DNA from: Hydrogenophaga sp.
Lineage (GTDB): Bacteria > Pseudomonadota > Gammaproteobacteria > Burkholderiales > Burkholderiaceae_C
Direction: 5' to 3'
DNA: 64,000 nt
Assembly: GCA_018333605.1 (NCBI GenBank)
Contig: JAGXSV010000022.1
Location: forward strand, 48,770 to 112,769
Part shown: piece after piece, positions 1 to 64,000 of the stretch
Position numbering within the stretch: position 1 is the stretch's first letter
Layout: each line of letters starts with the position of its first letter
The notes under the pieces: generated by a model
What the model saw: only the letters and a program-made list of their open reading frames with translations
What the model was told of the DNA's origin: nothing
Database searches by the model: none
Translations under genes and position numbers: made by a program

Positions 1-294
1 CTGCGGGGGGCGGTCTCGAACCCACGGGATCGGGTCTTCCCGGCTCCTGAACAACCATGGCGTCGCCGGCCATGTCGTGTGGGGCACCGCCATCACCAGC
101 GCTGGCTGCACCGGGCCATCGGGCAGGTCGGGTGCATCGTCTGTCAGGCCGTGCTGGACGGTGGAACCCAGGCCGTCCACGTCAGCCGTCAGCGCCGATT
201 CGGCAAGGCTGGGTGAGGGCATGTAAAGCGTGAAGCCACCCAGGCTCAGCAAAAAGTGCAGAGCAAACAAGGCCATGAGGAACCGACGCTTCAT
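1..294 (-). CDS. hypothetical secreted/membrane protein with N-terminal signal-like segment, truncated by window start
   Basis: Manual minus-strand translation from ATG at 294: MKRRFLMALFALHFLLSLGGFTLYMPSPSLAESALTADVDGLGSTVQHG..., open to the window edge. Confidence 0.5.
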   Translation of the reverse strand, partial: MKRRFLMALFALHFLLSLGGFTLYMPSPSLAESALTADVDGLGSTVQHGLTDDAPDLPDGPVQPALVMAVPHTTWPATPWLFRSREDPIPWVRDRPPQ

Positions 295-698
295 CCCTTC
301 ATTATAGAAATGGCTGCACGCAGGTGATGCCGTCAGCCACCCAGGGGTCTGCATCCCCACCGATAGCCCCACACCCCAGTCCCGGGTTTTTCAGTGGCGG
401 CGATTTTCAAGGCTGTAGCGCAAGGCCAAGAGGCACTGCGGGCGCCCCAGTGCGTAGCCCGGTGGGCAGGGGGTCGTCTCAGGCGCGGTCTGGTGTGGTT
501 GGATGCGAATCTGCCGCAGACAAGCCGTCTTCGGCCCAGATGGCATCACTCGTGGCTGTGGCCGTGACCGCTCCGATCGCCCGTTCCGTGGGGGCCGGGT
601 CGACGTCACCAAAAAGACCCTGAAAAATGCACCGACAACCGTTTCCAGGTTCAACTATTTTCATTGTGGTCGTGGCTTGTGGCGGGTTTCAGAGAAGG

Positions 699-731
699 GC
701 GCCACGACAGAAGTCGTGGCGCTTTTGCTTT
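699..731 (+). terminator. rho-independent terminator-like hairpin
   Basis: GCGCCACGAC-AGAA-GTCGTGGCGC perfect 10-bp stem followed by TTTTGCTTT on the + strand. Confidence 0.6.
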
Positions 732-1407
732 ACTTCACCTTCGTGATGTCGGTGTAGTCACCGCGCGTGCGCAGAATGACCTTGACGTCAGCCTGGCCCC
801 GGTTGCGCCAGAACCAGCCGTGATTACCGGTGAACTCGGCCGTCAGAACGCCCTCGTCCGAGGAAACCCCGCGACCCTTTTCGTAGCTGACCGACTTGCC
901 CGGCGCATCACCGTGGGTGTCGAAATTGACCGAGCCACCCTCAACGGCCCACGAATACGGCACCTTGCCGCCTGCGGCCATCTTGAGTTTGATTTCGATA
1001 CCCTCACCCGGGGTCAGCGTGAAGGGGGTCTCGTCGCGCCACTGCACCTTGGATGCGGCAGACGCTGTTGGCTGCGAAGCATTGGCAGACGCCATGCCCA
1101 GCGTCGGGCCGGCAGCCTTGGCCGAGGCCGATGCCGGTGCGGGTGCCGCTGTCGCTGCAGCGGCCGCATCGGCAGCCGCCTCTGCCGCCAGCTGTTGTTT
1201 GATGTCGCCCATTTCGGTCATGCGCAAGACGCGGCCGATCCCGGTGGGATCGATGCCGTATTCAGCCGGCAGCACGACGGCAACCAGAAGAACGGCCGCC
1301 GAAACGGCGGCCAGAATGGTGGAACGCACCAGCTGCCTGGAGGAGGGCAGTTCGGCGCGCACGGGGGTATCGCTGTTGTACATGTTGAATATTCCTTGGG
1401 TGTTCAA
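730..1407 (-). CDS. transmembrane anchor protein: one TM helix, Ala-rich linker, C-terminal beta-rich domain; adjacent to HupE/UreJ
   Basis: 225 aa ORF; hydrophobic helix near N-terminus, AAEAAADAAAAATAAPAPASA linker; position next to HupE. Confidence 0.75.
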   Translation of the reverse strand: MNTQGIFNMYNSDTPVRAELPSSRQLVRSTILAAVSAAVLLVAVVLPAEYGIDPTGIGRVLRMTEMGDIKQQLAAEAAADAAAAATAAPAPASASAKAAGPTLGMASANASQPTASAASKVQWRDETPFTLTPGEGIEIKLKMAAGGKVPYSWAVEGGSVNFDTHGDAPGKSVSYEKGRGVSSDEGVLTAEFTGNHGWFWRNRGQADVKVILRTRGDYTDITKVK

Positions 1408-2141
1408 GACACGAAATAGCCGGTGAGCTGCATGCCCACCAGAATGAAGCCTGCGCTCATCATGGCGACGTTGGCTGTGTAGGCGTGGCGAAAGAAGCTC
1501 GGTGTGCGGCGCCAGTAACTCATGCCGATCAGGATGACCGCCAGGGCCATCAACTGGCCGATTTCCACGCCCACGTTGAAGGCCAGCAGGTTGGGCACCA
1601 GTCCGTCCGGCGAGATCTCGTACTCAATGATCTTGGTCGCGAGGCCGAAGCCGTGGAACAGGCCAAACACCAGGGTGGCGACCTTGGTGTTGGGCTGGAA
1701 CCCCAGCCAGCGCTGGTAAGCACCAATGTTGTCCAGCGCCTTGTAGACGACGGACAAACCGATGATCGCGTCGATCAGGTAGCTGTTGATCCCGACGTTG
1801 AAGTACACGCCCAGGATCATGGTGGTGGAGTGTCCCAGCGCAAACAGGCTCACATAGATTGCAATGTGCTGGAGCCGGTAGAGGAAGAAGATCACGCCGA
1901 ACAGAAACAGGATGTGGTCGTAACCCGTCATCATGTGCTTGGCCCCCAAGTACATGAAGGGCAGCAGATTGACACCCGAGATTTCCTGGATGTAGCCCTT
2001 GTCGCCCTCGGTGACGGCGTGGGCAAAGACCTCTGCGCTGCTCAGGAGCAGGCAGATGAAAAAGGCAGAAAGTAAAAGCAGACGGGATTGCCAATTCGCC
2101 CATGGCGAACCTGGCAGCCTGTCGTGAACAAGGCTGTGCAT
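1404..2141 (-). CDS. HupE/UreJ family protein (probable nickel/cobalt permease)
   Basis: MHSLVHDRLPGSPW... multi-TM with HAVTEGDKGYI, MMTGYDHILFLFGVIFFLY, GLFHGFGLA motifs; start trimmed from 2279 to 2141. Confidence 0.85.
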   Translation of the reverse strand: MHSLVHDRLPGSPWANWQSRLLLLSAFFICLLLSSAEVFAHAVTEGDKGYIQEISGVNLLPFMYLGAKHMMTGYDHILFLFGVIFFLYRLQHIAIYVSLFALGHSTTMILGVYFNVGINSYLIDAIIGLSVVYKALDNIGAYQRWLGFQPNTKVATLVFGLFHGFGLATKIIEYEISPDGLVPNLLAFNVGVEIGQLMALAVILIGMSYWRRTPSFFRHAYTANVAMMSAGFILVGMQLTGYFVS

Positions 2142-2206
2142 AAAGACTCCGGTGGTCTGAAAGATGGGGGAGCGCTGCGTGGCGCAGCGCGAAGACTGAA
2201 AGCGTC

Positions 2207-2626
2207 TCAGCCCATGGGCGGGCGTTCCAGCCGGGAGGCCCGCACCATTTCGGTCCACGGCCGCACGTGTCCGAGCCACACGGAGAGCTGCGGTGCTGCC
2301 GAGCGCCAGGCGGCGGGCAGCGCGTGCGCCTTGTCGTGCGAGTGATCCGCCCCATGGTGGGCATGTTCGGCCGCAGCGCTCGGATTCACCACCGCCAATC
2401 CGCCATCCTCTTCATCATCGTGTGCATGTCCATGCGCATGACCGCTCGAACCCTCGAGGGAAAGCGCAGCACCGTGGAACGGTGCTGCGATGGCCGCAAG
2501 GCCGTGGGAGCTTGTGCCCCCGATGGACGACAAGATGGTGCCGAACAGGATCACCACCAGCACCAGCCACCGCACGCCCAGCACGGCCCCGTTGGGGCGC
2601 AAGAAGGATGGGCGGGGGCGGGTCAT
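2207..2626 (-). CDS. His-rich small membrane/periplasmic protein, putative metal binding
   Basis: 139 aa; N-terminal TM segment and SGHAHGHAHDDEEDGG...AEHAHHGADHSHDKAHA. Confidence 0.6.
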   Translation of the reverse strand: MTRPRPSFLRPNGAVLGVRWLVLVVILFGTILSSIGGTSSHGLAAIAAPFHGAALSLEGSSGHAHGHAHDDEEDGGLAVVNPSAAAEHAHHGADHSHDKAHALPAAWRSAAPQLSVWLGHVRPWTEMVRASRLERPPMG

Positions 2627-2665
2627 GGGGGTGTGTTCGTTTCAAGGGCAAAGACTGCGACTATA

Positions 2666-2686
2666 GTAACCTCCCCGAGGGGATAC
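2666..2686. promoter_or_regulatory. candidate CsoR/RcnR-family operator
   Basis: Imperfect palindrome GTAACCTCCCCGAGGGGATAC in the divergent intergenic region, 8 bp before the repressor ATG. Confidence 0.5.
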
Positions 2687-2694
2687 GAACAGCC

Positions 2695-2973
2695 ATGACA
2701 CAACCGCACACACATGCCTCCCACCCGGCCATCATCAAACGCCTGCGCCGGGCCAGCGGGCACCTGAGCAGCACCATCGACATGCTCGGGCACGGGCGCA
2801 CCTGCCTGGAGGTTGCGCAGCAACTGCAGGCGGTGGAGAAGGCGATTCAGCAAGCCAAGAAGGCCCTGATCAGGGACCATCTGGATCACTGTCTCGAAGA
2901 CCTCGTGGGTCCATTGGGCCCCGGTCAGCGCGATTCCCTCGACGAATTCAGGGAAATCACCCGGTACCTCTGA
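2695..2973 (+). CDS. metal-sensing transcriptional repressor, CsoR/RcnR/FrmR (DUF156) family
   Basis: MTQPHTHASHPAIIKRLRRASGHLSSTIDMLGHGRTCLEVAQQLQAVEKAIQQAKKALIRDHLDHCLED; family-typical H-IKRL-R--GH and C--V--QL-AV motifs. Confidence 0.88.
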   Translation: MTQPHTHASHPAIIKRLRRASGHLSSTIDMLGHGRTCLEVAQQLQAVEKAIQQAKKALIRDHLDHCLEDLVGPLGPGQRDSLDEFREITRYL

Positions 2974-3019
2974 GCCTGGGCTCCCGCTGCCTCCGAAAGC
3001 CTCAACCCCGAGCCCCGAC

Positions 3020-4345
3020 ATGCTGGACATCCTTTCCCACCGCACCTACCGCCATCTGTTCGCCGCGCAGGTGATTGCCCTGATCGGGACCGGGCTGGCC
3101 ACGGTGGCACTGGGCTTGCTCGCCTTTGACCTGGCGGGCGACAACGCCGGTATGGTGCTGGGCACGGCGCTGGCCATCAAGATGATTGCTTACGTCGGCG
3201 TGGCGCCGGTTGCGGCGGCCTTTGCCGAGCACCTGCCCCGGCGCTCCATGCTCGTCACGCTGGACCTGGTGCGCGCCGCTGTGGCCCTGCTGCTGCCGTT
3301 TGTCACCCAGATCTGGGAGGTGTATGTGCTGATCTTTGCGTTGCAGGCGGCGTCGGCCGCCTTCACGCCCACTTTTCAGGCCACCATTCCCGACGTGCTG
3401 CCGGACGAAAAGGACTACACCAAAGCCTTGTCGCTCTCACGCCTGGCCTACGACATGGAGAGCCTGGTCAGCCCCATGCTGGCGGCGGCGTTGCTCACCG
3501 TGATCAGCTTTCACGATCTGTTTGCCGGCACAGTGGTGGGTTTCCTGGCGTCTGCTGCACTGGTGGTGTCGGTGGTGCTGCCGGTGCATCTGGCGCCCCA
3601 GCGCCGCGGCGTCTACGACCGCACCACGCGCGGGCTGCGCATCTACCTGGCCACCCCCCGGTTGCGCGGGCTGCTGGCCGTCAATGTGGCCGTGGCCGCG
3701 GCCGGCTCCATGGTGTTTGTCAACACGGTGGTCATCGTCCAGGCCGGGTTGGGCCTCACCCAGATCGCGGTGGCTCAGGCACTGGCCAGTTTTGGTGCCG
3801 GCTCCATGGTCTCGGCACTGGTGCTGCCCCGTCTGCTGGAGAAACTGGTCGATCGAAGCGTGATGCTCGGCGGCATCGGGCTGATGGTGGCGGGGCTGTT
3901 CGCGGGCATCTGGGTGGTGGGCCCGGTGTCGCTGATGGTGCTGTGGTTTGCCCTTGGTCTGGGCTACTCGGCCGCCCAGACACCCTCCGGGCGTTTGCTG
4001 CGGCGCTCTGCGCATCCAGAGGACCGCCCGGCGCTGTTCGCTGCGCAGTTCGCCCTGTCGCACGCCTGCTGGTTGCTGTTCTATCCCCTGGCGGGCTGGC
4101 TCGGCTCGCGCTACGGCATGCCGGCGACCTTTGTGGTCCTGGGCTGCGCGGGCGTCGTGAGCCTCTGGGTCACGTCCAGGGTCTGGCCTTCCCAAGATCC
4201 GGAGGTCATCGAGCACGACCATCCGAAATTGCCCATCGGGAACGCCCATACCCAAGGTGCGCTCGCCATCCGAAATGGGACACGTCATGCGCACCCGTTT
4301 GTGGTCGATGACCACCACTCACGCTGGCCCCATGCCGACAAGTGA
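3020..4345 (+). CDS. MFS transporter, NreB-like (nickel/cobalt resistance), with His-rich C-terminal tail
   Basis: 441 aa 12-TM MFS; tail IEHDHPKLPIGNAHTQ...RHAHPFVVDDHHSRWPHADK. Confidence 0.75.
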   Translation: MLDILSHRTYRHLFAAQVIALIGTGLATVALGLLAFDLAGDNAGMVLGTALAIKMIAYVGVAPVAAAFAEHLPRRSMLVTLDLVRAAVALLLPFVTQIWEVYVLIFALQAASAAFTPTFQATIPDVLPDEKDYTKALSLSRLAYDMESLVSPMLAAALLTVISFHDLFAGTVVGFLASAALVVSVVLPVHLAPQRRGVYDRTTRGLRIYLATPRLRGLLAVNVAVAAAGSMVFVNTVVIVQAGLGLTQIAVAQALASFGAGSMVSALVLPRLLEKLVDRSVMLGGIGLMVAGLFAGIWVVGPVSLMVLWFALGLGYSAAQTPSGRLLRRSAHPEDRPALFAAQFALSHACWLLFYPLAGWLGSRYGMPATFVVLGCAGVVSLWVTSRVWPSQDPEVIEHDHPKLPIGNAHTQGALAIRNGTRHAHPFVVDDHHSRWPHADK

Positions 4346-4592
4346 TGGCCACATCCGGCACCCCAAAATGCCATCGCCATGACAAGCCTTCGCGCCGCAC
4401 GCCATTCATCGCCATGAGCGCCACGGTCTCGCCCGCCCTGTGCCACCGGGGCGCACAGCCGCCCGCATGTGCCCGACGCGCACCACACGCACCAGCACTG
4501 GACGAGAACACCAAGCAAGAAAAGGGCGTATCTGTATTTGCATGACGGCCCCGACGCCCCGCTGCGTGGTGCGGTCGCCCACCCCGCGCGGC

Positions 4593-5481
4593 ATGTTTGA
4601 CCGTCGCCAGCTGTGGGCGATAGCCTTGTCGGTGGCGCTGCACCTCGCTGCACCTCGCTGCAGCGGCGTTGCTCGTTGCGGGCTTCAGCCCCCGCCTGCC
4701 TGAGCCCACACCGCCCCATGAAGACACCGTGCTCACCCTGGTGGTGATACCGGCCCCCGTGCAGCCGCTCGCCGGGCCACCACCCGCAAAAGGCCTGTTC
4801 CCGGTGCCCGTGCCCAGGCAAGACCTGGCCACGGCCAAAGCCCGCCAGCCCGCTGCACCACCGCCCGACACCGCGCCTGCGGCCACCCGGCTACCCGGCC
4901 AGGCCTTCATGGACGCGCCGCCCGCGCCCACCGCCCAGGAATGGGCCATGGCCGCCACCTACACGCTCAAAAACGGCAAGCGCTACCGCCACCACTGGGG
5001 CCAGCACGTGCGCAGCCTGATGGGCGCCGCACGCGAAGGTCCCGAGCAAGGCGCCGTGCGCTTTCGCATCGAAATCGCGCCCAGCGGCCAGCTCGCCCGG
5101 CTCGACACCCTGTGGACCACCTCGCCCGCTGTGGAACAACGCGCCCGCCAGGCCGTGCAGCGCATGCCGCCGCTGCCGCCCACGCCCAACGGCAAGCCCC
5201 TGGTGTTTGAAAAAACCATCGTGTTTGACGCCTACACCGCCGAGGCCCCACCGCTTTACAAGGACGACTGCGAGCCCGACCCGGTGCAGCACGGCAACCG
5301 CTTCGTGTGGGATGGCCGTTCCCCCCAAACCACCGCTGCCGCCGAAGCGCCAGCACAACCGCTGGACCCCGCCGCCTACGCCGAATGCCTGAAGCAACTG
5401 CCCCAAGACAGCATCGAAGCCGAAGCCGCCAGCGACGAGCGCCAGCAAAAGCAATGGGCCTCGCCCACGCTGGGGCGTTGA
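4593..5481 (+). pseudogene. TonB-family energy transducer, disrupted by a 10-bp tandem duplication in the N-terminal anchor
   Basis: MFDRRQLWAIALSVALHLAA from ATG 4593 is in a different frame from ...LLVAGFSPRLPEPTPP (4669..5481); removing one CTGCACCTCG unit fuses them into one anchor. TonB_C-like region GAVRFRIEIAPSGQLARLDTLWTTSPAVEQRARQAVQRMPPLPP. Confidence 0.7.
4638..4662. repeat. 10-bp tandem repeat (2.5 copies of CTGCACCTCG)
   Basis: CTGCACCTCGCTGCACCTCGCTGCA read directly. Confidence 0.95.
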
Positions 5482-5527
5482 GTTCTCACACGAATTTCGT
5501 TTGAGGCGGCCGCAAAATGCGACCACC

Positions 5528-5552
5528 ATTGTAGCTCTTATGTAGCTACAAT
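5528..5552. promoter_or_regulatory. candidate antitoxin operator
   Basis: ATTGTAGCT-CTTATGT-AGCTACAAT perfect 9-bp inverted repeat; contains the TGTAGCTACA palindrome plus an extra TGTAGCT half-site; upstream of the RelB/DinJ ORF. Confidence 0.6.
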
Positions 5553-5579
5553 TAGTCGCTGATTCAACTGGAGAAAATC

Positions 5580-5813
5580 ATGATGACTGTCGACGTTCGT
5601 GCCCGTGTGGAACCCGAACTCAAGCGGGACGCAGCGGCGGTGCTGGCGGCCTCAGGTCTCGATGTGAGTACGGCGATTCGCTTGTTTTTGCGCAGCGTGG
5701 TCGAGACGGGCGGCTTGCCCATGGCCTTGCCGCGTGCCAATGCCAAGACGCTCGCCGCGATCAAAGCGGCCAAGGCCGGCAAGGCAACCAAAGTCTCGCT
5801 GGACGATCTCTGA
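5580..5813 (+). CDS. type II toxin-antitoxin system RelB/DinJ family antitoxin
   Basis: MMTVDVRARVEPELKRDAAAVLAASGLDVSTAIRLFLRSVVETGGLPM; RHH-like DinJ pattern. Confidence 0.9.
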   Translation: MMTVDVRARVEPELKRDAAAVLAASGLDVSTAIRLFLRSVVETGGLPMALPRANAKTLAAIKAAKAGKATKVSLDDL

Positions 5814-5825
5814 CCGTAGCCGCAG

Positions 5826-6120
5826 ATGCCCAGGGATCTGAAAGAAACCAGCCAGTTCAAGTCGGATAAGAAACGCATCCAGCGTTCAGGCCGCCACGAC
5901 TGGGAAAAGATGCGCAAGGTGGTGGGGTGCTGATGCAAGACCAGCCCCTGCCCGAGCGCAACCGCGACCGCGACCATGCCCTGACGGGCGACTATGTGGG
6001 CACCCGCGAATGCCATGTGGCACCCGACTGGCTGTTGATTTATTTGAAGACCGGTGACACACAAACCGGGTCGATTACCCTGATTCGCACCGGATCGCAC
6101 AGCGAACTGTTTTGCAACAG
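5826..6120 (+). pseudogene. YafQ-family mRNA interferase toxin, split by frameshift
   Basis: Frame A from 5826: MPRDLKETSQFKSDKKRIQRSGRHDWEKMRKVVGC*; frame B from 5927/5933: MQDQPLPERNRDRDHALTGDYVGTRECHVAPDWLLIYLKTGDTQTGSITLIRTGSHSELF. Confidence 0.8.
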
Positions 6121-6333
6121 GACGAACCCATGCCCATGCCTGAGCCCGGCGCCTACGAAGCCGAAACACAGACCGCCTTTGACCATGGCGAACCCAAGTC
6201 CTTGGCCATCCCGGCCGAGTTGGCCCCGTGCGATGCACAAAGAGAGCCCGCCGAACACGACGTCTACCGCAAAGCTGCCGCCCGCCTGGCCGACAAGTCG
6301 CTCGCGGTAAAGGTCGATTTTGACCAGCTCTGA
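6112..6333 (+). CDS. hypothetical protein
   Basis: 73 aa ORF, possible TTG start; acidic N-terminal half, ends YRKAAARLADKSLAVKVDFDQL. Confidence 0.35.
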   Translation: MQQDEPMPMPEPGAYEAETQTAFDHGEPKSLAIPAELAPCDAQREPAEHDVYRKAAARLADKSLAVKVDFDQL

Positions 6334-6348
6334 GAACCGCCCGTCTTG

Positions 6349-6384
6349 CCCCTTCCCCCGCTGGGGGAGGGCTGGGATGGGGGC
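6349..6384 (+). repeat. REP-like GC-rich palindromic element (family A)
   Basis: CCCCTTCCCCCGCTGGGGGAGGGCTGGGATGGGGGC. Confidence 0.75.
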
Positions 6385-6441
6385 CGCGCCCATACCTCCG
6401 CTCCGTTCCGCCTTTCATGGTCATCGCATACCAGGGGTCTT

Positions 6442-6591
6442 ATGTACAAACTGACGCTCTTTGCACTGTGTTTGGCCGTGATGGCTTTGGGTGGCGGTGC
6501 CACCGGCTTGGGTCTGGTGCTGGGCGTTTTGGGTTTTGCGCTGGGTGCGCTGGCGCTGTGGATGGACGCGCTGAAAGTGTTCACCCGCTGA
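6442..6591 (+). CDS. small membrane protein, hypothetical
   Basis: MYKLTLFALCLAVMALGGGATGLGLVLGVLGFALGALALWMDALKVFTR, two hydrophobic segments. Confidence 0.55.
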   Translation: MYKLTLFALCLAVMALGGGATGLGLVLGVLGFALGALALWMDALKVFTR

Positions 6592-6645
6592 ACGCAGCCC
6601 CCGACAAGGGTGGGCGGTAGGGCCCGGCTTCTATCATCGGAGCCC

Positions 6646-9600
6646 ATGCACCACACAAACCCCCCAGGGACCCCCACCACCGACGACAGCGCTGTCACCG
6701 CTGCCGCTGCAGGCTTCATCCAGCGCTGGCACGGCGTGGCCGCTTCTGAGCTGGCTACTTCGCAGAGCTTTGTCATGGAGCTGTGCGCGCTGCTGGGCGT
6801 GGCGCCTCCCGCTCACGAACCCCATTACCAGTTTGAGCGGCCCATCACCTTCCAGCATGGCGACGGCTCCACCAGCGCCGGGCGGGTGGACTGCTACAAG
6901 CGTGGCCACTTTGTGTGGGAGAGCAAAAAACTCAAGGCCGGCATCACCGCCCAGCAAGCCGGCGCCGCGCCCACCAAAGCCTTTGACGACGCGCTGCTCA
7001 AAGCCCGCACCCAGGCCGAAAACTACGCGCGCGCCTTGCCGGCTGCCGAAGGCCGGCCGCCCTTTGTGGTGGTGGTCGACGTGGGCCACGTCATTGAGCT
7101 TTACGCCGAATTCACCCGCAGCGGCGCCACCTACACGCCGTACCCCGACCCGCGCAGCCACCGCATTCGCCTGGCGCAGCTGGCCGACTCCGCCATCCGC
7201 GCGCGGCTCAAAGCCCTGTGGACCGACCCGCTCAGCCTCGACCCCTCGCGCGTCAGCGCCAAGGTGACGCGCGCCGTGGCCGCCGAGCTGGCCAACCTGG
7301 CCAAAAGCCTGGAAGCCGCCGGCCACCGCCCCGAGACCGTGGCCGCCTTTCTCACACGCTGCCTCTTCAGCATGTTTGCCGAAGACGTGGGTCTGCTCCC
7401 CGACAACCAGCAGCCCGGCGCCACGGACACCGGCAGCTTTGCCCACCTGCTCAAAACCTACCGCGAACAGCCCGCCACCCTGGCGCAAATGCTCAAGGTG
7501 TTTTGGCAAGGCATGGACGTGGGCGGCTTCAACGCGGCCATTGCGCAAGACGTGTTGCGCTTCAACGGCAAGCTTTTCAAAGGCGCCGGGGTGGACGGCT
7601 ACGTGTTGCCGCTCAACACCACGCAAATTGACGGCCTGCTGCGCGCCGCCAGCGCCAACTGGAAAGAAGTGGAGCCGGCCATTTTTGGCACCCTGCTGGA
7701 ACGCGCGCTCGACCCCACCGAACGCCACGCCCTGGGCGCCCACTACACGCCGCGCGCCTATGTGGAGCGGCTGGTGTTGCCCACCGTGGTGGAGCCCCTG
7801 CGCGCCGACTGGGCCAACGCCCAGGCTGCCGCCGTGGTGCTTGCGCGTGAGGCGGATGAGCTGGACGGCAAAAAGCGCGAAGCCAAACTGGAAGAAGCCC
7901 GCGCCGAGCTGCGCCGCTTTCACCACCAGCTCTGCACCACCCGCGTGCTCGACCCGGCCTGCGGCAGCGGCAACTTTTTGTATGTGACGCTGGAACACCT
8001 GAAGCGCCTGGAAGGCGAGGTGATGAACCAGCTCGAAGCCTTTGGCGAAACGCAAGACAAGCTGGGCCTGGAAGGCGAAACCGTCACCCTGCAACAGCTG
8101 CGCGGCATCGAGCTGAACCAGCGCGCCGCCGCCCTGGCCGAGCTGGTGCTGTGGATTGGCTGGCTGCAGTGGCATGTGCGCACGCGCGGCCTGGCCAGCG
8201 TGGCCGAGCCCGTGGTGCACGACTACGGCAACATTGAGCACCGCGACGCCGTGCTGGCCTACGACCGGGCCGAACCTGCGCTGGACGCTGCGGGCAACAC
8301 CATCACCCGCTGGGACGGCACCACGTTCAAAACCCACCCCGTCACCGCCGAGCCCGTGCCCGATGAAGCCGCGCAGGTGGTGCAGTGGGCCTATGTGAAC
8401 CCGCGCCCGGCGGAGTGGCCGGCGGCGGATTTCATCGTGGGCAACCCGCCGTTCATTGGCGCGGGCGCCATGCGCGCCGCGCTGGGCGACGGGTATGCGC
8501 AAACGCTGCGCGCCGCCTGGCCCGAGGTGCCCGAGAGCGCGGACTTTGTGATGTATTGGTGGCACCACGCTGCCGCCCAGGTGCGCGCGGGCAGCGCCCG
8601 GCGCTTTGGTTTCATCACCACCAACAGCCTGCGCCAGACGTTCAACCGCCGCGTGATCGAAGCGCACCTGAGCGCGCCCAAGAACCCGCTCACGCTTGCC
8701 TTTGCCGTGCCCGACCACCCGTGGGTGGACGGCGCGGGCGACGCCAATGTGCGCATTGCCATGAGCGTGGGCGAATGCCCCGCCGCGCGGGCCGAGCCTG
8801 CTGAAGCCGAGCCTGGGCGCTTGCTCAGCGTGCGCGAAGAGCACGCCACCGGCGACGGCGAGGTGGCGGTGACACTGGACGAACAACGCGGCCTGCTGCA
8901 CGCCGACCTGCGCTTGGGTGCCAACGTGGCGAGCGCCAAGCCGCTGCGGGCCAACGCGGGCGTGTCCTCGCCCGGCGTGAAGCTGCACGGCGCGGGCTTC
9001 ATCGTCACGCGCGAGGAAGCCGCTGCCTTGCTCCCTCTCCCGCTGGCGGGAGAGGGCGGGGGTGAGGGTACGCGAGCGGCAACGCCGCTCATCCGCGAAT
9101 ACCGCAACGGCCGCGACCTCATGGCCACCTCGCGCGATGTGCTGGTGATCGACGCCTTTGGCCTGAGCGCCGAGCAGCTGCGCGAGCGCTTCCCGGAGGT
9201 GTTTCAGTGGCTGGTGGAGCGGGTAAAGCCGGAGCGCGATCAGAACAACCGAGCGATCTACCGCGACAACTGGTGGATCTTTGGCGAACCGCGTAAAGAC
9301 CTGCGTCCGGCGCTTATTGGTCTGCCGCGCTACGTCGCCACCGTCGAAACAGCCAAGCACCGCACGTTCCAGTTTCTCGACGCCAGCGTGCTGCCCGACA
9401 ACATGTTGATTGCCATTGCGTCAGACGACGCGGCGTGGCTGGGCGTGCTGTCGAGCCAAGTGCATGTTGAATGGGCGCTGGCTTCCGGCGGAACGCTGGA
9501 GGATCGGCCGCGCTACAACAAAACCCGCTGCTTCGAAACCTTCCCTTTCCCCAGCGACGACACCGGCCTCACGCCCGCGCTCACCGAGCGCATCCGCCAG

Positions 9601-10413
9601 CTCGCCGAGCAGCTGGACGCGCACCGCAAGGCGCGCCAGGCGGCGTTTGAATCCGTCACGCTCACGGGGATGTACAACGTGCTGGACAAGCTGCGCCGCC
9701 ACGAGCCGCTGACCGCCAAAGACAAAACCCTGCACGAGCAGGGCCTGGTGAGCGTGTTGCAAAGCCTGCACGACGAGCTGGACGCCGCCGTGTTGATGGC
9801 CTACGGCTGGAGCGACCTGGGCGCCGTGCCGTGGAGCGACGAAGCGGCGCGAGCCGCGTGGACCGAGACCCTGCTGGAGCGGCTGGTGGCGCTGAACGCG
9901 AAGCGCGCGGCGGAAGAAGCGGCCGGCATGGTGCGCTGGCTGCGGCCTGCGTTTCAAGACCCGGCCCGGCGCGCGGCCGCCGAGACGGCGCAAGGGCTCC
10001 CTTCGACAGGCTCAGGGCGATCGGGGATCCAGGCTCAGCCCGAACGGGGCGGCGAGCAGGCGGGCATTGACGGTGTGGAGAGCGAGGCCGAAGCACAATC
10101 CCGCGCCGAAGCTACCCGCGCAGACACCCGCGAGAGCGCTGACGACAGCGCCCAGCCCGCCGCAGCGCTCCCGCCCGCAGCCGCCACCACCACAATTACC
10201 CAGCCCTGGCCGCCCACGCTACCCGAGCAGGTGCGCGCGGTGGCGCAGTTGCTGGGCGCCAGCCCGGCCCCGCTGCCGCTGGCGGCCATCGAAGCCAGCT
10301 TCAAAGGCAAAGGCCCGTGGAAGAAAGGCTTGCCCCGCATTTTGGACACGCTGGAAGCCCTGGGCCGCGCCCAGCGCGTGAGCGGTGCCGGGGGCGCGGG
10401 CTGGCGGGGCTGA
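6646..10413 (+). CDS. MmeI-like type IIL/IIG restriction-modification fusion (class I SAM-dependent DNA methyltransferase with N-terminal PD-(D/E)XK-like domain)
   Basis: D-X9-E-X-K in [17 protein letters not shown]; MTase motif [26 protein letters not shown] in [12 protein letters not shown]-terminal [20 protein letters not shown] region. Confidence 0.87.
9031..9069 (+). repeat. REP-like element (family A variant) inside a coding sequence
   Basis: CTCCCTCTCCCGCTGGCGGGAGAGGGCGGGGGTGAGGGT; encodes [13 protein letters not shown] in frame. Confidence 0.75.
9997..10050 (+). repeat. CCCTTCGACAGGCTCAGGGCGA-type intergenic repeat inside a coding sequence
   Basis: GCTCCCTTCGACAGGCTCAGGGCGATCGGGGATCCAGGCTCAGCCCGAACGGGGC. 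Confidence 0.7.
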
Positions 10414-10471
10414 ACGGGCCGACGGACCGCACAGGCGACGACCCCACAACGGCCCCACCGTGTCCACCCGC

Positions 10472-11428
10472 ATGACCCGCTTCACGCTCGAACGCCAGCA
10501 GGTGTTCATTTACCTGCTGGCCATTGCCTCGGGCTGGTTGCTGGGCAGCCACTGGCCGGGGCTGGCGTCCACGTTTGAAGCGCTGCTGTGGCCGGCACTG
10601 GTGTTGCTGCTGTACGCCACCTTTGTGCAGGTGCCGCTGCTGCACCTGGCCAACGCGCTGCGCGACCGGCGTTTCATGGGTGCGGTGCTGCTGGGCAATT
10701 TTGTGTTGCTGCCGCTGGGTGTGTGGGCGCTGCTGCCCTGGCTGCCGGCCGACCCGGTGCTGCGCCTGGGCGTGTTGCTGGTGCTGCTGGTGCCCTGCAC
10801 CGACTGGTTCATCACCTTCAGCGCGCTGGGTGGCGGGCATGTGCCGCGTGCGGTGGCGGTGACGCCGTTGAACCTGTTGCTGCAGTTGCTGTTGTTGCCG
10901 CTGTATTTGTGGTTGATGCTGGGCGACGTGCTGACGACCGCGCTGGGGCCGCGCGATGTGTTGCCGGCGCTGGCGGTGGTGGGCTTTCCGCTGCTGGCGG
11001 CGGTGGCGTCGGAGCGCTGGGTTGAGCTTGGGCGCGGGCGTGAGGTGTGGCGCGAGCGTCTGGCCTGGTGGCCGGTGCCGTTGCTGGCGCTGGTGATGCT
11101 GCTGATTGCGGGGGCGCAGGTGGGTGCGGTGCGCGCGGCGCTGCACCTGTTGCCGTGGGCGCTGCCGCTGTTTGCGGGTTTCCTGCTTGTTGCGGTGCTG
11201 GTGGCCAAGGCGCTGGCCGTGTGGCTGAAGCTGCCGCCCGACCAGGGGCGCACGCTGGCGTTCAGCCTGGGCACGCGAAACTCGTTTGTGGTGTTGCCGT
11301 TTGCACTGGCGCTGCCGCCGGGCTGGGAGGCCGCAGCGGTGCTGATCGTGCTGCAGTCACTGGTGGAGCTGCTGGGTATGGTGGTGTGCCTGTGGGTGTT
11401 GCCGCGCTGGGTATTCAGGGGGTCCTGA
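10472..11428 (+). CDS. arsenite/bile-acid:sodium-symporter-like (ACR3/BASS family) membrane transporter
   Basis: MTRFTLERQQVFIYLLAIASGWLLG...VPCTDWFITFSALGGG...LGTRNSFVVLPFALALP, ~10 TM. Confidence 0.75.
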   Translation: MTRFTLERQQVFIYLLAIASGWLLGSHWPGLASTFEALLWPALVLLLYATFVQVPLLHLANALRDRRFMGAVLLGNFVLLPLGVWALLPWLPADPVLRLGVLLVLLVPCTDWFITFSALGGGHVPRAVAVTPLNLLLQLLLLPLYLWLMLGDVLTTALGPRDVLPALAVVGFPLLAAVASERWVELGRGREVWRERLAWWPVPLLALVMLLIAGAQVGAVRAALHLLPWALPLFAGFLLVAVLVAKALAVWLKLPPDQGRTLAFSLGTRNSFVVLPFALALPPGWEAAAVLIVLQSLVELLGMVVCLWVLPRWVFRGS

Positions 11429-11456
11429 GCCCGGCGCTCGCGGCGCCGGGCTCAGG
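11424..11456. terminator. perfect palindromic hairpin shared by convergent genes (bidirectional terminator candidate)
   Basis: CCTGAGCCCGGCGC-TCGCG-GCGCCGGGCTCAGG, 14-bp perfect stem. Confidence 0.7.
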
Positions 11457-12429
11457 CGCTGCCCAACGGCGTGTCTCCATGCCCAGGCAGCGCACCGGGT
11501 GCTGCGTTGGCTTGCAGGTACGACACGAAGCGCTGCGCGGGCGCGGCCAGCGGTGCGTCGCTGCGCCAGACCAGCGACCACTGGCGCGCGATGGGAAAGC
11601 CTTCGACCGGCAGGCGCACCCAGGGTGCTTCGGCGGCGGTCGCCGAAGTCGCGCCGTCTGCGGCCACCGCCAGGGCCGACACCACGGCCAGCCCCAGGCC
11701 GGCGCCCACCGCGTGCTTGATGGCTTCGTTGCTGCCCAGGCTCATGGCGATGCGAGGCGCGAAGCCGTGGTCGGCAAAGTGGCGCTCGGCCACCAGCCGG
11801 GTGCCGCTGCCGGCTTCGCGCATGAGCCAGCGTTCCTGGCTCAGCGCGCTCAGGGGCAGGGGTTGCGGGCTGTGGGCCAGCGGGTGGTTGCTGGGCGCAA
11901 TGACGATCAGCGGGTTGTCCAGAAACGGCAGGCTTTGCAGCGGCAGTTCGGCGGGCGGCAGCATCATCACGGCCAGGTCGTCGGCCTGGCGGTGCAGGCG
12001 GGCAATGACGCGGTCGCGGTTTTCCACCGCCAGGTCGATTTCGACGCCGGGGTGCAGCGCGGCAAACGGGCCCAGCAGGTCGGGCACGAAGTATTCGGCG
12101 GTGGTCACCGCGGCGATGCGCAGGCGCCCGCGCAGCAGGCCGTGCAGGTCGCCCAGGCGGTCTTCAAAGCGCTGCCAGCAGGCGGCGATGTCGGCCACCG
12201 TGGCTTGCAGCGCTTCGCCCGCTGACGTGAGGCGGATGCCCCGGCCCAGCGGCTCGAACAGTGGTTCACCCACCAGCTCGGCCAGCTCGCGCAGCTGCAC
12301 GCTCACGGTGGGCTGGCTCACATGCAGTTCGCGCGCGGCCTGGGTCACAGACATGAGGCGCGCGGTGGCCTCGAAGGCGCGCAGTTGCTGGGGCGAGGTG
12401 CGCAGCAGGCGTTTGATGGCGGTGGGCAT
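11452..12429 (-). CDS. LysR family transcriptional regulator
   Basis: MPTAIKRLLRTSPQQLRAFEATARLMSVTQAARELHVSQPTVSVQLRELAELVGEPLFEPLGRG. Confidence 0.9.
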   Translation of the reverse strand: MPTAIKRLLRTSPQQLRAFEATARLMSVTQAARELHVSQPTVSVQLRELAELVGEPLFEPLGRGIRLTSAGEALQATVADIAACWQRFEDRLGDLHGLLRGRLRIAAVTTAEYFVPDLLGPFAALHPGVEIDLAVENRDRVIARLHRQADDLAVMMLPPAELPLQSLPFLDNPLIVIAPSNHPLAHSPQPLPLSALSQERWLMREAGSGTRLVAERHFADHGFAPRIAMSLGSNEAIKHAVGAGLGLAVVSALAVAADGATSATAAEAPWVRLPVEGFPIARQWSLVWRSDAPLAAPAQRFVSYLQANAAPGALPGHGDTPLGSA

Positions 12430-12447
12430 GGGGTGGTCGACGGCTTG

Positions 12448-12471
12448 ATGCATAGATTTTGGTCTATGCAT
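12448..12471. promoter_or_regulatory. candidate LysR-type operator
   Basis: ATGCATAGA-TTTTGG-TCTATGCAT perfect 9-bp inverted repeat upstream of the LysR gene and divergent icd. Confidence 0.65.
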
Positions 12472-12562
12472 TCAATGAAAACAAAGTATTTTTATTAATG
12501 TGTGTTCTTGCCTACAGTGCCTTCACCCCCCAACAGCCACACGGCGCAACCAAGGACACACC

Positions 12563-14104
12563 ATGAAAAACGACACCCCCCAGGACCTGCTGAACGTCAC
12601 CGTGGCCACCGCTCAGGCACCGGCCGACACGCTGGTGCCGATCACCGTGGCACACGGCGACGGCATTGGCCCCGAGATCATGGCCGCCACGCTGAAGGTG
12701 CTGACGGCGGCTGGCGCGCGCATTGCGCCCGAAACCATCGAGATCGGTGAGAAGCTCTACCACGCAGGTCACAGCAGCGGCATTGCGCCCGAGTCGTGGG
12801 ACAGTCTGCGTCGCACCAAGGTGTTGCTGAAGGCGCCCATCACCACGCCCAGCGGCGGCGGCTACAAAAGCCTGAACGTGACCATTCGCAAGACGCTGGG
12901 GCTGTACGCCAACGTGCGGCCGTGCGTGAGCTACGCCCCGTTTGTGGCCACCAAGCACCCCAAGCTGGACCTGGTGATCGTGCGGGAAAACGAGGAGGAC
13001 TTGTACGCCGGGATCGAGCACCGCCAGACCGACGAGGTGTTTCAGTGCCTGAAGCTGATCACGCGCCCGGGCTGCGAAAAGATCGTGCGCTACGCGTTTG
13101 AATACGCGCGCGCCAATGGCCGGAAAAAGGTCACTTGCATGAGCAAGGACAACATCATGAAGATGACCGATGGCCTGTTCCACCAGGTGTTCGACGAGAT
13201 CCGCGTGGAGTACCCGGAGATCGCCACCGACCACATGATCATCGACATCGGCGCGGCGCGGCTGGCCACGCGGCCCGAGCTGTTCGACGTGATCGTCACG
13301 CCCAACCTGTATGGCGACATCATCAGCGACATTGCGGCCGAGATGACCGGCGGCGTGGGCCTGGCAGGCAGCGCCAACATTGGCGAGCATGTGGCGATGT
13401 TCGAGGCCATTCATGGCAGCGCGCCCGACATCGCCGGCCAGGGCATCGCCAACCCCAGCGGCCTGCTGCTGGGCGCGGTGATGATGCTGGTGCACATTGG
13501 CCAGCCCGAGGTGGCGGCCAAGATCCACAACGCCTGGCTGAGCACGCTGGAAGACGGTGTGTTCACCGCCGACCTGCAGGGCGGCGGGGCGGGTGCGGCC
13601 AGGACCGGGGTGCCCCTGCCGTTCGGCAGCATGGACTTTGCCGACGCCATCATCGAGCGCCTGGGGCGTTTGCCCGAGAAGTTCAAGCCGGTGCGTTACC
13701 AGCAGGCGCCCGCTTTGCCCCAGGGCACCACGGCCAAACCGCTGTATGTGCGGGCGCCTGCGGCTCGCAAAGCGGTGGTGGGGGTGGACGTGTTCGTGCA
13801 CCAGTCGGCCTTGAGCGCCGACGACCTGGCCGTGCAGTTGCAGGCCAGCAACACCGCGGCGCTGCAGCTGCAGATGATCACCAACCGCGGCGTGAAGGTC
13901 TGGCCCGGCGGTTTTCCCGAGACCTTCTGCACCGACCACTGGCGCTGCCGCTTCGTGGCGTCCAGCGACAACGGCGAGGTGTCGCAGCGGGACATCGTCG
14001 CCCTGCTGGGTGCGCTGACCGACGCTGGCGTGGACGTGATCAAGACCGAAAACCTGTGCACCTTCGACGGGGTGAAAGGCTTCGCCCTCGGCCAGGGACA
14101 GTGA
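12563..14104 (+). CDS. icd: NADP-dependent isocitrate dehydrogenase (long form with C-terminal extension)
   Basis: ITVAHGDGIGPEIM, VIVRENEEDLYAGIEH, NLYGDIISDIAAEMTGGVGLAGSANIG; extra ~140 aa C-terminal domain. Confidence 0.88.
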   Translation: MKNDTPQDLLNVTVATAQAPADTLVPITVAHGDGIGPEIMAATLKVLTAAGARIAPETIEIGEKLYHAGHSSGIAPESWDSLRRTKVLLKAPITTPSGGGYKSLNVTIRKTLGLYANVRPCVSYAPFVATKHPKLDLVIVRENEEDLYAGIEHRQTDEVFQCLKLITRPGCEKIVRYAFEYARANGRKKVTCMSKDNIMKMTDGLFHQVFDEIRVEYPEIATDHMIIDIGAARLATRPELFDVIVTPNLYGDIISDIAAEMTGGVGLAGSANIGEHVAMFEAIHGSAPDIAGQGIANPSGLLLGAVMMLVHIGQPEVAAKIHNAWLSTLEDGVFTADLQGGGAGAARTGVPLPFGSMDFADAIIERLGRLPEKFKPVRYQQAPALPQGTTAKPLYVRAPAARKAVVGVDVFVHQSALSADDLAVQLQASNTAALQLQMITNRGVKVWPGGFPETFCTDHWRCRFVASSDNGEVSQRDIVALLGALTDAGVDVIKTENLCTFDGVKGFALGQGQ

Positions 14105-14226
14105 GGCTGCCAGGGCCGCCGGGCTCTGGGGACACGGCGCTGGCTGGGGGGTGCGTGGGGTCGCCGGGTAACACCAGGCCGGTTTTCACACCGCCCCGCT
14201 GCGGGCCAACAACAGGAGACAGACCC

Positions 14227-14607
14227 GTGTTCAGCCATGTGATGGTCGGCACGTCCGTCCTCGAAAAGTCCCGCCAGTTTTACGACGCGGTGTTGGGCAC
14301 GCTGGGCATTGGCCCCGGGGTGGTCAACGCCAACCGCTTTTTTTACCGCAGCCCCACCGGCACTTTTGGCATCACCAAGCCCATCAACGGCGAAAGTGCA
14401 TGCCATGGCAACGGCAGCACCATTGCCCTTCACGCGAACTCCCCCGCACAGGCCGACGCCTTCCACGCCGCGGGCGTGGCCCATGGTGGTAGCCCTTGCG
14501 AAGACCCGCCGGGGTTGCGCGGCAGCCCCGGCGTGCAGATGTACCTGGCCTATCTGCGCGATCCCGATGGCAACAAGCTTTGCGCGCTGCACCGCGTGCC
14601 GCGCTGA
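14227..14607 (+). CDS. VOC family (glyoxalase-like) protein
   Basis: MFSHVMVGTSVLEKSRQFYDAVLGTLGIGPG...YLRDPDGNKLCALHR. Confidence 0.85.
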   Translation: MFSHVMVGTSVLEKSRQFYDAVLGTLGIGPGVVNANRFFYRSPTGTFGITKPINGESACHGNGSTIALHANSPAQADAFHAAGVAHGGSPCEDPPGLRGSPGVQMYLAYLRDPDGNKLCALHRVPR

Positions 14608-14708
14608 CTTGCCGGTTCGAAAGGCGGTAGCCACCCTGGCCGAGCTGGCGTTGAGTCTGGATGACCCAGGCGCGGTGCTGGAGCGCTGAAGCCAGCAACC
14701 GGGGAGTG

Positions 14709-14742
14709 CCCCCACCCCAGCCTCCCCCAGCGGGGGAGGGAG
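14709..14742 (-). repeat. REP-like element (family A), inverted
   Basis: GCCCCCACCCCAGCCTCCCCCAGCGGGGGAGGGA. Confidence 0.75.
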
Positions 14743-14786
14743 CCTGGCCCGGCGCTTCGGCGGACAGTGCGTGGTGCTGTTTTTGG

Positions 14787-14824
14787 CCCCTTCCCCCGCT
14801 GGGAGAAGGTTGGGATGGGGGCTG
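14787..14824 (+). repeat. REP-like element (family A)
   Basis: CCCCTTCCCCCGCTGGGAGAAGGTTGGGATGGGGGCTG. Confidence 0.75.
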
Positions 14825-14884
14825 GCGCGCCAGGGCGGTGCTGTCCAGCCAAGCCGTGGGCCGAGAATCGGTTGACGGCTTGGC

Positions 14885-15772
14885 TTAACTGGCGGGTTGT
14901 GCCGCCATCTGTTCAGCCAGAAACTCCAGCACCGCCCGTTCAGCCACAGCCGGGTCTGCAAAGGCTTCGTGGGTGCCGTCCAGGGTGAGCAAGCGCGCGT
15001 TGGCTGCGCCGTGCTGGGCAATGAGGGTTTGCGCGTCGGCGAGGGGCACGGTGGTGTCTTGTGCGCCGTGCAGCAACAACACCGGGCAGCGCGCTTGCGC
15101 CAGGGTGGCCAGCGGGGCGATGCGGTCAAAACGGGTGCCAATCACCCATTCCACATACCGGTTGATCACCCAGCCCAGCGGCCAGTAGGGCACGCGGTAG
15201 GCCGCGAGCCAGCGCCGCATGACTTGTTCGGGGTGGGCAAACGCGCCCACGCTCAGGGCGGCGGCAAGCCCGGGGCGGCGTGATGCCACCAGCAACACCG
15301 CCGCAGCGCCCACCGAGTGGCCCAGCGCGGCCAGGCGCTGCGCGTTCACTTCGGGTTGCTCGGCCAGCCAGTCGAGGGCGCGGTCGAGGTCGTCGGCAAA
15401 GCGGGGCAGGGAGCTGTGGTCGTCGCGGCTGCTGCGGCCGTGGTTGCGCGACTCGGGCAGCAGCACGGCGTAGCCGGCGGTGTGCAGGGCTTGTGCGGCG
15501 GGCAGCAGGGTGCTGGCGTTGCCGCCCCAGCCGTGCATGAGCGCCACGGCGGGCGCCGCGCCGGCCTGCGCCAGCGGCGGCACGTACCAGGCAAACAGGC
15601 GCAGGCCGTTGGGCCCGCTCAGGTGCACGCTGCGGGCTTGCAGCCCCAGTTCGCCGGGCTGGGTGCCGGCCACGGTGGCGGTGGGAGCCAGGCCCCAGCG
15701 CAGCAACTGGCGCCCGCCCAGCAGGGCGACGCCGGCCAAGGCGAGTGACAGGTAGAGGGAGTTGATCGTCAT
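14885..15772 (-). CDS. alpha/beta hydrolase
   Basis: MTINSLYLSLALAGVALLGG...LMHGWGGNAS...ALGHSVGAAAVLL...LLLHGAQDTTVP. Confidence 0.88.
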   Translation of the reverse strand: MTINSLYLSLALAGVALLGGRQLLRWGLAPTATVAGTQPGELGLQARSVHLSGPNGLRLFAWYVPPLAQAGAAPAVALMHGWGGNASTLLPAAQALHTAGYAVLLPESRNHGRSSRDDHSSLPRFADDLDRALDWLAEQPEVNAQRLAALGHSVGAAAVLLVASRRPGLAAALSVGAFAHPEQVMRRWLAAYRVPYWPLGWVINRYVEWVIGTRFDRIAPLATLAQARCPVLLLHGAQDTTVPLADAQTLIAQHGAANARLLTLDGTHEAFADPAVAERAVLEFLAEQMAAQPAS

Positions 15773-15857
15773 GCGGGAGGGGGCTGCGGATGTGTGCATT
15801 ATGAATACGCAGGGTTCAGCCCTATGGTTTTTCTGAAAAATCAAAACGACACAAAAT

Positions 15858-15880
15858 ACGCTTTCTGTTAAAGTTTGCGT
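15858..15880. promoter_or_regulatory. candidate HipB operator
   Basis: Imperfect palindrome ACGCTTTCTGTTAAAGTTTGCGT ending 1 bp before the hipB ATG. Confidence 0.35.
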
Positions 15881-15881
15881 T

Positions 15882-16226
15882 ATGCCAAAACCATCTGCTG
15901 CGGCCGAACAGCTGCCCGCGTCGGCCGCCAAGGCGCTGCGCGACCTGGGTGAAAACCTGGCGCTGGCCCGCCAGCGCCGCAGGGAAAGCCTGCGCGCCTG
16001 GGCCAGCCGCATGGCGGTGTCGGTGCCCACATTGATCCGCATGGAAAAAGGCGACCCTTCGGTGGGCATGGGGGTGTACGCCACGGCGTTGTGGCTCATG
16101 GGCCGCCACGCCGCCTTGCCCGAAGTGGCTGCGCCTGCGCACGATCTGAATGCCCTGGAGCAAGACCTTGAAGCCGTGCGCCAGCGGGGGCGGCGCATGT
16201 CGCGCAAACCGGCAGAGGTGGTGTAA
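15882..16226 (+). CDS. hipB: HipB-like XRE-family antitoxin/transcriptional regulator
   Basis: GENLALARQRRRESLRAWASRMAVSVPTLIRMEKGDPSVGMGVYATALWLMG HTH_XRE; directly upstream of hipA. Confidence 0.85.
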   Translation: MPKPSAAAEQLPASAAKALRDLGENLALARQRRRESLRAWASRMAVSVPTLIRMEKGDPSVGMGVYATALWLMGRHAALPEVAAPAHDLNALEQDLEAVRQRGRRMSRKPAEVV

Positions 16227-16228
16227 GC

Positions 16229-17455
16229 ATGCCGTACCAAGCCCAAGACAGCATGACCCTGTGGTGCCTGGCCAACCCGGCGGCCCCGCAGCGCATCGGC
16301 ACGTTAAGTTTGCAGGACAACCGCCGCAAGGTGGGCCTGAGCTACGCACCGGGCTGGTTGGCGGGACCGCAGGATTTTGCCTTGAGCGAAGACCTGCCGT
16401 TGCAGCCCGGTTTGCACCTGCCCGCAGAGCGCGACACCGCGGCCGGTGCGGTGGACGACGCCCGGCCAGACCAATGGGGCGAGCGCGTCATTCGGCTGCT
16501 GGAGCGGCCCGCCCGCTTGTCGTTGCTTGAGTATTTGTATTTCGCGGGCGATGACCGGTTTGGGGCCTTGGGCGTTTCGTTGCAGGACGGGGTGTATGAA
16601 CCCGCGCCCACGGCGGTGATGGCGAGCTTTGATGCGCTGAGCGACTTGCACCGCACCGTGCAGCGCGTGATGGCGGGGGATGCCCTCAACGAACAACAGC
16701 GCCGCCTGTTGCAGCCGGGTGTGAGCATGGGCGGGGCGCGACCCAAGTCGTTGATGCACATGGACGGACACGCCTGGGTGGTCAAGTTTTCAGACGGCGG
16801 TGAGCTGGACGCGCCGCTGATTGAGCACGCCAGCATGCAACTGGCCCAGCTGTGCGGCATTCAAACGGCCGAGACCCGGGCGCTGCCTTTGCCGCAAGGG
16901 CACGCAGTGGCCGTGCGCCGGTTTGACCGAGAGGGCGCTCGCCGCCTGCATGTGCAGTCGGCCTTTGTGGCGCTGCGTGCAGCGGGTGAGCCCATGGGGT
17001 ACCCCGAGCTGGCGCAGTTGCTGCGGCGCCTGGGGCGCCCGGAGCAGGTGCGTGCACAGCAGCAGGAGCTGTTCAGGCGCATGGTGTTCAATATCTTGAT
17101 CGACAACACGGACGACCACGAAAAAAACCATGCATTGGTGCGCGGTACAGATGGTTTTTATGCCTTGTCTGCGGCCTTCGACGTGCTGCCCGCCGCGCAA
17201 GGTCTGGGCTACCAGCAGATGCGCGTGGGCCAGCGAGGCCATGAGGCCAGCCTGGCCAACGCCTTGTCCGAAGCCCATGCGTTTGGGCTCAGCGCCGCCG
17301 ATGCGCGCAGCATGGCCGCCAACATTGGCCAGCAAGTGGCGCAATGGAAAACGGTGTTTCAGGGCTTCGGTGTGCGCGCGGCGGACCTGGCCGTGTTGGC
17401 CCAATACCTTGACGGTGCTCATTTGACCGCGCAGCGTTTGGAAGCCTTGGGCTGA
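16229..17455 (+). CDS. hipA: HipA-family serine/threonine kinase toxin
   Basis: GVSMGGARPKSLM, AVRRFDREG, NILIDNTDDHEKNHALV, YALSAAFDVLP motifs. Confidence 0.9.
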   Translation: MPYQAQDSMTLWCLANPAAPQRIGTLSLQDNRRKVGLSYAPGWLAGPQDFALSEDLPLQPGLHLPAERDTAAGAVDDARPDQWGERVIRLLERPARLSLLEYLYFAGDDRFGALGVSLQDGVYEPAPTAVMASFDALSDLHRTVQRVMAGDALNEQQRRLLQPGVSMGGARPKSLMHMDGHAWVVKFSDGGELDAPLIEHASMQLAQLCGIQTAETRALPLPQGHAVAVRRFDREGARRLHVQSAFVALRAAGEPMGYPELAQLLRRLGRPEQVRAQQQELFRRMVFNILIDNTDDHEKNHALVRGTDGFYALSAAFDVLPAAQGLGYQQMRVGQRGHEASLANALSEAHAFGLSAADARSMAANIGQQVAQWKTVFQGFGVRAADLAVLAQYLDGAHLTAQRLEALG

Positions 17456-17543
17456 CCTGGCGTTCCCGGGAGCAGCGCTGGCATGGGTCTGGGACAATGC
17501 GCGCTCGCCCCCGTTCTCCCTTTCGCCCTGTTGTCAGCCCCGC

Positions 17544-19940
17544 ATGCCTCAAGCCCCTGAACCTACCGCCGCTGAATCCGCCTCGCCCGACGCGCTGCCC
17601 AGCGGCCCGCTGGCGCGCGAGGCACTGGCGCTGGCCGCGTTTGACCACGTGGTGTCACACGCCAGCGGCTTTCGGGCGCGGCCCGGCCAGCGCGACATGG
17701 CGGCACTCATTGCCCACACGCTCAGCGGTGTGAGCCTGGGCGACGGCTCGGTGAGCGGTGATGCCGGTTTGCCCGAGCGCGGCATTGCGGTGGTGCAGGC
17801 CGGCACGGGCGTGGGCAAGTCGGCGGCGTATGCCTCCACCGTGATTCCGCTGGCGCTGGCGCAACAAAAGCGGGTGATCATCTCCACCGCCACGGTGGCG
17901 CTGCAAGAGCAGCTGATCGCCAAAGACCTGCCGGCGCTGGCGGCGGTGCTGCCCGAGCCGTTCACCTTTTCGCTGGCCAAGGGGCGCGGGCGTTATGTGT
18001 GCCGCCTCAAGCTGGACCAGCTCAGCGGCGGTGACGCGGCCAGCGCCGACCTGTTTGAGAGCGACGACGCGCCGGCGGCGGCCGACGAATCGGCCGCTGG
18101 CGTGGCGGCGCACACGGTGGCAACAGCCGCGGCCAGCGCGCGCATGGCCGAGCGCTGGGGCGAGCGCGCCAAGCAATACCTGCAGTGGACGCACCAGCTC
18201 GACAGCGGTGCCTGGGACGGCGACCGCGACCGCCTGGACGAGCCGCCCGAGGGCGATGTGTGGAGCCCCGTGGCGGCCGAGCGCCACAGCTGCACCGCGC
18301 GTCACTGTCCCAGCTACAACAGCTGCAGCTACTACCAGGCGCGAGCCAGGCTGGCGCAGTCGCAGGTGATTGTGGTCAACCACGACCTGCTGCTGGCCAC
18401 GCTGGGCCTGCACGCGCTGCCGGCGCCGGAAGACTGCTACCTGGTGTTTGACGAAGCGCACCACCTGGGCGCGGTGGCGCAAGGGCAGTTCACCGCGTCG
18501 ATGGACCTGATGCGCACCCAGTGGCTCGACCGCCTGCCGCGCGCGGTGGATGAGGTGGCCGGCGCGCTGCAGCACACGCCCAACGCCGACGTGGCCACGC
18601 TGGCGCGCGAGCTGAAGGCCGCGCAGGGTGAGCTCGCGCGCATGGCCATGGCGCGCCTGGGCGACAACCCCGACTGGCTGGCGCTGACCGGCCGCGCTCC
18701 GGCGCGCGGCGGCTGGGCCGGCGCAGCCTCGAAAGGCAGCGTCATTGGTCCATCCGCTCAGGGCGGCTGGGGCGACGGCGTGGCCTCGGTGATGGACCGC
18801 TTTGAAGGCGGCGCGCTGCCGCCCGACTGGCTGGAAACCGTGGCCCGGCTGCAGGCCAACGCCAGCGCGCTGCTGAAGGTGTTTGAAGCGCTGGCCACCC
18901 AGCTCAAGGCCACCGCGCGCGACAACCCCGGTGACGCGGCCCGTTGCGCCAAGCTGTACAGCCGCCTGGGCGTGCTGGCGCCGCGCCTGCAAAGCGCACA
19001 GGAAACGGCCACGCTGTGGCTGCAAGAGCCGGGTTTCAACGATACCGACCAACCCCGACAGGCCCCGCTGGCGAAGTGGCTGCAAGCCGGCCTGAGCCAC
19101 GGGTTGGTCACGCTCACCGCGCACGCCTGCCCGCTGGAGCCTGGCAGCCTGCTGCGCAACCAGCTCTGGAGCAAGGTGCGCGCGGCGGTGGTCACCTCGG
19201 CCTCGCTCGTCACCTGCGGCGGTTTCGAGCATTTTCTGCACGAGTCAGGCCTGGCTGACGACGACGCGGTGGTGGCGCGCGAAGTGCAAAGTCCGTTTGA
19301 CCACGCCCGCCAGGGCCGCCTGGTGGTGGTGCAAACCCAGGCCGACCCGAAAGACGTGGAGGCCTACACCCGCGAAATGCTCGACGCGCTGATGACCGAC
19401 CTGGCCGAGGTGCGGCGCGGGGCGCTGGTGCTGTTCACGTCCAGGGCGCAAATGCGGCGCGCGCAAGCGCTGCTGGAACGCGGCCTGCACAGCGACCTGC
19501 GCGACCAGGTGCTGGTGCAGGGCGATGCCTCGCGCACCCAGTTGCTGCGCAAACACGGCGAGCGCGTGGCGGCGGGCAGCCCGTCCATCTTGTTTGGCCT
19601 GCAGTCGTTTGGCGAAGGGCTCGACTTGCCCGGCGAACTGTGCGAATGGGTGTTCATCACCAAGCTGCCCTTTGCTTCGCCCAGCGACCCGGTGGGCCAG
19701 GCCCGCGCCGACTGGCTCAAAAGTCAGGGCCGCGACCCGTTCAGCGAGTTGGTGGTGCCTGCTACTGGCGCACGCCTGCTGCAGTGGACGGGTAGGGCCA
19801 TCCGCGCCGAGACCGACGAGGCGGTGGTCGTTTGCTACGATGCACGGTTGCTGCGCCAGTCGTACGGGCGGCGCATGCTCAAGGGCCTGCCGCCGTACCG
19901 GCTGCAGCGCCGCCAGAACGGCGTGCTGACGGACGTGTGA
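17544..19940 (+). CDS. dinG: ATP-dependent DNA helicase DinG
   Basis: VVQAGTGVGKSAAY (Walker A), VFDEAHHLG, Cys-rich CTARHCPSYNSCSYYQAR Fe-S region, C-terminal helicase motifs. Confidence 0.93.
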   Translation: MPQAPEPTAAESASPDALPSGPLAREALALAAFDHVVSHASGFRARPGQRDMAALIAHTLSGVSLGDGSVSGDAGLPERGIAVVQAGTGVGKSAAYASTVIPLALAQQKRVIISTATVALQEQLIAKDLPALAAVLPEPFTFSLAKGRGRYVCRLKLDQLSGGDAASADLFESDDAPAAADESAAGVAAHTVATAAASARMAERWGERAKQYLQWTHQLDSGAWDGDRDRLDEPPEGDVWSPVAAERHSCTARHCPSYNSCSYYQARARLAQSQVIVVNHDLLLATLGLHALPAPEDCYLVFDEAHHLGAVAQGQFTASMDLMRTQWLDRLPRAVDEVAGALQHTPNADVATLARELKAAQGELARMAMARLGDNPDWLALTGRAPARGGWAGAASKGSVIGPSAQGGWGDGVASVMDRFEGGALPPDWLETVARLQANASALLKVFEALATQLKATARDNPGDAARCAKLYSRLGVLAPRLQSAQETATLWLQEPGFNDTDQPRQAPLAKWLQAGLSHGLVTLTAHACPLEPGSLLRNQLWSKVRAAVVTSASLVTCGGFEHFLHESGLADDDAVVAREVQSPFDHARQGRLVVVQTQADPKDVEAYTREMLDALMTDLAEVRRGALVLFTSRAQMRRAQALLERGLHSDLRDQVLVQGDASRTQLLRKHGERVAAGSPSILFGLQSFGEGLDLPGELCEWVFITKLPFASPSDPVGQARADWLKSQGRDPFSELVVPATGARLLQWTGRAIRAETDEAVVVCYDARLLRQSYGRRMLKGLPPYRLQRRQNGVLTDV

Positions 19941-19987
19941 TCGCCTGCAGCGGGCAGCTTTTTTTAATTTCATTCCCTTGCCTGAAA

Positions 19988-21061
19988 ATGAATCTCGTTG
20001 AGTGTTCGAAGCGCCGCGCCCTGTGTCTGTTGGGCTTGAGCAGCGTGTTGTCCAGTCCCCTGGCGTGGGCCCAGTCCACCCCGTCTGCCACCGTGATGGG
20101 TGCGGGCGCCACCTTCCCTGCCGAGATCTACCGCCTGTGGTCGGATCGTTACAAATCGGTGACGGGCGTGAGCGTGCAGTACCAGCCGACCGGGTCGGGC
20201 GACGGCACGCGTCAGATGGTTGCGCGCAAGGTGGCGTTCGGCGGCACCGATTCGCCGCTCAAGCCTGCCGATCTCGTCCAGCGCCAGCTGTTGCAACTGC
20301 CCACCGTGGCCGGCGCTGTGGTGCCGGTGTTCAACCTGCGCAGTCTCGGCGGCCGCAGCGTGCAGCTGACCGGGGACGTGCTGGCAGATCTGTTCGCCGG
20401 CAAGATCACGCGCTGGAACGATCCGCAGATCGCCGCTCTGAACCCCGGTCTGGCCCTGCCCGACCTGCCGGTGCGCCGCATCGTGCGCGCTGACGCCTCT
20501 GGCACCACCGACGCCTTCACGCGCTACCTGTCGCAGGTGAATGCGTCCTTTCGAAGCAGCATCGGCGCAGGGCAAAAGCCCCAGTGGCCGGGCGAGCCCC
20601 TCGCAGCCGAGGGCAACGGCGGTGTGGTCAAGCTGCTGCAGAGCACCGAGGGTGGCCTGGCCTATGTGGGCTACGACCGTGTGCTCAAGGAGCGGCTGTC
20701 GGCGATCCAGCTGAAAAACACGGCGGGGCAATGGGTGACGGCCAGCGAGGAGAGCGTGCGCAGGGCCATCATGGCCAGCGACGTGCACCGCCTGGGTGAC
20801 GACAGTGCATCCACCATCAACCTGCCCGCACCCGGCAGCTGGCCGATCTCCGTCATCACCTTTGTGCTGGTGGACGCCGAACCCGCGCGCGCCGCCGACG
20901 CCCAGCCCGCCCTGCGTTTCCTGTACTGGGCTTTCATGCAGGGCGACGCGCTGGTCAAAGGGACGGGCTTCGTGTCTCTGCCGGTGATGCTGCAGGCACG
21001 GCTGGCGGGTCGGCTGATGGCCGTGAAACCCCGGGATGGCCAGACCATCGCCTACTTCTGA
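19988..21061 (+). CDS. pstS: phosphate ABC transporter substrate-binding protein PstS-like
   Basis: VMGAGATFPAEIYRLWSDRYKSVTGVSVQYQPTGSGDGTRQ...FGGTDSPL...RADASGTTDAFTRYLS. Confidence 0.88.
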   Translation: MNLVECSKRRALCLLGLSSVLSSPLAWAQSTPSATVMGAGATFPAEIYRLWSDRYKSVTGVSVQYQPTGSGDGTRQMVARKVAFGGTDSPLKPADLVQRQLLQLPTVAGAVVPVFNLRSLGGRSVQLTGDVLADLFAGKITRWNDPQIAALNPGLALPDLPVRRIVRADASGTTDAFTRYLSQVNASFRSSIGAGQKPQWPGEPLAAEGNGGVVKLLQSTEGGLAYVGYDRVLKERLSAIQLKNTAGQWVTASEESVRRAIMASDVHRLGDDSASTINLPAPGSWPISVITFVLVDAEPARAADAQPALRFLYWAFMQGDALVKGTGFVSLPVMLQARLAGRLMAVKPRDGQTIAYF

Positions 21062-21112
21062 CGCTGAATCCTTTTACCCCTGTTTTTCCATCCACCGAAC
21101 CGGAGACTCTTC

Positions 21113-21583
21113 ATGATTTACGCCACCCTCAAGCTGCTTCACGTCCTGGCCATTGTGGTGTGGATCGGCGGCATGGTGTTTTCCCATTTCTTCTTGCGCC
21201 CGGCCGCCGTGCAGCTGGAAGCCCCGGTGCGCGTGCGCCTGATGCACGACACGCTGCAGCGCTTTTTTGCCGCCGTGCTGGTGGCCATTGGGGTGGTGCT
21301 GGTCAGCGGCTTGTGGATGATCGGGCGCGTGGCCAAAGAGTCGGTGCAAGCCGGCCTGGGCTTTGCCATGCCGTTGAACTGGACCATCATGGCCGCGCTC
21401 GGCATCATCATGATGCTGATCTTTGGCCACATCCGCTTTGCCCTGTTCAAGCGCCTGAGCACCGCCGTGGCCGCCAGTGACTGGCCCGCCGGCGGCGCCG
21501 CATTGGCGAGCATCCGCATGGCGGTGGGTATCAACCTGGCGCTGGGTGTGGTGATCATCGCGGTCACGTTCTGGATGGCGTGA
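21113..21583 (+). CDS. CopD-like integral membrane protein
   Basis: MIYATLKLLHVLAIVVWIGGMVFSHFFLRPAA... 4 TM. Confidence 0.75.
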   Translation: MIYATLKLLHVLAIVVWIGGMVFSHFFLRPAAVQLEAPVRVRLMHDTLQRFFAAVLVAIGVVLVSGLWMIGRVAKESVQAGLGFAMPLNWTIMAALGIIMMLIFGHIRFALFKRLSTAVAASDWPAGGAALASIRMAVGINLALGVVIIAVTFWMA

Positions 21584-21627
21584 GGCGGTGTTGCAGCGTG
21601 GCTGAATAACGCCGCTGTTTCGCGCCT

Positions 21628-21663
21628 GCCCCCATCCCAACCTTCCCCCAGCGGGGGAAGGCG
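21628..21663 (-). repeat. REP-like element (family A), inverted
   Basis: GCCCCCATCCCAACCTTCCCCCAGCGGGGGAAGGCG. Confidence 0.75.
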
Positions 21664-21707
21664 CTGGAAGCCTGATGCCGGTGGCCGTCGCCACAGCGCC
21701 CAAGCCC

Positions 21708-22721
21708 CTACAACCGGGGCAGTGCCACGTCGTTGCCCCACATGCGCTGCCACAGCCAGGGCAGGGCGGTGCCCAAATCCGGGCGCCTGCTTTGCTGCAC
21801 CGGCAGGTGCTGGCCGCTGACGCGGGCGGGTGCGCTGCCCAGATCAAAACGGAAGGTGTAGGCGGGTTCCTGACCCATGCGCAGATCGGTCACAAACAGC
21901 CGGCCGTCGGTTTCGGCCAGGCTGTAAAACCCGTGCGTGAAAGCGGCCATGCGGGCCACCGACGGTTCGTGGCGGTGTTGCTCGATCAGCGCTGCGCCGC
22001 GGTCGTGGGCCGTCCAGGTGATGCGCTGGCCGTTGTCCAGCAGCGAATAATAGCCTTCAAAGTACTGCGTGGGCGTGGTGGCCACCAGGCGCCAGAGCAC
22101 CGTGTTGAATGGCGCCGGCGTGACGAGCAGGCCTTGGGTTTCGATGCCCTGGACGGCGAGTGAGGCGCGGGCCACCTGGGTGGCGTGTTGCTGGGCGCCG
22201 AAGCTCCAGCCCAGGTACAGGGTGCTCAGGGTCAGGCCGGCCAGGTTCCAGGGCAGACCGCGGGCGCTTTTTTGGAGCCGCAGCGCGGCCACCACGCCCA
22301 CGATCAACGGCACGGTGTAGAGCGGGTCGATGATGAAGATGCTGCCGACGCCAAACGGATGGTCGGTGAACGGCTGCAGCAGCTGGGTGCCATAGACGGT
22401 CATGGTGTCGAGCAGCGGGTGGGTGAACAGCACCAGCCACAGCGCGAGCCACCAGCGCCGGAACAAGGCCGTTTCGCCGTGCAGTCGCGACACGACCCAC
22501 GCCAGCACCGGCGCCCCCAGCGTGAGGAAGAACAGCGAATGGCTCTCGGCCCGGTGGCGCACCATGTTGAGCACGGCGTTGCCGTGGTCAATGAACGCAT
22601 CGAGGTCGGGCAAGGTGCCCGCCACAGCACCCCACAGGGCGGCTTTCCACACAGCGGTGCGCCGGCCCATCACGGCCACGCTGACGGCCGATCCGAGGGC
22701 GATTTGGGTCAAGGAATCCAT
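21708..22721 (-). CDS. membrane-bound metal-dependent hydrolase (YdjM/DUF457-like)
   Basis: MDSLTQIALGSAVSVAVMGRRTAVWKAALWGAVAGTLPDLDAFID...HRAESHSLFFLTL. Confidence 0.82.
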   Translation of the reverse strand: MDSLTQIALGSAVSVAVMGRRTAVWKAALWGAVAGTLPDLDAFIDHGNAVLNMVRHRAESHSLFFLTLGAPVLAWVVSRLHGETALFRRWWLALWLVLFTHPLLDTMTVYGTQLLQPFTDHPFGVGSIFIIDPLYTVPLIVGVVAALRLQKSARGLPWNLAGLTLSTLYLGWSFGAQQHATQVARASLAVQGIETQGLLVTPAPFNTVLWRLVATTPTQYFEGYYSLLDNGQRITWTAHDRGAALIEQHRHEPSVARMAAFTHGFYSLAETDGRLFVTDLRMGQEPAYTFRFDLGSAPARVSGQHLPVQQSRRPDLGTALPWLWQRMWGNDVALPRL

Positions 22722-22881
22722 GACGGGAGCTTAGCGGCAGCAGACAAACTGCATGGGTTGCGGGGGCACTGTGACACCTCCGGCGCGCAGTGTCTTCACC
22801 CAGGACGCCGCGGAGCCGGCTCTGCCGGGCCGCCGGCATTGCCCCTGGGGAGTCACGCCGCAGGCGGCGCGGGGGGAATGC

Positions 22882-23535
22882 CTATGCCAGGACCACGATG
22901 GGAAAAGTGGCTCTCGCGCCGTCAGCGCCGGGCACAAACGGCACGGTGAGCGCGGCACGGCCCTCAGCGTTGAGGCGGCGCCACAAAAAGTCGCGCTCGT
23001 TGCCGGGGTCGCCGGCCACGTAGAGCTGGGTGGTGAGCAGGTCCTGGCCGTCCAGTTGCACCTTGACGTGGATGTGGGGCGTTCGCCCGCTGTAGGGCGC
23101 GGGGCGCAGGGTGCGAAACCGGTAGCGGCCGTCGCGCCCCACGGTGACCTGGCCAAAGCCTTGGAAGGCGGGGTCGGCTTTGCCGCCGTCGCCGGGGTGG
23201 TGGTAGTGGCCGGCCTGGTCGCACTGCCAGATTTGCACCACGGCGCCCGACACCGGCACGCCGCGCGTATCGGTCAGCACGCCTTCGACCCACGCCGGCT
23301 GGCCTTTGCCGTAGGTGGCGAGGCCGTTGCGCAGCAGGTCAAAGTCGTTGTCGGCGGGCAGGGCCACGGGGTAGAACGGGCCTTCGGACTGGCTGGGAGT
23401 GGGCCGCAAGCTGCGCTGTGCCAGCGCGGGCGTAAGCCAGGCGGGCGCGGCGGTGGCGGCGATCACCGAGGCTCCGCCCATGAGCAGGTGGCGGCGTGAG
23501 GGGCTGGGCACAGTCGGCATGGCGGGTTCCTTCAA
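22882..23535 (-). CDS. intradiol ring-cleavage dioxygenase-like protein with Tat-type signal
   Basis: RRHLLMGGASVIAA; SEGPFYP, GVPVSGAVVQIWQCDQAGHYHHPGD, RTPHIHVKV. Confidence 0.87.
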   Translation of the reverse strand: MKEPAMPTVPSPSRRHLLMGGASVIAATAAPAWLTPALAQRSLRPTPSQSEGPFYPVALPADNDFDLLRNGLATYGKGQPAWVEGVLTDTRGVPVSGAVVQIWQCDQAGHYHHPGDGGKADPAFQGFGQVTVGRDGRYRFRTLRPAPYSGRTPHIHVKVQLDGQDLLTTQLYVAGDPGNERDFLWRRLNAEGRAALTVPFVPGADGARATFPIVVLA

Positions 23536-23560
23536 TAGATTTCACCGCTGCCGTTCGGGT

Positions 23561-26251
23561 TCAAACAGCGCGGGCTTCGGTGTTGGTTTGCAGTTCCAGC
23601 GACACGTGGCGGACCTGGTGGTCGTCCGGGGCGCTGCGTTCTTGGAAGCCCAGCGACTTGGCAAGTTCCAGCATGCCGGTGTTGACACGCAGCACCGTGC
23701 CCACCAGGCGCTGCGTGCCGCGGGCGCGCAGGTGCTCGATCATTTTGCGCATGAGCCGGTGGCCCAGGCCACCGCCCTTCAGGTCGGAGCGCACGATGAC
23801 GCCGAACTCGGCCATTTCATTGTCCGGATCGACCGAGGCACGCACCGTGCCCAGGGTTTCCTCGCCACCGTTGGGCAGTGCCCGGGTGGCGACGAAGGCC
23901 ATTTCTCGGGCGTAGTCGATCTGCGTGAGCCGCGCCAGCTCGCTGTGTTCAATGCTGCGGCGGCTGTAAAACACGCGCAGCCGAATGTCTTCCGGGTCCA
24001 GCCGCTCCAGGAAGGTGCGGTGTTGCGCTTCGTCTTCCGGGCGAATGGGCCGCAGGGTGAGCGTCTCACCCTGCCACGCCCAGCTTTCCACCAGCTCTTG
24101 GGGGTAGGGCTGGATGGCGAAGTGGGCTGCACCCGCCGGGCGCGCGGCCGACACGCGCACCCGCGCGTCCAGCGCCACTGCGCCTTCGTGGTTGGCCAGC
24201 AGGGGGTTGATGTCCAGTTCAGCCAGTTCGGGCACGTCGGCCAGCAGTTGCGACACGGCCACCAGCACCTGGGCGATGGCGTCGATGTCGGCTGCGGGTT
24301 CGTCGCGGTAGCCTTTGAGCAGCTTGGCGATACGGGTGCGGTGGACTTGCGCCAGCGCCAGCGGGGTGTTCAGCGGGGGCAAGGCCAGCGCGCGGTCGGC
24401 CAGCACTTCCACCGCCGTGCCGCCGGCGCCAAACAAGATGACCGGGCCAAAAATGGGGTCTACGCTGGCACCGATGATGAGTTCGTGGGCGTGCTTTTTG
24501 CGCACCATGGGCTGCACGGTGAAGCCTTGCACGTCGGCGTCGGGCCGCAGTTCGCGCACACGATCCAGCATGGCGGTGCACACCTCGCGCAGCTCGCTGG
24601 CGCTGCCAATGTTCAGGCGCACGCCGCCCACGTCGCTCTTGTGGCTGATGGTGTGCGACAAAATTTTGACCACCACGGGGTAGCCCATGGTTGCGGCGGC
24701 GGCCACGGCGTCAGTGGGGTCGGTGCCGACGGTTCGGGTGGGCACCACCGGCAGGCCGGCGGCGGCCAGAAAGTCTTTGGCTTCGGGCTCGGTCAGCAGT
24801 TCGCGGCCGCTGCTGAGCACGGCGTCCACGATGGCGCGCAGACGCGGCAGGTCGACCGGCTGGGCGGCGCTGTGTGCGGGTGGGGTTTCCAGCAGCGCCT
24901 CCTGGTTCAGGCGGTAGGTGCGCAGAAAAGAAAATGCGCGCACCGCTTCTTCGGGGGTGTTGAAGTCGGGCACGCCGGCCTGGCGAAAGGTCTGACGGGC
25001 CTGGGCCACGGCAGCGTCGCCGAGCCAGCAGCCCAGCACGCGCCGGGGCTGCGCGGTGACTTGCGGCAGCAGCGCCTGCGCGATCTCGGCGCTGGGCACG
25101 ATGGCGGTGGGCGCATGGATGAAGAGTACGGCGCTGTCGGTCTCGTGCGAGAGCGCTTGCAGCGCCGCCTGGTAGCGCGCGGCCGGCGCGTCGCCAATGA
25201 TGTCCACCGGGTTGGCGCGAGACCAGTTGGCGGGCAACACCGCATCCAGCCGGGCCAGCAGGTCTTCGCTCAGCGGTGCCAGCGGCACGCCCTCCGTGGC
25301 AGCGGCGTCGGCCGCCATCACCCCGGCACCGCCGCCGTTGGTGAGCACGATGAGCTGGCCGGAGGGGCCATCGCGAAAGCGCGAGAGCGTCTCGGCCGCC
25401 AGAAACAGCTCGTGCAGCGTGTCGACACGCAGCATGCCGGCGCGGGCGATGGCTGCATCAAATACCGCGTCAGAGCCAGCGAGTGCGCCCGTGTGCGAGG
25501 CGGCGGCCTGCTGACCCGCAGCCGAGCGCCCGGCCTTGACCACGATCACCGGCTTGTTGCGGGCGGCGGCGCGCGCGGCCGACATGAACTTGGGCGAGGC
25601 GTCGATGCTTTCGATGTAGAGCAGGATGGAGCGGGTTTTGGGGTCGCTGCCCAGAAAGTCGAGCATGTCGCCAAAGTCGACATCGGCGCGTTCGCCGAGC
25701 GAGACGAAATGCGAAAACCCGATGCCGCGCGAGCCGGCCCAGTCGAGCATGGCCGTGACCAGCGCGCCCGACTGCGACACAAAAGCCAGGTCGCCCGGCA
25801 GCGCACCGATGTGGGCAAAGCTCGCGTTCAGGCCCATGTGCGGCACCAGCATGCCGATGCAGTTGGGGCCGAGAATGCGCAGCGTGTGCACCCGGGCGGC
25901 GTCCAGCATGGCCTGTTTCTGCGCTTTGTTGAGCCCGGCCGTGACGACGATGGCCGCCCGCGTGCCGCGCTCGCCGAGCGCGGCAATGAGTGGCGCCACG
26001 GTGTGGGCTGGTGTGCAGATCACGGCCAGGTCAGGCGCCTCGGGCAGGGCCTCGACGTTGCGGTAGGCGGTGGCGCCGCCCAGGCTGCGGTGCTTGGGGT
26101 TGACGGGGTAAAGACGGCCACGGTAGCCGCTGCTGCCGTCACCCAGCAGGTTGCGCCATACCGTGCCGCCCACGCTGCCTGGGCGTTCTGAGGCGCCAAA
26201 AACCGCCACCGAGGCGGGGGCAAACAGGGCGTCCAGGTTTCGGATGCTCAT
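23561..26251 (-). CDS. bifunctional acyl-CoA synthetase (ADP-forming type)/GNAT domain protein (Pat-like protein acetyltransferase)
   Basis: CoA-binding N-terminus FAPASVAVFGASERPGSVGG, ATP-grasp region, C-terminal GNAT TLRPIRPEDEAQHRTFLERL...GLGHRLMRKMIEHLR. Confidence 0.9.
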   Translation of the reverse strand: MSIRNLDALFAPASVAVFGASERPGSVGGTVWRNLLGDGSSGYRGRLYPVNPKHRSLGGATAYRNVEALPEAPDLAVICTPAHTVAPLIAALGERGTRAAIVVTAGLNKAQKQAMLDAARVHTLRILGPNCIGMLVPHMGLNASFAHIGALPGDLAFVSQSGALVTAMLDWAGSRGIGFSHFVSLGERADVDFGDMLDFLGSDPKTRSILLYIESIDASPKFMSAARAAARNKPVIVVKAGRSAAGQQAAASHTGALAGSDAVFDAAIARAGMLRVDTLHELFLAAETLSRFRDGPSGQLIVLTNGGGAGVMAADAAATEGVPLAPLSEDLLARLDAVLPANWSRANPVDIIGDAPAARYQAALQALSHETDSAVLFIHAPTAIVPSAEIAQALLPQVTAQPRRVLGCWLGDAAVAQARQTFRQAGVPDFNTPEEAVRAFSFLRTYRLNQEALLETPPAHSAAQPVDLPRLRAIVDAVLSSGRELLTEPEAKDFLAAAGLPVVPTRTVGTDPTDAVAAAATMGYPVVVKILSHTISHKSDVGGVRLNIGSASELREVCTAMLDRVRELRPDADVQGFTVQPMVRKKHAHELIIGASVDPIFGPVILFGAGGTAVEVLADRALALPPLNTPLALAQVHRTRIAKLLKGYRDEPAADIDAIAQVLVAVSQLLADVPELAELDINPLLANHEGAVALDARVRVSAARPAGAAHFAIQPYPQELVESWAWQGETLTLRPIRPEDEAQHRTFLERLDPEDIRLRVFYSRRSIEHSELARLTQIDYAREMAFVATRALPNGGEETLGTVRASVDPDNEMAEFGVIVRSDLKGGGLGHRLMRKMIEHLRARGTQRLVGTVLRVNTGMLELAKSLGFQERSAPDDHQVRHVSLELQTNTEARAV

Positions 26252-26880
26252 GGCTCGGCGCTTTCTGGGGTGCTGGCCGTTGGGCCGATTTTTTCACTGC
26301 GGCTGGCCGACATGAAGGCGATCAGCGCCGAGCGCATGGCTTCCTCCACCGTCATGTCGATGGGGCTGGTCCAGCTGCGTGGCACAAACACGGTGTAACC
26401 GCCGATCATGTAGCCCATGGGCAGGTACACGGCCACGTGGTCTTCCAGCTCGCCCAGCCCCCGGGCCAGGCCTTTCATGGACTGGCGGGTGACCAGGCCC
26501 ACGGTGGACAGTTCGCCTCCGGGCATGCGCAGCAACACCACCTGCTGGGTGTCTTTTTCGTGCGGGGCGAAGTAGTCGGCAAAGTTTTTCAACGACGAGT
26601 AAATGCTCTTCACCACGGGCAGGTTGGTGAACGGCAGTTCCACCCAGGACAGCAGGCGCGCGGTGGCCGGCTGTGAAATGAAGAAGCCCAGCCCCACAAT
26701 CAGCCCGGCGCCCAGCACGATGCCCAGTCCGGGCAGGTAGAAGTCACCAATGACGGGCCGGATCAGGGCCATGGCCAGGCCCTCGGTCCAGCTGACGAAC
26801 AGGTACAAGACGTAGACCGTCAAAGCCAGGGGCAAGAACGTGATCAGACCGCGAAAGAAGTATTGGTAAATCGGTTTCAT
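26248..26880 (-). CDS. DUF502 family membrane protein
   Basis: MKPIYQYFFRGLITFLPLALTVYVLYLFVSWTEGL...PGLGIVLGAGLIVGLG. Confidence 0.85.
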   Translation of the reverse strand: MKPIYQYFFRGLITFLPLALTVYVLYLFVSWTEGLAMALIRPVIGDFYLPGLGIVLGAGLIVGLGFFISQPATARLLSWVELPFTNLPVVKSIYSSLKNFADYFAPHEKDTQQVVLLRMPGGELSTVGLVTRQSMKGLARGLGELEDHVAVYLPMGYMIGGYTVFVPRSWTSPIDMTVEEAMRSALIAFMSASRSEKIGPTASTPESAEP

Positions 26881-26990
26881 GGGAAGCTGTAAAAAAGCGG
26901 CGCGTCGAACGCGCGCAGCGGTTTCTCAGCATAGCAGCCGACTGCTGTTGCCGCATGACAGGCTGTGCCGCAGCGGCGCCGAGCCCGATT

Positions 26991-27637
26991 TCAGGGCGTG
27001 CCGCGCACCAGGTCGAGCGTGGCGGTCATGCGACCGGCAAACACCAGGTCGAGCTGTGCGCCGGTGCGGCTGTTGTTCACCGTGACGCCGGGTTGTCCGG
27101 CTGGTTGGGTGCCTTTCAGGCGCAGCAGGCCGTCGGGCCACTGAAAGGCCAGACGGGCCTGCATGGGCAGGTAGCCGTCGAGGTAGCGGCGCATCAGCGG
27201 CCCGGCGTGCAGGCGCCAGGTGTGTTCGTCTACCCGTTCCAGGGCTTGGAAGTGAGGTTGATGCAGGCGCTGCCGCCGCGCTTGACCTGGGTCAGTTCCA
27301 CCAGGTGGCCCTGCACCTGGGCGCGCTCCACGCCCTCGGTGGACGCAATTTCAATGCGCTGCATCCGCTGGGGGTTGAAGGCGATCACGATCTTGTCGTT
27401 CGGGTCCAGCTGGTGGTGGCAGGTGCTCAGCCGCACCACGCCGCTGCTCAGGCTGTCGCCGCTGATCGCCACCCGCGAAGCGCAGTGGTAAGCGCCGGGG
27501 TCGGGGCGTTCGCTCAAAAAGCGCAACTCGCCCGCCGGCGCCACGTCGGACAGTTCCAGCGCCTGCGCCGCCAGGGGCAGGGCGAAAACCAACAGCAACA
27601 GCGGGCGATACAGTCGATCGGGGTGGGCAAGGGCCAT
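26991..27637 (-). pseudogene. secreted hypothetical protein split by a frameshift near 27250
   Basis: MALAHPDRLYRPLLLLVFALPLAAQALELSDVAP...GSACINLT(SKPWNG*) continues in another frame as FQALERVDEHTWRLHAGPLMRRYLDGYLPMQARLAFQWPDGLLRLKG...LVRGTP*. Confidence 0.6.
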
Positions 27638-27783
27638 GGCAGGCTCCAGAAAATGCTTGCAACCGGGGGGCTTGTCCCCATGTAATACGGGTTTGGGCTT
27701 CTGAACGGTCCGTTGTTGGACAAATCGGCTCGCCTTGTGTCGATCATTGTGGAACTCCACTGGCCCGTCGGGCTCTTTCTACC

Positions 27784-28164
27784 ATGAATGGTTTTTCTGA
27801 TTTTCTGGGCCGTGTGGTCAGCGGCATTGTCAAACTGGTGTTTGGTCTGGCGCTTGCCATCTTTGTGCTGAGCCTGCTCCTGGCGGTGCTGGCCGTGGTG
27901 CTGGTGGCTTCGGTGTGGTCGCTGCTGACCGGTCGCAAGCCCGCGCCGGTGGTCATGTTCAACCATTTCCGCCAGACTTCGCAGCGTTACGCCGGTGGCG
28001 TCTGGTCCGGGCGTCCCGGAGCCGGCCATCGCGCTGGGCGAGGGGCCGATCTGGGCGACGTGGTGGACGTTCAGGCCCATGAAGTGCCTGAGCCTGCAGC
28101 CTCCGGTAGTGTCGGCGGTGCACCGCGTTCGGTGCACGACCCGGTGGTGCGCACGTTGCCTTGA
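27784..28164 (+). CDS. small membrane protein, hypothetical
   Basis: MNGFSDFLGRVVSGIVKLVFGLALAIFVLSLLLAVLAVVLVASVWSLLTGRKPAPVV... Confidence 0.6.
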   Translation: MNGFSDFLGRVVSGIVKLVFGLALAIFVLSLLLAVLAVVLVASVWSLLTGRKPAPVVMFNHFRQTSQRYAGGVWSGRPGAGHRAGRGADLGDVVDVQAHEVPEPAASGSVGGAPRSVHDPVVRTLP

Positions 28165-28212
28165 AACGGCGGCATCTGTGGCGCTTTTATGCCTGCAGAT
28201 AATGACGACCGT

Positions 28213-29148
28213 TCAGTCTTCTTCAGCCTGTCGGTTTTTTCGCTGGGTCAGTGCCGTTTCGTACAAGGTGTTGCGCGGCTGGCCGGTGATCTCGGCACAC
28301 AGTTTCACGGCGGTTTTCAACGGCAACTCGGCCAGCAACACGTCCAGGGTGCGCTGGGTGGCGGTGTCCAGCGTGCCCGGGCCGGCCTTGTCGGCCGCTT
28401 GCGGGTGCACCAGCAGCACAAATTCGCCGCGCGTGCGGTGGGTGTTGGCCTGCAGCCAGGCCGGGAACGACTCGGCGCTCAGGTGCGCCACCTCTTCAAA
28501 CTGCTTGGTCAGCTCGCGCCCCACGGTCAGCATGCGTTCGCCCAGGGCGGCCAGGTCTTTGGCCAGGGCTTCGATGCGGTGCGGCGCTTCCAGCAGCACG
28601 CAGGCCCGCGTGTCGTCGGCGATGTGCTGCACCTCGCGCTGGCGCTCGGCTGCTTTGGGCGACAAAAAACCGGCGAACACAAACCGGCCATCCCAGCCGC
28701 CGGTGCGGGGCGAGCCCGCCACGCTCAACAGCGCGGTGATGCTGCTCGCGCCCGGAATGGGCACGCAGCGCAGGCCCGCCGCCGTCACGGCCGACACCAG
28801 GCGTGCCCCGGGGTCGCTCACGCCGGGGGTGCCGGCGTCGCTCACATAGGCCACGCGCTGGCCTGCCTGCAGGCGTTGCACCACGGTTTGCGCAGCCTCG
28901 GCCTCGTTGTGTTCGTGCAGCGCCAGCAGCGGCTTGTGCAGCCCGTAGCCCTGCAGCAGACCGGCGGTGTGGCGCGTGTCCTCGCAGGCCACGGTGTCGG
29001 CCAGCGACAGCACCTGCACAGCACGCAGTCCGATGTCGGCCAGGTTGCCGATGGGGGTGGCGACCATGTAGAGCGCGCCCTGCGGATAATGCTGGTGAGC
29101 GGCTGCCTCGCGTGCGGCGGCCAACAGGGATGGGGTACTTGCAGACAA
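28213..29148 (-). CDS. rsmI: 16S rRNA (cytidine(1402)-2'-O)-methyltransferase RsmI
   Basis: LYMVATPIGNLADIGLRAVQVLSLADTVACEDTRHT...VSDAGTPGVSDPGARLV...GWDGRFVFAGFLSPK. Confidence 0.93.
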   Translation of the reverse strand: MSASTPSLLAAAREAAAHQHYPQGALYMVATPIGNLADIGLRAVQVLSLADTVACEDTRHTAGLLQGYGLHKPLLALHEHNEAEAAQTVVQRLQAGQRVAYVSDAGTPGVSDPGARLVSAVTAAGLRCVPIPGASSITALLSVAGSPRTGGWDGRFVFAGFLSPKAAERQREVQHIADDTRACVLLEAPHRIEALAKDLAALGERMLTVGRELTKQFEEVAHLSAESFPAWLQANTHRTRGEFVLLVHPQAADKAGPGTLDTATQRTLDVLLAELPLKTAVKLCAEITGQPRNTLYETALTQRKNRQAEED

Positions 29149-29603
29149 TGTGGTTTTCCAGAAAACAGGGGGCGCCAGAGTCGCAGCCCAACCGGCCCGC
29201 GCGGCCCACCACCAAGGGCATGGGTGACGCCGCAGAAGACATGGCGTTGGCGCATTTGCAACGCCACGGTCTGGCGCTGGTGCAGCGCAATTTCAAAACC
29301 TCGGGCCGGGGCGGCGGCGAGGTCGATTTGATTATGCGCGAGCCCGACGGCACGCTGGTGTTCGTCGAAGTGCGCCAACGCGGCAGCACCCGCCAAGGCG
29401 GGGCGGGTGCCAGTATCACCGCCACCAAACAGCGCCGCATTGTGCTGGCGGCACGGCACTTTTTGCTGCGGCTCGGATCAGAACCCCCATGCCGGTTTGA
29501 TGTGGTGCTGATACAGGGGCAGCTGGCGCCGCCAGCCGGGGCGGCAGGGCTTCTGCACATCGACTGGCTGCGTGCAGCTTTCGATGCGTCCGCAAGCTTT
29601 TGA
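29148..29603 (+). CDS. yraN: YraN family protein (UPF0102)
   Basis: GDAAEDMALAHLQRHGLALVQRNFKTSGRGGGEVDLIMREPDGTLVFVEVRQR; divergent from rsmI. Confidence 0.88.
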   Translation: MWFSRKQGAPESQPNRPARPTTKGMGDAAEDMALAHLQRHGLALVQRNFKTSGRGGGEVDLIMREPDGTLVFVEVRQRGSTRQGGAGASITATKQRRIVLAARHFLLRLGSEPPCRFDVVLIQGQLAPPAGAAGLLHIDWLRAAFDASASF

Positions 29604-29631
29604 TCCACCCCCTGACCGCTATGATCACCCC

Positions 29632-30252
29632 ATGCTTTTGCAACGAATACAACAACAATTCATCGACAGTGCCGACCTGAAGTACCAGTGTGCGCAGTCA
29701 CTTGCCCCGGTGGTCGAGGCGGGCACCATGGCGGTCTTGGTCAGTGTCACGGGCGGCGGCAAGGTGCTGGCCTGCGGCAACGGTGCATCGGCTGCTGCGG
29801 CGCAGCACTTTGCGGCCAGCTTCATGGGCCGCTACGACCGCGAACGCCCCGAACTGGCCGCGTTTTCGCTCTCGGCCGACGCCGCCGTGCTCACCGGCAT
29901 TGCCAACGACTTTGATGCCCGTGCCGTGTACGCCCGACAGGTGCGCGCGCTGGGCCAGGCGGGTGACGTGTTGCTGGTGTTGTCCACCAGCGGCAATTCA
30001 GGCAACCTGCTGGCCGCAGTGGAAGCGGCGCACGAGCGCGACATGACTGTGGTGGCCCTCACCGGCGGGCGCGGTGGCCGGCTGGCGCAAATGCTGCGCG
30101 ATACCGATGTGCTGGTGTGTGTGCCCCACGACGTGCCCGCCCGGATTCTGGAGGTGCATCACATGGTGTTGCACTGTATTTGCGACGGTGTGGATGCCCA
30201 ACTGCTGGGCCTGCCCGACGTGTTGAGCAACGAACAGGAGAGTCCTGCATGA
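29632..30252 (+). CDS. diaA: SIS-domain protein, DiaA/GmhA-like
   Basis: SVTGGGKVLACGNGASAAAAQHFAASFMGRYDRERPELAAFSLSADAAVLTGIANDF...LVLSTSGNSGNLL. Confidence 0.85.
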   Translation: MLLQRIQQQFIDSADLKYQCAQSLAPVVEAGTMAVLVSVTGGGKVLACGNGASAAAAQHFAASFMGRYDRERPELAAFSLSADAAVLTGIANDFDARAVYARQVRALGQAGDVLLVLSTSGNSGNLLAAVEAAHERDMTVVALTGGRGGRLAQMLRDTDVLVCVPHDVPARILEVHHMVLHCICDGVDAQLLGLPDVLSNEQESPA

Positions 30253-30908
30253 TGTCTTTGAAGCCAAACCGCTGGAGCCGCGTTGCGGCCACCACCCTGA
30301 CCGCGGTGCTGCTTGGTGCTGCGGTGTCGGCCTGCGCCCCCCTGATTGTGGGTGGCGCCATGACCGGCGCTTTGGTGGCCACCGACCGTCGCACCTCGGG
30401 CGCCCAACTGGAAGACAAGGGCATTGAGTTGCGTGCGGCCAACCGCCTGCGCGAGCGAATCGGCCAGCGCGGCAATGTGTCGGTCACCAGCTACAACCGC
30501 CAGGTGCTGTTGACCGGCGAGGTGGCCAGCGAGCAAGACAAGGCGCTGGCCGAAACCATTGTGGCGGGCGTTGAAAACGTGCGCAGCATCGTCAACGAGC
30601 TGGGTGTTTTGGGCGCCTCTTCGCTTACCCAGCGCTCGTCAGACACCTTGGTGACTGGTCGGGTGAAGGCCGCCATGATCGATGCCCGCGACCTGTCGGC
30701 GTCTGCCGTGAAAGTGGTCACCAGCCGCGGCACGGTGTACCTGATGGGCCGCCTGACCCAGCGCGAAGCCGACCGCGCCACCGAAATCACCCGCAACACC
30801 CAGGGCGTTCAGCGCGTGGTGCGGGTGCTGGAAATCATCAGTGAAGAAGAGTTGGCCCGCCTGCTGCCCAAGCCGTCTCAAAACGAAAAAGCGGCGCCCG
30901 CCAAGTAA
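30249..30908 (+). CDS. BON-domain lipoprotein (DolP/YraP-like)
   Basis: Lipobox-like LGAAVSAC, two BON repeats (VSVTSYNRQVLLTGEV; VKVVTSRGTVYLMGRL). Confidence 0.88.
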   Translation: MMSLKPNRWSRVAATTLTAVLLGAAVSACAPLIVGGAMTGALVATDRRTSGAQLEDKGIELRAANRLRERIGQRGNVSVTSYNRQVLLTGEVASEQDKALAETIVAGVENVRSIVNELGVLGASSLTQRSSDTLVTGRVKAAMIDARDLSASAVKVVTSRGTVYLMGRLTQREADRATEITRNTQGVQRVVRVLEIISEEELARLLPKPSQNEKAAPAK

Positions 30909-30981
30909 GCCCAAGGGCCTCGCAGCGCAGGTCCCGGCAGCACCGGCGTGAGCCGGCGCCCAGCGCGCACAACCGGGGGAT

Positions 30982-31884
30982 TTACCTCAGTCTTTTGATC
31001 AGGCTGGACGTGTCCAGCCGCTGGCCGCCCATGGCTTGCACGTCGGCGTAAAACTGGTCCACCAGTGCCGTCACCGGCAGGCGGGCGCCGTTGCGCCGGG
31101 CCTCTTCCAGCACCAGACCCAGGTCTTTGCGCATCCAGTCCACGGCGAAACCGAAATCAAACTGGTCAGCCACCATGGTCTTCCCTCGGTTGTCGAGCTG
31201 CCAGCTTTGTGCGGCGCCTTTGCCGATCACGTCCAGCACCTGGTTCATGTCCAGCCCGGCCTTCTGACCGAAGGCGATCGCTTCTGACAGGCCTTGTACC
31301 AGTCCGGCAATGCAGATCTGGTTGACCATTTTGGTCAGCTGACCGGCGCCGCTGGATCCCATGAGGGTGAAGGCGCGCGCAAACGCCAGCGCCACCGGTG
31401 TAACGGATTCAAACACCTGCTCGTCGCCACCGCACATCACGGTCAGGGCGCCGTTTTGCGCACCGGCCTGACCGCCCGAGACGGGTGCGTCGATGAACGA
31501 CAGGCCCAGGTTTTTGGCCGCACCGTACAACTCGCGCGCCACGTTGGCCGACGCTGTGGTGTGGTCCACGAGCACGGCACCCGGCTGCATGCCGGCGAAA
31601 GCGCCCTGGGCGCCCAGCGTGATGGCGCGCAGGTCGTCGTCGTTGCCGACACAGGCAAACACGATGTCCGCGCCCATTGCCGCCTCGCGCGGCGTGCTCC
31701 TGGCGGCGCCACCAAACTCGGTGACCCAGGCCTGGGCCTTGGCCGGTGAGCGGTTGTAGACCGTCACCGCGTGCCCGGCCTTCGCCAGATGCCCGGCCAT
31801 CGGAAAACCCATGACACCCAGACCCAGGAACGCGACCTTTTTCGGCGCAACGGATTCGTAGGTTTTGGTGGCGATGCTGCTCAT
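30982..31884 (-). CDS. NAD(P)-dependent oxidoreductase (3-hydroxyisobutyrate dehydrogenase family)
   Basis: KVAFLGLGVMGFPMAGHLAKAGHAVTVYNRSPAKA...IDAPVSGGQAGAQNGALTVMCGG. Confidence 0.9.
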   Translation of the reverse strand: MSSIATKTYESVAPKKVAFLGLGVMGFPMAGHLAKAGHAVTVYNRSPAKAQAWVTEFGGAARSTPREAAMGADIVFACVGNDDDLRAITLGAQGAFAGMQPGAVLVDHTTASANVARELYGAAKNLGLSFIDAPVSGGQAGAQNGALTVMCGGDEQVFESVTPVALAFARAFTLMGSSGAGQLTKMVNQICIAGLVQGLSEAIAFGQKAGLDMNQVLDVIGKGAAQSWQLDNRGKTMVADQFDFGFAVDWMRKDLGLVLEEARRNGARLPVTALVDQFYADVQAMGGQRLDTSSLIKRLR

Positions 31885-31916
31885 GGTGGATATCCTGCAG
31901 GAGAGAGGGGGCGTTG

Positions 31917-31998
31917 TTCCGGAACGCGGTGGAACCGGCTTTGCCGGACCACTCGCGTGGCCCCCTTGAGGGGGTGAGGCGCCCTTCGGCGCGGCGCG
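31917..31998 (-). repeat. modular GC-rich intergenic repeat (family B)
   Basis: GGAACCGGCTTTGCCGGACCACTCGCGTGGCCCCCTTGAGGGGGTGAGGCGCCCTTCGGCGCGGCGCGGGGG; several short palindromes in series. Confidence 0.5.
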
Positions 31999-32009
31999 GG
32001 GGTGTTTCT

Positions 32010-33146
32010 CTAGACGATCGTGAGGTGTTCGGTGCCTGCGGCGAGATCCAGTGTCTTGGCGCGCTGACTGTTGAGCTTGATCTGAAGGCGCAGATCGTTC
32101 AACGAGTCGGCGTTGCGCAGTGCGTCTTCAAACGTGATGAGATTGGCTTCGAAGGCGTGGAACAAGGCCTGGTCGAAGGTCTGCATGCCCATCTGGGTGC
32201 TCTTTTTCATGATCTCCTTGATTTCAGCGACATCGCCCTTGAAGATCAGGTCGGCGACCAGCGGTGAGTTGAGCATGATCTCCACGGCCGCGTGACGCCC
32301 CTTGTTGTCCTGGCGCGGGATCAGACGCTGTGACACCAGGGCGCGCAGGTTGAGCGACAGGTCCATCAGCAACTGCGCGCGGCGGTCTTCGGGGAAGAAG
32401 TTGATGATGCGGTCCAGCGCCTGGTTGGCGCTGTTGGCGTGCAGCGTGGCCAGACACAGGTGCCCGGTTTCAGAGAACTGGATCGCATGTTCCATGGTTT
32501 CACGGTCGCGGATCTCGCCCATCAGGATCACGTCGGGCGCCTGGCGCAGCGTGTTCTTCAGCGCCGCCTCCCAGCTGTCGGTGTCCAGGCCCACCTCGCG
32601 TTGCGTCACCACGCAGTTCTTGTGCGGGTGCACGAATTCCACCGGGTCTTCAATGGTGATGATATGCCCCTGGGTGTGTTCGTTGCGCCAGTCGACCATG
32701 GCCGCCAGTGAGGTGGATTTGCCCGAACCGGTGGCGCCCACGATGATGCACAGGCCGCGTTTTGAGAGCACCACATCCTTCAGCACCTGCGGCAGACCCA
32801 GCTTGTCGATGGTGGGCAGCACGGCCGGAATGGTTCGCAGCACCATGCCGACCTTGCCTTGCTGGATGAATGCGCTGACCCGGAAGCGGCCGATGGACGG
32901 CGGCGAGATGGCGAAGTTGCATTCTTTGGTGCGCTCAAACTCCGCCGCCTGCTTGTCGTTCATGATCGCGCGGGCCAGCGCCAGCGTGTGCGTGGCATTC
33001 AGCGGCTGCGGTGACACTTTGACCACCTTGCCATCGACCTTGATCGCGGGCGGGAAGTCGGCCGTGATGAACAGGTCGCTGCCCGTGCGGCTCACCATGA
33101 GCTTGAGCAAGTCGTTGATGAACTTGGATGCCTGGTCGCGTTCCAT
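32010..33146 (-). CDS. pilU: type IV pilus PilT/PilU-type ATPase
   Basis: GATGSGKSTSLAAMVDWRNEH, QAPDVILMGEIRDRETME; downstream of pilT. Confidence 0.9.
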   Translation of the reverse strand: MERDQASKFINDLLKLMVSRTGSDLFITADFPPAIKVDGKVVKVSPQPLNATHTLALARAIMNDKQAAEFERTKECNFAISPPSIGRFRVSAFIQQGKVGMVLRTIPAVLPTIDKLGLPQVLKDVVLSKRGLCIIVGATGSGKSTSLAAMVDWRNEHTQGHIITIEDPVEFVHPHKNCVVTQREVGLDTDSWEAALKNTLRQAPDVILMGEIRDRETMEHAIQFSETGHLCLATLHANSANQALDRIINFFPEDRRAQLLMDLSLNLRALVSQRLIPRQDNKGRHAAVEIMLNSPLVADLIFKGDVAEIKEIMKKSTQMGMQTFDQALFHAFEANLITFEDALRNADSLNDLRLQIKLNSQRAKTLDLAAGTEHLTIV

Positions 33147-33269
33147 GAGGAATTACCTTTTCGTTCTCAGTGTCTGCATTCTGAAGTGAGGGCGGCGCGG
33201 GAGCGCAGAACTGGCGTGCCCCCGTGCGGCCGGCGACCAGGCGCATCGCGCCATTGACGGGGTGTCTGT

Positions 33270-34313
33270 CTAGCCAGGAAAATTCTCCGGGATCTTTGCT
33301 TTGCTGCGCGCTTCGGCCGGGCTGATCACGTTGCGCTTGACCAGTTCGGAAAGGTTCTGGTCCAGCGTCTGCATGCCCACGTTGTTGCCGGTCTGGATGG
33401 CCGAATACATCTGCGCCACCTTGGCTTCACGGATCAGGTTGCGAATGGCGCTGGTACCCAGCATGATCTCGTGCGCCGCAACACGGCCGCTGCCGTCCTT
33501 GACTTTGCACAGCGTTTGCGAGATCACGGCCACCAGCGACTCTGACAGCATGGCGCGGACCATGTCCTTTTCCTCGGCCGGGAACACGTCAATGATCCGG
33601 TCAATGGTCTTGGCCGCACTGGAGGTGTGCAGCGTGCCGAACACCAGGTGGCCGGTTTCGGCCGCCGTCATGGCCAGTCTGATGGTTTCCAGATCGCGCA
33701 TCTCACCGACCAGAATCGCGTCCGGGTCTTCGCGCAGGGCGGAGCGCAAGGCGTTGGAAAAGCTCAGGGTGTGGGGCCCCACCTCGCGCTGGTTCACCAG
33801 GCATTTTTTCGACTCGTGCACAAATTCCACCGGGTCTTCGACGGTCAGGATGTGGCCATACTCGGTTTCGTTGAGGTGATTCACCATGCCCGCCAGCGTG
33901 GTTGATTTGCCCGAGCCGGTGGGCCCGGTCACAAGCACGAGGCCACGTGGGCGCAGGGCCAGTTCGCCGAAAATCTTCGGGGCATTGAGTTGTTCCAGCG
34001 TGAGAATCTTGCTCGGGATGGTCCGGAACACGGCACCCGCACCACGGTTGTGGTTGAACGCGTTCACCCGGAAGCGGGCCAGGCCATCAATCTCGAACGA
34101 AAAATCCACCTCCAGGAATTCCTCGTAATGCTTGCGCTGGTTGTCGTTCATGATGTCGTACACCATGCTGTGGACCTGCTTGTGCTCCAGTGGTTCGACG
34201 TTGATGCGGCGGACGTCCCCGTGCACCCGTATCATCGGTGGCAGTCCCGCCGAAAGGTGCAAGTCGGAAGCTTTGTTCTTGACGCTGAAGGCGAGCAGTT
34301 GGGTAATGTCCAT
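33270..34313 (-). CDS. pilT: type IV pilus twitching motility protein PilT
   Basis: MDITQLLAFSVKNKASDLHLSAGLPPMIRVHGDVRRIN...GPTGSGKSTTLAGMV...REDPDAILVGEMRDLETI. Confidence 0.94.
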   Translation of the reverse strand: MDITQLLAFSVKNKASDLHLSAGLPPMIRVHGDVRRINVEPLEHKQVHSMVYDIMNDNQRKHYEEFLEVDFSFEIDGLARFRVNAFNHNRGAGAVFRTIPSKILTLEQLNAPKIFGELALRPRGLVLVTGPTGSGKSTTLAGMVNHLNETEYGHILTVEDPVEFVHESKKCLVNQREVGPHTLSFSNALRSALREDPDAILVGEMRDLETIRLAMTAAETGHLVFGTLHTSSAAKTIDRIIDVFPAEEKDMVRAMLSESLVAVISQTLCKVKDGSGRVAAHEIMLGTSAIRNLIREAKVAQMYSAIQTGNNVGMQTLDQNLSELVKRNVISPAEARSKAKIPENFPG

Positions 34314-34344
34314 CCCGGGGTTCCGTACGGTGTTGGTATGACGG

Positions 34345-35055
34345 GTGATTATGACGACGATTGAAGGCAATCTCCTAGGGGTCCGCACGCGGATCACGCA
34401 AGCCTGCGCACGAGCAGGACGCGATGCAACCGACGTGAAGTTGCTGGCGGTTTCCAAGACCTTTGCCCCCGCCGCAGTGACCGAAGCCTTGGCTGCGGGC
34501 CAGCACGCGTTCGGTGAAAACTACATTCAGGAAGGGGTGGAAAAAATCCTGTCCCTGCGTGCCTCGCACCCCGCTGCGGCGCTGGAGTGGCATTGCATCG
34601 GACCGGTGCAGAGCAACAAGACCAGGCTCGTGGCCGGCCATTTCGACTGGGTGCAGTCGGTCGACCGGCTCAAGATTGCCCAGCGCCTGAGTGAGCAGCG
34701 ACCGGTGGAGATGCCGCCGCTGCAGGTGTGTCTGCAGGTGAACGTGGACGGTGGGCCCACCAAATCGGGCGTGGCGCCGGCCGAACTGCCGGCGCTGGCC
34801 ATGGCCGTGGCTGCGCTGCCCCGTCTGACGCTGCGGGGGCTGATGTGCATTCCCGAGCCCGCGGACACTTTTGAAGCCGAGCAGGCGGTGTTTTTGCAGG
34901 CCAAAGCCTTGTTCGATGACCTGAAGGCGCGCGGCCTTGCGCTGGACACCCTGTCCATGGGCATGAGCGACGATCTGGATGCGGCGGTGGCTGCAGGGTC
35001 TACCATGGTGCGGGTGGGACGGGCGATTTTTGGCAGCCGGGCCCCGCGGGCTTGA
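34345..35055 (+). CDS. YggS family pyridoxal phosphate-dependent protein (PLP homeostasis)
   Basis: LLAVSKTFAPAAVTEALAAGQHAFGENYIQEGVEK...WHCIGPVQSNK...LSMGMSDDLDAAVAAGSTMVRVGRAIFG. Confidence 0.93.
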   Translation: MIMTTIEGNLLGVRTRITQACARAGRDATDVKLLAVSKTFAPAAVTEALAAGQHAFGENYIQEGVEKILSLRASHPAAALEWHCIGPVQSNKTRLVAGHFDWVQSVDRLKIAQRLSEQRPVEMPPLQVCLQVNVDGGPTKSGVAPAELPALAMAVAALPRLTLRGLMCIPEPADTFEAEQAVFLQAKALFDDLKARGLALDTLSMGMSDDLDAAVAAGSTMVRVGRAIFGSRAPRA

Positions 35056-35061
35056 GCCGGC

Positions 35062-35643
35062 TTATTGGCCCGGTACCTTGCCCGGCTTGACCGCACGGCA
35101 GTCGCCGGACAACCATTTGCCTTGACCGTCCAGGGTCACTGTCTCTGCCTTGCCCTGGCGGGTGGTGTTCATCACCATTTTCATGCTGTAGGCGGTGTCG
35201 CCGCTGAAGGTGTAGGTGCCTTCGCCATTGGACGGTGGGTTCTTGCACACAAAGCGCATGTTCAAGGTGTTGCCGGAGCGCGAAGCCACCGAGTTCGTGC
35301 ACTCCCCTTCGGTCGGGCTGGGCAGGTCGCTGCGTGCCGCCATCTCGGGGGTGATGCAGACCTTCATGACCATGCCACCTCCTGCGCCCGCTTGCGGCAG
35401 GGTCATGCCCTGCTGGCCCAGCATGGCTTCCATGTGCTTGCGCTGCGCGGGCGGTAGCTGGGCCATCTGTTTGTGCATCTCGGTCATGGCCTGATCCATT
35501 GGCGGGCTGCCGCCCATCTTCTGGTGGATTTCCCACAAGCCGGGTTTGATGCTTTGGGCGCTGGCCGCCGTGGCGCAGACCAGCAGGGCGGTACACAGGG
35601 TGGCGGTTTTGAGCATGGCGGAACTCCAGTGATCTGGATTCAT
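35062..35643 (-). CDS. DUF3617 domain-containing protein
   Basis: Signal peptide; KPGLWEIHQKMGGSPPMDQAM...CITPEMAAR...YTFSGDTAYSMKMVMNTTRQGK. Confidence 0.8.
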   Translation of the reverse strand: MNPDHWSSAMLKTATLCTALLVCATAASAQSIKPGLWEIHQKMGGSPPMDQAMTEMHKQMAQLPPAQRKHMEAMLGQQGMTLPQAGAGGGMVMKVCITPEMAARSDLPSPTEGECTNSVASRSGNTLNMRFVCKNPPSNGEGTYTFSGDTAYSMKMVMNTTRQGKAETVTLDGQGKWLSGDCRAVKPGKVPGQ

Positions 35644-35665
35644 TGTCGTCCCGCTTGCCGGCTTT

Positions 35666-36139
35666 TCAAAGCGGCAGCCGCGTGCTGTTTTTCACCTCTT
35701 CCATCACCGCATAGGTGCGCGTTTCGCGCACCCCGGGCAGCTGCCAGAGCACACGGCCGGCAAAGTCGCGGTAGGCGGCCATGTCGGCCATGCGGGTTTT
35801 GAGCAGGTAGTCGAATCCGCCGGCCACCATGTGGCATTCCATGATCGTGTCGTGCGCCTGCACGGCGGCTTTGAACTCATCAAACACGGTGTGTGTGGTG
35901 CGGTCCAGCGACACTTCCACAAAAACCATCATGCCCCGGCCCAGCTTGAGCGGGTTCAGCCGGGCTTCGAAGCCCAAAATGTAGCCGTCGCGCAGCAGCC
36001 GCTGGGTGCGCGCGAGCACGGCGGTGGGCGAGAGCGCCACGGCCTCGGCCAGCTTCAGGTTGGCGATGCGGCCGTCGGTCTGAAGTACCTTCAAAATGCG
36101 CAGGTCAATGCGGTCGAGTTCGTGGCTGGTTTCGGTCAT
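35666..36139 (-). CDS. Lrp/AsnC family transcriptional regulator (probable putA regulator)
   Basis: ELDRIDLRILKVLQTDGRIANLKLAEAVALSPTAVLARTQRLLRDG; divergent from putA. Confidence 0.9.
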   Translation of the reverse strand: MTETSHELDRIDLRILKVLQTDGRIANLKLAEAVALSPTAVLARTQRLLRDGYILGFEARLNPLKLGRGMMVFVEVSLDRTTHTVFDEFKAAVQAHDTIMECHMVAGGFDYLLKTRMADMAAYRDFAGRVLWQLPGVRETRTYAVMEEVKNSTRLPL

Positions 36140-36246
36140 GGGTAGTGAATTATCCGGTCAGATGAAAAAAATACAGAGAAAAATTCGCCAGTGTGGCGAT
36201 CACCATCACGCCATTCACCAACACCAGCCAATGTCCGGAGACCGCC

Positions 36247-39225
36247 ATGCCCCGCCCGACCGATCGCCTGCCCTTCCCCTACCGGTCCGAAAATGCCACT
36301 GTTTCCCAGCGTCTGGCTGCGCTGCAAGGCGCGCTGGACTGGGCCGCTGCCGCTGCCGTGGCCGCGCCCTGGGTGCGTGCCGTGCGCGAGAACCCGCCGC
36401 CGTTCTGGGCCATGGAAAGCCTGCTGAAGGAATACCCCATCTCCAGTGCCGAAGGCCTGGCCCTCATGCGGCTGGCTGAAGCCCTGCTGCGCGTGCCCGA
36501 TGCCGAGACGGCGATTGCCTTGACGGCCGATCAACTGGGTCGGGCCGATTTCGACGGTGCCGCCGACTCCACGCTGGCGCGCCTGTCGTCCACGGCGATT
36601 GCGATGTCGAAGAAGTTTTTACCCGAGTCGGGCGGCGAGGCGGGCCTGATGGCCAAGCTCGGCGCCAAGACCGTGGTGGCCGCCACGCTGCGCGCGGTGC
36701 AGTTGCTGGGCCGGCAGTTTGTGCTGGGCCAGACGATCGAAGAAGGTATGAAGGAGGCCGCTTCGGCCCGCAAAAAACAGGGCAACCTGAGCTTCAGCTT
36801 TGACATGCTGGGCGAGGGCGCACGCACCGACGCCGACGCGCTGCGGTACCTCGCCAGTTACGAAAATGCCATTGCCGCGATCGCACGCACGGCTGACCCG
36901 GCACGCTCACCCGCGCACAACGACGGCATCTCCATCAAGCTCAGCGCGCTGCACCCGCGCTATGAAGACGTGCAATACGAACGCGTGATGGAGGAGCTGG
37001 TGCCGCGCGTATGGACGCTGTGCCGCGCCGCAGCGATCGCCAACCTGAACCTCACCATCGACGCTGAAGAGGTGGACCGGCTGGAGCTGTCGCTCGCCGT
37101 GTTCGAGGCACTTGCGCAACGGGTGACCGAGCACTGCCCGCAATGGGCCGGCCTGGGCCTGGCGATGCAGGCCTACCAGAGCCGTGCGGTGGAGCTGATT
37201 GAACACGTGGCTGCGCTGGCCCGCCAGTACAAGATCAAGTTCATGTGCCGTCTGGTCAAGGGCGCCTATTGGGATGCCGAGATCAAGCGCGCGCAAGAGC
37301 TGGGTCTGCCCACCTACCCGGTATTCACCCACAAGCACCACACCGACGTGAGCTACCTGGCCTGCGCGCGCGCGCTGCTCGACGCGCCCGACGCGATTTT
37401 TCCGCAGTTCGCCACACACAACGCCGGCACCATTTCCGCCATCCTGCAGATGGCTTCCCGCCACGGCGTGCCATTCGAGTTGCAGCGCCTGCACGGCATG
37501 GGCGAGGGCATTTACCGGGAGGTGCTGAAGAACCCGCTGGTGACCTGTCGCGTGTACGCTCCGGTGGGCGCGCACCGCGACCTGCTGGCCTACCTGGTGC
37601 GACGCCTGCTGGAAAACGGTGCCAACTCGTCGTTTGTGCACCAACTCGCCGACGCGTCTGTGGGCATGGACGAGCTGCTCATCTCGCCGCTGCGTCTCGA
37701 ACCCCAACCCGCGCTGCCGTTGCCGGCCGATCTGTACGGCGCGACGCGGGCCAACAGCCAGGGACTGGATCTGGCGGTGGCCTCAATGCGCGAGCCGCTG
37801 CTGGCCGCGCTGGCCAGCCCGCCGGTGCCGGCCGTGGCCGAGTCGAGTGTCGCCGAGGTGGACGTGGCGTCTGCCGCAGCCCTGGCCGCCTTCGCGGGAT
37901 GGAACCACACACCGGTGGTCGAGCGCGCAGCCATCTTGCGCCGCGCGGCCGATGCCCTGCAACAACAGCTGCCGCGCTTCTGCGCCCTGCTGGTGAAAGA
38001 GGCGCACAAGACCTGGGGCGATGCCGTTTCCGAGGTGCGCGAAGCGGTAGACTTTTTGCGCTTCTATGCCTGTGACGCTGAGCGCGTGATGGCGCCGCAA
38101 ACCCTGCCCGGTCCCACCGGCGAGAGCAACACCCTGCGGCTGGAAGGCCGCGGCGCCTGGGTTTGCATCAGCCCCTGGAATTTCCCGCTGGCCATTTTCA
38201 TGGGCCAGGTGGCGGCGGCCTTGGGCACCGGCAACACGGTACTGGCCAAGCCCGCCGAACAGACGCCGGCGGTCGCGCGCGCAGCGGTGGCGCTGCTGCA
38301 CGCCGCCGGTGTGCCGGTGAACGCGTTGCAACTGCTGCACGGCCCGGGCGAGACCGTGGGCGCGTCGCTGGTGGCGCAGGCGGGCATCGCGGGCGTGGTG
38401 TTCACCGGGTCCACACAAGTGGCCAAGACCATCCAGCGCGCGCTGGCCGCCAAGGACGGAGCCATCGTGCCGCTGATCGCCGAAACCGGGGGCATCAACG
38501 CCATGCTGGTCGACAGCACGGCCCTGCCCGAACAAGTGGCCGACGCGGTGGTGCAGAGCGCCTTCCGCAGCGCCGGTCAGCGTTGCTCGGCCCTGCGGCT
38601 GCTGTGCCTGCACGAAGGCATCGCCGACCACGTGATCGAGATGATTCAGGGCGCGGCGAAAGAGTTGGTGGCGGGCCTCCCGGCTGAGCTGTCGACCGAC
38701 CTCGGCCCGGTGATCGACGCCGAAGCGTTTGAGGGCATCGGTCGTCACCTGCAGCGCCTGCACGCCGAGGCCACGGCGCTGCTGCCTGCCGCAGCGCCAG
38801 CCACGGCGCTGCCCAACCTGATCCCGCCGCAGATGTTCGAGGTGAAGACCATCGCCGACGTGAAAACCGAAATCTTCGGCCCCGTGCTGCAGGTGGTGCG
38901 CTGGGGCGGCGACCCGATGGCCGTGATCCAGCAGATCAACGCGTTGGGTTATGGCCTCACGCTGGGCATCCAGACGCGCATCGACAGCCGTGCCCAGGCC
39001 CTGGCCACGGCCGCACGGGTCGGCAACGTATATGTGAACCGCAACATGATTGGCGCGGTGGTGGGCGTGCAGCCCTTTGGCGGCGAAGGCCTGAGCGGCA
39101 CCGGCCCGAAGGCCGGTGGTCCGCACTACCTGTTGCGCTTTTGCGCCGAGCAGACGCTGACCATCAACACCACCGCTGCGGGCGGCAACGTGGCGCTGTT
39201 CGCCGGATCGGCACAGGGATCCTGA
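36247..39225 (+). CDS. putA: bifunctional proline dehydrogenase/L-glutamate gamma-semialdehyde dehydrogenase PutA
   Basis: ProDH region FDMLGEGART...MCRLVKGAYWDAEIKRAQELGLPTYPVFTHK; ALDH region SPWNFPLAIFMGQVAAALGTGNTVLAKPAEQTP, FTGSTQVAKTI; no N-terminal RHH. Confidence 0.95.
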   Translation: MPRPTDRLPFPYRSENATVSQRLAALQGALDWAAAAAVAAPWVRAVRENPPPFWAMESLLKEYPISSAEGLALMRLAEALLRVPDAETAIALTADQLGRADFDGAADSTLARLSSTAIAMSKKFLPESGGEAGLMAKLGAKTVVAATLRAVQLLGRQFVLGQTIEEGMKEAASARKKQGNLSFSFDMLGEGARTDADALRYLASYENAIAAIARTADPARSPAHNDGISIKLSALHPRYEDVQYERVMEELVPRVWTLCRAAAIANLNLTIDAEEVDRLELSLAVFEALAQRVTEHCPQWAGLGLAMQAYQSRAVELIEHVAALARQYKIKFMCRLVKGAYWDAEIKRAQELGLPTYPVFTHKHHTDVSYLACARALLDAPDAIFPQFATHNAGTISAILQMASRHGVPFELQRLHGMGEGIYREVLKNPLVTCRVYAPVGAHRDLLAYLVRRLLENGANSSFVHQLADASVGMDELLISPLRLEPQPALPLPADLYGATRANSQGLDLAVASMREPLLAALASPPVPAVAESSVAEVDVASAAALAAFAGWNHTPVVERAAILRRAADALQQQLPRFCALLVKEAHKTWGDAVSEVREAVDFLRFYACDAERVMAPQTLPGPTGESNTLRLEGRGAWVCISPWNFPLAIFMGQVAAALGTGNTVLAKPAEQTPAVARAAVALLHAAGVPVNALQLLHGPGETVGASLVAQAGIAGVVFTGSTQVAKTIQRALAAKDGAIVPLIAETGGINAMLVDSTALPEQVADAVVQSAFRSAGQRCSALRLLCLHEGIADHVIEMIQGAAKELVAGLPAELSTDLGPVIDAEAFEGIGRHLQRLHAEATALLPAAAPATALPNLIPPQMFEVKTIADVKTEIFGPVLQVVRWGGDPMAVIQQINALGYGLTLGIQTRIDSRAQALATAARVGNVYVNRNMIGAVVGVQPFGGEGLSGTGPKAGGPHYLLRFCAEQTLTINTTAAGGNVALFAGSAQGS

Positions 39226-39326
39226 AACCCGACAGGACTGGTGCTGCCTACCGGAACCGATCCACGAGCGTTTGCCCGGCACAGCGTCCGTGGCGTCATC
39301 GGGTGAGCGCCGTCCAGCCGCCGGCT

Positions 39327-42300
39327 TCAGGTTGATCTGGCGGTGTCCGGCACGGGTGCCCGGAGGGTTCCGGTCAGTTCCACCATGTCCGCAGACGGGT
39401 TGCGCAAAAAAGCGTCCAGCGTTTCGATGGGCAGGGCCGGCGCGAACAGATGACCCTGGAACTGGTCGCAGCCCTGGAGAGCCAGAAAGTCCCTCTGCTC
39501 CTGGGTTTCCACGCCCTCAGCCACCACCTGCAAACTCAGGCTCTGGGCCAGCGCGATGATGGCGCGGGAGATGGCCGCGTCATTGGGGTCGGTCAGCACA
39601 TCGGCGACAAAGCCCTTGTCAATTTTCAACTGGTCCAGCGGCAGGCGTTTCAGGCAAGACAGCGAGGAATAGCCCACACCGAAGTCGTCCAGTGACAGGG
39701 TGACCCCCAAATCTTTGAGCATGCCCATTTTTTGAATGGTGATCTCCATTCGGTCGGCCAGCAAGCTTTCGGTGAGTTCGAGCTTGAGTTTGTGGGGGCG
39801 GATGCCGGTGCGCACGATCGAGGCCATGACCATGTCCACAAAGTTCGGGTGCCGGAACTGGTAGGCGCTCACGTTCACGGCAATGCTCAGCCCCGCGGTT
39901 TGTGGCGAGTCGGCCCAGGCGGCCAGTTGCTCGCAAGCGGTTTCCAATACCCACTGGCCCAGTGGCAGGATCAGGCCGGTGTCCTCGGCGACCGGTATGA
40001 AGTCGGCGGGCCTGATCAGCCCCTTGTCGGGATGGTGCCAGCGCACCAGTGCTTCCACACCCATGACCACGCCCTGGCGGTCCACCTGCGGCTGGTAGTG
40101 CACCACAAACTGCTTTTCGCGCAACCCCACCCGCAGGGCAACGCCCACGGCGGCATTGGCGCTCACCGTGGCCTGCATGGCCGGGTCGAAAAAACACAGC
40201 GTGTTGCGGCCCAAACCCTTGGCGTGGTACATGGCCAGGTCGGCCTGTTTGAGCAACTCGCTGACATCGCTTTCATCACCGTTGAACGCGGCGACGCCAA
40301 TGCTGGGCGTCGCAAAGTGCTGGTGACTGCCCACCTGAAACGGTTCGCGCAGCATGTGAAGCACCTTTTCGGCCAGGACCCGCGCCTTGTGGTTGGCGGC
40401 CTCCGGGTCGGTGCTGAGGTCATCCACCATGATCACGAATTCGTCACCGCCGAACCGGGCCACGGTGTCGGTATTGCGCACGCTTCGGGTCAGTCGCCGG
40501 GCCACCTGCTGCAGCAGCTGGTCACCCATGTGATGGCCCAGCGTGTCGTTGAGAATCTTGAAGTTGTCCAGGTCAATGAACATCAGTGCGCCGTGTTGAC
40601 CGCTGCGGGCGCTTTGCGCCAGTGCCTTGTGCAGGCGCTCCAGCAGCAACTGGCGGTTGGGCAGATCGGTCAGTGGGTCGTAGAACGCAAGGTGGCGAAT
40701 CATGTCCTCCGCACTTTTGCGCTGCGTGATGTCACGACCCACGGCCACCCAGTGCGTCACCGCCTCGGCCGTGGCCTGCACCGACACCACTTCCAGCTCG
40801 ATCCAGAAAGACACCCCGTCTTTGCGGTTCACCATCAGTTCGGTGCGGGCCTGCCGGGTTTGCTCCAGGCCCTTGGTCATCTCGCGCAGTGTGGCGATGG
40901 CCGGGTTGAGTTCCAGCAGCAAGCGCGGCGTTTGCCCCAGCACCTCGGCGCGGCTGTAGCCGGTCTGTTTCTCGAAGGCGTCATTGACGAAGACGATGCG
41001 GGGCTCTCCGTCGCCGTTCGTGTCTGCCTCGGCAATCACCACGATGTCGTTGAGTCGGGCCACACTGGTTTCCAGAAGCATCAGCTGCTCCTGTGAACGT
41101 CGACGTTCGGTCACGTCACGGAAGTACACCGCCAGTCCCTCTGCAAACGGATAGGCCCGCACCTCCAGCCATTTGCCCAGGGATGGGAAAAAGTCTTCCA
41201 GTTCGACGCGGCGGTTGGTCTTGAGCGCCTGGCCCAGTTGCTCGCGCAGCCGCTGAGCCAGGCCGTCCGCGAAGTCGTGCCAGAGTTCCAGACCCAGCAG
41301 GTCACCCGTGGTTTTTTGCAGCAGCCGCTCACTTTCCTGGTTCAGGTAGGTGAAGCAGCACTGCCGGTCGAGCGTGACAAAGGCCTCGGTGATGCTGGCC
41401 AGCGTGGTGGTCAGGCGCATCGCCAGGCGCAGGGTTGCCTGCTGGGCGTGCTTTTGTGCCGAGATATCGTGCAAGGCACCCTGGATGTACAAGATGCGTC
41501 CCTCGGTGTTGCGCAGCGCTTTGCCTACCGTGCGCACCCACTTGGGGCTGGTTCCCGGCACCAGCACCTGGGTCTCTTCGTCGAAGGCTTCACCGGTCTC
41601 GGCGCAGCGCTTCAACCACTGTTGAAGGCGGGTGCGCCATTCAGGCGTGTAGTGCTGCACCATGGACGCCGGATCGGTGATGGTTTCACCCGGTTTCAGT
41701 GCGAGGATGCGGGCGTATTCGTCCGAGTGCCGCACCTGCCCAGTGGCGCAGTCGACCGACCAGCTGCCCACCCCGGCCGTGTGCTCGGTCAAGTTCAAAC
41801 GACGTTCACTCTCGTGCAGGGCTTGCTCCAGCCGGTCTTCCCGTTGTTGGTTGCGTTGCGCCAGCTCTTCATGCTGGTGGACGGAGTCGAACAGGCTGGC
41901 TGCGTGCGCTGCCAGTGCCCGCAGACCGGGCATGGCCGTGTCCAGATCGGTGTGATCGTGCAGCCTGCTGTCCAGCAGGGCCAGCCAGGTGGTGGGCTGG
42001 TTGGGTTTCAAGGGCAGCGGCAGCATCTGGCAGAAGCGGACCGCTGGCTGCGCAGCCACGGTGGGGTAGTTCAACAGCGAAGGGTGTGCGCCGGTGTCCC
42101 GCAGATCGTTGCCGATCTCGGTGGCGATCTGCACGCACAGCGCAGCGGCAGACGCCACCGCCTCCGCCGGCATGCCGCAGGTGCCCAGAACTTCCGGGGC
42201 TCCGGACGATGCCCGCACCAGCAACGCAGCCGGCGCATGGCCGAGCAGGGCGGCCAGTTGGGTCACGCGGCACCATTCTGTTGAAAGCGGGTCTGCGAAG

Positions 42301-42395
42301 GTCTGGTCTTTCAAGGGTGAGGCCCTGTGGGGATGCCCGGCGTCGTGTGCGTGAGGCATGGGGGATACGCCTGGGTCGGTGAGGGGTTGATGCAT
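39327..42395 (-). CDS. GAF/PAS-GGDEF-EAL cyclic-di-GMP signalling protein
   Basis: ARFGGDEFVIMVDDLS (GGDEF), GVEALVRWHHPDKG (EAL), PAS/PAC regions. Confidence 0.92.
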   Translation of the reverse strand: MHQPLTDPGVSPMPHAHDAGHPHRASPLKDQTFADPLSTEWCRVTQLAALLGHAPAALLVRASSGAPEVLGTCGMPAEAVASAAALCVQIATEIGNDLRDTGAHPSLLNYPTVAAQPAVRFCQMLPLPLKPNQPTTWLALLDSRLHDHTDLDTAMPGLRALAAHAASLFDSVHQHEELAQRNQQREDRLEQALHESERRLNLTEHTAGVGSWSVDCATGQVRHSDEYARILALKPGETITDPASMVQHYTPEWRTRLQQWLKRCAETGEAFDEETQVLVPGTSPKWVRTVGKALRNTEGRILYIQGALHDISAQKHAQQATLRLAMRLTTTLASITEAFVTLDRQCCFTYLNQESERLLQKTTGDLLGLELWHDFADGLAQRLREQLGQALKTNRRVELEDFFPSLGKWLEVRAYPFAEGLAVYFRDVTERRRSQEQLMLLETSVARLNDIVVIAEADTNGDGEPRIVFVNDAFEKQTGYSRAEVLGQTPRLLLELNPAIATLREMTKGLEQTRQARTELMVNRKDGVSFWIELEVVSVQATAEAVTHWVAVGRDITQRKSAEDMIRHLAFYDPLTDLPNRQLLLERLHKALAQSARSGQHGALMFIDLDNFKILNDTLGHHMGDQLLQQVARRLTRSVRNTDTVARFGGDEFVIMVDDLSTDPEAANHKARVLAEKVLHMLREPFQVGSHQHFATPSIGVAAFNGDESDVSELLKQADLAMYHAKGLGRNTLCFFDPAMQATVSANAAVGVALRVGLREKQFVVHYQPQVDRQGVVMGVEALVRWHHPDKGLIRPADFIPVAEDTGLILPLGQWVLETACEQLAAWADSPQTAGLSIAVNVSAYQFRHPNFVDMVMASIVRTGIRPHKLKLELTESLLADRMEITIQKMGMLKDLGVTLSLDDFGVGYSSLSCLKRLPLDQLKIDKGFVADVLTDPNDAAISRAIIALAQSLSLQVVAEGVETQEQRDFLALQGCDQFQGHLFAPALPIETLDAFLRNPSADMVELTGTLRAPVPDTARST

Positions 42396-42491
42396 ACAGA
42401 GTCAGGGGCAACAATTTCGCAGGAAGATCGGTCCCGCTGGCGCAGCGCCTTGATTGTGAACTTCACCCCAGGCCAGCGGTCTTTCGTCGGG

Positions 42492-42523
42492 TTATTTGTA
42501 GCAAAATTGTTATTATTTGTAGC
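42492..42523. repeat. two 11-bp direct repeats, 21-bp period, in a divergent promoter region
   Basis: TTATTTGTAGC at 42492-42502 and 42513-42523. Confidence 0.8.
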
Positions 42524-42607
42524 TTTTGTACTAGCATTGTCAGCGCAAGACCGTTGGGTGCGGATTTTGTCGCGGGGATCGTGTGCCAAAATTTTTCGGG
42601 AGTTGAT

Positions 42608-42916
42608 GTGAGCGCAATGACAGAACTTCGGCAGCACAGCAATGTGGCCAGCCTGAAATCGGCACTGCATCAACTGTGCAGTGAGTTCGGTCGTGTCACC
42701 CGTCTGGATATTCTCACGGCCATGCATGAAGGCACCAAGCAGGCTATTTGTTTCCTGCGCATGGAGCGGCCTGAGCAGGAGCAGCAACTCATGAAAACCT
42801 TGGGCGTGGGCCGGTTTGGCGGTGAAGTCGTGTTTGTGCTGAATCTCAACGTCCCTGCGGCCAGCGAAGACGCTGGTCCTTCGTCGCAATGGGCCGATTC
42901 CAATATGTACGATTGA
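42608..42916 (+). CDS. hypothetical protein with RRM-like pattern
   Basis: MTELRQHSNVASLKSALHQLCSEFGRVTRLDILTAMHEGTKQAICFLRMERPEQEQQLMKTLGVGRFGGEVVFVLNL. Confidence 0.6.
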   Translation: MSAMTELRQHSNVASLKSALHQLCSEFGRVTRLDILTAMHEGTKQAICFLRMERPEQEQQLMKTLGVGRFGGEVVFVLNLNVPAASEDAGPSSQWADSNMYD

Positions 42917-42929
42917 CCGGCGCCGGCTG

Positions 42930-43010
42930 GATCCGGCCCTGAGAACGCAGAAGCCCTCACCCCAACCCCTCCCGCAAGCGGGAGAGGGCGTAAAGACAAT
43001 ACCGGACCGA
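42930..43010 (+). repeat. ~80-bp intergenic repeat (copy 1)
   Basis: GATCCGGCCCTGAG...CCCCAACCCCTCCCGCAAGCGGGAGAGGGCGTAAAGACAATACCGGACCGA. Confidence 0.7.
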
Positions 43011-43164
43011 AACAAGAGAACCTGTTTTCGGTCGCGCCGGGTTCAGGCCATGCCACTACGGTGACACCCAGCGAGAAACAGCCCCATGGCACTGGCGTGC
43101 AAGGTGCCAAAGCCGCAGCGGCGAATCTCGCGTGGCCCTGGACGTCGGCGGTGGGGCTTCGTCG

Positions 43165-44667
43165 TCAGAACCGGGGCAATTCCGGATGCGCCAGACGCCC
43201 CCCGCGCACCAGCATCTTCCCGTATTCGGCACAGCGTTGCAGTGTGGGAATGACCTTGCCGGGGTTGAGCAGCTCTTTGGTGTCAAAGGCCCGCTTCACG
43301 CCAAACATTTGTTCGTTTTCTGCCGCGCTGAACTGCACGCACATGCTGTTGAGTTTTTCTACCCCCACACCGTGTTCGCCGGTCACGGTGCCGCCCATGG
43401 CCACGCTGGTTTCCAGAATGTCGGCGCCAAACAGCTCGCAGCGGCGCAGCTGGTCGGGGTCGTTGGCATCAAACAAAATCAGCGGGTGCAGGTTGCCGTC
43501 CCCGGCGTGGAACACGTTGGCGCAACGCAACCGGTATTTCTTTTCCATCTCGGCGATGGCCAGCAGGATGTCGGCCAGGCGCTTGCGCGGAATGGTGGAG
43601 TCCATGCACATGTAGTCGGGGCTGATGCGTCCGCTGGCCGGAAAGGCGTTTTTGCGTCCGCTCCAGAAACGCAGGCGCTCGGCTTCGTCCTTGCTCACGG
43701 CGATGGCGGTGGCACCGCACTGGCGAAGCACAGCGCTCATGCGGCCAATTTCCTCCTCCACTTCCTCGGGCGTGCCATCACTTTCGCACAGCAGAATGGC
43801 CTCGGCCGACAGGTCGTAGCCGGCGTGCACAAAGTCTTCCACCGCTGCGGTCATGGGTTTGTCCATCATCTCCAGACCCGCCGGAATGATGCCGGCAGCG
43901 ATCACCGAGGCGACGGCGTCGCCGGCTTTTCGGATGTCGTCAAAGCTGGCCATGATGCATCGCGCCAGCTGGGGCTTCGGCACCAGCTTCACGGTGACTT
44001 CGGTGGTGACGGCCAGCATGCCCTCGCTACCGATCACCAGCGAGAGCAGGTCGAGTCCCGGCGTGTCCAGAGCCTCGCCGCCAAACGTGACCGGCTCGCC
44101 TTCGATGGTGTAGCCGCGCACGGTCAGCACGTTGTGCACCGTCAGTCCGTACTTCAGGCAATGCACGCCGCCCGAGTTTTCGGCCACGTTGCCACCGATG
44201 GTGCAGGCGATCTGGCTGCTGGGGTCGGGTGCGTAATACAGACCATGCGGTGCGGCCGCTTCAGAGATGGCGAGGTTGCGCACGCCACCTTGCACCCGCG
44301 CCGTGCGCGAACGGGGGTCGATATCAAGGATGCGGTTGAACTTGGCCAGCGACAGCGTGACCCCCAGGGCGTGGGGCATGGCGCCTCCCGAGAGGCCGGT
44401 GCCGGCCCCGCGCGCCACCACCGGCACGTCCAGCGCATGGCAGGCCTTGAGCACGCCGGCCACCTGCGCTTCGGTTTCGGGCAACACCACGACCAGCGGG
44501 CGTTCGCGGTAGGCGGTGAGGCCGTCGCATTCGTAGGGCACCGTGTCTTCGGCCTGCCACAGCAGGGCGTGCGCGGGCACCACCGTGCTCAGGGCGCGAA
44601 CCACCTCGGCCTGGCGGCTGGAACGGTTGAACTGGGCAACTTCAGCGGAGGCGGTGGGTGCGTTCAT
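43165..44667 (-). CDS. glcD: FAD-binding oxidase, glycolate oxidase subunit GlcD-like
   Basis: VVARGAGTGLSGGAMPHALGVTLSLAKFNRILDIDP...CTIGGNVAENSGGVHCLKYGLT...GTVTGEHGVGVEKL. Confidence 0.92.
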   Translation of the reverse strand: MNAPTASAEVAQFNRSSRQAEVVRALSTVVPAHALLWQAEDTVPYECDGLTAYRERPLVVVLPETEAQVAGVLKACHALDVPVVARGAGTGLSGGAMPHALGVTLSLAKFNRILDIDPRSRTARVQGGVRNLAISEAAAPHGLYYAPDPSSQIACTIGGNVAENSGGVHCLKYGLTVHNVLTVRGYTIEGEPVTFGGEALDTPGLDLLSLVIGSEGMLAVTTEVTVKLVPKPQLARCIMASFDDIRKAGDAVASVIAAGIIPAGLEMMDKPMTAAVEDFVHAGYDLSAEAILLCESDGTPEEVEEEIGRMSAVLRQCGATAIAVSKDEAERLRFWSGRKNAFPASGRISPDYMCMDSTIPRKRLADILLAIAEMEKKYRLRCANVFHAGDGNLHPLILFDANDPDQLRRCELFGADILETSVAMGGTVTGEHGVGVEKLNSMCVQFSAAENEQMFGVKRAFDTKELLNPGKVIPTLQRCAEYGKMLVRGGRLAHPELPRF

Positions 44668-44784
44668 GGCGGCTCGGTTGGTGCGGTGACTGGGCTGAAA
44701 ACCAGTTTAGGCCAAAGCCGTCGGCCAGGGTTGAAGAAACTTGCAGCGTTGTGTGAGGTGACTGGTGGTGGTCACAGGCGCACC

Positions 44785-44813
44785 CTTGAAATTTTCGGAC
44801 CCGAACACCATTT
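44785..44813 (+). promoter_or_regulatory. candidate sigma-32 heat-shock promoter for hsp20
   Basis: CTTGAAA-N14-CACCATTT, close match to CTTGAAA-N(11-16)-CCCCATNT, 79 bp before the Hsp20 ATG. Confidence 0.65.
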
Positions 44814-44891
44814 TGGTTTCGTGCTGGCGGGTTTTCGGCTCGCCGGCCACCGTCAACCTGTATCAACTGATGAAATCGAAGGAGTGCGACC

Positions 44892-45314
44892 ATGAATGGA
44901 CTGATGACCCGCGGCAGCTTGTTTGACGATTTTTTCAAGGATGTGGCGCCTGGCTTTTATGTGAAGCCCCTGCACGGCGATCCTTTGCCCGCCCAGATCA
45001 AGGTGGACGTGAAGGAAACCCCTGACGCTTACCTGGTGCAGGCCGAAGTGCCCGGCGTGCCCAAGGACGATATTCAGGTCACCGTGGAGGGCAACGTGGT
45101 GACGCTGCGGGCCGAGGTCAAGCAGCAGGATGCACAGCACCGCGACGAGAAGTTGCTGCGCAGCGAGCGCTATTTTGGTGCAGTGTCTCGCAGCTTCCAG
45201 CTGCCGGTTGATATTGACCAGGCCAACGCCAAGGCCCGTTACGAGCATGGTGTGCTCAGTTTGACGCTGCCGAAAAAGAGCGCCAGCGGTGGTCAGCGTC
45301 TGGCGATTGAGTGA
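44892..45314 (+). CDS. Hsp20/alpha-crystallin family small heat shock protein
   Basis: IKVDVKETPDAYLVQAEVPGVPKDDIQVTVEGNVVTLRAE...ARYEHGVLSLTLPKK. Confidence 0.93.
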   Translation: MNGLMTRGSLFDDFFKDVAPGFYVKPLHGDPLPAQIKVDVKETPDAYLVQAEVPGVPKDDIQVTVEGNVVTLRAEVKQQDAQHRDEKLLRSERYFGAVSRSFQLPVDIDQANAKARYEHGVLSLTLPKKSASGGQRLAIE

Positions 45315-45322
45315 TCGCTGTT

Positions 45323-45406
45323 GATCCGGCCCTGAGCATTCAGCTGTTCCTCGCCCCAACCCTTTCCCGCAAGCGGGAGAGGGCGTGAGGACACCACCGG
45401 GCCGAA
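45323..45406 (+). repeat. ~80-bp intergenic repeat (copy 2)
   Basis: GATCCGGCCCTGAG...CCCCAACCCTTTCCCGCAAGCGGGAGAGGGCGTGAGGACACCACCGGGCCGAA. Confidence 0.7.
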
Positions 45407-45443
45407 TCCATGAGCCTGCCGCGCAGTCGGGTGCGCTGAGTCT

Positions 45444-46313
45444 TCAACCCACGGCCTTTTTCAGCCACTCGGCAAAGGCCGTACATTCCCAGCGGTCCAT
45501 GGTGCCGGTGCGCCAGCACAGGTAGTGGGCGTGCGGGCTGGGCACATGGCGTTCGTACAGCGGCACCAGCGTGCCATGCTCCAGCCAGGGGGCGGCCAGT
45601 TTGAGCCGCACCAGCCCCACGCCCATGCCGGCGGCGGCGCCGTCGCACATGAGGCCGATGTCGTTGAACTGCGAGCCGTCCACGGGCTCGGGCCAGTCCA
45701 GGTTGTGGGCGGCAAACCAGGTGCGCCAAGGCTCCAGCGGGCTGCGCAGCAGCGGCACGCCTTCCAGGTCTTCGGGCGCGTCAAACGGGCCATGCTCGCG
45801 TGCAAAGGCTGGCGAGGCCATGGGTGTTACCTCGTCTTTCATCAGGCAGACGTGTTCCACGTCGGCGTAGCGGCCGGTGCCGAAACGGATGGTCAGGTCG
45901 GCGTCCTCCGCCACCACGTCCAGCAGCGGAATGCTCACCTGCAGCGTGAGGTCGATCTCGGGGTAGGTTTCGCTGAACTGCTTCAGACGTGGCAACAGGA
46001 TGGAGCGTGCAAACGTGGGCGTGACCGCCAGCTTGAGCTTGCGCCGCCCCGGTGTGGCCGCCTGGCTGGGGAATTTCTGCAGTGTGGCCAGGCCTTCGCG
46101 CACATGGGCCAGGTACTCGCTGCCTTCGGTGGTGAGCGAGAAGTCGGTACGGCCAAACAGCTTGGTGCCCAGAATTTGTTCCAGTTGCTTGATGCGGTGG
46201 CTCACCGCGCTGGGCGTGACACACAGCTCTTCGCTGGTCTGGGTGACGCTGCGCAGCCTCGCCAGCGCCTCAAAGGTCAGGAGGCATTGAATCGGCGGGA
46301 TGCGAATCGTCAT
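45444..46313 (-). CDS. LysR family transcriptional regulator (GcvA-like)
   Basis: IPPIQCLLTFEALARLRSVTQTSEELCVTPSAVSHRIKQLEQILGTKLFGRT. Confidence 0.9.
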   Translation of the reverse strand: MTIRIPPIQCLLTFEALARLRSVTQTSEELCVTPSAVSHRIKQLEQILGTKLFGRTDFSLTTEGSEYLAHVREGLATLQKFPSQAATPGRRKLKLAVTPTFARSILLPRLKQFSETYPEIDLTLQVSIPLLDVVAEDADLTIRFGTGRYADVEHVCLMKDEVTPMASPAFAREHGPFDAPEDLEGVPLLRSPLEPWRTWFAAHNLDWPEPVDGSQFNDIGLMCDGAAAGMGVGLVRLKLAAPWLEHGTLVPLYERHVPSPHAHYLCWRTGTMDRWECTAFAEWLKKAVG

Positions 46314-46436
46314 GGCGTCACCTTAAACGCTGCGGTTGAGAGGACGCGGTCCAGGCACGATGCGCACGGCCGCCCCGAAGCGGACGTGCGCCCCCCAGCG
46401 GCGGGAAGCAGCCCGAAGGGTTGCATCGGGGGGGCG

Positions 46437-47285
46437 TCATTTAAACACCACGGTCTTGTGACCGTTGAGCAGCACCCGGTGTTCGCTGTGCCATTTCACG
46501 GCGCGGGCCAGCACCTGGCTTTCGGTGTCGCGGCCCAGGGCGGTCAGGTCTTCCACGGTGTCGGTGTGGTCGACACGGGCCACGTCCTGCTCGATGATCG
46601 GGCCTTCGTCCAGGTCGGCCGTCACGTAATGGGCGGTGGCGCCGATCAGTTTCACGCCCCGGTCGTGCGCCTGGTAATAAGGCTTGGCGCCCTTGAAGCT
46701 GGGCAGAAAGCTGTGGTGGATGTTGATGGCCTTGCCCGAGAGTTCGCGGCACAGGTCGTTGCTCAGAATCTGCATGTAGCGCGCCAGCACCACCAGCTCG
46801 GCGCCTTCGCTGCGGATGATGTCGAGCTGCTTGGCCTCGGCCGGGGCCTTGGTGGCAGCGGTCACCGGGATGTGGTGAAACGGCACGTTGTAGCTGGCGG
46901 CGAGCTGGTAGAAGTCGCGGTGGTTGCTGACGATGGCGCGGATGTCCAGCGGCAGCAGGCCGCTCTTCCAGCGGAACATCAGGTCGTTCAGGCAGTGGCC
47001 TTCCTTGCTGACAAAAATCACCGTGCGCACCGGCTCGGCCATGGGGTGCAGGGTCCATTGCATGGCAAACGGCTCGGCAAACAGCTTCAGGCGCAAGCGC
47101 AGGTCGTCCTGGGTGAGCTGGTCGCAGGCGAACTGCACCCGCATGAAAAACAGGCCGGTGGCCGGGTCGTTGTACTGGGCTGCTTCTTCGATGTTGCCGC
47201 CGTTTTCCAGCAGAAAACCAGAGACGGCGTGCACGATGCCAGGGCGGTCCTGGCAGGAAAGGGTGAGAACGTAGGTGTGGTGCAT
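46437..47285 (-). CDS. purU: formyltetrahydrofolate deformylase PurU
   Basis: MHHTYVLTLSCQDRPGIVHAVSGFLLENGGNIEEAAQYND...INIHHSFLPSFKGAKPYYQAHDRGVKLIGATAHYVTADLDEGPIIEQDV. Confidence 0.95.
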   Translation of the reverse strand: MHHTYVLTLSCQDRPGIVHAVSGFLLENGGNIEEAAQYNDPATGLFFMRVQFACDQLTQDDLRLRLKLFAEPFAMQWTLHPMAEPVRTVIFVSKEGHCLNDLMFRWKSGLLPLDIRAIVSNHRDFYQLAASYNVPFHHIPVTAATKAPAEAKQLDIIRSEGAELVVLARYMQILSNDLCRELSGKAINIHHSFLPSFKGAKPYYQAHDRGVKLIGATAHYVTADLDEGPIIEQDVARVDHTDTVEDLTALGRDTESQVLARAVKWHSEHRVLLNGHKTVVFK

Positions 47286-47418
47286 GGCGGTGCGATTGTC
47301 GCAGCATGGCCGCCGGTGGGCCTGCCGGCGCCGTGAGCAGTGGAGCCGCTGGCAGGGGCGTGTGGTGCCAAAATCGCGCACCGCCCACGTTTTACCGGGC
47401 CGCACAGGAGCCAACGTC

Positions 47419-48759
47419 ATGGACAACACCGCACTATGCATGGACAACCAGTGGTTGCCCTTTACCCCCAACCGCAGTTTCCAGAAAGACCCCCGGGTGT
47501 TTGTGGCCGCCGACGGCATGCACTTCACCACCCACGATGGACGCCAGGTGATCGACGGCATTTCCAGCCTGTGGTGCGTGGGCGCCGGGCACAACCGCAA
47601 GCCCATCAACGAAGCCATCAAGAAGCAGCTGGACACGCTGGACTACGCCACCGCTTTCAGCGTGAGCAACGACAAAGCGTTTCGCGCCGCCGAGATGATT
47701 GCCGCGATGGCGCCGGGCGACCTGAACAAGGTGCTGTTTTGCAACTCGGGTTCGGAAGCGGCCGACACCTCCTTGAAAGTGGCACTGGCCTACCACCGTG
47801 CGCGCGGCGAAGGCCACCGCAACATCTTCATTGGCCGCGAACGCGGCTACCACGGCGTGGGCTTTGGCGGCATGAGCGTGGGCGGCATTCCGGCCAACCG
47901 CAAGGTGTACGGCACCAGCCTGCTGCCGCGGGTGGACCACATGCGCTTCATCCACGACCCGCTGAACCACGCCTACATCCACAACGCCGAACCGGTCTGG
48001 AACGAAGACCTGCTGCTGGAGCTGGAAAACCGCATCTTGCCGCTGCACGACCCGAGCAACATTGCCGCCGTGATCGTGGAGCCGGTGGCGGGCAGCGCGG
48101 GCTGGTATGTGCCGCCGCAGGGCTACCTGAAGCGTCTGCGCGAGATCTGCGACAAGCACGGCATTTTGTTGATTTTTGACGAAGTCATCACCGGCTTTGG
48201 CCGCCTGGGCACCGCTTTCGCGTCCGACTATTACGGTGTGCAGCCCGACATGCTGAACTTCGCCAAGGCGGTCACCAACGGCGTGTTTCCGCTGGGCGGC
48301 GTGGTCTGCACCGACCGTATTTACAACGCCATGATGGGCGCCCACGGCAGCGCGCCCGAGCATGCCATCGAGTTCTTTCACGGCTACACCTACTCGGGTC
48401 ACCCCGTGGCCTGCGCGGCGGCGATTGCCACGCTGGACCTGTTCCGCGAAGAGCAGCTGTTTGAGCGCGCCGGCGCCATGGGCCCAGTGCTGGGCAACGC
48501 CATGCACAGCGCACTCAAAGGCCTACCTCACGTCATCGGCATCCGCAGCCTGGGGCTGGCCGCGGCGGTGGAACTGGCGCCGCTGCCAGGCTTGCCCGGC
48601 AAACGCGCGTTTGATGTGTTCATGGACTGCTACCACCGGGGCGTGCTGGTGCGCAACGCGGGTGACAACCTGGTGTTTGCGCCGCCCTTCATTGTGGAAA
48701 AGTCGCACATTGAGACCATGGTCGGCGTGCTGACCGACGCCATCAAACGCGTGGTTTGA
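47419..48759 (+). CDS. class III aminotransferase (omega-amino acid--pyruvate type)
   Basis: NQWLPFTPNRSFQKDPRVFVAADGMHFTTHDGRQVIDG...FCNSGSEAADTSLKVALAYH...LLIFDEVITGFGRLG. Confidence 0.92.
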   Translation: MDNTALCMDNQWLPFTPNRSFQKDPRVFVAADGMHFTTHDGRQVIDGISSLWCVGAGHNRKPINEAIKKQLDTLDYATAFSVSNDKAFRAAEMIAAMAPGDLNKVLFCNSGSEAADTSLKVALAYHRARGEGHRNIFIGRERGYHGVGFGGMSVGGIPANRKVYGTSLLPRVDHMRFIHDPLNHAYIHNAEPVWNEDLLLELENRILPLHDPSNIAAVIVEPVAGSAGWYVPPQGYLKRLREICDKHGILLIFDEVITGFGRLGTAFASDYYGVQPDMLNFAKAVTNGVFPLGGVVCTDRIYNAMMGAHGSAPEHAIEFFHGYTYSGHPVACAAAIATLDLFREEQLFERAGAMGPVLGNAMHSALKGLPHVIGIRSLGLAAAVELAPLPGLPGKRAFDVFMDCYHRGVLVRNAGDNLVFAPPFIVEKSHIETMVGVLTDAIKRVV

Positions 48760-48789
48760 CCGGCTGATCGGGCGCTGACAGCGGCACTT

Positions 48790-49638
48790 TCAGCGCCCCA
48801 TGTGCTTCTTCATCTCGGTGCAGTGGTCGGTGGGTGGGCGCGGGGGCGTGGCCCACACCGTGTCGGCCTGGCCAGCCCACTGCGCCGCAGGTTTGACGCC
48901 GTTGGCGGTCACGGCCTGCGCCATCACCACATGGTGGCTCACACCCGCGGGCAGGTGCCGGGGCACGCCGAGGTCGCGCCGCACATGGCCATTGCCGGCC
49001 ACCAGCAGCACCGTTTGGCCCGGTTTCAGGGCAACCACCGCCACCTGGGCCAGGCTGCGGTCGCGGGCGATCTGGATGCGGGTCAAGGGTGCAATCTGGT
49101 GCTCGGGCAGCAGGTTGCAGTGCCCTTCCCGGATGTTGCTTTGCTGCTGCGCCAGGGCATCGGGCGTCAGCCGTTCGTCCAGGGTGCTGTCGCCCATGGC
49201 GGTGTGCATGTTGGCACGCGGCAGGTTGCCACCCAGCACCGGCACACCCGCCGCCACGGCCGCCATCACCACCGGGCCGTACACCGCCCAAGGCCAGCCG
49301 GCGTTGGCATCGCCGCTCCATTGCAAGGCTTGGCGCACCTCGGCTTCGCTGGCGCTGCGTGGCAGGCCGGTCGTCGAGCGGCCTTGCTCCAGCATCTCCA
49401 TCACCACGGCGGCCAACTGACCGCGCTGGCTGAGCAGCGCCACGGTTTCACGCTGCAGCGCCTGGTGTTCGGGCGCATCGTGCTGTTCACCCAGCAGGAG
49501 TAAGGGCACAACCGGCAGCTGATTGACTTGTGCCGACGCAGCAGGCGCTGTGCTGCCACAGGCAGCCAGCGCAGCGCCGAACAGAACGCCAATGGCCATC
49601 TTCTGGCAGACCCGGGTGACAGCGCGTCGACAGTTCAT
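48790..49638 (-). CDS. ChaN-family lipoprotein
   Basis: Lipobox LAAC; LLGEQHDAPEHQALQRETVALLSQRG...VMEMLEQGR; C-terminal VAGNGHVRRDLGVPRHLP. Confidence 0.82.
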   Translation of the reverse strand: MNCRRAVTRVCQKMAIGVLFGAALAACGSTAPAASAQVNQLPVVPLLLLGEQHDAPEHQALQRETVALLSQRGQLAAVVMEMLEQGRSTTGLPRSASEAEVRQALQWSGDANAGWPWAVYGPVVMAAVAAGVPVLGGNLPRANMHTAMGDSTLDERLTPDALAQQQSNIREGHCNLLPEHQIAPLTRIQIARDRSLAQVAVVALKPGQTVLLVAGNGHVRRDLGVPRHLPAGVSHHVVMAQAVTANGVKPAAQWAGQADTVWATPPRPPTDHCTEMKKHMGR

Positions 49639-49673
49639 GCAGGGATACTACGCGGCTCGCCGCTGCGTCGCGG

Positions 49674-50780
49674 GTGCCCCATCCAGAACCCCGAGTGCTT
49701 TCCTTTCTTCCCTTGCCGCCCACCGCCTGGCGCCGCGTGGCCCTGACCCTGCTGCTGGCTTACGCGTCTGCGCGCCTGTGCGTCTGGCTGCAAACCCCCA
49801 TTCCCTGGATGATCGGCCCGCTGGTGGCCACGTCGCTGGCCTCGGTGCTGGGCGCCCCCACCGAGAGCTGGGTGCCGTTTCGCAACGCGGGGCAGTGGGT
49901 TATTGGGGCCGCCTTGGGCCTGTATTTCACGCCTGCCGTGGGCGCACTGGTGGCGGGCCTGTGGTGGGCGATTGCGCTGGGCGTTGTCTGGGCGCTGGCG
50001 CTGGGGCTGGGTTTTGGTGCCTGGCTGCGCCACCAACACGGCGCGCACCTGTCGTCGCTCGGCCCGGCCCAGTTGCGCAGCACCACCTACTTTGCGGGCG
50101 CCATTGGCGGTGCGTCTGAAATGACGCTGATTGCCGAGCGCCACGGTGCCCGCACCGACCTGGTGGCCGCCGCCCACAGCTTGCGGGTGCTGATGGTCAC
50201 GCTGGCGATTCCGTTCGTCTTGCAATTCTGGGATGTGCAGGGCCTTGACCGCTTGCCGGATGCGCTGCGTGAGGTGCACGCACAGGGCTTGCTCTGGCTG
50301 GCCGGCCTGACGCTGGGGGGTGCGTTGCTGATGCGGCACCTGGGCCGTGCCAATCCCTGGTTCATGGGAGCTTTGCTGGTCACGGTGGGCATCACCTTGT
50401 CGGGGGTGGTGCTAACGGCCATCCCCGTCGGCTTGACCAATGCCGCCCAACTGGTGATCGGTGTGAGCCTCGGGGTTCGTTTCACGCCGGCTTTTGTGCA
50501 CACCGCGCCGCGCTGGATGGCTTCGGTGGCGCTGGCCAGCGGGGTGATGATGGGTTTGTGTGCGGCCTTTGCCTGGGTGCTCGCGGCCCTGACCGGTTTG
50601 CACCCGGCCACCCTGGTACTGGGCACATCGCCCGGCGGCATTGCTGAAATGGCCATCACCGCCAAGGTCCTGCAACTGGGCGTTCCCATGGTCACCGCTT
50701 TTCAGGTGTGCCGGCTGGTGGCGGTGCTGGTGCTGGCCGAGCCGGTGTACCGGCTCTGGATGCGCCTGCGACCCGTCTGA
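49674..50780 (+). CDS. AbrB family membrane protein (putative ammonia monooxygenase/AbrB-type transporter)
   Basis: TPIPWMIGPLVATSLASVLG...STTYFAGAIGGASEMTLIAERHGA...LGTSPGGIAEMAITAKVLQLGVPMVTAFQVCRL. Confidence 0.87.
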   Translation: MPHPEPRVLSFLPLPPTAWRRVALTLLLAYASARLCVWLQTPIPWMIGPLVATSLASVLGAPTESWVPFRNAGQWVIGAALGLYFTPAVGALVAGLWWAIALGVVWALALGLGFGAWLRHQHGAHLSSLGPAQLRSTTYFAGAIGGASEMTLIAERHGARTDLVAAAHSLRVLMVTLAIPFVLQFWDVQGLDRLPDALREVHAQGLLWLAGLTLGGALLMRHLGRANPWFMGALLVTVGITLSGVVLTAIPVGLTNAAQLVIGVSLGVRFTPAFVHTAPRWMASVALASGVMMGLCAAFAWVLAALTGLHPATLVLGTSPGGIAEMAITAKVLQLGVPMVTAFQVCRLVAVLVLAEPVYRLWMRLRPV

Positions 50781-50812
50781 CGTCGCTCAGGGTTTGCGTT
50801 TCGCAATCAGCG

Positions 50813-51964
50813 TCAATGTCGGAAGGTGCCCTCGCGGGTGACGATCGCCAGATCCACAAGTGAAAGACCGGTGTGTGCCTTGTCGCTGTAGCTCACGCGC
50901 AGGCCCTCGATGTTCAGACTGGCGTTGCGCAATCCGGCCACAAAGCTGGCACGCGTTGGCTTCGGTCCGGCCAGCTTCAGAGCCTCCACAAGCGCTCTCG
51001 CGGTCACATAGCCTTCCAGGCTGCCGTAGGAAAAGGGTTTGCCCGGATAGGCTTTGGAAAACGCATCCTGGTAGGCGCGGGTCACGGCGGTCTTGCGTTC
51101 CCACGGGCTGGGCATCACCTGCGCAAAGATCATGCCGTGGGCCAGGTCTTTCAAGCGGTTGGCCAGCTGGGTGGAACCGGAGTTGACGCCATAAAAGCTG
51201 GTTTTCAGGCCTTGGGCTCGCGCTTTTTGAATCAACTTTTCGTACACGCCAATGCCGCCGTGGTTGAACACCATTTGCGCCTGGCTTCGAGCCATCTGAG
51301 CCACCAGGGCATCGATGCCGGCATCGCTCACGTCGGACTTGAACGGCAGGTCGGCAACCAGATTCAGGCCCAGCTCTTGCGACAGGCGGGTGACATTGTC
51401 CAGATGCTGCTGACCGGTTTCGGAGTCGGAACGGAAAAAAGCCACCCGCTGCACGCCCAGGCTTCGGGCGTGGGCGAGCAGCGCACGGAATTCGGCCTTG
51501 TGCTCGGCCCGGACGGGGAACACCGAAGGCTGGTGGGGCGTGCGCAGCGTGGGCGATCCGGCCATGGGGCCGAAGAACGGCACATTCAGTTCGAGAGCGG
51601 CTTTCATCACGGCCGTTGATGGGCCGCCCTCAATGGATCCAAACAGCAAAAAGGCCTTTCCTTGCGAGACCAGTTGGTGAGCGTTGGTCTCTGCCTGGCT
51701 TGATTTGTTGTCGTCATCAAGCACTGTGACCACCACCTCGCGGCCCAGCACGCCTCCTTGGCGGTTCACCTGATCCAGGTAGGTCTTGACCCCCTCAAGC
51801 ACGGCGACGCCGTATTCATTTTTGCCCCCTTGCAGGGTGAGGGTCTGGCCAATCAGGATTTGTCGGGGTGAGACACCGTCTTGCGCATGGACGCTGGTGC
51901 CGAGCAGCAGTGTTGCCATGGCCACGGGTATCAGCCAGCGGGTGATGAATGCTCGATGGCTCAT
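50813..51964 (-). CDS. branched-chain amino acid-type ABC transporter substrate-binding protein
   Basis: Signal peptide; ILIGQTLTLQGGKNEYGVAVLEGVKTYLDQVNRQGGVLGREVVVTVLDDDNKSSQA. Confidence 0.88.
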   Translation of the reverse strand: MSHRAFITRWLIPVAMATLLLGTSVHAQDGVSPRQILIGQTLTLQGGKNEYGVAVLEGVKTYLDQVNRQGGVLGREVVVTVLDDDNKSSQAETNAHQLVSQGKAFLLFGSIEGGPSTAVMKAALELNVPFFGPMAGSPTLRTPHQPSVFPVRAEHKAEFRALLAHARSLGVQRVAFFRSDSETGQQHLDNVTRLSQELGLNLVADLPFKSDVSDAGIDALVAQMARSQAQMVFNHGGIGVYEKLIQKARAQGLKTSFYGVNSGSTQLANRLKDLAHGMIFAQVMPSPWERKTAVTRAYQDAFSKAYPGKPFSYGSLEGYVTARALVEALKLAGPKPTRASFVAGLRNASLNIEGLRVSYSDKAHTGLSLVDLAIVTREGTFRH

Positions 51965-52047
51965 AAGTCCTACCTTTCAAGGCAAGAGTTTGCAGGTCTC
52001 GACAGTTGGTCGCGGCGGTGCAATTCGAGAGAGCGAGGGGGCGCGTG

Positions 52048-52082
52048 AAAAAGCCTACAGGTCGCGGCAAAACCTGTAGGCC
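52048..52082 (-). terminator. rho-independent terminator downstream of the DUF3567 gene
   Basis: Minus strand: GCCTACAGGT-type 10-bp perfect stem (ACCTGTAGGC/GCCTACAGGT) followed by TTTTT. Confidence 0.8.
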
Positions 52083-52110
52083 TTGGGGTGTGCAGAAATG
52101 TGAACACCGC

Positions 52111-52395
52111 TCAGTGCATGATCACCGGCATCTGCGCCAGCGAAGCGTAGCCTTCCAGTGTGTCCTCCACCTCTTCTTGCGAAGGGGTGCTTTGCTGCCA
52201 GGCGGTGATCTGGATCTGGAACATTTCGGCCCAGGAGCCGTCGAGGTACACCTCTTTGCCCGAGCGTTTGTCCACGATTTCAAAGCCGTGGCGGGGGATC
52301 TGGGGACCGTCAGAGATGACGTTGTCACCGTCGGCGGGGGCATTGGCCAGGATGTGGACCACGGCAAAGGCATCCGAGTCGTAAAGCATGTGCAT
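52111..52395 (-). CDS. DUF3567 family protein
   Basis: MHMLYDSDAFAVVHILANAPADGDNVISDGPQIPRHGFEIVDKRSGKEVYLDGSWAEMFQIQITAWQQ. Confidence 0.8.
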   Translation of the reverse strand: MHMLYDSDAFAVVHILANAPADGDNVISDGPQIPRHGFEIVDKRSGKEVYLDGSWAEMFQIQITAWQQSTPSQEEVEDTLEGYASLAQMPVIMH

Positions 52396-52442
52396 GACTG
52401 AAATATCCTTCCAAGAGAGAAACCTGTGTTCCTGATGACCTT

Positions 52443-52466
52443 ATATCGGCAATTGGTCGCCGATAT
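52443..52466. promoter_or_regulatory. candidate operator
   Basis: ATATCGGC-AATTGGTC-GCCGATAT perfect 8-bp inverted repeat, 48 bp upstream of the DUF3567 gene. Confidence 0.45.
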
Positions 52467-52547
52467 GGAGCTCAGACTGCCTTTTAAGTGGATACGTTCC
52501 GGGTGGTTTCAAGATGCGTGACATTTTTGGCACAGTCGGGTGCTGTT

Positions 52548-53789
52548 TCAGGGCATCTGACGGAGCTGCTGGTCCACGCGGTCGCCGCTGTCCTGTGTGA
52601 TGCGGATGCGCACCGGCAGGTAAGCCAGTGTGGGCGCCAGCCAGATGTCGATGCGGCTGTCGCGGGGCTCGCGCGGTTCGCGCACCAGCCGGCGGGCTTG
52701 CAGGATGCCGGCCGGCAGCGCCAGGGTTTCCTCATCGCCGACCCGAAAGCGCCAAATTTCAGCGTCGCTGGCACCGGCCACCTGCAGGCTGATCAGCTGC
52801 CCTGCAGGGTAAGCGGCTGGCTGGGCGTTGAGCAGGCCCGCCAGTTGCATGAACAGGCTGAGCCGGTCCTGGGCGCCCGGCTGCAGGGTGGCTTCGGGCC
52901 GGTTGTTGCTGAAACGGATGGTTTGCTGGGCGTGGTCAAAATGGGCGGCACGCTCGCTGCGGCTCTGGTCTGAAAAGCGGGTGGGCAGCACACCACTGAC
53001 CTCCACACGCCCGGTGCTGGTTTGCACCCGGCTGCCAAGCAAGGGCAGGCGCAATTCCATGCGGGCACCGTAGTGGCCGTCAGCCTGGGTCCAGGCCAGC
53101 GTGCCGCTGGCGCTGTAGTTCAGGCCTCTGATGGTCCCCGTCACGTCGTACGCGAGCTGCGTGCTGGCGGGCAGGCTCGCCGGTGGGCGGCTTTCGCCGC
53201 GCGCCACCGCGGCCTCGGGTGGCACAGGAGGGGCGGTGACGTCTGCGGGCGCGGGCAGGGCTTGCGGTGCTGAATCGGTTTCGGGTACCGCTGTGGGTGC
53301 CGCCTCAGCCCGCTTCGGTGGCTCGGTCTGCGGTGCGCTGCCGGTGTCGGATTCTTTAACCCGCACGGCCTGTGTGGCGTCCGCCGTTTCATCAAGAGGG
53401 GCGTTGGCGACCGCTGCGTCCGCTTGGCGCTGCGGTAGGGGCCGCAACGCGGGCGGGGGCGACTTTGCGGCGGGTTTTGGCTTTTCTGCGGGCGGGGGCC
53501 GGGCGCCTGGTGCTGCCGTCGCGGTGGAGGCAACGATCCAGCGCACCGTGCTGACGGGGGCGCTCGGTGCTGCCGCAGCCGCAGGGGATGGCGATGGCGT
53601 TGGTGCAGCGTGCGTGGTGTCGCGCACCTCGGGAGCGCCCAGCGCCGCAGGTGTGCCGGTGGGCAAGGCGTCGACCAGTGGCGTCCAGCCACCCAGCAGC
53701 AGCAGGTGCAGCCCCAGCACCGCAGTGCCCAGCAGGGCCAGGGTGGTCCAGCGCGGTGTGGCGGTGGCGCGTGGGGGGTGCGGGCTCAC
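52548..53789 (-). CDS. DUF3108 domain-containing protein with N-terminal TM and long Pro/Ala linker
   Basis: ALLGTAVLGLHLLLLGGWTPLVDALPTG; C-terminal TQLAYDVTGTIRGLNYSASGTLAWTQADGHYGARMEL...RIDIWLAPTLAYLPVRIRI. Confidence 0.82.
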   Translation of the reverse strand: MSPHPPRATATPRWTTLALLGTAVLGLHLLLLGGWTPLVDALPTGTPAALGAPEVRDTTHAAPTPSPSPAAAAAPSAPVSTVRWIVASTATAAPGARPPPAEKPKPAAKSPPPALRPLPQRQADAAVANAPLDETADATQAVRVKESDTGSAPQTEPPKRAEAAPTAVPETDSAPQALPAPADVTAPPVPPEAAVARGESRPPASLPASTQLAYDVTGTIRGLNYSASGTLAWTQADGHYGARMELRLPLLGSRVQTSTGRVEVSGVLPTRFSDQSRSERAAHFDHAQQTIRFSNNRPEATLQPGAQDRLSLFMQLAGLLNAQPAAYPAGQLISLQVAGASDAEIWRFRVGDEETLALPAGILQARRLVREPREPRDSRIDIWLAPTLAYLPVRIRITQDSGDRVDQQLRQMP

Positions 53790-53795
53790 GGGGTG

Positions 53796-54680
53796 TCAGG
53801 TCCGGGGCGGGTGCCCCAGGTCGGCGCTGAGCTGGCGGGCGCAGCGCAACAAAGCCTTGGCCGGCGCGCCGTCCCACCGGGTGTCGAGCGTGGCCACCGA
53901 GCCCAGCACCACCACGCCCAGCGCCAGCCGCCCCTGCGCGTCGTAGACCGGGGCGCAAAAGCCACCCACGCCGGGCACCAGGCTGTGTACCACGCGCGCC
54001 AGCCCGTGCTGGCGGGTCTCGTTCAGCATGACCTCTACGGCTTGCTGCGATTGCGGCACGTCCAGCAGCGGCATGGCGTTATTGGGCAGCTTCTTCAGGC
54101 GGACCAGTTCGTCGCGGATCATGGGCGCAATGCGCTCGGCGTCGCGCCCCTCGGTGCCCATGAAGGCGGCAAAACAGCGGCCGGTGGCCGATGTCAGCAG
54201 CGGCATCACATCGCCCAGGCGCAGCGTCACGGGCACAGTTTGCGGCGCTTCGGCCCAATGCACCATGGTGGGCCCCTGGTTGCCCCACACCGCAATGGCC
54301 AGCGTGTGGCCGGTTTCCAGCAGCAGCGCGGGCACGCGCTCGCGCGCCAGCTTCACGGCGTCAATGCGGCTCAGGCTGGCCAGGCCCAGGCGCAGCGCGG
54401 CCGGCCCCAGGTCGTAGCGGGTGCTCACCGGGTCTTGCATCACCAGGCCCAGGCGCTGAAAGCTCACCAGGTAGCGGTGCGCTTTGGCCGCGCTCATGCC
54501 GGCGGCGGCGGCCAGGTCGCGCAGCATCAGTGCGCCGGGTGCGTTGGACAGCGCGTTCAGCAGTTCAAACCCCACCTCCACCGACTGGATGCCGGCCCGC
54601 AGGTTCTCGCCGCCGTCCGGGCTGTCGGCTACGGGCGCCTTCTGGTGGGTAACAGCGTTGGAGGGCGGGGCTATGGGCAT
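53796..54680 (-). CDS. IclR family transcriptional regulator
   Basis: SVEVGFELLNALSNAPGALMLRDLAAAAGMSAAKAHRYLVSFQRLGLV. Confidence 0.9.
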   Translation of the reverse strand: MPIAPPSNAVTHQKAPVADSPDGGENLRAGIQSVEVGFELLNALSNAPGALMLRDLAAAAGMSAAKAHRYLVSFQRLGLVMQDPVSTRYDLGPAALRLGLASLSRIDAVKLARERVPALLLETGHTLAIAVWGNQGPTMVHWAEAPQTVPVTLRLGDVMPLLTSATGRCFAAFMGTEGRDAERIAPMIRDELVRLKKLPNNAMPLLDVPQSQQAVEVMLNETRQHGLARVVHSLVPGVGGFCAPVYDAQGRLALGVVVLGSVATLDTRWDGAPAKALLRCARQLSADLGHPPRT

Positions 54681-54734
54681 GGTGCTGGAAGATCGGTCAA
54701 CGGTGGACAGGGCTATGGTCTAGAATTCTGAACT

Positions 54735-54768
54735 TTACGAATAGGTTAACCTATTTCACTATTCGTAA
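54735..54768. promoter_or_regulatory. nested palindromic operator between IclR and FAH genes
   Basis: TTACGAATAG...CTATTCGTAA 10-bp inverted repeat overlapping the perfect 16-bp palindrome AATAGGTTAACCTATT (54740-54755). Confidence 0.7.
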
Positions 54769-54880
54769 TTTTTTAGTGCTTGATGGCGTTGCTGAAGTTC
54801 GCTGCACAGGCCCCAGGGCGTGTGCGGTCGCCTGGGGGTGCCATCACGGCCATCCATTGACACTGCAGCAGGAGACATGC

Positions 54881-55891
54881 ATGAAGCTCGCCACTTACAA
54901 AGACGGCTCGCGCGACGGACAACTGGTGGTGGTTTCCCGCGACCTTTCGACCGCGCATTATGCGACCGGCATCGCCCACAAGCTCCAGCAGGCGCTGGAC
55001 GACTGGAATTTCATCAGCCCGCAGTTGCACGACCTGTACCTGACGCTCAACCAGGGCAAGGCGCGCCACGCGTTCCCGTTTGACCCGGCCCTGTGCATGG
55101 CGCCGCTGCCCCGCGCCTACCAGTGGGCCGACGGTTCGGCCTACATCAACCATGTGGAGCTGGTGCGGGCGGCCCGCAACAGCGAGGTGCCCGCGTCGTT
55201 TTACGCCGACCCGCTGATGTACCAGGGCGGCAGCGACGATTTCATTGGCCCGTGCGACGATGTGGTGGTGCCCAGCGAAGACTTTGGCATCGACTTTGAA
55301 GCCGAAATTGCGGTGGTGACGGGCGACGTGCCGATGGGCGCCACGCCCGCCCAGGCGCTGGACGGCATTCGCCTGCTGATGCTGGTGAACGATGTGTCGT
55401 TGCGCAACCTGATTCCAGCCGAGCTGGCCAAAGGCTTTGGCTTCTTCCAGAGCAAGCCGGCCAGCGCGTTCAGCCCGGTGGCGGTCACGCCCGACGAACT
55501 GGGTGACGCCTGGCAGGGCGGGCGCGTGCACCTCACGCTGCAAAGCACCTGGAATGGCCGCAAGGTGGGCATGTGCGAAGCCGGTCCTGAAATGACCTTC
55601 CATTTCGGCCAGCTCATTGCCCACATCACCAAGACGCGCAACGTGCGCGCCGGCTCCATCGTGGGCAGTGGCACGGTAAGCAACAAGGCGATTGAGGTGG
55701 ACGGCCGCAAAGAGTGGCCCAAGGGCTACAGCTGCATTGCTGAAAAGCGCGCCATTGAAGCCATCCTGGACGGCCAACCGTCCACCGCTTTCATGAAGTT
55801 CGGCGACACCATTCGCATTGAAATGAAGGGCAAAGACGGTCAGAGCATCTTTGGTGCGATTGACCAGACCATCGCGCTGCTGGGCGCCTGA
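54881..55891 (+). CDS. fumarylacetoacetate hydrolase family protein
   Basis: MKLATYKDGSRDGQLVVVSRDLSTAHYATGIA...FGIDFEAEIAVVTGDVPMG...GSIVGSGTVSNK. Confidence 0.9.
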   Translation: MKLATYKDGSRDGQLVVVSRDLSTAHYATGIAHKLQQALDDWNFISPQLHDLYLTLNQGKARHAFPFDPALCMAPLPRAYQWADGSAYINHVELVRAARNSEVPASFYADPLMYQGGSDDFIGPCDDVVVPSEDFGIDFEAEIAVVTGDVPMGATPAQALDGIRLLMLVNDVSLRNLIPAELAKGFGFFQSKPASAFSPVAVTPDELGDAWQGGRVHLTLQSTWNGRKVGMCEAGPEMTFHFGQLIAHITKTRNVRAGSIVGSGTVSNKAIEVDGRKEWPKGYSCIAEKRAIEAILDGQPSTAFMKFGDTIRIEMKGKDGQSIFGAIDQTIALLGA

Positions 55892-55917
55892 ATCGGACGG
55901 CCCCCAGGGCGGCGGGA

Positions 55918-57105
55918 TCAGGTGCGCACGCGGCCGTCGCCCGTCAGCATGGACAGCTCCACAAACCTGGATGCGACGTGGTTGCCGGGGCTGAACGACA
56001 CGTTGAAGCCACCGATGGAATAGTCGCGGATGCTTTCCAGACCGCCAATCAGGCTGTCGCGCGTCAGGCGGCCGCTGGCTCGGCGCATGCCTTCGGCGAA
56101 CAGCCGCGCTGCCATAAAGCCTTCCATGCTGGAAAAGTTGGGCTGCACCTTGTTGCCGCCTTGTGCAATGGCCGCCAAAAACTCGCGCGTGATAGGTCGC
56201 GAGGTGCTGTAGGGCGTGGGTACCACCTGTGAAACGGCCACGCCGGCACCGTCTTTGCCCAAAGCGTCGGCCAAGGCTTGCGTGCCGACAAACGACACGT
56301 TGTAGAACGTCCCACCGTAGCCCGCTGCTCGAGCCGCACGGATGTAGGCTGCGCACGAGGTGTAAGCGCTGATTTGCACCACGGCATCGGGTTGCGCTGC
56401 GTTGAGGATGCTCACCGCCTGCGCCACGTCCACCGAATTGCGTTCCACCGTGGCCACGGCCACAGGTTTGAGTTGCATCGCATTCAGCGCCAGTGTGACG
56501 CCGTCCAGGCCGGCCTTGCCGTAAGCGTCGTTCTGGTGAAACACCGCGATTTTCTTCAGCCCCAGGTTGGTCAGCTGCTTGACGATCAGGGCGGTCTCGT
56601 CGTTGTACGAAGCGCGCATGTGAAAGGCCAGGCGGTTGAATGGCTGGCGCAATGCCATGGCCCCGGTGAAGGGTGCAAAAAACGGGGTTTGCGCCTGGGT
56701 GGCCAGCGGCAGCGCGGCCAGGCTGGTGGGGGTGCCGATGTAGCCAAAGAGCGCAAACACGTCGTTGTCCAGCAGCTTGCGGGTGTTGGCCGCACAGCGA
56801 TCGGGTTCGTAGCCGTCGTCGAGCAGGCTGATGTCAACCTGCGTCTGGTTCGCACCACCCCGGGCATTGAGTTGGTCAAAGAACAGCTTCGCGCCGGCGT
56901 GGAACTGAATACCCAATTGCGCCGCCGGCCCGCTGAAAGCGGCCGACTGCCCCAGCACCAGGCGGTTGGCCGGCTGCGCCTTCAGGGCCGGTGCGCCCAA
57001 CGCTGCGGCACCTGCGATAAAGGAGGTGAATCGACGGCGCGAAAGACCGCTGGCGGGTGCGTGCAGAGAAGAGGGTGGGGGCGAACTTGGCATGTTGGGT
57101 CGCAA
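55918..57105 (-). CDS. branched-chain amino acid-type ABC transporter substrate-binding protein
   Basis: SRRRFTSFIAGAAALGAPALKAQPANRLVLGQSAAFSGPAAQLGIQFHAGAKLFFDQLNARGG. Confidence 0.88.
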   Translation of the reverse strand: MRPNMPSSPPPSSLHAPASGLSRRRFTSFIAGAAALGAPALKAQPANRLVLGQSAAFSGPAAQLGIQFHAGAKLFFDQLNARGGANQTQVDISLLDDGYEPDRCAANTRKLLDNDVFALFGYIGTPTSLAALPLATQAQTPFFAPFTGAMALRQPFNRLAFHMRASYNDETALIVKQLTNLGLKKIAVFHQNDAYGKAGLDGVTLALNAMQLKPVAVATVERNSVDVAQAVSILNAAQPDAVVQISAYTSCAAYIRAARAAGYGGTFYNVSFVGTQALADALGKDGAGVAVSQVVPTPYSTSRPITREFLAAIAQGGNKVQPNFSSMEGFMAARLFAEGMRRASGRLTRDSLIGGLESIRDYSIGGFNVSFSPGNHVASRFVELSMLTGDGRVRT

Positions 57106-57300
57106 AAGGCGGCGGGACCGCTGGGTTGTGAATGTGTCTTTGCGTCATGATTCTGGTGCACGCTCCGGTCGCATGGGCGCCGTTTGGTTTGCGGATGCGA
57201 CCGTTCGTAGCGCAGGAAGCCGGTTTGGTGGACTTGGCGCCCGGCGGGACTCCCCGGCGCTGCCGATCCAGCCTCATCCGAGGCCAGTTTCACCGCGTGT

Positions 57301-57744
57301 TCAGGTGGCGTACATTCCGTCCAGCGACGCAAAACCCTTGACTTCGATGGGGTTGCCAAACGGATCGCAGAAGAACATGGTCCATTGCTCTCCCGGCTGC
57401 CCGGCAAAGCGCAGTTGCGGGGGCAGCACAAAGTCCACGCAGGCAGCTTGCAGCCGCTCGGCCAGCGCCTGCCAGGCCGGCAGCAACATCACCAGGCCGA
57501 AATGCGGCATGGGCACCCAGTGATCGCCCACCCGGCCCGTGCGGGTGGTTTTGAAGGGCTCGCCCAGGTGCAGCGAAATCTGGTGGCTGAAGAAGTCGAA
57601 ATCCACCCAGGTGTCGGTGCTGCGACCTTCACGGCAACCCAGCACGCCGCCGTAAAAGCGCCGCGCCTCGTCGAGGTCGGTCACATGAAACGCGAAGTGA
57701 AACAGGCTGCGGGCGGGCAGGGTCTCGGGCGAGTTGGGACTCAT
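57301..57744 (-). CDS. VOC family protein
   Basis: LFHFAFHVTDLDEARRFYGGVLGCREGRSTDTWVDFDFFSHQISLHLG...MFFCDPFGNPIEVKGF. Confidence 0.9.
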   Translation of the reverse strand: MSPNSPETLPARSLFHFAFHVTDLDEARRFYGGVLGCREGRSTDTWVDFDFFSHQISLHLGEPFKTTRTGRVGDHWVPMPHFGLVMLLPAWQALAERLQAACVDFVLPPQLRFAGQPGEQWTMFFCDPFGNPIEVKGFASLDGMYAT

Positions 57745-57838
57745 GCGCGCAGCATATCAAAGGGCCCCCCGCGCCAGGACGGCACCACCCGCTCGCCTAT
57801 CTTTCGCCAGGGCATGGGTGGGCCGTTGTCCGGTTGGT

Positions 57839-58216
57839 TCAGCGCTGTGAAGGGTCTGCCGCGGTCTGGTCGTACTTCAGAAAGTACTGGCGCGCCATGG
57901 ACACCACCTGCGCGTCGGTGGGGTGGTCGCTGCTGATCACATCGATGATGCACTTGTCCACCGCGTGGGCATGGTGTTTGCAGAAATCGCGGAATTCGAT
58001 CTTGGCGCTGGCGGGGCCCGTCAGCAAGATTTCGCTCACACCCTCCAGTGACCGGGCGATGTGCTGGAAGAAATCCTTGTCGGGACCCACGTGCCCGTGC
58101 TTGGGGGTGTGGTGGCTGCGGGCTTTGATGCGCTGGGCTTCAACGTGCTCGCGATCAAACATCAGCACGTGCGCTTCGCTGTGGTCCATCCAGACAACGG
58201 CGTGAAAAGTGGTCAT
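57839..58216 (-). CDS. translational machinery (eRF1-domain-like) small protein
   Basis: MTTFHAVVWMDHSEAHVLMFDREHVEAQRIKARSHHTPKHGHVGPDKDFFQHIARSLEGVSEILLTGPASAKIEFRDF. Confidence 0.75.
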   Translation of the reverse strand: MTTFHAVVWMDHSEAHVLMFDREHVEAQRIKARSHHTPKHGHVGPDKDFFQHIARSLEGVSEILLTGPASAKIEFRDFCKHHAHAVDKCIIDVISSDHPTDAQVVSMARQYFLKYDQTAADPSQR

Positions 58217-58342
58217 GTGGGGGGCTCCTGAAGTGAGTTAAAAAACAAAGGTGGGCGTGGTCAACAAGCCGGGTGCGCAGCTTGTCAGGTATTGATACCG
58301 GCCAACAACGGGCGGTCTGGTGGTGCAGTTTGGGGACGGTGT

Positions 58343-58729
58343 TTAGAGGCTGGGCATGGCCATGCCACCCCCGGTTTTTTCGACTTTTTCCTGACAGCCC
58401 ACACACCGCATGGCTGTGGGGTTGGCGTGCAGGCGCGCGGTGGCAATGTTCACGCCGCAGTCCAGGCACAGGCCATAGCTGCCATCGGCAATGCGTTTCA
58501 GGGCGGCGTCGATGGCCACGAGTTCGGCAGACTCGCGCTCGTCCATCGCAAAGGCCAGGTCGCGCTCGGAGCCGGCTTGTGCCCAGTCGTCGCTTTCGGT
58601 CGAGCGCAGGTTGGCTGCTGCCTCGGCCCGGCCCACCGCACCGCCGCGCTGAGCGCGCAACTGGGCCAATGTTTCGGCGCGCATCTGCTTCAATTGCTCG
58701 GCAAAACTGTCAGAAATCTGCTGGCTCAT
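58343..58729 (-). CDS. TraR/DksA family zinc-finger protein
   Basis: AQAGSERDLAFAMDERESAELVAIDAALKRIADGSYGLCLDCGVNIATARLHANPTAMRCVGCQEKVEK. Confidence 0.9.
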   Translation of the reverse strand: MSQQISDSFAEQLKQMRAETLAQLRAQRGGAVGRAEAAANLRSTESDDWAQAGSERDLAFAMDERESAELVAIDAALKRIADGSYGLCLDCGVNIATARLHANPTAMRCVGCQEKVEKTGGGMAMPSL

Positions 58730-59013
58730 GGTGGTGTCCTCGGGTGTCAAGTAATGTGCATCAAAGGTCTGAAAACCTCAGTGACATGGTCTATTCATCT
58801 GGCCCTTTGGGGTTTGATGCATGTCAATTGGCGTTGGATCTGTCCGCATGAAACGGCGCACAAGCGCCGGGAATGTCCTGATGCGGCGTTTCACGTTGCG
58901 ACCCCCGAAAGAGACGAAAATTAACGGTTGATTGCAGACGTTCGCTGAGCCTGTCGGGCTCGGTGCGTCAGACCCAAGACGCCATTCCCTTTTTCCCACC
59001 AACAGGAGACCCC

Positions 59014-59868
59014 ATGCAGACCGTGGACTACAGCCGCTACCAGACCCTTGCCATCAACCGCCGCGGCCCCTTGGTGGGCGGTGTCCCGTCGGTGCTCGAC
59101 ATCCAGATGCGCGCCGACGGCCCCGGTGGCAACGGCAAGCTGCCCACGGCCGGGCACGAAGGGCATTGGGAATTGAGCGAGATCTGGCGCGACGTGGGGC
59201 GTGACGACAGCGTGCGCTGCGCCGTGCTGCGCGGCAGTGGCCTGGGCTTTTCGGGTGGCGGCGACCTGGCGCTGGTGCACGACATGGCCACCGACTTTGA
59301 TGTGCGCACCCGGGTGTGGAAAGAAGCGCGCGACCTGGTTTACAACGTCATCAACTGCGACAAGCCCATCGTCAGTGCCATGCACGGCCCAGCCGTGGGC
59401 GCCGGGCTGGTGGCGGGCTTGCTGGCCGACATTTCCATTGCCGCCAAAAGCGCCAAGATTGTGGACGGGCACACCCGCCTGGGCGTGGCCGCCGGGGACC
59501 ATGCCGCCATCGTCTGGCCGCTGCTGTGCGGCCTGGCCAAGGCCAAGTACTACCTCATGCTGTGCGACCCCATCAGCGGCGAGGAGGCCGAGCGCATTGG
59601 CCTGGTTTCGCTGGCGGTGGAGGACGACGCCCTGATCGACAAAGCCTTTGAGGTGGCGGACCGCCTGGCCAGCGGCAGCCAGACCGCGATCCGATGGACC
59701 AAGTACGCGCTCAACAACTGGCTGCGCCAGGCGGGGCCAGCGTTTGACACCTCGCTGGCGCTGGAATTCATGGGTTTTGCCGGCCCCGATGTGCACGAAG
59801 GTGTGGCATCCTTGCGTGAGCGTCGGGCGCCCCGTTACGGCGTGGACAGCGACGCCAGCGCTGGTTGA
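59014..59868 (+). CDS. enoyl-CoA hydratase/isomerase family protein
   Basis: [21 protein letters not shown]...[55 protein letters not shown]. Confidence 0.9.
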
Positions 59869-59918
59869 GCCACTGAATATGGGGGCCGGCCTTCAAGACA
59901 ACTTCCAGGAGACAAGTC

Positions 59919-61082
59919 ATGAGCGACGCATCGGGCAGTGGATTCGGCAAATTTGTGCCGGGTTTTGAGTTTCTGCAAAACCTGGCGGGCCAGGCGGCTG
60001 GCGGGGTGGCGCAGGGGCTCGGACAGAGCATTCCGCAGCTGCCCAACCTGGGCAACTGGGTGGCGCCCACCTTCAGTGTGGAAGACTTGGAAAAGCGCAT
60101 TGAAGAGCTCAAGGCCGTGCATTTCTGGCTCGACCAGAATTCCAAGGCGCTGGCGGCCACCATCCAGGCGCTGGAGGTGCAAAAAATGACCCTGGCCACG
60201 CTGCAAAACATGAACTTCAGCATGGGTGATGTGGCCAACGCGCTGAAGGTCAAGGCGGCCGAAACCTTTGCGGGATTTGCCGGCTCCAGCCACCCCCCGG
60301 CGCCGGCCCCCACCCAGTTTGCCGGCCTCGAGATCCCGCCGCGCACCTATGGCACCCCCGCGCCCGTGCAGCCTGAAGCCGACGCCGGCGATGAGGCCGA
60401 CGACGAGGCTTACGAAGATGAGCCGAACGACGAACCTGAAGACGAGCCAGCGCCTCCAACGAGCAAACCGTCCTTGCGCAAGTCAGGCGCCAGCGCGCCA
60501 GCAGAGGCCCCGGCCGGTGGTGTGGTGGACCCGATGCAGTGGTGGGGCGCCCTGTCTCAGCAGTTTCAGCACATCGCCGCCAATGCCATGAAAGATGTGG
60601 CTAAACAGACCGCGCTCGATACCACCCGCGAAGTCGCCAGCGGACTGACCGAACAAGCCGTGAAAACGGCCACGGGCATGGCTGGCAAAGTGACACGGGG
60701 GCTCACTGACACGGTGGCGCGCAACGTGGGTATGGCCACCGGCGTGGGCAAGGCGGCTGCACGTGCCGTGGCGCCCGGCAAGGCCACCCCGAAACCAACT
60801 GCAAAGCCAGCCGCCCGGGCCGCGGCCAAGTCGCCAGCCAAGAAGGCTCCCGTGCGCAAGCCCGCTGCTGCGCCCCAGGCGCGCGCTGCAGCCCAGCCCA
60901 TGGCCCCGGGCGACTGGACCATGCCAAACGCCTTTTTTCAGGTGCCCGGATTTTCGCTGGGCGGTGCTGCGGCACCGAAAAAGGCCCGTCCGACGAAAAA
61001 AGCGGCGACTTCACCAACCCGCAAACCTGCTGCGAAAAAAGCCACGGCTAAAAAATCGGCACCGCCCAGCGGGCGTCGCTGA
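59919..61082 (+). CDS. phaM: PhaM family PHB granule regulatory protein
   Basis: FEFLQNLAGQ...VAPTFSVEDLEKRIEELKAVHFWLDQNSKALAATIQALEVQKMTLATLQNMNFSM; C-terminal Lys/Ala/Pro-rich tail. Confidence 0.85.
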   Translation: MSDASGSGFGKFVPGFEFLQNLAGQAAGGVAQGLGQSIPQLPNLGNWVAPTFSVEDLEKRIEELKAVHFWLDQNSKALAATIQALEVQKMTLATLQNMNFSMGDVANALKVKAAETFAGFAGSSHPPAPAPTQFAGLEIPPRTYGTPAPVQPEADAGDEADDEAYEDEPNDEPEDEPAPPTSKPSLRKSGASAPAEAPAGGVVDPMQWWGALSQQFQHIAANAMKDVAKQTALDTTREVASGLTEQAVKTATGMAGKVTRGLTDTVARNVGMATGVGKAAARAVAPGKATPKPTAKPAARAAAKSPAKKAPVRKPAAAPQARAAAQPMAPGDWTMPNAFFQVPGFSLGGAAAPKKARPTKKAATSPTRKPAAKKATAKKSAPPSGRR

Positions 61083-61121
61083 CACCACGGAACCACCGGG
61101 CCGTGGCGCGGTCGATCACCC

Positions 61122-62417
61122 ATGAAACTTTTTCCCTACGCCCACGCCACCCACCCCCAATGGCGCATGGCTGCTGCGCTGGTGCTGGCACAGTTGCGCG
61201 CCCAGATGGCGCGGCCCGACCACGCCCAGGCGCCCTCGCTGGCGCTCCTCTACATCACCGACCATTACGCCACCGAGGCCGAGGCGATCCTGGCCCACCT
61301 GAGTGCTGAACTCCCCGAGGTGACCGACTGGGCGGGCACCGTGGGTGTGGGTGTGGCCGCCAACAATGTGGAGTACTTCGACGAGCCCGCCATGGCCGTG
61401 ATGCTGTGTGACCTCAGCCCCGACCAGTACCGCGTGTTCAGCGGCGTGGCGCCGCTGGCGGCCAGTGGCCGCGTGGTGGGCCCCGACGGCTTTGTGGCCC
61501 ACACCGCGCTGGTCCATGCCGACGGCAACACGCCCGAACTGGCCGAACTGATTGCCGAAGTGGCCGATCGCACCGCCAGCGGTTATGTGTTTGGCGGCCT
61601 CTCGGCCAGCCGCAGCAACACGGTGCAATTCGCCTTCAGCAGCGCCGGCAACCTGAGCGGCCAGGGCGCGGCCAGCGGTGTGTTTCATGGCGGGCTGAGC
61701 GGCGTGGCGTTTGGGCCGGCGGTGGGCATGGTGTCGCGCGTGACCCAGGGCGCGCAGCCGGTGGACCATGAGCGCACCGTGACCGAAGCCGACGCCAACC
61801 TGGTGCTCCAGCTCGATGGCGAGCCTGCTCTGGATGTGTTGCTGCGCGAGCTGGCGATTTCGCTGGACCAGCCCGAGCTGGCCATGCCCCGCCTGCGCGC
61901 CACCTTGGTGGGCCTCACGTTGCCCAATGGCTCGACGGCGGATGGCGTGGCGGCGCCTCGGCGTGGCCAGTTTGGCCCGGAGGTCATTGTGCGCCACCTG
62001 ATTGGGCTTGATCCTGGCCGCCGCGGCGTGGCCATTGCCGACGTGGTGCCTGTGGGCACCCGGCTGGCGTTTTGCGAGCGCAACGTGCAAGCTGCCCGGG
62101 CCGACCTCACGCGCGTGTGTGCAGAGGTGCGCGAAGAGCTGGAACCACAGGAGCTGAGCATGTCCATGGCCACGGCTTTGGTCGCCTCAGAACCCGATGC
62201 TGCACCGCACCCGGCCCGGCGCATTGCCGGGGCGGTGTATGTGAGTTGTTCCGGGCGCGGAGGCCCGCACTTTGGCAGCCCCAGCGCCGAGTTGCATATC
62301 GTGCGCCGTGCCCTGGGCGATGTGCCGTTGGTGGGGTTTTTTGCCGGTGGCGAAATTGCACACCACCGGCTCTACGGTTACACCGGCGTGCTCACCGTGT
62401 TCACGATGCCGGTCTAG
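61122..62417 (+). CDS. FIST domain signal transduction protein
   Basis: MKLFPYAHATHPQWRMAAALVLAQL...DWAGTVGVGVAANNVEYFDEPAMAVML...GVAFGPAVGMVSRVTQGAQPV...VYVSCSGRGGPHFG. Confidence 0.85.
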   Translation: MKLFPYAHATHPQWRMAAALVLAQLRAQMARPDHAQAPSLALLYITDHYATEAEAILAHLSAELPEVTDWAGTVGVGVAANNVEYFDEPAMAVMLCDLSPDQYRVFSGVAPLAASGRVVGPDGFVAHTALVHADGNTPELAELIAEVADRTASGYVFGGLSASRSNTVQFAFSSAGNLSGQGAASGVFHGGLSGVAFGPAVGMVSRVTQGAQPVDHERTVTEADANLVLQLDGEPALDVLLRELAISLDQPELAMPRLRATLVGLTLPNGSTADGVAAPRRGQFGPEVIVRHLIGLDPGRRGVAIADVVPVGTRLAFCERNVQAARADLTRVCAEVREELEPQELSMSMATALVASEPDAAPHPARRIAGAVYVSCSGRGGPHFGSPSAELHIVRRALGDVPLVGFFAGGEIAHHRLYGYTGVLTVFTMPV

Positions 62418-62418
62418 G

Positions 62419-62510
62419 ACGAATCGCTCCCGCAGCGCTTTGCGCTACCCACGCCTCAAGGGGGCGGAGCTGTCGTTCCGGTAAAGCCGGTCCGGCGACG
62501 CCCTGGGTGG
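62419..62510 (-). repeat. modular GC-rich intergenic repeat (family B, diverged copy)
   Basis: Contains CCTCAAGGGGGC and TTCCGGTAAAGCCGGTCC, inverse of modules at 31917-31998. Confidence 0.4.
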
Positions 62511-62532
62511 GACCGTTTCAGGCGCTGCGGCT

Positions 62533-63656
62533 TCAGGCCAAACGCTGGGGTGTGGGCGCTGGTCGGCCCAGTCCGCGTCCGCTGGCGCGTGCCCGCTTCA
62601 GCAGGAACCGCACGCTGCCGATGTTGAGCAGGTTGAAGCCGATGCCGGTGATGAAAGCGGGGCCTGGCAAGAGCCGGTCAGGTCGAAGATGGCGCCCCGC
62701 ATCCACCCGCCCAGTGCCATGCCGAACAGCGTGGCCATGAGCACCGTGCCCTCGCGCCCCGGCTTGGGCGGGTGGGAAATGCTCGCGCACGATCAGTGCG
62801 TAGCTTGGCACGATGCCGTCCCGGAACAGGCCGACCATGCCCGAAATGAGGTGCCGCGGCACCAGCCCGTCGAAGGGCAAGAACTTCAGCAGCGCCGCGC
62901 CTTGCACCACCGCGCCCGGCAGCAGGGTGCGAAGGCCACCAAGCTGGTCCGAGATCCAGCCCGAGATGGGGCGGCTGGCGATGCCCATGCCCCGCATGAC
63001 CGACAGCATTGCGGCGCCACGCGTTGTGCCAAAGCCCAGGTCGTTTTCCACCGGTCCGTGCGGCATCGACATGGTCACGCAGCACGACACGCCCGCCACA
63101 CGCAGCAGCACCTGCAGCGTGCCGGGCGGGAGGCCGAGCGGTCGTGCTTCGGGCCGGCTGGCGCAGGGGTGGTTGGGCGTGGCCAGCTCGGGCCTCGGCA
63201 GGCAGTTGCCGCTCATGCCGATCGCCAGCGCGATGCTCCAGCGCTGCGTAAACCAGCGCGAGGTGTCGGCCACCAGCGGGGCAAAGGTGGCCGAGGTGAC
63301 GAGCAGTCCGATCAGGATGCCTTGCGCCAGGCTGAACTGCCACAGGTTCTGGGCCGCTCCTGCGGCGATGAGACCGAGGCCCAGCCCCAACGCGCCGCAA
63401 GCACCGGCACCATCACGCCAAAGTGGTCTGACAGCCGGCCCTTGAGGATGCCGCCCAGGCCAAAGCCCACCCTCGTGGGCATGTAGGGTCGTGAGGCGTC
63501 ACCGCGCGCGACATCGCAGTCGGCCGGTAGGGGCGGCAGCACCACCGTGACCGAAGACATGACCACGCCACCCAGCGTCACGAGCGCCTGCGACACCACC
63601 AGCCGAAACCACGCGTCAGCCGATTCGGCCGTGGCGGCGGGCGGGCTCGGGGTCAT
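62533..63656 (-). pseudogene. MFS transporter, degraded (frameshifts and apparent internal deletion)
   Basis: MFS segments spread over three frames: 63312..63656, 62533..63390, 62678..63400 (e.g. VTLGGVVMSSVTVVLPPL; GILIGLLVTSATFAPLVADTSRWFTQRWSIALAIGMSGN; GLRTLLPGAVVQGAALLKFLPFDGL). Confidence 0.75.
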
Positions 63657-64000
63657 GGTGCGGGTGTTGCCGTCTCGGGTGCAGCGTCGGTGGCTTCGCT
63701 GTTGGTGGTCACCGTGTCTTGGGCGGGTGTTGCAGCGTGCCGTGCCAGCCTTGTGCGCGCCCGCTCCAGGGTTCGGTTGGCGTCCAGCACATGCATGCCG
63801 TACATGTCGGCAAAGGCTTCCACGGTCTTGCCGCTGGCATCGAAGGCACGCAGCAGCGCCTCTTCGCGCGCGGCGCGGTTGGCGGCTTCGGTCAGTGCGT
63901 CCTGGGTGAGCTGGTTCACTTCTTCGTCGCGGCCATGCACGCGCTGAGCGTACTCGTCACGGGGCAGACCCGAGGCCTCATACGCCTGCAAGATGCGCTG
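63653..64000 (-). CDS. hypothetical protein, truncated by window end
   Basis: Open in frame to window edge: QRILQAYEASGLPRDEYAQRVHGRDEEVNQLTQDALTEAANRAAREEALLRAFDASGKTVEAF... Confidence 0.5.
   Translation of the reverse strand, partial: QRILQAYEASGLPRDEYAQRVHGRDEEVNQLTQDALTEAANRAAREEALLRAFDASGKTVEAFADMYGMHVLDANRTLERARTRLARHAATPAQDTVTTNSEATDAAPETATPAP

Follow-up and report, generated by a model that had tools for sequence, protein, structure and literature searches.

We found that an exact 10-bp tandem duplication splits the reading frame of a TonB-like gene in a metagenome-assembled draft genome of a Hydrogenophaga relative, and that the related loci spanning the N-terminus carry the gene in one continuous frame free of the duplication. 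A recent slippage mutation is probably the cause of the split. The locus lies in a window of 64 kb (the whole stretch of DNA that was analysed), and its features are as follows (coordinates are those of the window).

4636..4662, + strand: exact tandem duplication, CGCTGCACCT x 2.7 (27 bp, 10-bp unit)
4593..4703, + strand: 5' piece, containing a short N-terminus, the first part of the signal anchor and then out-of-frame residues, with the stop at 4701-4703
4624..5481, + strand: 3' piece, an open frame containing the remaining anchor, a proline-rich spacer, a TonB-like C-terminal domain and a conserved tail
5029..5226, + strand: TonB-type C-terminal domain (TIGR01352, PF03544, AlphaFold2/Foldseek)

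The tandem tract and the split reading frames

The tract at 4636-4662 reads CGCTGCACCT CGCTGCACCT CGCTGCA, so that the 7-bp word CGCTGCA is found at 4636-4642, 4646-4652 and 4656-4662. The original prediction had recognized the exact 10-bp duplication and had placed 2.5 copies at 4638-4662; the copy number and the left boundary need correction, as there are 2.7 copies starting at 4636. When units of 4 bp or longer and lag-match runs of 11 or more are considered, this is the sole exact tandem tract in the window. Its run of 17 exceeds the chance expectation; runs in order-3 Markov simulations of the window (n=30, units of at least 4 bp) reached at most 15. Together with ~315 kb sampled as stretches of the source genome beyond the window, ~379 kb was searched (window plus sampled contigs), in which the other exact tracts mostly have 6-bp units, the remaining ones are a few of 4, 7, 9, 30 and 66 bp and a G-run, and there is no second true 10-bp unit. 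The 20-bp two-unit core occurs only once across the whole draft genome.

Translation from ATG 4593 gives MFDRRQLWAIALSVALHLAAPRCSGVARCGLQPPPA, which ends at the stop at 4701-4703 (for this 5' piece, ATG 4543, in the same frame, is a second candidate start). This frame encodes MFDRRQLWAIALSVALHLAA first and PRCSGVARCGLQPPPA next; the frame breaks inside the 27-bp tract, and translation terminates 16 codons beyond the break. The 3' frame, which overlaps the 5' frame across 4624-4703, contains no additional stops, and its earliest common start codon, TTG 4669, excludes most of the anchor. Skipping one unit gives the continuous frame MFDRRQLWAIALSVALHLAAAALLVAGFSPRLPEPTPPHEDTV... These observations agree with the earlier claims that the duplication frameshifts a TonB-like anchor (the 5' and 3' frames are indeed split at the tract) and that removing one unit joins the anchor to the downstream ORF. 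It had also been claimed that the copy number sets the frame, with one unit in frame, which is correct except that one unit is not the only such state, since 1, 4, 7... units all restore the frame. A promoter scan of 4346-5600 found no sigma-70 site.

The TonB-like gene and its relatives

The gene product is predicted to be a TonB-like energy transducer or a TolA-like relative, because of its profile scores and the Foldseek matches to TonB/TolA C-terminal domains. The 3' product scores 28.8 bits with TIGR01352 (above the cut-off of 27.1) and 21.4 bits with PF03544 (Pfam TonB_C; slightly below the cut-off of 24.6). AlphaFold2, given ten sequences, produced a model of low overall quality (mean pLDDT 52.9) whose core, residues 131-180, averages ~80, and according to Foldseek the modelled C-terminal domain has a TonB-type fold: the top matches are the C-terminal domains of HasB, FusB, TonB and TolA (probability 1.00, E no better than 3e-3). 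A sequence search of the PDB using the alignment retrieved no TonB entry. The gene shares with TonB family energy transducers (TIGR01352, PF03544), which power outer-membrane receptors together with ExbB/ExbD, the N-terminal anchor (in the orthologs), the proline-rich spacer and the TonB-type C-terminal fold, and differs from them in its weak family scores and in a conserved C-terminal extension containing two cysteines. The membrane anchor is in the same frame as the TonB domain in the orthologs but not in the window, where the duplication splits the anchor. A separate and much stronger TonB_C protein (82.6 bits, open frame of 248 aa) is encoded on another contig of the draft genome (C75), so the gene in the window is probably a paralogue, and its loss would be tolerable.

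Homologs are found in 17 out of 67 genus genomes (including the source genome), so the gene is patchily distributed within the genus, some of whose genomes are incomplete; the homologs with names come from Hydrogenophaga metagenome-assembled genomes. A total of 17 related loci span the N-terminus, three of which duplicate the same genomes from another collection, leaving 14 distinct genomes (one of them belongs to another family of the order). All 17 loci have a single continuous frame without the tandem duplication (e.g. RRWALGLSVALHLAAAGL), and the two-unit core is found in none of the 66 other genus genomes even when one mismatch is allowed, and therefore the lesion is private to the source metagenome assembly. 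The closest orthologs with a full N-terminus share 76-78% identity over the matched part, and a search for near-identical strains turned up other species alone; with the nearest such orthologs at most 78% identical, the event is not finely datable.

We also considered whether relatives conserve the two units and start elsewhere, the case that the original prediction had itself named as contrary to its claim. Such an arrangement is absent from the 17 related loci and was ruled out, the orthologs all being single-frame without the duplication.

Near the TonB-like gene there is an MmeI-type restriction-modification gene (6610-10413), of which only a short piece resembling the C-terminus is left beside the ortholog at one related locus (L025:5811-5995).

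Probable slippage, age and possible assembly error

The duplication probably arose when replication slipped once between two copies of the 7-bp word CGCTGCA that were separated by 3 bp within the anchor codons of the ancestor (Ala-Leu-His-Leu-Ala-Ala). Such slippage would have added exactly 10 bp and put the TonB-like energy-transducer gene out of frame, in the source lineage or in the sampled strain. The one-unit sequence would indeed carry CGCTGCA twice at this spacing, and such a 7-bp direct repeat is enough for one slippage event. If the 3' frame restarted at TTG 4669 or GTG 4729, its product would have no membrane anchor and therefore should not function as TonB. The 7-bp seed is not conserved: it is missing from all orthologs, with 6 of the 7 bp found in one species (two CGCTGC copies at lag 10 in the ortholog L012, whose genome is also that of L025), and in the orthologs other than L012 and L025 the longest direct repeat at that place has another lag. 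Counts in the window of direct repeats of at least 7 bp run to five for lag 10 and to 4-19 for the other lags between 8 and 14; repeats of this kind are thus common, and the seed is unremarkable.

Pairwise dN/dS, which is a blunt test of decay, ranges from 0.30 to 0.47 between the 3' frame and the intact orthologs, toward the upper part of the values among the intact orthologs themselves (0.17-0.47). As these values fall inside the intact-ortholog range, the 3' frame looks still constrained, with no clear decay. Given also that it contains no further stops, the event is likely to be recent or to be an assembly or strain artefact, and an old pseudogene does not seem to fit. Among the options raised at the outset, recent inactivation is the best fit; the stronger TonB_C protein on C75 and the frame break in the neighbouring YafQ toxin gene also speak for it.

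The gene could instead be intact in the organism and appear broken through an assembly or consensus error, or because strain variants in the metagenome were merged into a chimera. We consider this unlikely, and the leading alternative all the same: the source is a draft (62% complete, 83 contigs), the same 64 kb contains at least three further frame breaks (in YafQ near 5925, near 27240 and near 63397), and the 3' frame is without relaxed constraint. However, assembly errors are usually 1-nt indels in homopolymers, and an exact 10-bp insertion is not of this type; usual reads are all longer than the 27-bp tract with its insertion, and the other frame breaks in the window are not necessarily errors.

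As to these other breaks, a RelB/DinJ-type antitoxin (PF04221, 51 bits) is followed by a YafQ toxin gene that is split across two frames near 5925, i.e., an antitoxin adjoins a broken toxin at 5556-6110; positions 2-30 of the YafQ Pfam profile match in one frame (weak, E 0.04) and positions 32-87 in another (strong). On the minus strand, the frame at 27000-27660 apparently breaks near 27240-27250 and resumes in another frame, and a gene at 62599-63640 that, judged by eye, probably encodes a transporter is frame-broken near 63397, not far from the end of the contig. The latter two were found by a two-strand coding-frame scan, which replaced a single-strand coding-frame Viterbi scan that had been swamped by shadow frames of the opposite strand. 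In the ~315 kb outside the window the two-strand scan revealed no equally convincing break, a manual and unblinded judgement that does not amount to a rate.

Possible reversibility and phase variation

The original prediction was headed by a possible slipped-strand, phase-variable switch of the TonB-like anchor, on with one unit and off with two. The 17-bp direct overlap of the two units might permit such a switch to revert, so the lesion is in principle revertible by slippage, and there is a precedent in pneumococcus, where spontaneous duplications in capsule genes (type 3 locus, cap8E, tts) cause phase variation (Waite et al. 2001, 2003, as cited in PMC4022640). According to that citing source, a tandem duplication within a reading frame abolishes the protein and is reversible in principle, as here, whereas phase variation was observed in culture there and a single consensus sequence represents the locus here, with no copy-number variation on record. 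The literature precedents for local duplications cut both ways: in Xenorhabdus lrp, local tandem duplications likewise led to loss of function, with units of 26-116 bp, and the lrp mutations (three of them tandem duplications) were selected in late infection, were irreversible and were judged not to be phase variation (PMC6786866). The tract is neither conserved nor recurrent in relatives (17 related loci; 66 other genus genomes), its 7-bp seed is unconserved, short direct repeats like it are commonplace in the window, and the YafQ toxin gene next to it is frame-broken too. We therefore regard the switch as improbable, and the comparison of sequences offers no evidence for an evolved one. It is likewise quite improbable that the 10-bp unit arose recently as a reversible switch of the TonB-like paralogue in this Hydrogenophaga-like lineage, with its on and off states both kept in the natural population.

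Ribosomal +1 frameshifting that joins the two frames, or expression of the 3' ORF alone from TTG 4669 or GTG 4729, is highly improbable, for although the frames overlap over 4624-4703 with CCC CCG four codons ahead of the stop in the 5' frame, a shift there would still swap the second half of the anchor (PRCSGVARCGLQ replacing AAALLVAGFS), no recognised shift motif was found by eye, and no ortholog has the same arrangement.

As it stands, the case is an ordinary kind of mutation, and it cautions that one consensus sequence cannot tell a switch from a lesion. If real, the slippage mutation would be another instance of very short direct repeats causing gene loss through local slippage; if reversible, it would make a small contingency locus on an energy-transducer paralogue in an environmental betaproteobacterium.
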